Notes under the pieces: model-generated
The model's input: only the letters and a program-made list of their open reading frames with translations
Told to the model about the DNA's origin: nothing
Databases searched by the model: none
In this document: piece by piece, positions 1 through 37,691 of the stretch
Numbering within the stretch: position 1 is the stretch's first letter
How the letters are laid out: the number at the start of each line of letters is the position of its first letter
Made by a program: the position numbers and the translations under genes
Origin: Bacteroidales bacterium
Lineage (GTDB): Bacteria; Bacteroidota; Bacteroidia; Bacteroidales; GCA-2748055
Assembly: GCA_018400695.1 (NCBI GenBank)
Contig: JAGYMF010000005.1
Location: 1-37,691, forward strand
DNA: 37,691 bases
Direction of reading: 5' to 3'

Positions 1-93
1 CTGCAGGAGATGAACGTTCCGGCGGTGATCATTGGAAAAGCCATCTATGAGGGGAAGATTGAATTGACAGATCTTGAACAATTTATGCATTAG
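1..93 (+). CDS. hisA: HisA, C-terminal end (partial)
   Basis: The window opens inside a reading frame that ends with TAG at 91-93. The visible 30 residues contain VPAVIIGKAIYEGKI, the characteristic last strand and helix of HisA, the phosphoribosylformimino-5-aminoimidazole carboxamide ribotide isomerase of histidine biosynthesis. HisA is a TIM-barrel enzyme acting just before HisF. The hisF start codon follows after three bases, so the two genes are surely in one operon. The 5' part lies outside the window. The call rests on the motif and on the canonical hisA-hisF-hisIE order. Confidence 0.93.
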   Translation: MQEMNVPAVIIGKAIYEGKIELTDLEQFMH

Positions 94-96
94 TAT

Positions 97-849
97 ATGC
101 TTGCAAAAAGAATTATTCCATGTTTGGATGTGCGGGACGGCATGACCGTCAAGGGAATTAACTTTGTGGATATCAAAGAGGTGGGAGACCCGGTAGAGCT
201 GGGCGCCAGGTATGCCATGGAGGGTGCCGATGAGCTGGTCTATCTCGATATCACAGCATCCCATGAAAAGCGGAAGCTCTTTGCTGACCTGGTGCGGAGA
301 ATTGCAGTGAACCTGAACATCCCCTTCTCCGTGGGTGGTGGTATCAATGAATTGCGCGATGCAGATGTCCTGCTTTCGGCGGGGGCTGACAAGGTTTCTG
401 TTAACAGTGCAGCGGTGCGTGATCCCGGGCTGGTTAGCCAGATCGCCTCCGGCTTCGGGAGTCAGTTCGTGATCGTCGCCATCGATGCGCGTCTTGAGGA
501 CGGGGCCTGGCAGGTCTATATTAACGGAGGAAGGATCCCCGCCGGCAAGGAGCTCTTTGGCTGGGCCAGGGAGGTGGAGGACCGGGGAGCAGGAGAGATT
601 CTCTTTACCTCGATGAACCATGATGGAACGAAGAACGGCTTTGCATGTGAGGCACTGAAGAAGCTCTCAGAAACGGTATCGATCCCCGTGATCGCTTCAG
701 GCGGTGCCGGAACAGAAAAGCATTTTGAAGAGGTATTCAGGGTGGGGAGGGCCGATGCGGCACTTGCAGCGAGTATTTTTCACTACAATGAGATCCCTGT
801 GCCTGTGCTGAAAAAGTATTTAAAGGAACACCATATCAACGTAAGATAA
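97..849 (+). CDS. hisF: Imidazole glycerol phosphate synthase cyclase subunit HisF
   Basis: HisF is the cyclase half of imidazole glycerol phosphate synthase. It uses ammonia delivered by HisH to turn PRFAR into imidazole glycerol phosphate and AICAR. The 250-residue length is normal. The N-terminus KRIIPCLDV carries the catalytic Asp11, and VAIDA near residue 128 carries the second catalytic aspartate. Phosphate-binding loops are visible as SVGGGI and IASGGAG. It sits three bases after hisA and one base before hisIE, which implies translational coupling in a histidine operon. HisH is not in the window. Very secure. Confidence 0.98.
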
Positions 850-850
850 G

Positions 851-1444
851 ATGATGGATTTTGACAAGATGAACGGACTGGTACCTGCCATTGTACAGGA
901 TGCCGTTACTTCTAAAGTGCTGATGCTGGGATTTATGAACAGTGAGGCGTATGAGAAGACCAAAAAAGAGCGACGTGTAACATTTTACAGCAGAACGAAG
1001 AACCGCCTTTGGACCAAAGGGGAGGAGAGCGGTAATTTTCTCGATGTGGAGGAGATCCTTGAGGATTGTGACAACGACACCCTGCTTATCAAGGTCCATC
1101 CTGCCGGTCCGGTTTGTCATACCGGGGCAGACACCTGTTTTTCAGAAGTGAACAGTGATGGTGTGGGATTCCTGAGAACGTTGCAGGATCTGATCGCAGA
1201 GCGCAAGCGGGAGCTGCCCGAAGGAAGCTATACGACCAGGCTTTTTAAAGCAGGGGTGAACAAGATCGCCCAGAAGGTGGGAGAAGAGGCAGTCGAGCTG
1301 GTGATCGAGGCTAAGGATGACGATGCCGGCCTCTTCCTTAATGAATCGGCCGATCTGTTGTACCATCTCCTGGTGCTGCTCACAGAGAAGGGGTTTGATA
1401 TCTCTGATGTAGTTAAGGTATTGGAAGAACGGCACAAAAAATAG
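851..1444 (+). CDS. hisIE: Bifunctional phosphoribosyl-AMP cyclohydrolase / phosphoribosyl-ATP pyrophosphatase HisIE
   Basis: This fusion protein catalyses the second and third steps of histidine biosynthesis. The N-terminal HisI domain (about residues 1-105) shows TKGEESGN, the metal-binding DCDNDTLL and the PAGPVCHTG motif. The C-terminal HisE domain (about 110-197) shows the MazG-like KVGEEAVELVIEAKDD and ESADLLYHLLVLL. At 197 residues it is the usual size of the fused form found in Bacteroidota and enterobacteria. It starts one base after the hisF stop. It is the last gene of the operon here. Its final codons (AAA AAA TAG) also form part of a terminator for the opposing aminotransferase gene. 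Confidence 0.97.
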   Translation: MMDFDKMNGLVPAIVQDAVTSKVLMLGFMNSEAYEKTKKERRVTFYSRTKNRLWTKGEESGNFLDVEEILEDCDNDTLLIKVHPAGPVCHTGADTCFSEVNSDGVGFLRTLQDLIAERKRELPEGSYTTRLFKAGVNKIAQKVGEEAVELVIEAKDDDAGLFLNESADLLYHLLVLLTEKGFDISDVVKVLEERHKK

Positions 1445-1478
1445 CTGAAATTCCGGATAAATCCGTCATTTCAGCTAT
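1433..1478 (-). terminator. Intrinsic terminator of the ornithine aminotransferase gene, overlapping the hisIE end
   Basis: ATAGCTGAAAT (1441-1451) pairs perfectly with ATTTCAGCTAT (1468-1478), with an inner CGGAT/ATCCG stem (1454-1458 with 1461-1465). On the minus strand the hairpin is followed directly by a T run (CTATTTTTTGTG), the classic Rho-independent layout, 62 bases past the aminotransferase stop. On the plus strand no T run follows, so it fits the minus-strand gene better. The T run is the complement of the last hisIE codons. Confidence 0.85.
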
Positions 1479-1507
1479 TCAAAATGTGTTCAACTTATTG
1501 TGTTAAC

Positions 1508-1523
1508 AGCGGACATGTCCGCT
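1508..1523. repeat. Perfect 16-bp palindrome AGCGGACATGTCCGCT
   Basis: AGCGGACA is followed by its exact reverse complement TGTCCGCT. It lies between the convergent hisIE and aminotransferase genes, 16 bases past the aminotransferase stop on the minus strand. As RNA it gives a six-pair stem with a CATG loop and no T run, so it is not an obvious terminator. It may stabilise a 3' end or bind a dimeric protein. Function unknown. Confidence 0.6.
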
Positions 1524-1539
1524 TGTTCAAAGTGCCTGT

Positions 1540-2748
1540 TTAAAATTCGTCCAGCGTCTTTTTGATGATGCCGACAGCGTCCATGAGCTGTTCTTCGGTA
1601 ATGACCAGCGGCGGGGCAAAACGGATGATGTGCTCATGAGTGGGCTTTGCCAGCAGTCCATTGTTCTTCAGCGCCACGCAAACGTCCCAGGCTTTCTTCC
1701 CCCCCTTAGGTTCGATCACAATGGCGTTCAGCAGTCCCTTCCCACGTACAAGGGTCACCATCGGGTGGTCGATCTTCTTCAGTTCGGCACGGAAAATTTC
1801 GCCGAGCCGTTCAGCATTTTCAGCAAGCTTCTCCTCCTTGATCACCTCCAGTGCTGCAACAGCTACCTTGGCTGCAACAGGGTTTCCTCCGTAGGTCGAT
1901 CCGTGCTCTCCGGGTTTAATAACGAGCATGATGTCATCATCGGCAAGCACAGCCGATACAGGATACAGACCTCCTGAGAGGGCTTTGCCGAGGATGAGGA
2001 TATCGGGACGTACATTTTCATGGTCGCATGCCAGAAGCTTTCCTGTCCGTGCGAGCCCTGTCTGCACTTCGTCAGCGATAAAGAGCACGTTCTTCTCCTT
2101 GCAGCGCTTTGCAGCCTTACTCAGGTAGCCGTCATCCGGAACATAGACACCCGCTTCGCCCTGAATGGGTTCAACGAGGAATCCGGCTACATTCGGATCT
2201 TCCAGTGCCTTCTCCAGTGCCGGGATGTCGTTATAGGGCACCACTTCGAATCCGGGAGTGTAGGGTCCGAATCCCTTGTAAGAGTCAGGGTCGGTCGACA
2301 TGGAGATGATCGTCACCGTGCGTCCGTGGAAGTTGCCTTCGCACACAATGATCTTGGCCTCATTTTCCGGAATTCCCTTTTTCTCATAACCCCATTTGCG
2401 GCAAAGCTTGATCGCTGTTTCGTCACCTTCGGCGCCTGAATTCATGGGTAATACCTTGTCGTACCCGAAAAATTTGGTAACATACTCTTCGAATTCACCC
2501 AGTACGCTGTTGAAAAAGGCCCTTGAAGTAAGGGTGAGCCTGCTGGCCTGATCGGTCATCGCTTTGACGATCCTGGGATGGCAATGTCCTTGGTTTACAG
2601 CGGAGTAGGCTGACAGGAAATCGTAATATTTTTTACCGTCAACATCCCATACATGGACGCCTTCACCACGGTCAAGCACCACGGGAAGCGGGTGGTAGTT
2701 ATGTGCTCCGTATTTATCTTCTCTCTGGATGTAGTCTTGTGTATTCAT
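1540..2748 (-). CDS. rocD: Ornithine--oxo-acid aminotransferase
   Basis: A PLP-dependent class III aminotransferase that converts ornithine and 2-oxoglutarate to glutamate semialdehyde and glutamate, linking arginine/ornithine breakdown to proline and glutamate. The 402 residues match bacterial RocD in length and sequence ([13 protein letters not shown] near the start). FIADEVQTG holds the pyridine-N aspartate (D226) and LGKALSGG holds the PLP lysine (K255). The start is fixed by the [20 protein letters not shown] leader and an exact -7 box about 44 bases upstream. It is monocistronic, with its own terminator at 1433-1478. Acetylornithine aminotransferase is the main alternative, but the N-terminal motif favours RocD. 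Confidence 0.93.
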
Positions 2749-2791
2749 GCGTTTCTCAGGTATTAAATAATTAATATAATGATCTGAGCTG

Positions 2792-2799
2792 CAAAGTTA
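2792..2799 (-). promoter_or_regulatory. Bacteroidota -7 box TAACTTTG for the ornithine aminotransferase gene
   Basis: On the minus strand TAACTTTG matches TAnnTTTG exactly, 43 bases before the ATG. No clear TTTG -33 box is seen at the usual spacing. Confidence 0.55.
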
Positions 2800-2954
2800 A
2801 TGGAATCCTGATGTTTTTAATAACTCCTGCCGAAAAACTTATTCATCAGCCTGCATCCGGGAAGTGACATTGGAGTCAAACAAAGATTCCAATTGTTTGT
2901 TAGGATTAAGACACGTATAACTGGTGATAAATCTTTAATAATATAAAAATACAC

Positions 2955-3521
2955 ATGAAACCACACGATCTGATTACAAAGCGCTGGAGCCCGGTGGCTT
3001 TTTCTGACAAAAAACCTGCAAGGGAAATTATTGAACAGCTTTTTGAGGCTGCACGCTGGGCGCCTTCGAGTTATAATGCACAACCCTGGAAGTTTATTTT
3101 TGCACAGCGGGGAGAGCCTGCCTATGATAAACTCTTTGGTCTGCTTTATGAAGGCAATCAGACGTGGGCGAAGACTGCCCCCATGCTGATTCTCAGTATG
3201 GCTGAACAGGTGCCGGAGGGGAGTACCGGTGTGAATCGTTTTGCATCGCACGATACTGGAATGGCTACTGCGAATTTATTACTGCAGGCCAGTGCAATGG
3301 GGATGTATGCGCATATGATGGGTGGATATGATACCGATAAGGCCAGGCAGGTCCTGGAAATACCTGATAACTATATGTTGCTGGCCATGATCGCGGTAGG
3401 CTACAAGGGGGACCCTGCTGACCTGCCTGCTGATATTGCTGCACGTGAAAAGAATAAGCGGGAAAGGCACGGCATAGCTGATTTTGCCTTTAACGGCAGC
3501 TTTCCTAAAATTTCGCGGTGA
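2955..3521 (+). CDS. Nitroreductase family protein
   Basis: An FMN-dependent oxidoreductase of the nitroreductase superfamily, 188 residues, a usual length for the family. The segment AARWAPSSYNAQPWKF is the strongest signature (helix and FMN-contacting loop). GMATANLLLQASAMGMYAHMMGG corresponds to the conserved central dimer helix, and LLAMIAVGYKGDP to the last core strand. The N-terminal LITKRWSPVAF stands where many members have RRSxRxF. The physiological substrate cannot be read from the sequence; such enzymes reduce nitroaromatics, quinones or enones using NAD(P)H. It is divergent from the aminotransferase gene and its last 17 bases overlap the 3' end of the opposing TonB-receptor gene. 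Confidence 0.88.
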   Translation: MKPHDLITKRWSPVAFSDKKPAREIIEQLFEAARWAPSSYNAQPWKFIFAQRGEPAYDKLFGLLYEGNQTWAKTAPMLILSMAEQVPEGSTGVNRFASHDTGMATANLLLQASAMGMYAHMMGGYDTDKARQVLEIPDNYMLLAMIAVGYKGDPADLPADIAAREKNKRERHGIADFAFNGSFPKISR

Positions 3522-5970
3522 CCTTAATGTTGAATCTTCTGCCTGTCAAGTAGTTTGGAACGGCGAACTGTGATGGAATACCCTCCTGGTTCGAGATGGT
3601 CCGGATCCATGAGTATGAAGCAGCATTGTTGATGCCCAGCAGGTTGAAAATCTCAGCGCTTAGCCAGATCGTGCGGAAGTGTCTGAACGGGTTCTTTTCT
3701 GTCAGCACCTGATCCTCTTTTTTGATGATCTTCGAAAAACCCAGGTCGACCCTTCTGTACGGGGGCATTTTAAACGTTGTATAGTATTGCTGTTCATTGG
3801 GTTGACTCAGCGGAAGACCGGTGCCAAAGAAGGCGCTCAGCTGGACCTTATAGTCGGGATTGTTGGGCAGGTAGTCCTGGAAAAAGACCCCTGCGGTGAA
3901 GAGCTGATTTGTAGGCCGGGCATAGTACCCTGCCGCTTCGTATACATTCACCCCGTCAACAATATCTACGAGAATGGAATCACCTGCAATATCTTCCCTG
4001 GTTTGCATCAGGGATGCGGTGAACCATGAGTCAGATCCTGGCACGAATTCGCCTGTCAGTTTGAAATCGATCCCCGTTGCATAGCCGGTGGCGATATTCT
4101 CCCCCGCGTAACTGATTCTGACATTTTCGATCTTGTAGGGTATCAGGTCGTCCAGCCATTTATAATACATCTCGGTAGTTAGCTTGAATGGACGGTCCCA
4201 GAGGCTGAAGATATAGTCACCTCCCAGTAACAGGTGGGTGGAACGCTGTGGTTTGATTCCGAAGTTGATCTGATCGTCGGGCATCCTCATCTCCTTGTAG
4301 AAGGGGGGCTGATAGTAGTATCCGCCCGAGAGGTGGAAGATCATATCCCTTGTCCAGTTTGGTTGCACACTGAAAGTTATCCGCGGACTCACCATCAGGC
4401 TTTTATTAAAATTCCAGAGTGAACCGCGGACACCCGCCGTAATGAAATAGTCAGCCTCCACGGTATTGATCTCCCAGGTATCCTGGATGAAGCTGGTGAA
4501 CAGGTCGTATGAGATGTGTTGTGTGGTCCTCGAATAATCGTCCATAACGATCTCCCGTCCGTTGTTGGGGAGGACAAACCCGGCTGAATCCACCAGTTTC
4601 CACTCGTTGATGCGGTCGTAAAAATCCTGGTACTGGTATTTAAGACCCCATTTCAGTAGATGGCCTCCGGCTCTGAGTGTACCGATATGAGAACCGGAGA
4701 TCACATAGGCATCCAGATAGTTGCGGGCGTGGCTGAACATGGTTCCCACGCCGATATTCAGGATGCTGTCACCATAGGTTTCCGAGCCGGGTGTATTGTC
4801 CAGTTCATTGATCAGGTATTGTCCCCGGATATCGAAAGTCTCCTGCTCATTGGTTTGGAATGCAGTAGCGATAAACTTGAGCGTCAGGTTGTTTACCGGA
4901 TAAATATTCAAAGAAAGGGCGCCAAGGTATGTATTGAACCTGTCGAATTCCTGTCCGTCATAGTAGATCTTCAGGTTAAAAGGCAGTTCCTGCGTCCCGA
5001 ACTCTGTGGTACGTGTTTCCGGGACAAACTGGTACACGTTTGATGAGTAATTGGTTAGAAATGAAAGTTCCACTTTTCTTGAGAACCGGTAGGTAATCAG
5101 CGCCTGCAGATCTGAGAACTGCGGTTTGTAATCACCCGTGGTTTCCAGGGTATTCAGCAGGTAGGAGGTTGTTTTGTACCTGTAGCCGGTAAGGTAGGAG
5201 AGCCGTTTATTTTTCGAGATACCTTCCATGTGGATGGAGGCCCCCAGCAGGCTCACCTCAGCCGATCCGGCAAATTTTTCAGGTTTCCTGTAGGTGATGT
5301 CAAGTGCTGAAGACATTTTATCACCGTACCTGGCGTCGAAGCCACCGGCAGAGAAGCGGATGGAGGAGACGAGGTCGGAATTGATGAAGCTCAAACCTTC
5401 CTGCTCGCCCGATCTAACCAGGAAAGGGCGGTATATCTCGATATCATTAACATAGACCAGGTTTTCGTCGAAGTTGCCTCCCCGCACAGAGTATTGCGAG
5501 CTGAGTTCATTGTTGGAGCTCACGCCAGCCTGTGACTTAATGATCGCTTCGATTTTTCCCGTTGTGCTTGGCATATAGTTCATGTCGGCAACGTTGATCC
5601 GCTGAAATGTACTTGCGCGGTCCTGCCGTGCGCTGACAGAGATCTCGCCGATGCTGGTCACATCCTGCTGCAGCGTAAGAGAGAGCTCCCTCTGTTCGCC
5701 ATTTTTCAGCATAACCCGCTCTTTGCGTGTTACATAACCGATGCAGGAGATCACGATCTCCAATGGTTGGTCTGAAGGTACAGAAATTTTGAAAGAGCCG
5801 TCTGAAGCGGTCATCGTGCCCTCACGGGAGCCTGCCAGGGCCACGTTGGCCAGTTCGACCGGTTGACCGAGGGAATCTGTTACGAGGCCGGTAATGCGCG
5901 CTGAACCCTGCCCGTGGATCATCATGGGAGCAGTCAGGATAAACAGTATGGTCAATAGTGTTGATCTCAT
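3505..5970 (-). CDS. TonB-dependent outer-membrane receptor with carboxypeptidase-regulatory-like N-domain
   Basis: An 821-residue outer-membrane transporter. Residues 1-21 form a signal peptide ending IHGQ. About 24-105 is a CarboxypepD_reg-like beta sandwich (ITGLVTDSLGQPVELANVAL). About 125-230 is the plug (KIEAIIKSQAGVSS, YSVRGGNFDENLVYVNDIEI). The rest is a beta barrel ending in phenylalanine (NIKVTAKF), as expected for BAM-dependent proteins. It is shorter than SusC-type receptors and no SusD-like lipoprotein is adjacent, so a glycan-uptake role is not indicated; the substrate is unknown. A small carboxypeptidase-regulatory-domain protein lies 69 bases upstream on the same strand and is probably co-transcribed. 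The 3' end overlaps the nitroreductase gene by 17 bases. Confidence 0.92.
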   Translation of the reverse strand: MRSTLLTILFILTAPMMIHGQGSARITGLVTDSLGQPVELANVALAGSREGTMTASDGSFKISVPSDQPLEIVISCIGYVTRKERVMLKNGEQRELSLTLQQDVTSIGEISVSARQDRASTFQRINVADMNYMPSTTGKIEAIIKSQAGVSSNNELSSQYSVRGGNFDENLVYVNDIEIYRPFLVRSGEQEGLSFINSDLVSSIRFSAGGFDARYGDKMSSALDITYRKPEKFAGSAEVSLLGASIHMEGISKNKRLSYLTGYRYKTTSYLLNTLETTGDYKPQFSDLQALITYRFSRKVELSFLTNYSSNVYQFVPETRTTEFGTQELPFNLKIYYDGQEFDRFNTYLGALSLNIYPVNNLTLKFIATAFQTNEQETFDIRGQYLINELDNTPGSETYGDSILNIGVGTMFSHARNYLDAYVISGSHIGTLRAGGHLLKWGLKYQYQDFYDRINEWKLVDSAGFVLPNNGREIVMDDYSRTTQHISYDLFTSFIQDTWEINTVEADYFITAGVRGSLWNFNKSLMVSPRITFSVQPNWTRDMIFHLSGGYYYQPPFYKEMRMPDDQINFGIKPQRSTHLLLGGDYIFSLWDRPFKLTTEMYYKWLDDLIPYKIENVRISYAGENIATGYATGIDFKLTGEFVPGSDSWFTASLMQTREDIAGDSILVDIVDGVNVYEAAGYYARPTNQLFTAGVFFQDYLPNNPDYKVQLSAFFGTGLPLSQPNEQQYYTTFKMPPYRRVDLGFSKIIKKEDQVLTEKNPFRHFRTIWLSAEIFNLLGINNAASYSWIRTISNQEGIPSQFAVPNYLTGRRFNIKVTAKF

Positions 5971-6039
5971 AAATGAGGCTGAACATTGAAATAACTGCAG
6001 CGTGGGGGGATTAATTGTATGAAGGTGGTATTTTCTGTC

Positions 6040-6693
6040 TCAATTATCATTTTTGAATTCGCCCCTTTTTAGTGCATCAAAGAATTTTGCCCAGCGTAGC
6101 GGATCGAATACGCTGTAATAAGGGTATTGTCCTTCGTAATATAGTTTGTTGTATTGCTGCTGCATCACCTCTCTGAAGTTCATGGTTGGCGTGGCGTTGA
6201 CATCGTTGATTTTAATCTGTGTCTTGATCAGTGCGATATTCTTCATGGCACGTTGCTCATCGTCGGTTGGCATCTCCATGGCGATAAAATCATCCTTGAA
6301 CTCCTGGTAATTTTTCCAGGGAAAGACCTTGACTTCTGCCAGCTGGAAGGTGTCGCTTACGAGGAAGATATCTGAAGGGTACTGGTCTGTCTCCAGGGAA
6401 TCGGGGATCACATGGATGGTTGGTTTGTATCCGAGATGACTGAACAGTACGGTGTCGCTGGGATGCACCACGAAGGAGAACAGTCCGCGGCTATCGGCTG
6501 TTGTTCCGCGGCTTCTGTTCAGGATAACGATATTGACATGACCTACAGGGCGGTGCTCAAGGTTTCTTATGATGCCAGAGAATTGGATCAGCTCTTCCTG
6601 GTTCTGTCTGCCACTGAACAGTTGCCCATTTGCAGGGGCAGCGGTTATGACCAAAAAAAATAACAGTATTATTGCTTCCCGCAGATGCACCAT
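6040..6693 (-). CDS. Secreted protein with carboxypeptidase-regulatory-like domain
   Basis: 217 residues with an N-terminal signal peptide (AIILLFFLVITAAPANGQ). Residues about 36-115 form a CarboxypepD_reg-like domain (FSGIIRNLEHRPVGHVNIVI, then DTVLFSHLGYKP), the module that also sits at the N-terminus of TonB receptors. The C-terminal half (LAEVKVFPWKNYQEFKDDF, then a charged helical region) has no domain I recognise, although this layout is common in uncharacterised Bacteroidota envelope proteins. It lies upstream of the TonB-receptor gene on the same strand with a 69-base gap, which suggests one transcript from the -7 box at 6714-6721. Likely periplasmic or outer-membrane associated; role unknown. 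Confidence 0.8.
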   Translation of the reverse strand: MVHLREAIILLFFLVITAAPANGQLFSGRQNQEELIQFSGIIRNLEHRPVGHVNIVILNRSRGTTADSRGLFSFVVHPSDTVLFSHLGYKPTIHVIPDSLETDQYPSDIFLVSDTFQLAEVKVFPWKNYQEFKDDFIAMEMPTDDEQRAMKNIALIKTQIKINDVNATPTMNFREVMQQQYNKLYYEGQYPYYSVFDPLRWAKFFDALKRGEFKNDN

Positions 6694-6713
6694 AGATTTT
6701 CAGACTATCGCCG

Positions 6714-6721
6714 CAAAAATA
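6714..6721 (-). promoter_or_regulatory. -7 box TATTTTTG for the secreted protein and TonB-receptor unit
   Basis: Minus-strand TATTTTTG matches TAnnTTTG exactly, 20 bases before the ATG at 6693. It stands nearly back to back with the -7 box of yjbQ at 6766-6773, so the two units share a compact divergent promoter region. Confidence 0.6.
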
Positions 6722-6765
6722 GTCAAAAAAAACAGGATATCTTCTCATCCGTCAGTCCGAAACTC

Positions 6766-6773
6766 TAAATTTG
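6766..6773 (+). promoter_or_regulatory. -7 box TAAATTTG for yjbQ
   Basis: Exact TAnnTTTG match ending 31 bases before the yjbQ ATG. No TTTG is seen at the -33 spacing. Confidence 0.55.
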
Positions 6774-6804
6774 TGTTTTATTAACAACCGGTAAATCAGA
6801 TCAA

Positions 6805-7215
6805 ATGGTTTTTCAGAAAGAGATTACCCTGAATCCCGGTGGCAGGGGGTGCCGCCTTATTACCCAAGAGGTCATTGAGCAGCTTCCGGAGTTTAACGGA
6901 AACGGGATCCTGCACATCTTTATTAAACATACCTCGGCAGGGCTGACGCTCAATGAGAATGCAGATCCATCGGTACGCTATGATGTCGGACGCTTCCTTG
7001 ATGAGCTTGTTCCGGAGAACCATCCGTTGTATACACATACGATGGAGGGACCCGACGATATGCCTGCGCATCTGAAATCGTCGATTGTAGGACAATCTGT
7101 TACCATTCCTGTAACAGCAGGCAGACCGGCCCTGGGAACCTGGCAGGGTATCTACCTTTGCGAATTCAGGAACCATGGCGGACCGCGGCGGATCGTCATC
7201 ACACTCTATTCCTGA
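6805..7215 (+). CDS. yjbQ: YjbQ family protein (secondary thiamine-phosphate synthase-like, UPF0047)
   Basis: 136 residues, the normal length of this compact all-beta family. It shows the conserved blocks HTSAGLTLNENADPSV, YTHTMEGPDDMPAHLKS and TWQGIYLCEFR. The histidines of these blocks form the presumed metal or ligand site. Family members can complement thiamine-phosphate synthase mutants weakly in E. coli, but their real cellular reaction is not settled. It appears to be a single-gene unit with its own -7 box, and no other thiamine gene is nearby. Family assignment is secure; function is not. Confidence 0.93.
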   Translation: MVFQKEITLNPGGRGCRLITQEVIEQLPEFNGNGILHIFIKHTSAGLTLNENADPSVRYDVGRFLDELVPENHPLYTHTMEGPDDMPAHLKSSIVGQSVTIPVTAGRPALGTWQGIYLCEFRNHGGPRRIVITLYS

Positions 7216-7539
7216 GGCTTTGTGAACTGCGCAGAGGTGCGGTAGTCAGCAAAATTGACGGGTGTCGTTTGCAAATGCTGCATTACAGTATTTATATTGC
7301 AGTGCTGCATGAGAGTTGATGTTTTTTTGAGCAATACTTGCCGGTGGAAGGCTGACAATGTTGTATTTTTCGGATGCATTCCAGTGAAAATAGGCCAGCA
7401 TATGTACACTTGAGGATATGCATTAGCTTTTTCTGTCAATAAATGCTCTGTCGCTATTTGATTTGGCAGATGCTATACAATAGTTTTCTGACGGTTGTTT
7501 TTTCTCTATTTTTGACCGAAGAAACAAGACTGGGAAAAA
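7216..7539. other. Intergenic region between yjbQ and iorA
   Basis: 324 bases with no convincing gene; a 77-residue minus-strand frame begins at TTG and has unconvincing content. It contains two direct copies of TGCTGCAT (7276-7283 and 7303-7310) and a 12-bp inverted repeat TGCAGTGCTGCA (7298-7309), which could be an operator. The iorA promoter candidate lies at 7457-7488. No terminator for yjbQ is obvious. Confidence 0.5.
7457..7488 (+). promoter_or_regulatory. Candidate iorA promoter with the repeated element TGCTATACAATA
   Basis: TTTG (7457-7460), a 20-base spacer, then TAGTTTTC (7481-7488), one mismatch from TAnnTTTG, with the Bacteroidota -33/-7 geometry. The 12-mer TGCTATACAATA (7471-7482) runs into the -7 box and recurs in front of iorB. 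The predicted transcript leader is about 45 bases. Confidence 0.5.
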
Positions 7540-9138
7540 ATGAAGAAAATCGTTTTACTGGGCGATGAGGCCATTGCGCAGGGAGCCATTGACAGCGGCA
7601 TCTCTGGTGTTTACGCCTATCCGGGTACGCCTTCAACCGAAATTACCGAATACATACAGGCTTCGAAAACGGCACAGGAGCGGAAGATCCATTCCGACTG
7701 GTCGGCCAATGAGAAGACGGCGATGGAGGCGGCGCTGGGAATGTCATACGCCGGAAAGCGCGCGCTGGTGTGTATGAAGCATGTGGGACTGAATGTGGCT
7801 GCAGATGCTTTTATAAATTCGGCGATTACAGGGGTTAATGGCGGACTGGTGGTGCTGGCGGCAGATGATCCGTCGATGCACTCATCGCAGAATGAGCAGG
7901 ACTCGCGTTTTTACGGAAAGTTTTCGTTGCTTACGGTACTGGAGCCGGCCGATCAGCAGGAGTGCTATGACCTGACCCGTATGGCATTTGAGCTTTCAGA
8001 AAAGTACCGGTTACCTGTTCTCTTGAGGGTTACTACGAGACTGGCCCATTCTCGTTCCGGGGTTTATTGCCAGGATGCGCAACCGGAGAATAGCATGAAG
8101 CTGCCGGACGACAGCACCCAGTTTATCCTGTTGCCTGTTTTTGCCCGTAAACGGTACAAGTCCCTGCTGGAGATGCAGCCAGTGATGGAGGAGGATGCTG
8201 AAAAGATGGGACAGAACAGGCTGATTGAAGGAGGGGACCGTTCGCTTGGCATCGTGGCTTGTGGTATCGCATACAATTACTATATGGAAATTGCGCAGCA
8301 GTTTGGGTTAGATTACCCAATGCTGAAGATTGCTCACTACCCGGTTCCCCGTAAGATGGTCAGGTCACTTGCTGACAGTACCGAAACACTTCTAATATTG
8401 GAAGAGGGATATCCTGTTCTTGAAGAGATGCTTGCCGGGCTGTTGGAGACAAAGTACCTGATCAGCGGTCGTCTGAGTGGGGCCGTGCCAAGGGATGGTG
8501 AGCTGAATCCGGGGATCGTGGCTGCAGCCCTTGGTTTAGAAATCCGGAAAGGAATGCCGGTTCCCGAAGTGGTAACAGCCCGTCCGCCTGCGCTATGCCA
8601 GGGATGCGGCCATATTGATATGTACAGGGCATTGAACGATGCAATTGAACCGTACGGTCCGGGAAGGGTGTTTTCCGATATCGGCTGTTATACCCTGGGA
8701 GCACTGCCGCCCTACAATGCCATCAATTCATGTGTGGATATGGGGGCTTCGGTAACCATGGCAAAAGGGGCTTCGGATGCAGGATTAAGACCAGCTGTCG
8801 CCGTAATCGGGGACTCGACCTTCACACATTCCGGGATGACTGGTTTGTTGGATGCTGTTGTTGAGCAGACACCGGTTACAATTATCATTTCAGACAATTC
8901 GACGACCGGGATGACCGGAGGACAGAAGTCGCATGCCACCAGCAGGTTGTACAATATCTGCAAGGGACTGGGTGTGGAGGAGGAGCATCTGATCGAGATT
9001 GATCCGCTGCGAAAACACCACGATGAGAATACCCGAATCATTGCAGCGGAGCTGAAATATGATGGCGTTTCGGTGATTATTTCTAAGCGGGAGTGTATAC
9101 AGACGGCATTAAGAAGGAAGAAATCAGCCGCAAAATAG
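7540..9138 (+). CDS. iorA: Indolepyruvate:ferredoxin oxidoreductase, alpha subunit (ferredoxin-less form)
   Basis: The thiamine-diphosphate subunit of the 2-oxoacid:ferredoxin oxidoreductase that oxidatively decarboxylates aryl pyruvates to aryl-acetyl-CoA and reduces ferredoxin. The N-terminal pyrimidine domain shows GVYAYPGTPSTEI. The C-terminal TPP domain shows ALCQGCGH (near 350) and GDSTFTHSGMTG followed by DNSTTGMTGG (near 423-455). At 532 residues it lacks the C-terminal two-[4Fe-4S] ferredoxin domain present in the longer archaeal IorA; it ends LRRKKSAAK. As far as I recall, Bacteroidota IorA proteins are commonly this short. iorB follows after 117 bases. Exact substrate preference, aryl versus branched, is inferred. 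Confidence 0.92.
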   Translation: MKKIVLLGDEAIAQGAIDSGISGVYAYPGTPSTEITEYIQASKTAQERKIHSDWSANEKTAMEAALGMSYAGKRALVCMKHVGLNVAADAFINSAITGVNGGLVVLAADDPSMHSSQNEQDSRFYGKFSLLTVLEPADQQECYDLTRMAFELSEKYRLPVLLRVTTRLAHSRSGVYCQDAQPENSMKLPDDSTQFILLPVFARKRYKSLLEMQPVMEEDAEKMGQNRLIEGGDRSLGIVACGIAYNYYMEIAQQFGLDYPMLKIAHYPVPRKMVRSLADSTETLLILEEGYPVLEEMLAGLLETKYLISGRLSGAVPRDGELNPGIVAAALGLEIRKGMPVPEVVTARPPALCQGCGHIDMYRALNDAIEPYGPGRVFSDIGCYTLGALPPYNAINSCVDMGASVTMAKGASDAGLRPAVAVIGDSTFTHSGMTGLLDAVVEQTPVTIIISDNSTTGMTGGQKSHATSRLYNICKGLGVEEEHLIEIDPLRKHHDENTRIIAAELKYDGVSVIISKRECIQTALRRKKSAAK

Positions 9139-9160
9139 GTTGCTGATGAGTCTATTTTAT

Positions 9161-9178
9161 TGCTATACAATAATTTAT
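9161..9178 (+). promoter_or_regulatory. Second copy of TGCTATACAATA with a -7-like TAATTTAT, before iorB
   Basis: TGCTATACAATA at 9161-9172 is identical to 7471-7482 before iorA. In both copies the terminal TA begins a TAnnTTT sequence. It lies in the 117-base iorA-iorB gap, 83 bases before the iorB ATG. No TTTG is present at the -33 spacing, so promoter activity is uncertain; it may be a regulator site. Confidence 0.4.
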
Positions 9179-9255
9179 GGAATACAAGAGACTTCCGGAG
9201 AATGTAAAAACAGGTTTAACAGATTAGATGCTAAGGTTTTAAATACGATATTTCC

Positions 9256-9843
9256 ATGAAGACAGATATTATCCTTTCAGGTGTAGGAGGACAAGGGATC
9301 CTCTCCATTGCAGCGGTTATTGGAATGGCGGCTATTGATAGTGACCTTTATGTGAAGCAGGCCGAGGTGCATGGCATGAGTCAACGGGGAGGAGCGGTAC
9401 AATCACATCTGAGGATATCAGACCAGCCGGTGTATTCTGACCTGATCCCGGCCGGCAGTTGTGATATGATCCTTTCCGTGGAGCCGATGGAATCTTTACG
9501 GTATGTCCCATTTTTGGCAAGGGATGGCTGGCTGGTCACCAATTCAAAACCCTTTATCAATATTGATAATTATCCCGATGAGAAATATCTTTTTGATGAG
9601 ATTCGGAAGATCGGCAACAATGTACTGATCGATGCAGACCATATTGCCTCAGAGGCAGGATCAAAAAAGGTATCCAATATTGTTGTACTGGGTGCTGCTT
9701 CGTCTTTCCTGGGACTTCGTTATGAGGCACTTGAAGCGAGCATCAAGGCTATTTTTGCCAGGAAGGGGGAAGACATCATTCGTTTAAACCTGAATGCCCT
9801 GAAGGCTGGACAAGAGGCTGCAGCGGCACAGCGTTTGGTTTGA
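9256..9843 (+). CDS. iorB: Indolepyruvate:ferredoxin oxidoreductase, beta subunit
   Basis: The gamma-type (POR_N/pyruvate-ferredoxin oxidoreductase gamma) subunit that partners IorA. The 195 residues open with DIILSGVGGQGILSIA, the glycine-rich loop of this family, followed by AEVHGMSQRGGAVQSHLRIS, a very conserved block. GSKKVSNIVVLGAASSFLG matches the C-terminal half. Length is typical. Reduced ferredoxin from this complex could feed energy-conserving complexes such as Rnf, not seen here. The 117-base gap from iorA is longer than in most iorAB operons and carries a repeated element, so separate regulation is possible. Confidence 0.95.
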   Translation: MKTDIILSGVGGQGILSIAAVIGMAAIDSDLYVKQAEVHGMSQRGGAVQSHLRISDQPVYSDLIPAGSCDMILSVEPMESLRYVPFLARDGWLVTNSKPFINIDNYPDEKYLFDEIRKIGNNVLIDADHIASEAGSKKVSNIVVLGAASSFLGLRYEALEASIKAIFARKGEDIIRLNLNALKAGQEAAAAQRLV

Positions 9844-9932
9844 GCAGCTTTTTTGTTTTCTGACCACCTTCGATTGCATCCAGATGAAGGGTAATCATTG
9901 AAAAACCGTTATCTTTCGAAAAAATTCAAAGC

Positions 9933-11441
9933 ATGTTGGAAAAACAAGATTTGCAGCAGATTCGTGACCGCGGATCCGATCCGGCACATGTTATGGTGCA
10001 ACTGGAACGTTTTAATCGGGGATTTCCCTTTGCAGAGATCGTCGAACCTGCATCACTTTCGCGCGGAATATCTGCTTTTTCGGATGAGGAGAAGGCAGAC
10101 TTAGCGGCTTATTATGATCAGAATACAGCAGCCTACGATATTTGTCGTTTTGTTCCGGCATCCGGAGCTGCCACAAGGATGTTCAAGACACTTTTTTCTT
10201 TGAAAGATAAGTTTCAGGGGCGATCCAAAGAGGAGCAGCAGCATCTTGCAGCATCTGATAAGGAGGCTCAGCAGTTTTTTGGTTCACTGGCCGCGTATCC
10301 TTTTTACGGCGACCTGTCGCTCTCCGGTGAAGAAGCGCCCGCAGAACTGCTGGAAATGGTCCTGGATGAAAAAGGGTTGAACTATGGCTTGCTGCCCAAG
10401 GGGTTACTGAAGTTTCATCAATACGGTGCGGAAAGCAGGACAGCCTTTGAAGAGCATCTGCATGAGGCAGCGCGGATGGTCGGACCGGATATGGAGGTAA
10501 ACCTGCACTTTACCGTGTCAGAGGAGCACCTGGAAGGGTTCCTTGCCCTGGAGAAGGCCCTGGTTCCTGGTTTAGAAAAGCAATATTCAGTAAGATTTCA
10601 TATTTCCTATTCCTTTCAGAAGCCTGAGACGGACACCATTGCAGTTGACATGGAGAACAGACCCTTCAGGGATGATGAGGGAAAACTGGTTTTCAGACCG
10701 GGGGGTCATGGAGCACTGCTTGACAACCTCAATGAGCTTCAATATGAAATCGTCTTTATCAATAACATTGACAATATTTCACCCGACAGGAACAGTGATC
10801 AACGCGTTCTCCACAAAAAGATGCTTGGAGGTTTGCTGATGCGGTTGCTTGAGGAGACAGGAGAAATGGTGGCAGAGCTGAAGGAAACTCCGGGTGACGA
10901 CGATGTTGCGACTGCAGCAGCATGGTTGCAGGGCAGGGCCTGTGTTGAATTACCAACCTTTTTTCAAAGTATGGGCAGGGAGGAGCAGGTTGCCTGGCTC
11001 ATTTCTATGCTGGACAGACCATTGAGGGTGTGTGGTATGGTGAGGAATGAGGGAGAGCCCGGAGGGGGCCCGTTTTTTGTAAGGAATACAGATGGAGAAA
11101 TATCGCTTCAGATCGTGGAGCCTTCCCAGGTGGATACTACGATTGAAACGCAACGGGCTCTTTTCCGGAAATCAAGTCACTTCAATCCTGTGGATCTTGT
11201 ATGCAGCCTGAGGAGTACAGGTGGGACCTCATTTGATCTGAGGCGATACGTTGATCCCGATACTGGCTTTATTTCTGAAAAGTCGATGAAGGGAAGGGAG
11301 CTGAAGGCGCTGGAGTTACCGGGACTATGGAACGGTTCAATGGCTGACTGGATCACGGTCTTTGCAGAGATTCCTGCAGCAACGTTTACACCGGTAAAAA
11401 CGGTCTTTGACCTGGTAAGGCCGGCACACAGGACTGACTAA
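9933..11441 (+). CDS. DUF4301 family protein
   Basis: A 502-residue soluble protein matching DUF4301, a family found mainly in Bacteroidota. The diagnostic block is FVPASGAATRMFKTLF near residue 72; it resembles the glycine-rich nucleotide loop of sugar nucleotidyltransferases, which suggests but does not prove nucleotide binding. Other visible blocks are LLPKGLLKFHQY, FRPGGHGALLDNLN and GMVRNEGEPGGGPFFV. There is no signal peptide or membrane segment. A near-consensus -7 box (TATCTTTC, 9910-9917) lies 15 bases before the ATG. The stop codon overlaps that of the convergent lipoprotein gene by three bases (four-base CDS overlap). Biochemical function unknown. Confidence 0.85.
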   Translation: MLEKQDLQQIRDRGSDPAHVMVQLERFNRGFPFAEIVEPASLSRGISAFSDEEKADLAAYYDQNTAAYDICRFVPASGAATRMFKTLFSLKDKFQGRSKEEQQHLAASDKEAQQFFGSLAAYPFYGDLSLSGEEAPAELLEMVLDEKGLNYGLLPKGLLKFHQYGAESRTAFEEHLHEAARMVGPDMEVNLHFTVSEEHLEGFLALEKALVPGLEKQYSVRFHISYSFQKPETDTIAVDMENRPFRDDEGKLVFRPGGHGALLDNLNELQYEIVFINNIDNISPDRNSDQRVLHKKMLGGLLMRLLEETGEMVAELKETPGDDDVATAAAWLQGRACVELPTFFQSMGREEQVAWLISMLDRPLRVCGMVRNEGEPGGGPFFVRNTDGEISLQIVEPSQVDTTIETQRALFRKSSHFNPVDLVCSLRSTGGTSFDLRRYVDPDTGFISEKSMKGRELKALELPGLWNGSMADWITVFAEIPAATFTPVKTVFDLVRPAHRTD

Positions 11442-12757
11442 AGTATACCGGATTCCCGCAGCAGTGTCCATCCTTCAGTCCAGTCTTCCGATCCGAAAGC
11501 ACCTTTATAGCTTACCTTTTCGTACCAGGAATGATCGTATGCTGCCATATCCTCAAAAATGGTATGGTCAGGAAGCAGTTTCAGGACCCCTGAGGCAATA
11601 TTCAACGGATCGTCAACCTTGTTGCCCCAGGCAGTCAGTGAATCGGACAGTATGGCATTTTCAACAGTAAAGAGATCACCTGTTGTATGGTAGCAATAGA
11701 TGTTCGTTTGTGTTTGGATCGTGTTGGAAAAGATATTGTTCTCAATGGTCAGAAAGCCGTTCCTGAACAATGAGTATGCATCTCCGGCCACACCAGTATT
11801 GTTGAGAGCGATTCCTGTTCCGGGATGGACGAAGATGGAGTTCTTAATAAATCCTCCGCCGTATCCATAGAAATCGATGATGGGAAAGGTAAGATTATCA
11901 GAATCTCCAATTAGTGTGATGTTATAGAGTGTGGGAAATGCATTTGGCAGCATCTGCAGCGGTTGTGAACCACCCGAACATTCCAGACCCCGGTCAGACG
12001 AATTGTTATTCACCCCTACCAGGAACTGGCATTTCCCACTGTATCCCAGGTCAAAGTCGAAAGCATCATCCCCGCAGAATGCAACAATTATGTTTTTACA
12101 GTTCACAGTTCCTCCGAAAATTTCGACGCCATCGTCTTCATTGGCAATAACCTCAACAAACTCAACAGAGGTTTTTCTGCCGACACCACCAAGCGTAAGG
12201 CCGTTGATTTCATTTCCTTCCCCGATGTTTGTCCCACCATGCCGGATGGAGACATAGCGCAGTATTCCGGAATTATCGTTCTCATCAAATCCTCCGTAGA
12301 CACCACGGGGTTCACTGACAGGTATACCTTCGATCATGTCTTCACCCGAAGGAGTATTTACAGGGGCGTTTCCAAGTACAATGAGTCCTCCCCACAAACC
12401 ACGGGCTTCCATGGGAATGCTACCCTGCAGATCGTCTCCCTCGACGGTAAATATGATCGGATCCGAGCTTGTTCCTTCAGCAATGATCCTTCCTCCACGG
12501 GAAACAATGAGGGCGCTGGAGAGGCTTCCTTGTCCTGTTTTCGCCTTAATTACCGTTCCTGGTTCTATCGTGAGTGTTTGTCCGTCGTTAACAAATACAA
12601 AACCATCGATAAGATACGTATTGTTCCTGGTCCAGGTCGTTGTGCCGGTTCCGCCACCAAGGTCAGTAATAACGTTGGTCTGCTCCAGTACGTAGCTGCT
12701 TTTTCTGCAACCAGGAAAGAGGAGGATTATCAGGATAATATGAGACAAATATTTCAT
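11438..12757 (-). CDS. Lipoprotein with right-handed parallel beta-helix
   Basis: 439 residues. The N-terminus ends in a lipobox-like LLFPGC, so Cys17 is probably lipidated. The body is rich in short Gly/Asn/Asp turns and hydrophobic beta rungs (DGQTLTIEPGTVIKAK, SVEFVEVIANEDDGVEIFGG, FLTIENNIF), typical of a parallel beta-helix. No acidic stretch follows the lipid cysteine (CRKSSYVLEQ), so the Bacteroidota surface-export signal is not evident and a periplasmic face is possible. The gene lies six bases downstream of the porin gene and is surely co-transcribed. Neighbouring phosphate-type regulators and the PiT carrier suggest a role in phosphate or phospho-compound capture, an inference from context only. 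Confidence 0.8.
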   Translation of the reverse strand: MKYLSHIILIILLFPGCRKSSYVLEQTNVITDLGGGTGTTTWTRNNTYLIDGFVFVNDGQTLTIEPGTVIKAKTGQGSLSSALIVSRGGRIIAEGTSSDPIIFTVEGDDLQGSIPMEARGLWGGLIVLGNAPVNTPSGEDMIEGIPVSEPRGVYGGFDENDNSGILRYVSIRHGGTNIGEGNEINGLTLGGVGRKTSVEFVEVIANEDDGVEIFGGTVNCKNIIVAFCGDDAFDFDLGYSGKCQFLVGVNNNSSDRGLECSGGSQPLQMLPNAFPTLYNITLIGDSDNLTFPIIDFYGYGGGFIKNSIFVHPGTGIALNNTGVAGDAYSLFRNGFLTIENNIFSNTIQTQTNIYCYHTTGDLFTVENAILSDSLTAWGNKVDDPLNIASGVLKLLPDHTIFEDMAAYDHSWYEKVSYKGAFGSEDWTEGWTLLRESGIL

Positions 12758-12763
12758 AATGCT

Positions 12764-13765
12764 TTAAAAAATAGCTTCAAGGTGAATGAAAATAACCTTT
12801 TCGGTGGCTCCATTTCCCGCATATTCGACCCAGTCCTGGTAGTCGATGGTGATATGAAGGCTGCTGAGGGGTGAATATTGGATACCGGCCACTACGGCAC
12901 TGCCGTCGTTGGGTAAGTTCCATGGTATAGTAGTGTTTTCCAATAAATTGGAATAAACCTGATCATATCGTAAAAAAAACTCCCATGCCTCTGTAAATAC
13001 CCAGGTGCTGTAAAGAGAATATCCAAACCTGTTTCGTCCCGGGTTGTATCTGTAATTCAGCTGATGGTTGTATTCTGCACCAGTGCGGAATTTTTCCGTG
13101 CGAAACCCTGCAAAGCCGGAAAAGGTCATTTGTGGATCCGTTACCATAAAAATGGAGTAGTAGGATCTGAGAATAATTTTATTTGACGGAAGGAAAGTAA
13201 TACCCCAGCCCGCTTTGTAAGTATCATCGCGCTGTGGACTGGAATATCCTTCTCCGTTAGAGATCACCAGGTCGGTTTTTAATGTGGGACTGATTTGGTA
13301 CCGCGCGCCTGCACCGATATCGGCACTGGGTCCAAAGCGGTATTCATCGAGGAAAGATCTGTATAGAAAGCGGTAACCCCAGAACTCTTCCTGTTCTTTA
13401 AATTGTACCATATCAAAAAGTCCACCCCAGGCAGTTAAATTGCCTTTTTTCCAGGTAATTCCGGCATTTTTGAAATAGGCATAACGCCTGACCCTGCTGA
13501 ATTCTGAGACATCATCCGGGCTGCCCACATCAAGTTTTACCTGGGCATACAGATGCTTACTGATCTGTTTTTCATATCCGAAATAAGCCCTGGTGAGTTC
13601 AAAAGCAGTATGGTGATTGGGGGTATTTAACATGAAATTGAAATTGGAATGGATTTTTCCTGATAAAACACCAATGTATTCCGGACTGTTATCTTGCTGC
13701 TGGGCCATGGTATAGATGGACAACATGATCATTACCAGGATGTGCAGGAATTTGGATTGAAACAT
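12764..13765 (-). CDS. Outer-membrane porin, phosphate-selective porin (OprO/OprP)-like
   Basis: 333 residues with a signal peptide (ILVMIMLSIYTMAQ) and alternating beta-strand patterning to a C-terminal phenylalanine (VIFIHLEAIF), so a beta-barrel porin. Features seen in the OprO/OprP and related porin group are the ELTRAYFGYEKQISKHLYAQVKLDVG segment early on, repeated aromatic girdles (FWGYRFLYRSF) and the VAGIQYSPLSSLHITIDYQDW ending. The exact solute is not readable; the pairing with PhoB-like regulators and a PiT transporter favours phosphate. It is the first gene of a two-gene unit with the beta-helix lipoprotein, driven from the -7 box at 13810-13817. Confidence 0.78.
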   Translation of the reverse strand: MFQSKFLHILVMIMLSIYTMAQQQDNSPEYIGVLSGKIHSNFNFMLNTPNHHTAFELTRAYFGYEKQISKHLYAQVKLDVGSPDDVSEFSRVRRYAYFKNAGITWKKGNLTAWGGLFDMVQFKEQEEFWGYRFLYRSFLDEYRFGPSADIGAGARYQISPTLKTDLVISNGEGYSSPQRDDTYKAGWGITFLPSNKIILRSYYSIFMVTDPQMTFSGFAGFRTEKFRTGAEYNHQLNYRYNPGRNRFGYSLYSTWVFTEAWEFFLRYDQVYSNLLENTTIPWNLPNDGSAVVAGIQYSPLSSLHITIDYQDWVEYAGNGATEKVIFIHLEAIF

Positions 13766-13809
13766 AACTGCTCAATTGCGGGGTTTTTGTCGATGTTTAG
13801 ATATCAGCG

Positions 13810-13817
13810 CAAAAATA
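13810..13817 (-). promoter_or_regulatory. -7 box TATTTTTG for the porin and lipoprotein unit
   Basis: Minus-strand TATTTTTG matches TAnnTTTG exactly, 44 bases before the porin ATG. The -33 position has no TTTG, which would fit an activator-dependent promoter. Confidence 0.6.
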
Positions 13818-14052
13818 GAAGATTTGATCGGAATTGCATTAATAATCGCTGTTGAACATCCGGTTTAGAAAATTTGAATATGCAGTGAATGGTCTCCGCT
13901 AACGTAAATAGTATTATCATTTTGCAGGCGATAACGAATTGAAGATTAATATAGAAGAAGATATCAAAAACATCAAAAAAGAGGGCAGTTAATAATTTGT
14001 AATTATGAATAGTGAATTTTTATGTAAGTTTACATTTAATTATTATTGTGGT

Positions 14053-14757
14053 ATGAATTGGAATGAGTTTAAAATTCTTCTTGTTGATGACGAGTTGGAT
14101 ATCCTGGAGTTTCTAAGTTATAACCTTAAAAATGAAGGATTTGAAATTCATACTGCCAGTAATGGTGCAGATGCATTAAAGCTGGCAGCAAGGATTCAGC
14201 CCCATCTTGTTTTGCTGGATGTCATGATGCCAGAGATGGATGGAATTGAGACATGTGAGGAGATCAGGAAACTTCCGAACATGGAAAATACGCTGATTGC
14301 ATTTCTGACTGCCAGGGGAGAGGATTATTCACAGATCGCTGGATTTGAGGCGGGTGGAGACGATTATATCACAAAGCCAATTAAACCGAAACTGTTGATT
14401 TCCAAGATCAAGTCGCTGCTGAAAAGGTCTTCAGTTGTGAACGGAAAAGGCGGTGTAGAATCTTCCAATAAGGTTATTTCCGGAGATTTGGTTATTGATA
14501 AGGACCGGTACCTGGTTATTTTGAAGGGACGGGAGATCGTTTTTCCCCGGAAGGAATTTGAATTGATCTCTCTTTTGATATCTAAACCTGATAAGGTGTT
14601 TTCACGTGAGGAGATATTTGACAGAATATGGGGTGATAATATTGTTGTGGGTGACCGTACCATCGATGTTCATATACGAAAACTCCGGGAGAAGCTTGGT
14701 GGCGATTATATACGAACGGTTAAGGGGATTGGATATAAATATGTTAAGCCGGCTTAA
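14053..14757 (+). CDS. OmpR/PhoB-family response regulator (first copy)
   Basis: A two-domain DNA-binding response regulator. The receiver domain begins FKILLVDDELDILEF and carries the phosphoacceptor Asp56 in VLLDVMMPEMDG, with the conserved lysine in DDYITKPIKP. The C-terminal winged helix shows FPRKEFELISLLIS, VFSREEIFDRIWG and RTIDVHIRKLREKLG. The ORF track starts at 14005, but I prefer the internal ATG at 14053, which gives the normal N-terminus and length (234 residues) and matches the second copy at 17235. No histidine kinase is adjacent. The family includes PhoB; the flanking porin and PiT genes support a phosphate role by inference. It converges with the PiT gene. Confidence 0.9.
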   Translation: MNWNEFKILLVDDELDILEFLSYNLKNEGFEIHTASNGADALKLAARIQPHLVLLDVMMPEMDGIETCEEIRKLPNMENTLIAFLTARGEDYSQIAGFEAGGDDYITKPIKPKLLISKIKSLLKRSSVVNGKGGVESSNKVISGDLVIDKDRYLVILKGREIVFPRKEFELISLLISKPDKVFSREEIFDRIWGDNIVVGDRTIDVHIRKLREKLGGDYIRTVKGIGYKYVKPA

Positions 14758-14781
14758 CCGGCTTTAGCTATTATATAATAG
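14746..14781. terminator. Bidirectional hairpin between the response regulator and PiT genes
   Basis: AAGCCGG (14746-14752) and CCGGCTT (14758-14764) form a perfect seven-pair stem whose loop contains the regulator's TAA stop codon. A perfect 14-bp palindrome CTATTATATAATAG follows at 14768-14781. T runs on both sides are weak, so termination efficiency is uncertain. The position between convergent genes fits a shared terminator. Confidence 0.55.
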
Positions 14782-14797
14782 ACTGTGCGCTTTCTTC

Positions 14798-17038
14798 TTA
14801 CAGCTGTTTTTTCCTGGCTGATTCGATCATTGTTCTGTAAGCTTTCACAAGCTGTACAACGTGTAGGAGAAGATTCTTGGTTTCCGTCAGCATCTCAATG
14901 TAAGTCATACTTACTTTTGTTCCCTTCTGCTTTTTCTTCAGGATCTTGATCCTGTTTTTAATGATTGCATTGATCGATTCAGTAAGCATGTCCCTCTTGG
15001 CAATATATTCGTCCAGGTCTTTTGCCTGACTGCTCTTCATAAGTGAGATACTATAGTTGAAAAACTCATTCAGGGTTTCGTTGAATGCTTTTAACTCCTT
15101 GCTTTGTTCTTGGTCCAGAGCATGGTTATTATCGATGTGTTGATATGCCGGGTTAATGATGTGTATCAGCGCATTGGATACCTCTTTCAGGTGATCCACG
15201 ACCTGCACATAGTTGTGACCGCTCTCTAGCTCCGTCTCCTGGAAAGATTTTAACGTGTCAGCTACACTGTCTTTGATATTTTTGATTTCTTTATTGAGTT
15301 TTTTGGACTCTTTGCGGATTGACTTGAGTTCCTTGCGGCTCTCTTTTGCAAAACTCTCATATGTAAGGAAGAGCAGCTTGGATGTTTCAATAATCGCACT
15401 TCTTACTTCATCTTCGCATACAACCATGATCTGATCTGAAGCACTTTGCCTGCTATTTTCCTTCATTTCACCGTTCTTGACCCGTTTTTTATGAAATGCA
15501 TGTGTACGGATGAGAATAAATATAGATAGAATAACCAGTCCGAGGATGACGGGCAGTTTTCCGAAGAAGATGAGTGTAGCGATAAGGAAAGAGACAACAA
15601 ATGCCGTAAAGGCTGTAAAAAACCAACCACCGATTACTGTCAGGACTCCTGTAATACGGTAAACAGCACTTTCCCTTCCCCAGGCGCCATCTGCCAGAGA
15701 GGTTCCCATGGCTACCATGAATGTCACATAGGTAGTGGACAGTGGCAGTTTCAGAGAGGTGCCGATAGCGATGAGGATACTTGCCACGACGAGGTTTACT
15801 GATGCCCTTACAAGGTCGAATGCAATCTTGTTTTTCTTATCTGCTTCAGAACTTTTGCTAACATCAAATCGTTTAACAGAGAAATTTTTTACCTTTTTTG
15901 GGGTTATTTTGTTGATACCATTCGATAATTCGATGGTTTTTCTAACGATAAATCTGGCCAGACTGGTGGATTCAAAACGTTCGCTTCCTTCGCCCTGGCG
16001 ACTAAGGTCGATTGTTGTAGCGGTAACAGACTTCGCTTTTTTGGATAATCTTAAGGTGATCACCATGATTAACCCTGCAGCGATGAGGAAGATCAGCGGT
16101 GTATTGACCTCTTTATTCAGAGCGTTCATCATCAGGGTGTCCGGGCCTGCTCCTGAGGCCGAAAAGGCCTTAAAAGATTCGAAACCTGCCAGGGGTACAC
16201 CGATAAAGTTTACGAGGTCGTTTCCAGCAAAGGCCATAGCCAGAGCAAATGTTCCTACCAGAACGGTAAACTTCAGGATGTTCAGTCGCGTAAATAGAAC
16301 GAGTCCCTGAAGGATTATCGTCCACCCGGCAAAGCTGACCAGTAAAATTTTTACCGTATTGCTTTTTAGAAATCCGAGCATATCTTCATCCACCAGTGTA
16401 GAGCCTTTAGCGCCTTTGATCAGTAAAAAATAGAGTATAGCAGTGATCGCGAATCCTCCCCAGACGCCTCCCCAGTATTTATAGGTTTTCATGATATCAA
16501 AAGAGAATGCGAACCTGACTACCGCCATAATGATCAATCCCACGGTAAAGGCGATGATCACCGACAGGAATATTCCCGCAATGATCAGCATGGCACTATC
16601 GGTGTTGATAAAGGTGGACATATTGGTGAATTCGCCGTTGGAACCGATAATCTTGTATAGCGCAACTGCTACAGCTGACCCCAGCAATTCAAAAACAATT
16701 GATACTGTTGTAGAAGTTGGAAGTCCTATTGTATTGAAGAAATCGAGAAGCAGGATATCGGTCATCATAACCGCCAGGAAGACCACCATGATTTCTGCAA
16801 AAGTGAATTGTTCAGGATGGAAGATTCCTTTTCTTGCCACCTCCATCATGCCGTTTGAAAAGACGGCGCCGATAAGCACTCCTGCTGCTGCAATAGATAA
16901 AATAACAGCAAATGGAGCGGCTTTGGAACCGATTGCTGAATTCAGGAAGTTCACGGCATCATTGCTTACTCCGACGATCAGGTCAGATATTGCAAGAAGG
17001 AACAATACGATAACGATAAGAAGGTAATACGATTCCAT
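14798..17038 (-). CDS. PiT-family inorganic phosphate transporter with C-terminal PhoU-like domain
   Basis: 746 residues. The N-terminal two-thirds holds about ten membrane segments and the duplicated PiT signature: GVSNDAVNFLNSA near residue 23 and GNDLVNFIGVPLAG near 270, with PTSTTVS and PLSTTYV repeats. PiT proteins import metal-phosphate with protons or sodium. From about residue 520 the protein leaves the membrane and continues as a helical, Lys/Glu-rich region (SAIIETSKLLFLTYESFAK, then long coiled helices) resembling PhoU, usually a separate protein. The fusion is known in Bacteroidota. It lies between two PhoB-like regulator genes; its minus-strand -7 candidate is TATTTTTA just upstream. 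Sulfate permease of the same family is a remote alternative. Confidence 0.92.
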   Translation of the reverse strand: MESYYLLIVIVLFLLAISDLIVGVSNDAVNFLNSAIGSKAAPFAVILSIAAAGVLIGAVFSNGMMEVARKGIFHPEQFTFAEIMVVFLAVMMTDILLLDFFNTIGLPTSTTVSIVFELLGSAVAVALYKIIGSNGEFTNMSTFINTDSAMLIIAGIFLSVIIAFTVGLIIMAVVRFAFSFDIMKTYKYWGGVWGGFAITAILYFLLIKGAKGSTLVDEDMLGFLKSNTVKILLVSFAGWTIILQGLVLFTRLNILKFTVLVGTFALAMAFAGNDLVNFIGVPLAGFESFKAFSASGAGPDTLMMNALNKEVNTPLIFLIAAGLIMVITLRLSKKAKSVTATTIDLSRQGEGSERFESTSLARFIVRKTIELSNGINKITPKKVKNFSVKRFDVSKSSEADKKNKIAFDLVRASVNLVVASILIAIGTSLKLPLSTTYVTFMVAMGTSLADGAWGRESAVYRITGVLTVIGGWFFTAFTAFVVSFLIATLIFFGKLPVILGLVILSIFILIRTHAFHKKRVKNGEMKENSRQSASDQIMVVCEDEVRSAIIETSKLLFLTYESFAKESRKELKSIRKESKKLNKEIKNIKDSVADTLKSFQETELESGHNYVQVVDHLKEVSNALIHIINPAYQHIDNNHALDQEQSKELKAFNETLNEFFNYSISLMKSSQAKDLDEYIAKRDMLTESINAIIKNRIKILKKKQKGTKVSMTYIEMLTETKNLLLHVVQLVKAYRTMIESARKKQL

Positions 17039-17234
17039 TGGCAGAAGTTGATTTTCAATGCGTAAAAATAGAATTTATTGTCAATACAAAAGGTGTTCCA
17101 ATATTAATTTAAGGTAAAGTGAATATTATTTCAGGGTGAAGTCAGCCTTGCGCTTTATGTTTAAAATAATGCTTGCTTAACAATTAATTCATTGTGCTGT
17201 TGTATTTTAGCAGACAATAAAAGATTGATTAAAC

Positions 17235-17933
17235 ATGAGCAACCGGAAAAAATCCATATTGATTGTTGATGATGAGCAAGATATACTTGAATTCTTGTCA
17301 TATAATCTTAGTCGTGAAAACTATATGGTGAATACAGCCAGCAATGGAAAGAAAGCTGTTGAAATGGCGCTAAAACTGAATCCTGATCTGATTCTTTTGG
17401 ATTTGATGATGCCGGAAATGGATGGTATTGAAGTGTGTCAGGAGATTAGAAAGAACAAGGAGATTGGCAGTACGCTCATTGCCATTTTATCAGCCCGGGC
17501 TGAAAGCTATTCCCAGATCGCCGGGTTTGATGCTGGTGCCGACGACTATATCGTAAAACCCATTCGTCCCAGGTTGCTGATCAGCCGGATCAATGCTTTG
17601 CTGAAGCGTGCCTCCGATAAGGTGGAGTCGGCTTTAACGCCGGATGAAGATATCCGGAATTTCGGAAATCTTCTGATCGATATTGGAAAGCACCGGGTTT
17701 TGGTTAATAACAAGGATATGATGCTTCCTAACAAAGAGTTTCGGCTCTTAACGTTGCTTACATCTGTTCCTTCAAAGGTCTTCCCGCGTGATGAGATATA
17801 CCAATTCGTCTGGGGGGAGAATGTGTATGTATGTGAACGGACGATTGATGTATATATACGGAAACTGCGGGAAAAAATCGGACAAAACCGGATCAAAACC
17901 ATCAAGAGTGTCGGCTATAGCTTTGAAGCCTGA
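17235..17933 (+). CDS. OmpR/PhoB-family response regulator (second copy)
   Basis: 232 residues with the same architecture as the copy at 14053: receiver domain with Asp56 in LILLDLMMPEMDG and DDYIVKPIRP, then a winged helix with LPNKEFRLLTLLTS, VFPRDEIYQFVWG and RTIDVYIRKLREKIG. The two are clearly paralogues, with near-identical opening and closing motifs but a diverged linker (KVESALTPDEDIRNF here). No histidine kinase is adjacent. It is divergent from the PiT gene across a 196-base gap. The ATG at 17235 places the receiver domain seven residues in, as expected. Phosphate control is inferred from location. Confidence 0.9.
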   Translation: MSNRKKSILIVDDEQDILEFLSYNLSRENYMVNTASNGKKAVEMALKLNPDLILLDLMMPEMDGIEVCQEIRKNKEIGSTLIAILSARAESYSQIAGFDAGADDYIVKPIRPRLLISRINALLKRASDKVESALTPDEDIRNFGNLLIDIGKHRVLVNNKDMMLPNKEFRLLTLLTSVPSKVFPRDEIYQFVWGENVYVCERTIDVYIRKLREKIGQNRIKTIKSVGYSFEA

Positions 17934-18073
17934 AAAACATTTTCCTGTTAGAGGCTTTCAGAAAGTGTTGATCTTTATTTGTATCATAATATTTCTTACT
18001 TTTATAACACTTTGTGCTGTGGATCGGTGAATGAAGTGATTTATATTTACTACTGATCAAACATCCGATAGAT

Positions 18074-19219
18074 ATGAAAGCAATCAAGGTACTTGTAATT
18101 GTCGTTGTTGTTGTTTTGATCCTTCCACTTCTGGGGTATGCAGGCTGGCTTTTAAAAAAAGGTCAGCCACTGGAAGTTTTCGTCGTTAACAAATCAATGA
18201 CAGCATTCAAGGGGAGTGAGAACCGGGCGATGAACAACATTCTCATCCGGGACAAATTTTTCACCGCTGCCAACAGGACGTATGATCTTTCAATTGATCA
18301 TTATGGCTTAATCTGGAACAAGGGTGAATACAGAATCAAATTTCCCAGGCTGAATGAGCTTGAACATATGGCCGGAAAGGTTGATTTGATCTATTATGCA
18401 GATGCGTCGGGGATTATGACATCTCAAGTCAGAGATCTCAAAAAGGGTGAGCCTGACAGGGTTGAATATGGAGGGCTTAACAATTCAGATTATACCCTGA
18501 TCCGCTATTTTTTTGAGATGAACAAGCCATTGGTTGCGGAATGTGCTTTTATATCACCCCCAACTGAACCCCTGGTACGTTTTAATATTGAAAAACTTAC
18601 AGATATCTATTATGTTGGATGGATTGGAAAGTGTGTAAAGGACCTTGCGGATGAGGCTGACAGGGGTGTTGGTTTCGACTGGAAAGAGCGTTATACGGAA
18701 TATACAGGAAACCAGTGGACTGCTCGTGGACCAGGAATTGTAATGATACATACGGAAGCGGAACGTATCCTGGTACTCAGGGAGGGGGAGGATATTAAAA
18801 TTGCAGATGGATTTGTATTTTCATCAGAGGCCGGTATTGAGAATTACAACCTGCCACCAAGCGTGAATTACAATGGATGGTTTACTGTGCTACATGAGGG
18901 GAGGAATACTGTATTGTCTGAATTTCAGTTACAAGCGACAGCGAAAGGAAAAGCGCGCCTGAATGAATTTGGTATACCGGAGAAGTTTCCGGCTTTGATT
19001 TATGCCGATGATCATCATTTCTATTACCTGGCCGGGGACTTTGGAAAAAGCAGTTCTGGCGGCCTATTCCATAAAGTGCTGGTGCTGGGACCGATAAGGA
19101 ATGCAATACGCAGTAAAGGCAGGAGTGCTTCAAGTTTTTATTATTCATACTACATGCCTTTAATGACAGAAATACTGGATGATGCCCGGTTGATCAGGAC
19201 AGAGAAAAACCAGAACTAA
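18074..19219 (+). CDS. Membrane-anchored protein of unknown function
   Basis: 381 residues I cannot assign to a named family. Residues about 5-27 are one strongly hydrophobic segment (VLVIVVVVVLILPLLGYAGW), consistent with a signal anchor and an extracytoplasmic body. The segment KVDLIYYADASGIM and the preceding VFVVNKSMTAFKGSENRAM recall an uncharacterised protein type with a class-I-amidotransferase-like fold, but this is a weak memory-based likeness. There are no Cys pairs, Walker motifs or repeats. The omega-amidase-like gene begins two bases after its stop, so the two are probably translationally coupled. A weak -7 candidate (TATATTTA) lies upstream. Confidence 0.6.
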   Translation: MKAIKVLVIVVVVVLILPLLGYAGWLLKKGQPLEVFVVNKSMTAFKGSENRAMNNILIRDKFFTAANRTYDLSIDHYGLIWNKGEYRIKFPRLNELEHMAGKVDLIYYADASGIMTSQVRDLKKGEPDRVEYGGLNNSDYTLIRYFFEMNKPLVAECAFISPPTEPLVRFNIEKLTDIYYVGWIGKCVKDLADEADRGVGFDWKERYTEYTGNQWTARGPGIVMIHTEAERILVLREGEDIKIADGFVFSSEAGIENYNLPPSVNYNGWFTVLHEGRNTVLSEFQLQATAKGKARLNEFGIPEKFPALIYADDHHFYYLAGDFGKSSSGGLFHKVLVLGPIRNAIRSKGRSASSFYYSYYMPLMTEILDDARLIRTEKNQN

Positions 19220-19221
19220 GT

Positions 19222-20010
19222 TTGAAACATACACTCTCTATAGCCATCATTCAGCCCCAGCTTCAATGGGAACAAATCGATGCCAACCTTGATTTTTTTG
19301 ATAAAAAAATTTGCTCCATAAGCAGATCGGTTGACCTTGTTATTCTTCCTGAAACCTTCACAACAGGATTCACTATGCATGTGGAGCAGTATGCTGATTC
19401 TTACGGCAGGGTGGTAGATTGGATGAAAAATATGGCACAGCGGCAGGGTATTACCGTTACAGGCAGTTGTATTATGAGGGAGGGTACGGATTATTTTAAC
19501 AGGCTTTACTGGGTGTCTTCTTCCGGAGAGGTACAGCATTATGATAAAAGACATTTGTTCAGATTTGGCAGGGAGCAGGAGTTTTTTACCCCGGGAAATA
19601 GGCGCGTGATCGTTACAATTGGGGCATTCAGGATACTTTTGCAAGTGTGTTATGATCTGCGCTTTCCGGTTTTTTCTCGAAACAGGCAGGATTATGACGC
19701 CATACTTTATGTAGCGAACTGGCCTACTGCCCGAAAAAAAGCTTGGGAGATATTACTGCCAGCGAGGGCAATTGAAAACCAGGCCTTTGTGATTGGAGCG
19801 AACTGCACAGGAACAGATGGGGAAGGGGTTGAGAATTGCGGTGGATCATGTGTAATTGATCCAAAAGGCAATATAAAAACCCGGTTGAATGATCAACCGG
19901 GTATTCTTTTTTCGACAATTGATATTGAAGACTTACGTTCCTTCCGGAAGCGTTTTCCAGTCCGAAAAGACGCAGATGATTTTACCTTGCTGCTACCAGG
20001 CGATCAGTGA
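19222..20010 (+). CDS. Carbon-nitrogen hydrolase, omega-amidase (YafV/Nit2)-like
   Basis: A nitrilase-superfamily amidase of 262 residues. The catalytic triad is visible: Glu44 in LPETFTTGF, Lys109 in YDKRHLF and Cys143 in QVCYDLRFP. The FTTGF and DKRHLF blocks match the omega-amidase branch, which hydrolyses 2-oxoglutaramate or 2-oxosuccinamate as metabolite repair; substrate is inferred. The start codon is TTG, chosen because the fold begins at LSIAIIQPQLQW and no in-frame ATG lies before Met53. It starts two bases after the membrane-protein gene. The 3' end overlaps the slyD gene by seven bases, and a terminator-type hairpin lies inside its coding region at 19879-19902. Confidence 0.9.
   Translation: MKHTLSIAIIQPQLQWEQIDANLDFFDKKICSISRSVDLVILPETFTTGFTMHVEQYADSYGRVVDWMKNMAQRQGITVTGSCIMREGTDYFNRLYWVSSSGEVQHYDKRHLFRFGREQEFFTPGNRRVIVTIGAFRILLQVCYDLRFPVFSRNRQDYDAILYVANWPTARKKAWEILLPARAIENQAFVIGANCTGTDGEGVENCGGSCVIDPKGNIKTRLNDQPGILFSTIDIEDLRSFRKRFPVRKDADDFTLLLPGDQ
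19879..19912 (-). terminator. Strong intrinsic terminator inside the nitrilase gene, probably for slyD
   Basis: ACCCGGTTGA (19879-19888) pairs perfectly with TCAACCGGGT (19893-19902) around a four-base loop, giving a ten-pair GC-rich stem. On the minus strand it is followed by TTTTTATATTG, about 100 bases beyond the slyD stop, so it fits as the slyD terminator. On the plus strand it is followed by ATTCTTTTTTCG, so it could also act on the nitrilase transcript, cutting off about the last 35 codons. Confidence 0.75.
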
Positions 20011-20555
20011 CCGCAGTTACAGTCATGTCCTTTATCCTCACAGTTTCCGTCTTCACAACCTCCATTATTGGTGTGGACATGTCCATGTGACAGTTCTTCA
20101 GGCGTTGCATCCCTCACTTCTGTTACGGCACCGGTGAAAAAGAGATCTTCACCCGCCATGGGATGATTGAAGTCCATTTTTACAACTTCCTCCTTGATCT
20201 CCAGTATTTTTCCGTTTAGCCGGTTTCCGGAGTTATCCATCATAGGTACCATGTTTCCTACCTGTAAGATATTGTTATCAATTTGTCCATCGACTTTGAA
20301 AACTTCCAGGGGTACATCCACCACTGCATTTTCCACTGTGGGTCCGTAAGCATCTTCAGAATTCAGACCGAATTTGAACGCATCGCCACTTTTCATTCCG
20401 TCCAGATTCTCTTCAAATTTGGGCAGCATGCCACCCACTCCGAAAATGAAAGTCAGCGGATTTTCATTAGTTACCTTTTCAACGACCTCGCCGTTTTCAT
20501 TGTCTTTTCTAAGTTCGTAAGTAATTGATACTACCTTGTCTTTTGTAATTTCCAT
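20004..20555 (-). CDS. slyD: FKBP-type peptidyl-prolyl isomerase SlyD with His/Cys-rich metal-binding tail
   Basis: 183 residues. The FKBP core shows PLTFIFGVGGMLPKFEENL and GLNSEDAYG, and the inserted IF chaperone flap spans about residues 75-125 before DFNHPMAGEDLFFTG returns to the FKBP fold. The last 27 residues (from HGHVHTNNGG on) hold five histidines and four cysteines, a nickel/zinc-binding tail like that of E. coli SlyD, which supplies nickel to hydrogenase maturation and assists folding. Cytoplasmic. It is a single-gene unit; on the minus strand TTTCTTTG lies upstream as a near-consensus -7 box. No hydrogenase or urease gene is in the window. Confidence 0.94.
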   Translation of the reverse strand: MEITKDKVVSITYELRKDNENGEVVEKVTNENPLTFIFGVGGMLPKFEENLDGMKSGDAFKFGLNSEDAYGPTVENAVVDVPLEVFKVDGQIDNNILQVGNMVPMMDNSGNRLNGKILEIKEEVVKMDFNHPMAGEDLFFTGAVTEVRDATPEELSHGHVHTNNGGCEDGNCEDKGHDCNCGH

Positions 20556-20695
20556 AAGTATGTATTAAAATTCGTTCAAAGAAAGTAAATAAAATTGTAA
20601 CACTAAAAGATACAGCGATTTCTTTCAATAAAACAGTTTATTTGCCAGGTTGTTCAGCAAGAACAGATTTGTTCTGTTTAATTCAAAAATCTGGT

Positions 20696-20703
20696 TACAT
20701 TTG
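20696..20703 (+). promoter_or_regulatory. -7 box TACATTTG for the short-chain dehydrogenase gene
   Basis: Exact TAnnTTTG match ending 23 bases before the ATG at 20727. Confidence 0.55.
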
Positions 20704-20726
20704 GTGAAACGGAAATTATTTCGATC

Positions 20727-21437
20727 ATGAAAATTCTTATTACAGGAGCAAGCAGGGGTGTGGGAGCGCAACTCGCAATTCTGCTGGCCAGGGATAAACA
20801 CAGGCTGTTTCTATTGGCGCGTAACCAGCGGGCCCTTATAGGTGTGTGTCAGACTTGCAATGCAATTGCAGGCGAAGAGGTGGCAATACCATTGGTGTTT
20901 GATCTGAAGGATTTGCTGGAAGATGAATGCAATTTTCTTGAGCACCTGAAGCAGTACACCACTTCGCTGGATGTTCTGGTAAATAATGCAGGTTTTTTGA
21001 TGAACCGTGATTTTGAGAAAATTACAACATCCATCTCGAGGTCTGTTTTTGATGTCAATTATTTTGGTCCGGAGGCTCTTATCAGGGTTTGTTTACCAAT
21101 GTTGAAAGCGTCTTCAGAGGCTTCTGTCATTAATATTACATCCATGGGGGCTGTGCAGGGGAGTGTAAAATTTCCCGGATTATCGGTCTATAGTGCAAGC
21201 AAGGGAGCCCTGGCTATCCTGACGGAATGTCTGGCAGAAGAGTTGAAAAGCGATGGGATCAGGGTAAATGCGCTGGCTTTTGGTTCGGTGCAGACAGAGA
21301 TGCTGGATGAAGCATTTCCGGGTTTGAAGGCTTCATCAACAGCAGAGGAGATGGGTAGCTTTGTTAAATGGTTTGTGCTGGAAGGGTGTAAACGGTTTAA
21401 TGGTAAGATGTTACCGGTTTCAGACAGCACTCCCTGA
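20727..21437 (+). CDS. Short-chain dehydrogenase/reductase (SDR) family oxidoreductase
   Basis: A 236-residue classical SDR. The Rossmann loop is TGASRGVG (residues 6-13), followed by NNAG at 86-89. The catalytic set is Asn111, Ser139 (ITSMGAV), Tyr155 and Lys159 (YSASKGAL). The C-terminal part is short, and VNALAFGSVQTEM replaces the common PG-x-V/I-x-T block. The arginines after the second strand (LLARNQRAL) suggest NADPH rather than NADH, an inference. The substrate cannot be predicted. It stands alone between slyD and the convergent butyrate kinase gene. Confidence 0.88.
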   Translation: MKILITGASRGVGAQLAILLARDKHRLFLLARNQRALIGVCQTCNAIAGEEVAIPLVFDLKDLLEDECNFLEHLKQYTTSLDVLVNNAGFLMNRDFEKITTSISRSVFDVNYFGPEALIRVCLPMLKASSEASVINITSMGAVQGSVKFPGLSVYSASKGALAILTECLAEELKSDGIRVNALAFGSVQTEMLDEAFPGLKASSTAEEMGSFVKWFVLEGCKRFNGKMLPVSDSTP

Positions 21438-21488
21438 TATTTTGTTCAGGTCTGAAAACAGGTCACCCGCAAGCGACAGGTCATTTTG

Positions 21489-22604
21489 TTATAGCTTATT
21501 GATATCGAATGCTTTAACAAAGTTTTCGGATTTGTATTCCTTTGCCTGGATATCTCCTTTTAATAGCAGTAATCCATTCATGGCCAGGGCTCGCATTTCA
21601 TCTTCGCCGGGATATACAAAAACTGGAGCAATGAAAGCCACATGTTCCTTGATATAGCCAGTGAGGTCAGGATTATGTGCAATTCCTCCGGTAAGTATGA
21701 TGGCATGAACCTCTCCGGAGAGTACGGCAGACATGGCACCAATCTCTTTACTGATTTGATAGGCCATAGCTTCTTGCAGAAGCCTGGCTTTCTTATCGCC
21801 TCTTCGGGCACTGATCTCCAGTTTATGGGCATCATTTGAGCCGGTATAGGCAGTCAGACCACCTTTTCCGGTGATCATTTTTTTCATATCCTCATGCTTC
21901 ACCTTGTTTTTATAGCAGTAATCTACCAGGGCACCTACAGGCAGTGAACCGGATCGTTCAGGACTGAAAGGGCCGTCACCATCAAGGGCGTTGTTTACGT
22001 CGATTACACGGCCTTTTTTGTGCGCCCCGACAGATATTCCGCCACCCAGATGGGCAATAATCAAGTTCAGGTCTTCATAGTTCATACCGCATGATTGCGC
22101 ATAGGTGCGCGCGGTAGCCTTTTGGTTTAATGCATGAAAGATGGAGACACGCCGGATGTCAGGATGTCCCGTGATTCTTGCAACATTATTCAGTTCATCA
22201 ACAACCACCGGATCGGCAATATAGGGTTTTGCATGTGGCAGGTCTTTGCAAATATCTGCAGCGATCAGTCCTCCCAGGTTACTTGCATGCTTTCCAAGCA
22301 CCCCGGTATTCAGGTCCTGGATCATCTCCTCATTAACCTCATATAAACCGGATACAATAGGCTTGATAAGTCCTCCACGTCCAATAACAATCCGTATTTT
22401 ATCAAGTGGGATATCATTGTCATACACCTCCTTCAGGATCAGATTCTTTCTGAGTTCAAACTGGTCGACAACCTCCTTGAACTGGGAAAGATCTTCTGTT
22501 TCATGGCGGATCGTTTTAAGGAATAGAGAGTTGTTCCCTTTGTAGACAGCTATTTTAGTTGAAGTAGAGCCGGGATTGATGGCCAGGATGTAACTAATTT
22601 CCAT
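21489..22604 (-). CDS. buk: Butyrate kinase
   Basis: 371 residues of the acetokinase (ASKHA) superfamily, clearly the butyrate-kinase branch: ILAINPGSTSTKIAVY at the N-terminus, VIGRGGLIKPIVSGLYEVNE, LIAHLGGGISVGAHKKG and IILTGGIAHNP. It transfers phosphate from butyryl- or branched acyl-phosphate to ADP. It follows ptb after 11 bases, the standard ptb-buk order, and is the last gene of a four-gene operon. In amino-acid fermenters this pair often handles isobutyrate, isovalerate or phenylacetate precursors, so the substrate may be broader than butyrate. Confidence 0.96.
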   Translation of the reverse strand: MEISYILAINPGSTSTKIAVYKGNNSLFLKTIRHETEDLSQFKEVVDQFELRKNLILKEVYDNDIPLDKIRIVIGRGGLIKPIVSGLYEVNEEMIQDLNTGVLGKHASNLGGLIAADICKDLPHAKPYIADPVVVDELNNVARITGHPDIRRVSIFHALNQKATARTYAQSCGMNYEDLNLIIAHLGGGISVGAHKKGRVIDVNNALDGDGPFSPERSGSLPVGALVDYCYKNKVKHEDMKKMITGKGGLTAYTGSNDAHKLEISARRGDKKARLLQEAMAYQISKEIGAMSAVLSGEVHAIILTGGIAHNPDLTGYIKEHVAFIAPVFVYPGEDEMRALAMNGLLLLKGDIQAKEYKSENFVKAFDINKL

Positions 22605-22615
22605 AACAGTTTGTA

Positions 22616-23521
22616 TTATCTGGATGCAGTAGCTGCGGCGAGCAGGATTGAATCAAATTTCGCCTGTTCCGAGTCAGATCGTGATGTCAGTACAATCGGC
22701 GCAGCAGCTCCAACGATCATTGAGGCCACTTTTGCTTTGGCGAAAAAAACAAGTGATTTATAGAGAACGTTTCCCACTTCGATATCCGGCATAAGCAGCA
22801 GGTCAGTATCTCCCGCCACTTCGCTCTTAATCTCTTTGTGTCGTGCACTTTCGAGGCTGATCGCGTTATCAAAAGCCAGTGGACCATCAACAATGCAGTT
22901 CCTGATCTGTCCGCGCTGGTTCATTTTGGACAGGAGGGCAGCATCCAGGGTTGCACTCATGCTTGTATTGACCTGTTCAACCGCACCAAGAACAGCTACT
23001 TTAGGTTCAGGGACATTCAGTTTATTGAATATCTCAACGGAATTGTTCAGTATAGCAATCTTTTCATCGAGGGTAGGTGCGATGTTCATCGCTACATCAG
23101 TTACGCCGATGAGTTTATGATAGGTTTCAACTTCGAACAGGGCGAAATGGGACAGCAGCTTTCCAGTGCGCAATCCATATTCTTTGTCGAGCACAGCCTT
23201 CAGCAGGATGGATGTTCCCACCTTTCCTTTCATCAACACTTCAGCCTCACCGTCGTGGATCAGTTTCACACCCAGTCTGACGGCCTTGATATTGTCTTTT
23301 TCATCATAAAAACGGAATCCTTTCAGGCTGATCTTCATAACTTCTGCAAGGCCTTCCGTCTTTTCCCTGTCGCCCACCAGAATGGGTTCGATGATTCCTT
23401 CTTCGGCAGCACGGGCTACAGCACCAATGGAATGGGCGTCCTCAGACGGTACCAGTACCAGTTTTTGTGGATTTTTTGTATCTGGCAGAAACTGCCTGAG
23501 GTCATCAAGTTTTTTTAGCAT
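22616..23521 (-). CDS. ptb: Phosphate butyryltransferase
   Basis: 301 residues of the phosphate acetyl/butaryl transferase family: KLVLVPSEDAHSIGAVARAAEEG, VLMKGKVGTSILLKAVLD, then IVDGPLAFDNAIS and DLLLMPDIEVGNVLYKSL, all typical of Ptb rather than Pta. It exchanges CoA for phosphate on butyryl- or branched acyl-CoA. It lies 72 bases after ackA and 11 bases before buk on the same strand. The larger ackA-ptb gap could hold an internal promoter, but I find no exact TAnnTTTG there. A second enzyme of the same family (Pta) lies three genes upstream in the same operon. Confidence 0.95.
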   Translation of the reverse strand: MLKKLDDLRQFLPDTKNPQKLVLVPSEDAHSIGAVARAAEEGIIEPILVGDREKTEGLAEVMKISLKGFRFYDEKDNIKAVRLGVKLIHDGEAEVLMKGKVGTSILLKAVLDKEYGLRTGKLLSHFALFEVETYHKLIGVTDVAMNIAPTLDEKIAILNNSVEIFNKLNVPEPKVAVLGAVEQVNTSMSATLDAALLSKMNQRGQIRNCIVDGPLAFDNAISLESARHKEIKSEVAGDTDLLLMPDIEVGNVLYKSLVFFAKAKVASMIVGAAAPIVLTSRSDSEQAKFDSILLAAATASR

Positions 23522-23593
23522 GGATCTTTGTGTTAAGAACGAATGTAAATAAACATAAAACAGGGATGAATGTGTTCCTGCCCGCCTATGATG

Positions 23594-24802
23594 TTAAACA
23601 CATTTTTCCAGTATCTTGTATGTATCGGTTGCAATGAGCAGTTCTTCGTCGGTTTGAACTACAGCAGCAGTCACCTTCGATTCCGGTTTTGAGATGACCC
23701 GGTTCTGCCCTTTGATACCGTGGTTGGCAACCTCGTCGAACATCAGTCCAAGGTAATCCATGTTCTGGCAGATCATGCGGCGGATGTTGAAGTCGTTTTC
23801 CCCGACACCACCTGTAAAAATCAGGGCATCCAACCCGTTCATGATCGCGGAATAGGCGCCGATGAATTTTTTGATCCTGTAAGTATACATGGTGAGCGCC
23901 AGTGCTGCTTTCTCATTTCCTTCATAATAGGCCAGTTCAAGGTCACGCATATCGCTCGAAATCCCGGATACGCCCTGCATTCCACTGCTTTTATTAATCA
24001 TGTTGCTGACACCCTTCAGGCTCAGGTGCTCCTTGTCTGCCAGGTACAGAAGTACACCAGGGTCGATATCACCGGTTCGGGTCCCCATCATCAGTCCGTC
24101 CACCGGGGTAAATCCCATAGAGGTATCGATCGATTTTCCATATTCTATGGCCGCCACAGAGGCTCCATTGCCCAGGTGGCATGTGATCATTTTCAGGTCA
24201 CGTGTGTCTTTGCCGATCACCTTGCTGGCAGCCCTGGAGACATATTTATGGCTGGTGCCATGGTATCCATATTTACGAATCTTGTATTTTGTATAGAATT
24301 CCCTGGGGATCGCGTACATATAGGCATATTCAGGCATGGTCTGATGAAAGGAGGTGTCGAATACCGCAACCTGCGGAATACCGGGAAGGAGGTTCTCGAC
24401 TGACATAATTCCTTTCAGGTTGGCAGGATTGTGCAAGGGGGCCAGTTCAATGTTATCCTCTATATCTTTGATGACTTCCTTGGTGATCAGTACACTCTCC
24501 TTGTAACGTTCTCCACCCTGTACAACTCTGTGACCCAATGCTTTGATCTCATTCACATCTTTTATCACTCCATTATCCTTGTCAGTGAGCAGCTGAAAGA
24601 TTTTGTTGATAGCCACAGTATGGTCCGGGATTCCCATCTCTTCCCGGATCTTTTCCTTTCCGGCAGGTTTATACTGTACGATGGCATCATTGAATCCAAT
24701 TCGTTCAACAATCCCTTTGGCTATCACACTCGATTCATCATTCATTTCAAATAGCTGGTATTTGACAGAGGATGAGCCACAATTTAAAACTAGTATTAGC
24801 AT
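23594..24802 (-). CDS. ackA: Acetate kinase
   Basis: 402 residues, full length. ASKHA motifs are complete: ILVLNCGSSSVKYQLFEM, GHRVVQGG, FDTSFHQTMP, RKYGYHGTSHKYVS, ITCHLGNGAS, GLMMGTRTGDIDPG and FTGGVGEND. It makes ATP and acetate from acetyl-phosphate. It is the second gene of the operon, 24 bases after pta. Together with pta it forms the standard acetate overflow pathway. Confidence 0.97.
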   Translation of the reverse strand: MLILVLNCGSSSVKYQLFEMNDESSVIAKGIVERIGFNDAIVQYKPAGKEKIREEMGIPDHTVAINKIFQLLTDKDNGVIKDVNEIKALGHRVVQGGERYKESVLITKEVIKDIEDNIELAPLHNPANLKGIMSVENLLPGIPQVAVFDTSFHQTMPEYAYMYAIPREFYTKYKIRKYGYHGTSHKYVSRAASKVIGKDTRDLKMITCHLGNGASVAAIEYGKSIDTSMGFTPVDGLMMGTRTGDIDPGVLLYLADKEHLSLKGVSNMINKSSGMQGVSGISSDMRDLELAYYEGNEKAALALTMYTYRIKKFIGAYSAIMNGLDALIFTGGVGENDFNIRRMICQNMDYLGLMFDEVANHGIKGQNRVISKPESKVTAAVVQTDEELLIATDTYKILEKCV

Positions 24803-24826
24803 ATTATTGGGTATATCAGGTTAAAA

Positions 24827-25834
24827 TTATTTTTTCATTCCAATTGCCTGGTTGGCTGTAATGGCTACCAGGTTCACAATGTCACTCACGGAACAGCCTC
24901 TTGACAAGTCATTGATCGGAGCAGCCATACCCTGAAGAATTGGACCAATAGCCTCTGCATGTGCCAGTCGCTGCACAAGTTTATAGGCAATATTTCCTGA
25001 GTTAAGGTCAGGAAATATGAGTACATTGGCCGTTCCGGCGATGGGACTGCCTGGGGCTTTGCTCTCACCGATCTCTTTGATCAGTGCTGCATCGATCTGC
25101 ATCTCGCCATCGATCATCAAGCTTGGATCCATCTCTTTTGCCTTTTTAGTGGCATTGATCACCTTATCAACCATGGGATGGTTTGCACTTCCCCTGGTTG
25201 AAAAACTGCACATGGCAATCCTGGGTTCAAAGCCCAGCAGATGGCGAACAGTAGCGCCAGTTGCTACAGCGATCTCTGCCAGTTCGTTCTCGGTGGGGTC
25301 GGGGTGAACGGCTCCGTCAGCAAAAACCAGGATCCCATTTTCACCAAACTCTTCGTCCTGCAGAATCATGATAAAGGCTCCTGATACCACACTGATACCA
25401 GGCATTGTTTTAACGATCTGAAAGGCAGGCCTCAAGACATCACCCGTGGCATTTCGTGCCCCTGCCACTTCACCATCAGCATCACCGGCCTTGATCATCA
25501 GAACCCCAAGGTATAGAGGGTCTTTTACCAATTCCAGTGCCTTTTCCCGGGTAAGCCCTTTCTGCTTTCTGATCTCGTAAAGCATGTCAGCATACGCCTC
25601 CATTTTTGGATGATTAACGGGATCAATAATAGTGGCATTCTGAATGTTGTTCAGCCCGTATTTTTCAACAAGTATATTGATTTCAGCAGGATTACCCAGC
25701 AGGATTACTTTTGCCAGCTTTTCTCTAATGATCTGGTCAGCCGCCAGGATGGTTCTCTCTTCATCACCTTCCGGTAACACGATACGTTGACATTCCCGGG
25801 ATGCTTTTACACAAATTTGTTTTAGTAAATTCAT
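24827..25834 (-). CDS. pta: Phosphate acetyltransferase
   Basis: 335 residues, the short form of Pta lacking the N-terminal regulatory domains of the E. coli enzyme. Visible family blocks are RIVLPEGDEERTILAA, VAGARNATGDVLRPAFQIVK, DGAVHPDPTENELAEIA, GSPIAGTANVLIFPDLNSGN and GPILQGMAAPINDLSRGCSV. It converts acetyl-CoA and phosphate to acetyl-phosphate. It is the first gene of pta-ackA-ptb-buk, transcribed leftward from the -7 box at 25872-25879 in a palindrome-rich region shared with the divergent dehydrogenase gene. Confidence 0.97.
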   Translation of the reverse strand: MNLLKQICVKASRECQRIVLPEGDEERTILAADQIIREKLAKVILLGNPAEINILVEKYGLNNIQNATIIDPVNHPKMEAYADMLYEIRKQKGLTREKALELVKDPLYLGVLMIKAGDADGEVAGARNATGDVLRPAFQIVKTMPGISVVSGAFIMILQDEEFGENGILVFADGAVHPDPTENELAEIAVATGATVRHLLGFEPRIAMCSFSTRGSANHPMVDKVINATKKAKEMDPSLMIDGEMQIDAALIKEIGESKAPGSPIAGTANVLIFPDLNSGNIAYKLVQRLAHAEAIGPILQGMAAPINDLSRGCSVSDIVNLVAITANQAIGMKK

Positions 25835-25871
25835 TGATTATCAGTTGTTTAAATATGATTAATAGGAATAT

Positions 25872-25879
25872 CAAAAATA
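25872..25879 (-). promoter_or_regulatory. -7 box TATTTTTG for the pta-ackA-ptb-buk operon
   Basis: Exact minus-strand TAnnTTTG match, 37 bases before the pta ATG. The -33 position reads TATG rather than TTTG, compatible with an activated promoter. Confidence 0.6.
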
Positions 25880-25911
25880 GACATTTAAATTGAAGAACCA
25901 TAAATAAACTT

Positions 25912-25927
25912 CATGATGTAAATCATG
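25912..25927. promoter_or_regulatory. Fnr/Crp-like inverted repeat CATGATGTAAATCATG
   Basis: CATGAT and ATCATG are perfect inverted arms around GTAA. The core TGAT-N4-ATCA is the same as that of the Fnr consensus (TTGAT-N4-ATCAA), differing only in the outermost bases. It is centred about 53 bases upstream of the predicted pta transcription start. Binding by an Fnr/Crp-family regulator is an inference; no such regulator gene is in the window. Confidence 0.5.
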
Positions 25928-25940
25928 TTTTTTTATTTTA

Positions 25941-25963
25941 TCCGGAAACCGGATGGTACCATC
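25941..25963. promoter_or_regulatory. Two overlapping palindromes upstream of the FAD/Fe-S dehydrogenase gene
   Basis: TCCGG-AAA-CCGGA (25941-25953) is a perfect inverted repeat and overlaps the perfect 12-bp palindrome GATGGTACCATC (25952-25963). They lie 37 bases before the -7 box of the rightward gene, where an activator or repressor could bind. Confidence 0.45.
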
Positions 25964-25999
25964 GGTGAAAATACTGATTTCAGGAAGTAAATATTCTTC

Positions 26000-26007
26000 T
26001 ATCTTTG
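26000..26007 (+). promoter_or_regulatory. -7 box TATCTTTG for the FAD/Fe-S dehydrogenase gene
   Basis: Exact TAnnTTTG match ending 24 bases before the ATG at 26032. It contains the TTG that the ORF track used as a start (26005), so that TTG cannot be a translated start if this promoter is real. Confidence 0.6.
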
Positions 26008-26031
26008 CTATTTTCTGACCAAAATAATAAG

Positions 26032-29000
26032 ATGACCCCGTCCACCATTGAAGCGACAATGATCAATGAATCTCTCAGCGAACTTCTTTTGAAGAAGCTT
26101 GATGGCCTGGCTTTGGAGCTGGACGGAGACCTTTTTTCAGATCGGGCCACCCGTCTGATGTATGCTACTGATGCCTCGGCATACCGTGAACTTCCATTGG
26201 CTGTATGTCGTCCCAGGCATGAAGCGGATATCATCAGGTTGACCAGCTTTGCCAGACAGAACAAGATTACACTGATTCCAAGGGCTGCGGGTACTTCTCT
26301 GGCCGGACAGGTTGTTGGCAGGGGGATTATCGCTGATATTTCCCGTTACATGACCAGTATATCTGCGTTCAATAAGAAAGAGCGGTGGGTGAGGGTTGAG
26401 CCGGGTGTGATACCGGAGGAACTGAATAAAGAGATCAGGTCATCCGGACTCTTTTTCAGTCCGGAAACATCGACATCAAACCGATGCATGATCGGAGGCA
26501 TGATTGGCAACAATAGCAGCGGTCTGCATTCTGTTGTTTACGGGACTACCAGGGAACACCTTTTGTCAGTAAGGATGGTGTTGTCGGATGGATCTGTGGC
26601 TGAATTCGGTGACCTGAACAGGGAGGGATTTGATGAAAAATGCCGGCTTGAAAATCTGGAGGGACGCATTTACAGAAATATCAGGGATATCCTGGAGGAT
26701 CAGGTGAATGTTGATGCGATCCGGGCTGAGTTCCCCGACCCGGGGGTGATCAGACGAAATACAGGTTATGCCCTCGACGAACTCGCTGCATCAGTAATTT
26801 TTTCGGGAGAGGATAGCCGCTATGATGCATTCAACTTTTGTAAACTGATTGCAGGATCAGAGGGAACCCTGGGCATTATCACTGAGGCTACATTGCATCT
26901 CGATCCCTTGCCACCACCTGAAAAGGCGTTGATCCCCATTCATGTAAATTCAGTATTGGATGCGATCAGGGGGAACCTTATCGCACTAAAATATGCACCT
27001 GTTGCCGTTGAACTGATGGACCAGACCATTCTTGACCTTACAGAGGACAATATTACCCAGCGCAGGAACAGGTTTTTTGTGAAGGGACATCCGGGAGCTA
27101 TTCTAATTGTTGAACTGGCAGCTGAAAAGATGAAGGATATCCTGCATACTGCTGCTGCCATAGAGACGGAATTCAGAAACGCAGGACTGGGGTACCATTT
27201 TCCGGTTCTGACCGGAGATGAGATCCCCCGTGTATGGTCACTACGAAAAGCAGGATTGGGTGTATTGTCCAAAATGAAGGGTGATGCAAAGCCAGTTTCG
27301 GTGATTGAAGACACAAGTGTATTGCCTTCAAAATTAGAGGGATATATATCTGAATTTAATCTTTTACTTCAAAAGCATGACTTGGGTTGTGTTTACCATG
27401 CCCACATCTCGGTTGGAGAGCTTCATTTACGGCCTATTCTGGATCTGAAAAAGGAAGACGATGTGGATCTGTTTCACACCATTGCCAGGGAGACAGCATT
27501 GCTGGTAAAGAAGTATAGGGGATCGCTCAGTGGAGAGCATGGAGATGGAAGATTGAGGGGGGAGTTCATACCCCTGATGATTGGGGAGCGAAATTTTGCG
27601 TTGTTGCGCAGTGTCAAAAACACATGGGATCCTGATGGGGTGTTTAACCATGGTAAGATCATAGATTCACCTCCGATGAATACCTTTCTTAGGTTTACAC
27701 CTGGTCAGTTTACACCGCATCCGGAGACGATTTTTGATTTCAGTGATGATGGAGGGATCATCAGGCATATTGAACAATGTAATGGTTCAGGGGATTGCAG
27801 GAAGACAGCAAAAATGGGAGGGACGATGTGTCCCAGTTATATGGCCAGCAGGGAAGAGTGGACAACTACACGGGCACGTGCCAACATTCTTCGCGAGTTT
27901 ATTGGTACAAAAGGGCTGAAAAACGAATTTGATCACAAGGAGGTTTATGATATCCTGGATCTTTGCCTCTCCTGCAAAGCTTGTAAATCTGAATGTCCAT
28001 CCAGCATTGACATGGCAAAACTTAAGGGCGAATTCCTTCAGCACTGGTATGATGTTCATGGTATTCCATTCAGAACGAGGATAATTGCCTACATCACCTC
28101 GGTCAATAAGGTGGGTTCTCTGGTCCCGGGATTATTCAATTTCTTTGCAACAAACAGGTTATTTTCCACTTTGCTGAAAAGGATACTGGGATTTGCAGCA
28201 GAGCGTAGTATTCCTACCCTGGAGCCAGTTACGGTATGGAAATGGTCAGGGAAGAATCTTCAACAACTAAATGATCGTTTGCCAGTGACAGCACCGGAGG
28301 TGAATTACTTTATTGATGAGTTTACAAACTATAATGACTCCCACATAGGTATTACAACAATTAAACTGCTTAACAGGTTAGGGATCAGAGTCTATGTAAG
28401 CAAGTCAGGTCCCAGCGGACGTACATTTCTGTCAAAAGGACTGTTGAGGACTGCACGGAAATATGCCCGTGAAAATGTGCTGCTATACCGTGGATTGGTG
28501 AATGAGGAACGTCCACTGATTGGTACAGAACCTTCTGCTATACTCAGTTTTCGTGATGAGTATCCTGAACTGGTTGGTGATGTGTTGAAAAAAGATGCCA
28601 GGGAGCTTGCAGACAATGCATTGATGATTGAAGAATATCTTGTACGATTGCTGAATATGGGGCAGATAGATCAACATATTTTTACCACAGCATCAAAAAC
28701 TATCAGGCTGCATGGGCATTGTCAGCAAAAAGCTGTTGCCAGCACATCGGATACCCTGCGCATACTTTCAATTCCTGAGAACTATTCAGTTACAGAGATT
28801 CCATCAGGCTGCTGCGGCATGGCCGGGTCTTTTGGTTATGAGAAAGAGCATTACGAATTGTCTGTGAAAGTTGGTGAGTTGGTTCTCTTTCCTGAAATCA
28901 GGAAGGCAGCAAAAGATACGATAATTGCCGTCCCGGGAACAAGCTGCAGGCACCAGATCAGGGATGGAACCTCTGTCGAGGGAAAACACCCCGTGGAGGT

Positions 29001-29034
29001 ACTGTATGAGGCGTTAAGGGATAATGAATGTTGA
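26032..29034 (+). CDS. FAD-linked oxidase fused to an Fe-S/CCG-domain module (YdiJ-like D-2-hydroxyacid dehydrogenase)
   Basis: About 1000 residues from the ATG at 26032; the listed TTG start is inside the promoter. The N-terminal half is a GlcD/VAO-type FAD enzyme: PRAAGTSLAGQVVG, GGMIGNNSSGLHSVVYGTT, VIEDTSVLPSKL, HISVGELHLRP and LSGEHGDGRLRGE. Next come two Fe-S cysteine clusters (CNGSGDC with a distal MCPSY near 582-600, and CLSCKACKSECPSS near 644). The C-terminus carries CCG-type motifs GHCQQKA (near 895) and SGCCGMAGSFGYE (near 925), as in GlpC and LutA. The layout matches E. coli YdiJ, for which D-2-hydroxyglutarate has been reported as substrate; D-lactate and glycolate are alternatives. 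Probably membrane-associated through quinone interaction. Divergent from pta; a carboxylate carrier follows. Confidence 0.9.
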   Translation: MTPSTIEATMINESLSELLLKKLDGLALELDGDLFSDRATRLMYATDASAYRELPLAVCRPRHEADIIRLTSFARQNKITLIPRAAGTSLAGQVVGRGIIADISRYMTSISAFNKKERWVRVEPGVIPEELNKEIRSSGLFFSPETSTSNRCMIGGMIGNNSSGLHSVVYGTTREHLLSVRMVLSDGSVAEFGDLNREGFDEKCRLENLEGRIYRNIRDILEDQVNVDAIRAEFPDPGVIRRNTGYALDELAASVIFSGEDSRYDAFNFCKLIAGSEGTLGIITEATLHLDPLPPPEKALIPIHVNSVLDAIRGNLIALKYAPVAVELMDQTILDLTEDNITQRRNRFFVKGHPGAILIVELAAEKMKDILHTAAAIETEFRNAGLGYHFPVLTGDEIPRVWSLRKAGLGVLSKMKGDAKPVSVIEDTSVLPSKLEGYISEFNLLLQKHDLGCVYHAHISVGELHLRPILDLKKEDDVDLFHTIARETALLVKKYRGSLSGEHGDGRLRGEFIPLMIGERNFALLRSVKNTWDPDGVFNHGKIIDSPPMNTFLRFTPGQFTPHPETIFDFSDDGGIIRHIEQCNGSGDCRKTAKMGGTMCPSYMASREEWTTTRARANILREFIGTKGLKNEFDHKEVYDILDLCLSCKACKSECPSSIDMAKLKGEFLQHWYDVHGIPFRTRIIAYITSVNKVGSLVPGLFNFFATNRLFSTLLKRILGFAAERSIPTLEPVTVWKWSGKNLQQLNDRLPVTAPEVNYFIDEFTNYNDSHIGITTIKLLNRLGIRVYVSKSGPSGRTFLSKGLLRTARKYARENVLLYRGLVNEERPLIGTEPSAILSFRDEYPELVGDVLKKDARELADNALMIEEYLVRLLNMGQIDQHIFTTASKTIRLHGHCQQKAVASTSDTLRILSIPENYSVTEIPSGCCGMAGSFGYEKEHYELSVKVGELVLFPEIRKAAKDTIIAVPGTSCRHQIRDGTSVEGKHPVEVLYEALRDNEC

Positions 29035-29069
29035 AAATTGGTTGATGCAGCACGTATTTTTTGAGCACC

Positions 29070-29100
29070 TTGAATTTGATTGTTGTTATTTATATGTTTA
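29070..29100 (+). promoter_or_regulatory. Candidate promoter of the dicarboxylate symporter gene
   Basis: TTG (29070-29072), exactly 20 bases, then TATGTTTA (29093-29100), one mismatch from TAnnTTTG. It lies 43 bases before the ATG, in the 109-base gap after the dehydrogenase gene, and suggests the carrier can be expressed separately. Confidence 0.45.
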
Positions 29101-29143
29101 GAAGACAGGATATAAAGGAACATGATTCACAAATTGCTACGGA

Positions 29144-30436
29144 ATGAGCCTATTAAATAAGATTAAAGTACTCCCGCTTTGGGTGAAGATTTTTATAGGA
29201 ATGGGGTTGGGAATCCTGTTCGGACTGATCGCCGTTTGGACCTCATTGGAACAGTTAACGGTCGACTGGATTAAGCCCTGGGGCAATATCTTTCTGAAAC
29301 TATTAAAGCTTATCGCTGTACCCCTTATCTTTGTATCTCTTGTGAAGGGGATTTCCAGTCTGTCCAATATCTCAAAACTCTCCAGGATCGGACTTAAAAC
29401 AATTATTATTTACCTGATTACTACATTGATTGCAACAACTGTCGGACTTGGGCTTGTAAATCTGATTAAGCCTGGCAATGTATTTCCCGAAGAGCGCCAG
29501 GAGGAATACAGGGAGCGTTTCTTAGACGATATTAGTGATAAACAGTTTTTTGCTGATGAAATGCAGGAGCAGTCTCCTCTGCACTTCTTTGAGGAAATGA
29601 TCCCGGAAAATATTGTATTTGCTGCAGGCGACAATTCCAAGATGTTGCAAATTATCTTCTTTGCGATCCTTTTTTCTATAGCGATGGTATTGGTACCTGA
29701 AAACAGTGTCAGGGTGGTGAAAAACTTTTTTGATGGTCTGAATGATATTATCCTGAAAATCATCGATCTGATCATGCGGTTTGCCCCTGTTGGTGTTTTT
29801 GCACTGATGGCAGGTCTGGTTGTCGATTTTTCTGGCGATTCGGAGCTTTTTTCTGCACTCGGTATGTATATGCTTACTGCGGTTCTGGGATTATTGTTAT
29901 TGATTACAATCTTTTACCCTACGCTGATCAGGCTTTTTACGGGGATACGATGGAGAGATTTTTACAAAGGAATCCTGCCGGCACAGCTGGTGGCATTTTC
30001 GACAAGCTCAAGTGCAGCAACCCTGCCGGTAACCCTGAAGCAGGTTATCAACGAATTTAAGGTGCCTAAAACAATCGCCAACTTTGTCCTCCCGGTAGGG
30101 GTTACGATCAATATGGACGGAACATCCTGTTACCAGGCAGTTGCTGCTGTTTTCATTGCCCAGGTATTTGGAATGGACCTCACGGTAAGTCAGCAGCTTT
30201 CGATCGTCCTGCTGGCTACTGTTGCATCTATCGGATCTCCAGGCGTACCCGGTGGTAGTATTGTAATGCTGATTATCGTGCTGACATCAGTGGGGATTCC
30301 TGTTGAAGGACTGGCACTTATTCTGGGCGTCGACAGACCCATCGATATGCTGAGGACTGTAGTAAATATAACGGGTGACGCTACTGTTGCTTCGATAGTG
30401 GCTAAATCAGAAGGTGACCTGGGATATGAAGCTTGA
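29144..30436 (+). CDS. Dicarboxylate/amino acid:cation symporter (DAACS family)
   Basis: 430 residues with about eight membrane helices and two re-entrant loops. Diagnostic blocks are ISKLSRIGLKTIIIYLITT, the serine-rich re-entrant STSSSAATLP (near 285), the NMDGTSCYQAVAAVFIAQ helix (near 323) and SIGSPGVPGG, all hallmarks of GltP/DctA proteins. It imports glutamate, aspartate or C4-dicarboxylates with sodium or protons. The Asp/Arg residues of the last helix that set substrate choice read LILGVDRPIDMLRTVVNITGD. Located after the hydroxyacid dehydrogenase gene, it may supply its carbon, but substrate cannot be fixed from sequence. Confidence 0.94.
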   Translation: MSLLNKIKVLPLWVKIFIGMGLGILFGLIAVWTSLEQLTVDWIKPWGNIFLKLLKLIAVPLIFVSLVKGISSLSNISKLSRIGLKTIIIYLITTLIATTVGLGLVNLIKPGNVFPEERQEEYRERFLDDISDKQFFADEMQEQSPLHFFEEMIPENIVFAAGDNSKMLQIIFFAILFSIAMVLVPENSVRVVKNFFDGLNDIILKIIDLIMRFAPVGVFALMAGLVVDFSGDSELFSALGMYMLTAVLGLLLLITIFYPTLIRLFTGIRWRDFYKGILPAQLVAFSTSSSAATLPVTLKQVINEFKVPKTIANFVLPVGVTINMDGTSCYQAVAAVFIAQVFGMDLTVSQQLSIVLLATVASIGSPGVPGGSIVMLIIVLTSVGIPVEGLALILGVDRPIDMLRTVVNITGDATVASIVAKSEGDLGYEA

Positions 30437-30491
30437 AAATAATCGAAATTTTCCAGTTCAATTTTATCGGTTGACAAAAGAAAAATCGTGT

Positions 30492-30513
30492 AACTTCATG
30501 TAAATATGAAGTT
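30492..30513. repeat. Inverted repeat AACTTCAT / ATGAAGTT
   Basis: Perfect eight-base arms (30492-30499 and 30506-30513) around GTAAAT, 56 bases after the symporter stop. The right arm contains the ATG of a 41-codon frame. No T run follows, so it is not a typical terminator; it could be an operator or could hide a start codon in RNA. Confidence 0.5.
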
Positions 30514-30631
30514 TATAAGAGATTCAACAGATGATGAACCTTCTGAGAACGGAATATTTGGTTGCAGTTTGTCATCTCCCCGTGAAAATTCAGGTTCTGT
30601 AGCACTGATAATTCTGTTCATAACAGGGTAG
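30506..30631 (+). CDS. Possible 41-residue small ORF
   Basis: ATG at 30506 to TAG at 30629-30631 gives a 41-residue peptide beginning MKFIRDSTDDEPSENG and ending with a hydrophobic SVALIILFITG. Upstream, TTGACA...TAACTTCA resembles a promoter with a start near the ATG. There is no recognisable domain, no clear ribosome site and no homologue known to me. It could be a leader peptide, a small membrane-associated peptide or a chance frame. Reported only because it is too short for the ORF track. Confidence 0.2.
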   Translation: MKFIRDSTDDEPSENGIFGCSLSSPRENSGSVALIILFITG

Positions 30632-30659
30632 GGCATATCTGTTACACTTCAACCCTTAA

Positions 30660-30716
30660 AGTGGAAGACATCCGTTCCCCGTGTCTTCTACTTCGTAAAT
30701 TGTCTTCCCGATTTAC
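30660..30716. repeat. Two consecutive hairpins in the AT-rich region
   Basis: AGTGGAAGACA (30660-30670) pairs with TGTCTTCTACT (30682-30692) with one G-T type mismatch. Immediately after, GTAAAT (30695-30700) pairs with ATTTAC (30711-30716). TGTCTTC appears in the right arm of the first and in the loop of the second, so alternative pairing of AAGACA with either copy is possible. It might be a structured RNA or a relic of a repeat element; no known RNA family is recognised. Confidence 0.45.
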
Positions 30717-30936
30717 AGGTTTGCTCAGTTCAGGCCTGATGTTCATATATTACTTTTAAAACTTTGTCTGTTTCCCAACTGCGAATTTAAACACCAAAAC
30801 ATTATATACATTACATATGTACACTAAATAAATACAAAAGTTAATATTAATCTGAAAAAATACATTTGTGAACCTATAGTAATTACAAAATTTAAGGAAA
30901 GTTACACACATGTATACATTTGTGGCATCAATAGGT

Positions 30937-30952
30937 GATTACAATTGTAATC
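30937..30952. promoter_or_regulatory. Perfect 16-bp palindrome GATTACAATTGTAATC
   Basis: The sequence equals its own reverse complement. It is the best of a family of ATTACA-N2-TGTAAT sites in this region; others are at 30810-30823 (partial), 30859-30872 (partial), 31347-31360 and 31395-31408. An operator for a dimeric helix-turn-helix protein, perhaps the XRE regulator at 31424, is the simplest reading. Confidence 0.55.
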
Positions 30953-31329
30953 GATTAAAACTACTTTACAAATCAAAAGTGTATACGCATAAAGAACTAT
31001 AAAACAAGTATATACATCACTTATATAAAGTAAAATACAGTTAATTTTAAGAATATATTGGACAATTCAGCTTTCATACTGTAAATACATCAAATTACAA
31101 CACTTAATATCAGTTACTTAATACGTTCTACTTAAATTGTCACTTTACTTAAGTTCAATATTGATGTATTTAAGCGTATCAGGCGCATGATAAAGGGTGC
31201 ATATTCTTAATGAATAAAATGATTTCGTTAATATTATGGAAATAGATTAATTTTGGTTTAGCCGGTTAATGTCTGTTCAGCATGATTGTCCTGGAATCTA
31301 CAGATTTTAAGCACAATCGAAATAAAATG

Positions 31330-31408
31330 ACATAAGTAAACAATGAATTACAATTGTGACATTCCATATTATTACATAAGTAAACATTATAATGATTACA
31401 TTTGTAAT
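31330..31408. repeat. Duplicated operator-like module upstream of the XRE gene
   Basis: The 13-mer ACATAAGTAAACA occurs at 31330-31342 and again at 31374-31386, 44 bases apart. Each copy is followed within 4-8 bases by an ATTACA-N2-TGT palindrome: ATTACAATTGTGAC (31347-31360) and ATTACATTTGTAAT (31395-31408). The second palindrome ends 15 bases before the XRE start codon, an ideal place for autoregulation. The palindrome may overlap the promoter itself. Confidence 0.65.
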
Positions 31409-31423
31409 AAATAATTTTCTGTT

Positions 31424-31954
31424 ATGGAAGATCGATTATTGAAGTTGCTTGACACCGAACAGTTATCTTCATCCAAATTTGCTGATGTCATAGGGGTTCA
31501 GCGTTCCAGTATTTCACACATCCTCTCCGGAAGGAACAAGCCCAGTTTTGATTTTTTACAGAAAATTTTAAGGGCTTTTCCAATGTTGAATGCTGATTGG
31601 TTGATCCTTGGTGAGGGAAATATGTATGAAGGGGAGCCCGGACCTCTCAGCGGCAGCCTTTTTGATCAGCCACTTACTTCTACAGACCAAAATAAGCAGG
31701 GAATAACTGATTCGGAGTTATCCTCTGCAGCTGCTACTGCGTCTGATTCCAAGACTGAATTTGATCCCATATCAGATTCTGTTACTGAATCCGGGCATGA
31801 AGCAGATACCCTGGTACAAGATGTAATACAGGGTGTTTCCCGTGCCGGGACTTCTCCCTCTCCAGAAAGGGGGGCAGGAAGAGGTGGAAAGAGCGTTTCC
31901 CGGATTATTCTTTTGTATGATGACAGTACCTTTGATGCGTATGATCCTGGCTGA
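31424..31954 (+). CDS. XRE-family helix-turn-helix transcriptional regulator
   Basis: 176 residues. The N-terminal 65 residues form an XRE (Cro/CI-type) DNA-binding domain: LSSSKFADVIGVQRSSISHILSG contains the helix-turn-helix, followed by KPSFDFLQKILRAFP and DWLILGEGNMY. Residues about 70-150 are a low-complexity Ser/Thr/Asp/Glu-rich linker, probably disordered. The C-terminal end, RIILLYDDSTFDAYDP, resembles a short motif I recall from other Bacteroidota HTH proteins (KIVxFYxDgTFexY). It is preceded by the palindrome-rich 987-base region, which suggests autoregulation. The target genes are unknown. Phage repressors share this HTH, but no phage gene is nearby. Confidence 0.88.
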   Translation: MEDRLLKLLDTEQLSSSKFADVIGVQRSSISHILSGRNKPSFDFLQKILRAFPMLNADWLILGEGNMYEGEPGPLSGSLFDQPLTSTDQNKQGITDSELSSAAATASDSKTEFDPISDSVTESGHEADTLVQDVIQGVSRAGTSPSPERGAGRGGKSVSRIILLYDDSTFDAYDPG

Positions 31955-32022
31955 TTTCATTATTTATTTTTCATTCACACACAATTGCACTTCTGCGTAC
32001 GGGGCTGGTTGCTGAATTCTTT

Positions 32023-32030
32023 TATCTTTG
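32023..32030 (+). promoter_or_regulatory. -7 box TATCTTTG for pyrD
   Basis: Exact TAnnTTTG match ending 13 bases before the pyrD ATG, implying a very short leader of several bases. Confidence 0.6.
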
Positions 32031-32043
32031 CTCAAAAAATCAG

Positions 32044-33117
32044 ATGTACAGGTATTTCATCAGGCCAATCTTATTTCTGTTGTCACCGGAAGTAATCCAC
32101 CACTTGCTAACCTCCGGTGTGCGATTTTTATTTCGCTTACCTGGAGTGACAGCACTGATAAGATCTGTTTACACGGTTAAAGATCCACAGCTTACCACAA
32201 ACTTCCTGGGTATTGAATTCAATAATCCTGTAGGTCTGGCGGCTGGATTTGACAAGAACGGTGAGGTTTATAATGAGTTTTCTGATTTTGGGTTTTCGCA
32301 TATCGAGGTAGGTACCGTCACTCCGAAAGGGCAACCTGGCAATCCCAAACCCCGAAGTTTTCGTATACCAGCTGATAAAGGGTTGATCAACCGTATGGGC
32401 TTTAATAACCACGGTGTGGATGCACTTTTGGGAAGGCTGGAGCAGCAGCGCCGCAAGGGATTGATCATTGGTGGAAATATTGGTAAGAACACCCACACTC
32501 CCAATGAAAAGGCTGTAGAGGATTATGAAAACTGTTTTACTACGCTTTACGGGTATGTGGATTATTTCGTAGTCAACGTTAGCTGTCCAAACATCACCAA
32601 TATGCAAGCTTTGCAGGATCAGGATGCCTTAGATGCGATTCTGGGCCGTTTAGCGGACGTTAGAGCGCGTAAAAGCGAATATACACCCATTCTCCTCAAA
32701 ATTTCACCGGATCTGAACAGGAGCCAGATAGACACCTCTCTTGAGATGGTTGAAAAATATGGGATTGATGGTGTTGTTGCGAGCAATACGACAATTCGTC
32801 GCGACGGACTAGTTACATCAGATGCGAAGATTGATGCCATTGGCAACGGAGGAATGAGTGGTGCCCCAGTTACTTCTCGGAGCCTGGAGGTGGTCAGGTA
32901 TATTGCTGAAAAAACTGGCGGTAAGACGCCTTTAATTGGTGTAGGCGGAATCATGACTGTAGATGATGCACTGAACATGCTGGATGCCGGAGCCACGCTG
33001 ATACAGGTTTATACTGGATTTATTTACAACGGTCCGGGCTTTGTAAAAAGGATCAATAAAGCGATTCTGAAACGCAAAAAAAACAGTTTCAGAGAAACAA
33101 ATACTTTATCTGTATAA
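32044..33117 (+). CDS. pyrD: Dihydroorotate dehydrogenase (quinone), class 2
   Basis: 357 residues of the membrane-associated class 2 enzyme of pyrimidine biosynthesis, oxidising dihydroorotate to orotate with electrons passed to quinone. The N-terminal helices (YFIRPILFLLSPEVIHH) form the quinone tunnel that distinguishes class 2. FMN-barrel blocks are NPVGLAAGFDKNGE, GTVTPKGQPGNPKPR, INRMGFNNHG, the catalytic-serine segment VNVSCPN, LLKISPDL, ASNTT and GVGGIMT. It has its own -7 box with a very short leader. No other pyrimidine gene is adjacent. Secure. Confidence 0.97.
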   Translation: MYRYFIRPILFLLSPEVIHHLLTSGVRFLFRLPGVTALIRSVYTVKDPQLTTNFLGIEFNNPVGLAAGFDKNGEVYNEFSDFGFSHIEVGTVTPKGQPGNPKPRSFRIPADKGLINRMGFNNHGVDALLGRLEQQRRKGLIIGGNIGKNTHTPNEKAVEDYENCFTTLYGYVDYFVVNVSCPNITNMQALQDQDALDAILGRLADVRARKSEYTPILLKISPDLNRSQIDTSLEMVEKYGIDGVVASNTTIRRDGLVTSDAKIDAIGNGGMSGAPVTSRSLEVVRYIAEKTGGKTPLIGVGGIMTVDDALNMLDAGATLIQVYTGFIYNGPGFVKRINKAILKRKKNSFRETNTLSV

Positions 33118-33396
33118 TTGGAAAATTTCAGGGTCATTTCTTCAGCATAAAACAGATCAGTATAGTTATTGATATCCTATCTTTCCCCATGATATCCGTG
33201 ATAATAAAAAATCTGATCGATATACAGCTATTGCTTTTCCTGTCAAGAGACATGAATTTGTAGTGCTTTTATGTACTCTGTAAACGATTCATTATCTTGC
33301 TGAAAATATCCCCCAAGTATCGCAGTAAGTAAACTTAAGCTTGATGTAAAGAGTTTTAACAAACTTAACAACTGTAAATTATAGTAAATTATTTTG

Positions 33397-33990
33397 ATGA
33401 AGGACGGACTTTTTTATTTCTCATTGATCGACCCGCTGCTGAAAAAGCTGCACACCAGGGTAGCTGCGGAGATTCCGGAAGGAGCCAGTGTGATTGATAT
33501 TGCCTGCGGGAATGGCACGTTGCCCATGAAATATGCGGAGAAGGCTTCCCGGGTTACCGCGATTGATCTTTCTGCAGGCAAACTCGAATTTGCCCGTCAG
33601 ATGGCTGCCAGGCGAAAGATTGCGAACATCACCTTCATCGAAATGGATGCCACCGACCTTTCCCGCTTCCCGGATGGGGAATTTGACATTGCCACGGTCT
33701 CCATGGCCATACACCAGTTCAGGACCGAAACCGGGATGGAATTGCTGAAAGCGCTTCAGCGCATTGCAAACAAGGTATTGATTGCCGATTACCATCATCC
33801 ACTGCCCGGGGGATTTTCCGGGGGCACGACCCGGCTCATAGAATGGATGGCAGGGCAGGAGCACAACAGCTGCTTCCGTGCCTACCTGGCCAACGGGGGA
33901 CTGCCCGGGATAATGGAGGTGGTCTTTCCGGATGACCCGGTAACCATTCAGCAGGCAGGCAGCGTCTTTACCCTTGCAACAATCAGATAG
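33397..33990 (+). CDS. Class I SAM-dependent methyltransferase
   Basis: 197 residues from the ATG at 33397; the ORF track begins three bases earlier at a TTG. The Rossmann-type SAM fold shows motif I SVIDIACGNGTLP, motif II AIDLSAGKLEFAR and FIEMDATDLSRFPDGEFDIATV. The C-terminal half (MAIHQF, VLIADYHHPLPGG) resembles the UbiE/Methyltransf_11 group, which methylates small molecules or quinones. The substrate is unknown. The gene looks richer in G+C than its flanks and follows a 279-base AT-rich gap, which may indicate acquisition but could be chance. It converges with the RND permease gene with 13 bases between stops. Confidence 0.82.
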   Translation: MKDGLFYFSLIDPLLKKLHTRVAAEIPEGASVIDIACGNGTLPMKYAEKASRVTAIDLSAGKLEFARQMAARRKIANITFIEMDATDLSRFPDGEFDIATVSMAIHQFRTETGMELLKALQRIANKVLIADYHHPLPGGFSGGTTRLIEWMAGQEHNSCFRAYLANGGLPGIMEVVFPDDPVTIQQAGSVFTLATIR

Positions 33991-34003
33991 CTAAAGCATT
34001 CGG

Positions 34004-37000
34004 TTAATCCCCGTTCCCTATTTTCCGGAGCCTGATCATCTTCGTACTGATTACCTTACTGACCTGTACTGTAATCTTGTACATTACAGGTACGAGTACC
34101 AGTGTAAGGAAGGTGGCAAAGGTAAGGCCGAAGATGATGGTCCATGAGATGGGACCCCAGAAGATCACTGTGTCACCACCGAAATAGATATTGGGTTTCA
34201 GGTCATTCAACAATCCGGCAAAATCAATATTCAGACCTATGGCCAGCGGGATCAGTCCCAGGATGGTCGTGATGGCTGTGAGCAGCACAGGCCGGAGCCG
34301 GGTCCTTCCTCCTTCGATGATTGTCTCCGTGGCATGACTCACTGGCAGGAATTCGTTTTCCCCCAATCCGAGCTCTTCACGTTTTTGCTTTTTCAGCAAC
34401 TCAATATAATCGATCAGCACAATGGCATTGTTCACGACGATGCCGGCTAGGGAGACAATCCCAATGCCCGTCATCACTACGATAAAGTCCATCCTGAAGG
34501 TGGCGATGCCCATAAATACGCCGATCGTACTGAAGAGTACGCTTAACAATATGATCGCCGGTTTGATGACAGAGTTGAATTGTGTTACAAGAATTAGCAG
34601 GATAACAGATAATGCAATCAGCAGTGCACGCATAAGGAAAGCCATGGAATCCCTTTGAGCCTCTTGTTCACCACCGAATTCATAGGTGTATCCTTCAGGA
34701 AAATCAAAGCTTTCAAGTACAACTGCCAGCTGCTGGTTGATCCTGTTGGCATTGAACCCTTCGATCACATTAGAGGAGAGGGTAATCACCCTCTTCATGT
34801 CTTTTCTTTTTACTGATCCGTAAGTACTTCTGTATTCAATATCTGCCAGTGCAGAGAGGGGGATTCTGATCGTCTGACCATTGTCGACGTAAGAGATGCC
34901 AATGTTCAACAGGGAAGAGGCATTGTACCTGTATTCTTCGCTGAGACGCATATTGATGGGGTATTCGTCCTCACCAACCTTAAAATCAGATATTTCCCGT
35001 CCGAAAAGCGCTGTCCGCAATGTATTAGCCACCTGTTGGGTCGACAATCCATATCTTCTTACTTTATCCCTGTCCAACCGCACAAGCAATTCCGGCTTTC
35101 CGATGGTCAGGTCCATACTAAGTCCCTCCATACCCCTGATACCGGACCTGTCGATCTGCATTAATACACTGTCCGTTATTATCAGAAGCTCATCGAACTT
35201 ATTTCCGCTGATCTCTATACTGACAGGGTCTCCTGCGGGTGGACCGTTCTGGTCTTTTTCAATTGAGAGCGCTATTCCAGGATAATGGTTTAGTAGCTGG
35301 TCTGTCAACTCACGCAGTATTTTTGATGTTTTAATTCCTTCGCGGTACTCATAATCGACAAAAGAGACGGTCGTCAGCGCTTCATTGGGCCTGTTACCGG
35401 CTTCAGACTGATCGCTGCTGACACCCACCGTGGTTAATACTGATTTTACAATTGGACGGTAGGGTTCAATAATGTTTGCTATATCCTTCTCCAACGTTTT
35501 CATAAATTCATTGGTGGCTGTTACATCAGTTCCAATGGGCATCTCTGCAATGATATTGATATAGGATGGTTCGTTTTCGGGAAAAAAGCTCACATTTACA
35601 TCCCTTGCCTGGAAAAAGAAAACGGCAAAGATGAGCAGGAAGAATGTCCCCATAAAGAAGAACACCGTATTGTACCTGTGCAACGCAAACTTGAGCGTAC
35701 GTGTATAGATTTCATCAAGCCATGACAGAAAGACATCCTGAAACCATGCCTCTGCTTTACGGAAAAGCAGTGCGTTCAGCAGGCCGATGATACCGAAAAT
35801 GATGGCCAGGGTTCCTGGTGCATTCCACCCGGCCAGGTGAAACAGTAATCCTGCAGCGATGAGCGAAACTGCAATAATCAGCCCACGTTTAATATTGGGC
35901 ATGTTGTTTTTACGGTCGGGTCCCAGTTTGATAAAGGTGGCTGAAAATACGGGGATGATCACCAATGCAACAAAGAGAGACGACACAAGCACGATGATCA
36001 GTGTGATCGGCAGCCCCTTCATGAATTCACCTGTTATACCGCCCCAAAATGCCAGGGGCACAAAGGCTGCCAGGGTGGTGGCTGTAGATGTGATGATAGG
36101 ATAAGATATCTCACCAACCGCTCTTTTTGCAGCTTCAAATGGGGGAAAGCCACGGTCTACATAACGGTAGATATTTTCCACTACCACAATGGCATTATCA
36201 ACGAGAAGTCCCAGTGCCAGGATCAACGAAAACAGGACAATCAGGTTGATTTTGAAGCCCAATAGGTTCAGCACGATAAATGAGAGAAACATGGACATTG
36301 GGATAGCGAGTCCTACAAAAAGGGCATTGCGTGTTCCAAGAAAATAGAACAACACCAGGATCACGAAGATCACTCCCAGAACCATGCTGTTTTCAAGGTT
36401 ACCCAGCTGCATTCGGATCGTCTCCGACTGATCATTGGTCAGGGTAACTGTCATCTCTGCAGGGATCACATTGCTCCGCTTCGCTTCGTCCAGGATCGCG
36501 AAGATCTTGTCCGTTGCTTCCAATAGGTTTTCACCCCCCTTTTTGATGACCTGTACACTCACCACCGGCTGGTTGTCAAGACGCGTGAACGTTTTGGGTT
36601 CTTCATAGCCATCGGTAACACGGGCAACATTCTTCAGGAAAACCACATTATCGTCCTCCCTGCTTATGATGATATTTTCCAGTTCGCTGATATTTTTAAA
36701 TTCCCCAATGGTACGTACCGAACGGCGTGTGTTTCCGAGCCTGATCTCACCCCCGGAGACGGAAACGTTCTCCTGGGATATTGCAAATTCTATATCGTCA
36801 AAAGAGAGCGCATAGGATTCCAGTTTCAACAGATCAACATCAATTCTGATCTCCCGCTCATCAATACCGCGTATTTCCACTTTTGAGATCTCGCTTACCG
36901 ATTCGATCAAATCTTCCAGTCTTTCTGCATAATCCTTGAGCTCTTCCACACTGTAGTCACCCGACAGGTTAATGTTAATAATCGGAAATTCGGAGAAATC

Positions 37001-37420
37001 GATGTCCTGCACCAGGGGATCGAACAAAAGGTCGGCAGGCAATTCACTCTTTGCTTTGTCTACCGCGTCCTTCACATCCTGCAGGGCGATTTTGATCTCT
37101 ACATCGGTATTAAACTCGGCAAAAATCATAGAGGCATCCTGCGCCGATGTGGAACGGACCTCCTTGATACCCGTTACTGACTCCAGTTCCTTTTCTATCG
37201 GACGGGTAATGAGGTTTTCAATATCCAGGGGCGGATTGCCCGGATAGCTTGTTTGTATGAGTACGGTGGGGAGTACAATATCGGGGAACAACTCTTTTGG
37301 AAGGTTCCTGTAGGAGAAAATCCCGAAGAATATGATGATGGCAGTGAGCAGGAAAATGGTGTTCCTGTTTTTCAGCGCTGCTGTGGTTATCCTGAACTCT
37401 CTGAATGCTTTATTGTTCAT
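34004..37420 (-). CDS. RND-family efflux transporter permease (HAE1/AcrB-like)
   Basis: 1138 residues, inner-membrane proton-driven efflux pump. TM1 lies at about 20-36. The periplasmic porter domain follows (PTVLIQTSYPGNPPLDIENL, then VRSTSAQDASMIFAEF). TM2-6 span about 345-500 and carry LALGLLVDNAIVVVEN, where AcrB has D407/D408; here the second aspartate is Asn409. TM10 has VNNAIVLIDY instead of the AcrB lysine region. An unusual hydrophobic segment (about 511-553, KRGLIIAVSLIAAGLLF then TLAIIFGIIGLLNALLF) adds a likely helix pair between the halves. The adaptor gene lies 59 bases upstream on the same strand. Substrates unknown. Confidence 0.92.
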   Translation of the reverse strand: MNNKAFREFRITTAALKNRNTIFLLTAIIIFFGIFSYRNLPKELFPDIVLPTVLIQTSYPGNPPLDIENLITRPIEKELESVTGIKEVRSTSAQDASMIFAEFNTDVEIKIALQDVKDAVDKAKSELPADLLFDPLVQDIDFSEFPIININLSGDYSVEELKDYAERLEDLIESVSEISKVEIRGIDEREIRIDVDLLKLESYALSFDDIEFAISQENVSVSGGEIRLGNTRRSVRTIGEFKNISELENIIISREDDNVVFLKNVARVTDGYEEPKTFTRLDNQPVVSVQVIKKGGENLLEATDKIFAILDEAKRSNVIPAEMTVTLTNDQSETIRMQLGNLENSMVLGVIFVILVLFYFLGTRNALFVGLAIPMSMFLSFIVLNLLGFKINLIVLFSLILALGLLVDNAIVVVENIYRYVDRGFPPFEAAKRAVGEISYPIITSTATTLAAFVPLAFWGGITGEFMKGLPITLIIVLVSSLFVALVIIPVFSATFIKLGPDRKNNMPNIKRGLIIAVSLIAAGLLFHLAGWNAPGTLAIIFGIIGLLNALLFRKAEAWFQDVFLSWLDEIYTRTLKFALHRYNTVFFFMGTFFLLIFAVFFFQARDVNVSFFPENEPSYINIIAEMPIGTDVTATNEFMKTLEKDIANIIEPYRPIVKSVLTTVGVSSDQSEAGNRPNEALTTVSFVDYEYREGIKTSKILRELTDQLLNHYPGIALSIEKDQNGPPAGDPVSIEISGNKFDELLIITDSVLMQIDRSGIRGMEGLSMDLTIGKPELLVRLDRDKVRRYGLSTQQVANTLRTALFGREISDFKVGEDEYPINMRLSEEYRYNASSLLNIGISYVDNGQTIRIPLSALADIEYRSTYGSVKRKDMKRVITLSSNVIEGFNANRINQQLAVVLESFDFPEGYTYEFGGEQEAQRDSMAFLMRALLIALSVILLILVTQFNSVIKPAIILLSVLFSTIGVFMGIATFRMDFIVVMTGIGIVSLAGIVVNNAIVLIDYIELLKKQKREELGLGENEFLPVSHATETIIEGGRTRLRPVLLTAITTILGLIPLAIGLNIDFAGLLNDLKPNIYFGGDTVIFWGPISWTIIFGLTFATFLTLVLVPVMYKITVQVSKVISTKMIRLRKIGNGD

Positions 37421-37479
37421 GCTTCTGTTTGATTTGATGTGTTTTCCGGCAGAATGTCGGGGGGAGAGGCTGAAGGTGA

Positions 37480-37691
37480 TCAGTTCAGGATAGTGACAGG
37501 TTCACCGTCTGTAACCATGTTATACCCCTCAACAATTACCTTGTCTCCTTCGCTGATCCCTTTTGTAATCTCAGTGATGTCCTGAACGGTTTTTCCCGTT
37601 TCTACGTATATTTTTTCAGCAAACCAGGAAGATCCTTTCTCCATTGCCCGAAAAAGAAAAGTGCCTTTGAAGTCATCTTTCAGAACGATGG
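37480..37691 (-). CDS. RND efflux periplasmic adaptor subunit (HlyD/MFP family), C-terminal end
   Basis: A minus-strand reading frame enters from the right edge and stops with TGA at 37480-37482. The 69 visible residues (from IVLKDDFKGTFLF) include KIYVETGKTVQDITEITKGI and EGDKVIVEGYNMVTDGEPV, the C-terminal membrane-proximal beta-barrel domain of AcrA/MFP adaptors with the characteristic GL-x-GD-x-VI-x-G pattern. It precedes the permease gene by 59 bases, the usual adaptor-permease order. The 5' part is outside the window. Confidence 0.85.
   Translation of the reverse strand, partial: IVLKDDFKGTFLFRAMEKGSSWFAEKIYVETGKTVQDITEITKGISEGDKVIVEGYNMVTDGEPVTILN

Follow-up and report, generated by a model that had tools for sequence, protein, structure and literature searches.

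A predicted Crp/Fnr-family operator at a fixed position upstream of pta-ackA in Bacteroidales

Which gene is served by the inverted repeats that separate the phosphate acetyltransferase gene pta from a divergent hydroxyacid oxidase gene in a Bacteroidales genome, and which protein reads them? Acetate formation by pta-ackA is a main energy step in fermenting Bacteroidales. The window, the whole stretch of 37,691 nucleotides of DNA analysed here, contains between the two genes a region of 197 bases (25835-26031) with 26% G+C. An initial annotation had described it as a divergent promoter region with a Fnr/Crp-like site, and all the elements listed in it, namely the palindromes, a TGAT-N4-ATCA repeat and two exact -7 boxes, are present at their places.

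The genes on both sides are readily recognized. Pta (24827-25834, minus strand) matches PF01515 (E 2.7e-118) and TIGR00651 above the cut-off, and ackA, encoding an acetate/propionate kinase (23594-24802, minus strand), matches PF00871 and, above the cut-off, TIGR00016. They are grouped on one strand, with short gaps (21489-25834, minus strand), with a ptb-like gene (22616-23521), whose best NCBIfam matches are to phosphate butyryltransferase slightly below the cut-off, and with the butyrate kinase gene buk (21489-22604; TIGR02707, 499 bits for a cut-off of 289). The gaps between pta and ackA, ackA and the ptb-like gene, and the ptb-like gene and buk measure 24, 72 and 11 bases; ackA is probably on the pta transcript, across the first of these, and the ptb-like gene possibly on that of pta-ackA, across the second. 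Many relatives have, on the contig that carries pta and a few kilobases away from it, a second PTA/PTB match; acid genes of the acetate and butyrate types may thus form one conserved cluster. On the plus strand, the oxidase gene (26032-29034; PF02913, PF01565, Fer4) encodes a 2-hydroxyacid oxidase, a fused FAD-oxidase/4Fe-4S protein whose closest type is the YdiJ D-2-hydroxyglutarate dehydrogenase, well below the family cut-off (NF049975, 584 bits for a cut-off of 1350). Its probable start is the ATG at 26032, as the TTG listed instead (26005) falls inside a -7 box, and it is followed by a dicarboxylate symporter gene.

The central element of the region is CATGAT-GTAA-ATCATG (CATGATGTAAATCATG, 25912-25927, no strand), a predicted Crp/Fnr-type operator whose position and core are kept upstream of pta in relatives. 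It had been called a perfect inverted repeat, which holds for its six-base arms; the four-base spacer is not palindromic. Its core, TGAT-GTAA-ATCA (25914-25925), carries the TGA-N6-TCA dyad of Crp/Fnr-family operators. Two further palindromes, neither with a strand, overlap by three bases: TCCGGAAACCGGA (25941-25953), which extends to ATCCGG-AAA-CCGGAT (ATCCGGAAACCGGAT, 25940-25954), and GATGGTACCATC (25952-25963). Both occur at this place in this genome only, and were absent from every other pta upstream region examined, so that of the repeats only the TGAT one is conserved in relatives. GATGGTACCATC has one further exact copy in the genome, within a gene, and gained no support as a genome-wide motif. 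At least four inverted repeats with arms of at least six bases are found in about 6% of shuffled sequences of the same length and composition, and the palindrome count alone, being only mildly unusual, is therefore weak evidence. Exact TAnnTTTG boxes, the -7 consensus of the main Bacteroides sigma factor (PMC7366714), occur only twice in the region, one facing each way: TATTTTTG on the minus strand (25872-25879), in the predicted sigma-ABfr-type pta promoter, and TATCTTTG on the plus strand (26000-26007), in that of the oxidase. They are divergent, as first described, but lie 120 bases apart, for which "back-to-back" was a loose term.

Stronger evidence comes from the upstream regions of pta in whole genomes of relatives and in named records of Bacteroidales and other Bacteroidota, 98 of which were scorable once duplicates had been removed. 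Between 40 and 160 bases from the pta start, a perfect TGAT-N4-ATCA is present in 32 of the 98, compared with 0.5 expected from shuffles. Thirty of these 32 lie 90-95 bases before the start, a window of six bases among nearly 400 upstream positions scanned. Near the same position, 45 regions retain at least seven of the eight core bases, and in 40 of them the end of the site is separated from the pta TAnnTTTR box by 33-36 bases. When the window is compared with four near site-bearing genomes (G001-G003 and G008), 12 of 14 columns are invariant within the site and 17 of 96 elsewhere. The pta site thus has the fixed promoter position and the conservation across species that a Crp/Fnr-family operator should show and, judged by both, stands far above chance. 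About half of the relatives are without it, although those examined do have Crp/Fnr proteins. The related genus g2 mostly lacks the site, and its pta upstream regions (L195, L197, L199, L200, L029, L034 and L035) share another conserved stretch, roughly AAAGTGTTGAAAAAGATGT.

These comparisons suggest that the repeat is almost certainly a docking site for a Crp/Fnr-family protein, as the Fnr/Crp-like label had proposed. With a probability of roughly 0.78, it would be an operator near -51, most likely activating pta-ackA, with low oxygen or another redox or energy state as the probable signal. A dimeric regulator would bind the repeat at the pta-ackA promoter, with ptb-buk downstream. If the first T of the -7 box is taken as about -11, which sets a presumed transcription start, the dimer would sit some 40 bases upstream of the start of that box, centred near -51 and just upstream of the -33 region. 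Once bound, it would most likely activate the acid-forming genes when its signal is present; oxygen or redox state is a plausible candidate for that signal. Against activation, a centre estimated near -51 does not coincide with the standard activating positions in E. coli, -41.5 and -61.5.

Binding upstream might instead repress pta-ackA, for example when respiratory electron acceptors are present. The position by itself is compatible with this, and a candidate regulator family of the genus adjoins genes with CxxCH cytochrome-like motifs; however, a protein placed upstream of the -33 region leaves the promoter unoccluded, and both position and spacing resemble those of activator sites, so that repression appears unlikely. 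Slightly more doubtful still is the proposal of the initial annotation that one redox regulator at the repeat jointly controls acid production by pta-ackA and hydroxyacid oxidation. The site does lie between both genes, their divergent arrangement is old enough to be found also in genomes of other families, and there is one subgroup, in which both genes may be affected, whose oxidase -7 box keeps a constant distance of 76-77 bases from the site. Nevertheless, across the genomes in which that box could be found the distance varies from 41 to 215 bases (about 81 in the window), whereas that to the pta box is fixed in the 40 of 45 regions given above. Moreover, several genomes retain the site with another gene in the place of the oxidase. 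In two genomes from the genus of the window, pta and the oxidase gene are separated by a DUF1338-like gene, recognized by eye from its sequence alone, and the distance from site to pta is maintained. Because the spacing to pta is fixed, that to the oxidase box varied, and the site kept when the oxidase is displaced, the repeat is to be read as a predicted operator of pta, not as a shared redox switch. Chance or neutral conservation of an AT-rich upstream region, which could appeal to a palindrome richness at the 6% level only, is refuted by the excess over shuffles, the six-base positional window and the invariance of site columns while the flanks diverge, and is practically negligible.

A predicted pta-ackA operator of this kind has a precedent in E. 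coli, where FNR directly activates ackA-pta from a site at -74.5 (PMC3688515). Both systems place a Crp/Fnr-family operator upstream of the acetate operon, and the E. coli FNR box, TTGAT-N4-ATCAA, shares the TGAT-N4-ATCA core. The window and the four near genomes compared have ATGAT half-sites in place of TTGAT, and thus not the FNR box proper. In addition, the promoter here is of the Bacteroidetes type (TAnnTTTG), the centre lies near -51 instead of -74.5, the gene order is pta-ackA instead of ackA-pta, and the regulator, which is FNR in E. coli, is represented only by candidates. The HcpR and HcpR2 regulons of anaerobes, including Bacteroides, also rely on Crp/Fnr-family palindromes and partly concern the same phylum, but their motifs differ (wTGTGAnnnnnnTCACAw, TTGACnnnnGTCAA and GTAACnnnnGTTAC), and the predicted HcpR target in most Bacteroides is hcp only, not pta (PMC1274295). 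Other Crp/Fnr proteins of Bacteroidales are PgRsp, CrpPg (PG0396, structure 2GAU) and HcpR of Porphyromonas gingivalis, of which PgRsp and HcpR bind heme; in the parts of the two reports consulted, no link of any of the three to pta was found (PMC12040651, PMC6955866). Among solved structures, 2GAU is the nearest to two of the candidate regulators.

The search for a protein reading the site, which had been recommended at the outset, revealed three full-length Crp/Fnr proteins in the assembly, which is 69% complete, so that the genome does encode members of the required family (contigs C13, C20 and C197). In relatives, the promoters of the Crp/Fnr genes themselves often contain TGA-N6-TCA palindromes, and this class of regulators therefore appears to read such sites. 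The C20 protein is FNR-like, with cysteines arranged nearly as in FNR, three of them N-terminal and a fourth downstream (CX2CX4C plus a cysteine near residue 110), all conserved in three full-length orthologs. Its best match, the NCBIfam Fnr model, scores only 73 bits for a cut-off of 228, and its recognition helix contains RESVTR. In the promoter of the C20 gene (L013:1000-1692) lies TGTGATATATATCACA, of which orthologs retain similar versions, and the protein is likely to be self-regulating. Since these promoters have palindromes of the TGTGA/AGTGA type, which do not match the ATGAT half-sites at pta, the C20 protein might read the pta site but is not an obvious choice. Assigning the site to it from the co-occurrence of orthologs with a clean site was rejected, as kinship confounds that pattern and its own sites differ.

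Two further families have own-promoter sites closer to that of pta. The first, with a SETVVR-type helix (SSETVVR), has TGAT-N4-ATCA-like sites at its own promoter and is encoded in G008 and in all three other genomes of the genus. It was sought and not found in the genome of the window, an absence that is uninformative at 69% completeness, and it is present in the related genus g2 though the pta site is mostly absent there. TGA-N6-TCA sites precede the gene of this regulator in all four loci inspected (L272, L274, L276 and L278), and it has a divergent neighbour in which a CxxCH cytochrome-like motif was seen at three of them, L272, L274 and L278. The second family has a TTKESFIR helix and lacks the N-terminal cysteine cluster; in several genomes, its own promoter has sites of the ATGAT type. 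It occurs in other lineages, which mostly carry the pta site, and was not found in the genus of the window; as many site-bearing genomes are without it, co-occurrence did not sustain it as the general reader. A tentative explanation is that the pta operator kept its place while its reader changed, with the TTKESFIR family serving in some lineages and another Crp/Fnr protein in the genus of the window. In two genomes of a related genus (L130:1864-1894 and L134:1392), ATGAT-N4-ATCAT sites, arranged in tandem in L130, lie between a Crp/Fnr gene whose product has N-terminal cysteines and a divergent oxidoreductase-like gene that may, as judged by eye, encode a sulfide:quinone oxidoreductase.

The further TGAT-N4-ATCA sites that had been anticipated did not amount to a regulon. 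Nearly all other exact ATGAT-N4-ATCAT matches in the genome itself are intragenic, most of those examined there and in nine relatives are coding, and for the genus this exact search yielded pta but no clear regulon besides it; near-identical sites on contigs C26 and C157 were rejected as operators, both being within genes. No work on Bacteroidales Crp/Fnr sites at pta was found, nor any description of a pta operator in the phylum in the literature searched. The class of element is well known, and the present site joins it with an ATGAT half-site variant and a strict position. The interest of the site resides in its breadth among mostly uncultured Bacteroidales and in which of the candidate proteins reads it. 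With its centre some 85-87 bases ahead of pta, the motif ATGAT-N4-ATCAT offers a means of tracing a regulon, and since the predicted operator is locked in position in dozens of lineages, most of them uncultured, the regulation of pta can be tested directly.

Follow-up and report, generated by a model that had tools for sequence, protein, structure and literature searches.

A two-cluster palindromic array with paired bend-type elements upstream of an XRE regulator gene conserved in Bacteroidales: a candidate looped autoregulatory operator

Why should one regulator gene in a Bacteroidales genome be preceded by several hundred base pairs crowded with near-identical palindromes? The locus lies in a stretch of 37,691 nucleotides (contig JAGYMF010000005.1, positions 1 to 37,691), analysed as a whole and here called the window. 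Within it, the region in question, 30780-31423, occupies the downstream two thirds of the gap between the first two of the following genes:

29144-30436, co-oriented with the XRE gene in the window's family: upstream gene, an SDF (dicarboxylate) symporter, ending about 370 bp before the distal palindrome cluster
31424-31954, forward strand: XRE regulator of 176 aa (Pfam HTH_3, PF01381, 3.9e-9, 36.8 bits against a cut-off of 23), with orthologs in 101 of 118 genomes of the order
32044-33117, forward strand: pyrD, dihydroorotate dehydrogenase (Pfam DHO_dh, 5.8e-83), the usual downstream neighbour of the XRE gene

The region is 75% A+T, and its plus strand carries TACA 18 times and TGTA seven times, the former count agreeing with that of an earlier note in which the locus was described as a field of such motifs in 643 bases. 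The fourfold excess of TACA claimed there comes down to about twofold, because the AT richness is corrected for by dinucleotide-preserving shuffles of the same stretch (18 against 9.1 +/- 2.5 expected, with at least 18 in 0.1% of shuffles), while the reported crowding of 14 of the 18 into the first 320 bases holds (14 lie at or before 31096). The whole palindrome, TACANNTGTA, is a stronger signal than the TACA count: shuffles of 30780-31423 lead one to expect 0.1 exact copies, where three are found (30812, 30940 and 31397), and 1.35 copies with at most one mismatch, where eight are found, a number matched in none of 1000 shuffles. The statement that many TACA motifs belong to an ATTACA-N2-TGTAAT arrangement is borne out by these eight sites, but only three of the eight are exact and many TACA motifs are half-sites; a perfect 16-bp palindrome, also reported, is indeed present (GATTACAATTGTAATC, 30937-30952). 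The excess of sites is real, yet the field is not diffuse, since the palindromes are grouped in a distal cluster (30811-30950) and a proximal cluster (31348-31407) with a gap of about 400 bp between them. Because there are two clusters and not one, the array does far exceed a normal autoregulatory operator, as had been supposed. Its sites, listed without strand, are the following:

31396-31407: proximal candidate operator site 1, TTACATTTGTAA, identical in all 17 aligned same-family loci
31372-31383: proximal candidate operator site 2, TTACATAAGTAA, 24 bp from site 1
31348-31359: proximal candidate operator site 3, TTACAATTGTGA, 24 bp from site 2
30939-30950: distal candidate operator site, exact TTACAATTGTAA, within the 16-bp palindrome
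30904-30925: two adjoining distal operator-like sites, CACACATGTA (30905) and TACATTTGTG (30915)
30860-30871: distal operator-like site, TACATTTGTG core at 30861
30811-30822: outermost distal candidate operator site, TACATATGTA core at 30812

The reading that we consider probable is that of a conserved autoregulatory double operator with lambda-like geometry, in which the XRE-bound ends close a loop over the regulator's own promoter with the help of IHF/HU-type bends. XRE dimers would bind the TTACANNTGTAA-type palindromes in both clusters, and the proximal cluster, covering the XRE promoter, would block it, so that XRE would repress its own gene. The core of proximal site 1, TACATTTG (31397-31404), fits the -7 promoter box of Bacteroidetes, TAnnTTTG (PMC7366714); a TTTG at the -33 distance from any TAnnTTTG was not found in the window.

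Comparison with related genomes, one of the checks proposed in the earlier note, reveals that the palindrome recurs in the two-cluster layout upstream of XRE orthologs across Bacteroidales, at almost all loci for which sufficient upstream DNA is available. The mean density over 102 non-identical loci is 5.6 sites per 700 bp, compared with 0.2 for the DNA 2.8-3.5 kb upstream; the histogram of site positions is bimodal, and the distances from site to site peak at 24, 34, 47, 58 and 69 bp. Counted from the start codon, the usual positions in the window's family are about -25, -49 and -73 for the proximal sites and about -505, -575 and -602 for the distal ones; they are similar in the other Bacteroidales clades, and the clusters of further families in the class stand nearer each other (about -22/-57 and about -256/-290/-314). 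In a set of 68 loci with less than about 80% identity, the proximal cluster yields 104 pairs of neighbouring sites, of which 57 are spaced by 22-24 bp and 13 by 32-34 bp. Spacing within a cluster is thus helical, with a dominant class of 23-24 bp and a second of 33-34 bp (Rayleigh p 3e-17, period 10.5), and as in a double operator the two palindrome clusters lie upstream of the regulator's own gene. Such sites in register, ahead of orthologous XRE genes both throughout Bacteroidales and in further families of the class, support the cooperative repressor platform that had been among the functions suggested for the array. The distance between the clusters, taken from the nearest distal to the nearest proximal site, shows no helical phasing (Rayleigh p about 0.17); this can be tolerated by a 400-bp loop with bends, and is expectable with flexible bent DNA, but it is not positive evidence for a loop.

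As a separate observation, at loci L161-L171, from families of the class other than the window's, the palindrome closest to the regulator gene overlaps its probable start codon (TTTACAATGGTAAAC) and so could act on translation start besides transcription.

Between the clusters lies a second element, M, in two copies, which the earlier note did not mention. It was found de novo by growing an ungapped profile from two conserved inter-cluster places, and the profile converged on an element of about 50 bp, conserved best at WA[TC]CA[GA]T-N3-TTA and, further to the right, at TTTAT-N-TAAAGTA and TTTAA. In the window its copies are:

30989-31046, forward strand: element M copy 1 (register 31003), family-left-out profile score 9.5, second-best match of the window
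31095-31152, forward strand: element M copy 2 (register 31109), family-left-out profile score 12.8, best match of the window

As a check on circularity, the profile behind these scores was trained without the window's family and run over the whole 37.7-kb window on both strands, where the best match outside the pair scored 5.0. The two copies are 106 bp apart, and the two top matches of this profile are separated by 105 or 106 bp in every same-family locus scored. Across 40 divergent loci with two copies, the distance is 104-106 bp in 23 and 114-116 bp in 13 (36 of 40 together), which corresponds to 10 or 11 helical turns of B-DNA. Most loci have M twice, with one copy or none at threshold in 27 of the 68 divergent loci. 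Above 18 bits, 89 matches fall in 63 upstream regions and none in 850 kb (strand-bases) of flanking DNA, a count for which the full training set, the window's family included, was used. At loci of other families of the class, alignment places one M-like stretch between the closer clusters, with weak profile scores; in a genome-wide search with the M model, AT-rich noise was not separable from true sites, and the XRE locus gave the best or nearly the best match in several genomes.

The core of M, although derived de novo, fits the IHF consensus WATCARNNNNTTR (PMC9519438), except that at the third position C is nearly as common as T. Copy 2 of the window contains an exact match, TATCAGTTACTTA (31108-31120), whereas copy 1 is IHF-like but degenerate, with AACAA replacing A[TC]CA[GA], and matches poorly. 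Matches to the consensus on the forward strand between the clusters number 31 against 5.7 expected. Genes of the HU/IHF family (PF00216) are present in three near-complete relatives, and none was found in the window's assembly, which is 69% complete. According to the favoured reading, the M pair would be bound by a DNA-bending protein of the IHF/HU type, and both bends would lie on the same face of the helix, because the spacing of M is fixed at 10 or 11 turns. The bends would then fold the DNA so that XRE at both clusters meets and the loop closes, which would make repression cooperative and switch-like.

At the same time, M reaches about 25 bp past the IHF consensus and could thus be the target of another protein. 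Such a specific protein, neither IHF nor HU, would co-regulate XRE or pyrD, for instance as a pyrimidine sensor, with the operator clusters working as in the looping model; the conserved TTTAT-N-TAAAGTA and TTTAA on the right of M, the preference of many clades for ACCAG within it and a neighbouring gene that encodes dihydroorotate dehydrogenase of either class would all suit this alternative. We nevertheless hold it to be somewhat unlikely, as the best conserved core of M is the IHF core and the phasing by 10 or 11 turns is the pattern that architectural sites would show.

Some further stretches of the inter-cluster DNA may be recorded here. In the window's family, a conserved CTTTCAAA-TTG-AA precedes each M (30964-30983 and 31064-31083), at about the same repeat distance, and may be the left arm of the candidate bend site. 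Alignment of most same-family relatives also reveals ATTATAA-N8..10-TTATAA followed by AATGCA between M copy 2 and the proximal cluster (about 31240-31290 in the window), and then, ahead of the proximal cluster, an inverted repeat AATAAG...CTTATT. A structured RNA between the clusters was considered and rejected, with no Rfam match in the window and no consensus fold or covariation in 10 relatives, as was a small conserved ORF, the alignments being without coding pattern.

From a structural point of view, the regulator consists of an N-terminal HTH_3 domain, a disordered linker and a C-terminal beta-hairpin with a motif of the type IxxIVIFYxDxTFxxYxP, as judged from Pfam and an AlphaFold2 model (pLDDT about 90 for residues 1-70, 82-86 for the 16 C-terminal residues). 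The nearest solved folds to the model are the HTH domains of 434 Cro/repressor, SinR and DdrO, and the parts of the protein that are conserved are the HTH and the short C-terminal motif. Orthologs were found in 22 of 28 genomes of the window's family, and in a sample of the phylum 19 of 118 genomes gave a match (E <=0.001), the strong ones all from the same class; the open-access papers searched yielded no literature on this regulator, its binding or its expression.

The system that comes closest in geometry is that of phage lambda, in which the operators of OR are spaced by 23-24 bp and CI, a repressor with a C-terminal domain, acts at the OL and OR clusters about 2.4 kb apart. Likeness extends to the HTH_3/XRE-type domain, to two clusters of about three palindromic operators with roughly 24 bp from centre to centre, and to a proximal cluster on what would be the regulator's own promoter. 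In contrast, XRE is a chromosomal core gene of a bacterial order and not part of a prophage, its clusters are only about 0.4 kb apart, and two bend-type sites lie between them. A second Pfam domain was not found in XRE, which has the disordered linker and short hairpin where CI carries its oligomerisation domain; because this CI-type C-terminal domain is absent, XRE is not called a member of the CI family.

Among the neighbouring genes, pyrD lies directly 3' of the XRE gene in most loci; pyrK and a class 1B pyrD take its place in Labilibaculum, Mariniphaga and some others, and some lineages have a different neighbour. This linkage to both classes of dihydroorotate dehydrogenase suggests that the regulator is functionally connected with pyrimidine synthesis, or at the very least co-transcribed. 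On the other side the upstream gene varies between clades, and in several clades outside the window's family it is divergent, so that the distal cluster, which also contains TAnnTTTG-like boxes, could serve it. The two clusters might then be independent operators without looping, the proximal one for XRE and the distal one for another promoter (that of a divergent gene or of a short transcript lacking annotation), with M binding a separate regulator of that promoter. This alternative appears unlikely. The symporter gene of the window's family is co-oriented and ends about 370 bp before the cluster, so the distal cluster there has no divergent promoter to serve; the similarity between same-family relatives starts at the outermost distal site (30811-30822); no conserved ORF or RNA fold was found between the clusters; and clades that differ in the upstream gene nevertheless retain the distal cluster and the M pair. 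In the looping model, by comparison, the distal cluster would act from about 400-480 bp upstream, and the window offers it no divergent gene to control.

A function beyond the gene was also weighed, namely that of a chromosome-organising site (partition, origin or terminus) where a nucleation platform would be built of the palindromes and bend elements, with the XRE gene a mere neighbour. Dense palindromes together with IHF-type sites are reminiscent of origins and transposition enhancers, and conservation throughout a class is unusual in simple operators. However, the array invariably accompanies the XRE start codon. In three closed chromosomes the position of the locus is about 0.49, 0.90 and 0.86 of the record, and it is not consistently placed relative to the skew switch in two closed chromosomes that were sampled for GC skew. 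The adjoining genes, an HTH_3 regulator and pyrD, include none of the ParB type, unlike what a parS/ParB system would have. We therefore regard this explanation as highly improbable, and the partition or nucleation site of the earlier note finds no support.

Judged by analogy, the parts of the proposed double operator are of known kinds, with counterparts in lambda OL/OR, in the Mu operator with IHF, in GalR/HU and in RcoLS20 looping. The early operator of phage Mu has the order O1-IHF-O2-O3 for its repressor, with one IHF site in one compact array; it resembles the XRE locus as a repressor array that contains an IHF site, whereas the latter has two bend-type sites, 10 or 11 turns apart, between separated clusters and no apparent transposition function. 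The GalR/HU repressosome of E. coli gal is comparable in that two operators are bridged with the help of an intervening HU-type bend, as proposed here, but relies on a LacI-family repressor, single operators and one HU site. To our knowledge, a small number of systems, in phages, plasmids and enterobacteria, are known to combine DNA-loop repression with architectural proteins. On the conjugative plasmid pLS20, the Xre-family regulator RcoLS20 acts at two multi-site operators with 8-bp motifs (CAGTGAAA), separated by a 75-bp spacer with a static bend; looping is supported experimentally, and a 5-bp insertion destroys regulation (PMC4207663). An Xre-family regulator with two multi-site operators is common to both systems, although looping at the XRE locus is our interpretation and the latter differs in its 12-bp palindromes, longer spacer and sequence-specific candidate bend elements. 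The combination of these parts, with order-wide conservation and in the setting of a core chromosomal gene, was not found in the open literature searched. If the reading is true, loop repression of a core chromosomal gene would be a conserved trait of an order to which major gut and marine bacteria belong, and the many natural variants would reveal which distances are kept constant, namely those within clusters and those separating the bend sites, and which drift, namely that from the bend sites to the proximal cluster. The locus also points to a previously undescribed regulator beside pyrimidine biosynthesis in Bacteroidales, and it yields precise predictions that are easy to test.

A genome search for the motif, likewise proposed in the earlier note, found exact sites to be rare beyond the XRE locus. 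The 1.96-Mb assembly has three copies of TTACAWWTGTAA, two of them at the XRE locus, and family genomes have 0-9 exact copies each against 0-4 for a reversed-pattern control, a large share of them at the XRE locus in many genomes; paired 24-bp sites away from that locus were at control level only. A wider regulon or a decoy array, the latter also suggested in the earlier note, was accordingly rejected, the exact sites elsewhere being few per genome, close to the control and none of them widely common to genomes. A more far-reaching version of the looping model, which we entertain tentatively and with a little less than even confidence, is that Bacteroidia maintain an ancient 'repressosome' around a single-copy regulator which is coupled to dihydroorotate dehydrogenase, whatever the class of that enzyme. 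Its clusters would be bridged across a pair of IHF/HU-type bends at a locked distance of 10 or 11 turns, and the whole would regulate essentially one locus.

A phage origin of the system was rejected too, since the PHROGs matches are generic HTH repressors and the sole near full-length match in a phage collection resembles a bacterial chromosome. This record (MT836585.1, locus L207, labelled bacteriophage and from human faeces) has a near full-length XRE homolog with the same two-cluster array, its sites at -23, -64 and -100 and at -435, -447 and -479, as in Alistipes chromosomes, and it is probably bacterial DNA labelled as phage.

Among the non-XRE sites inspected, the only location common to more than one genome lies between mgsA-like and mltG genes, where an exact TTACATTTGTAA is found in two family genomes (L151 and L156; G011 and G008); it is a possible second target. 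Finally, TGCAAATATACAAAAACTTGTTCTTACATTTGTA, a sequence that includes a 24-bp spaced operator-like pair and a TAnnTTTG box, recurs in several family genomes and twice in one of them (G008:C20:14207, G009:C102:72006, G009:C263:8687, G013:C184:2404 and G014:C144:5070), and is perhaps a repeated promoter or mobile element.
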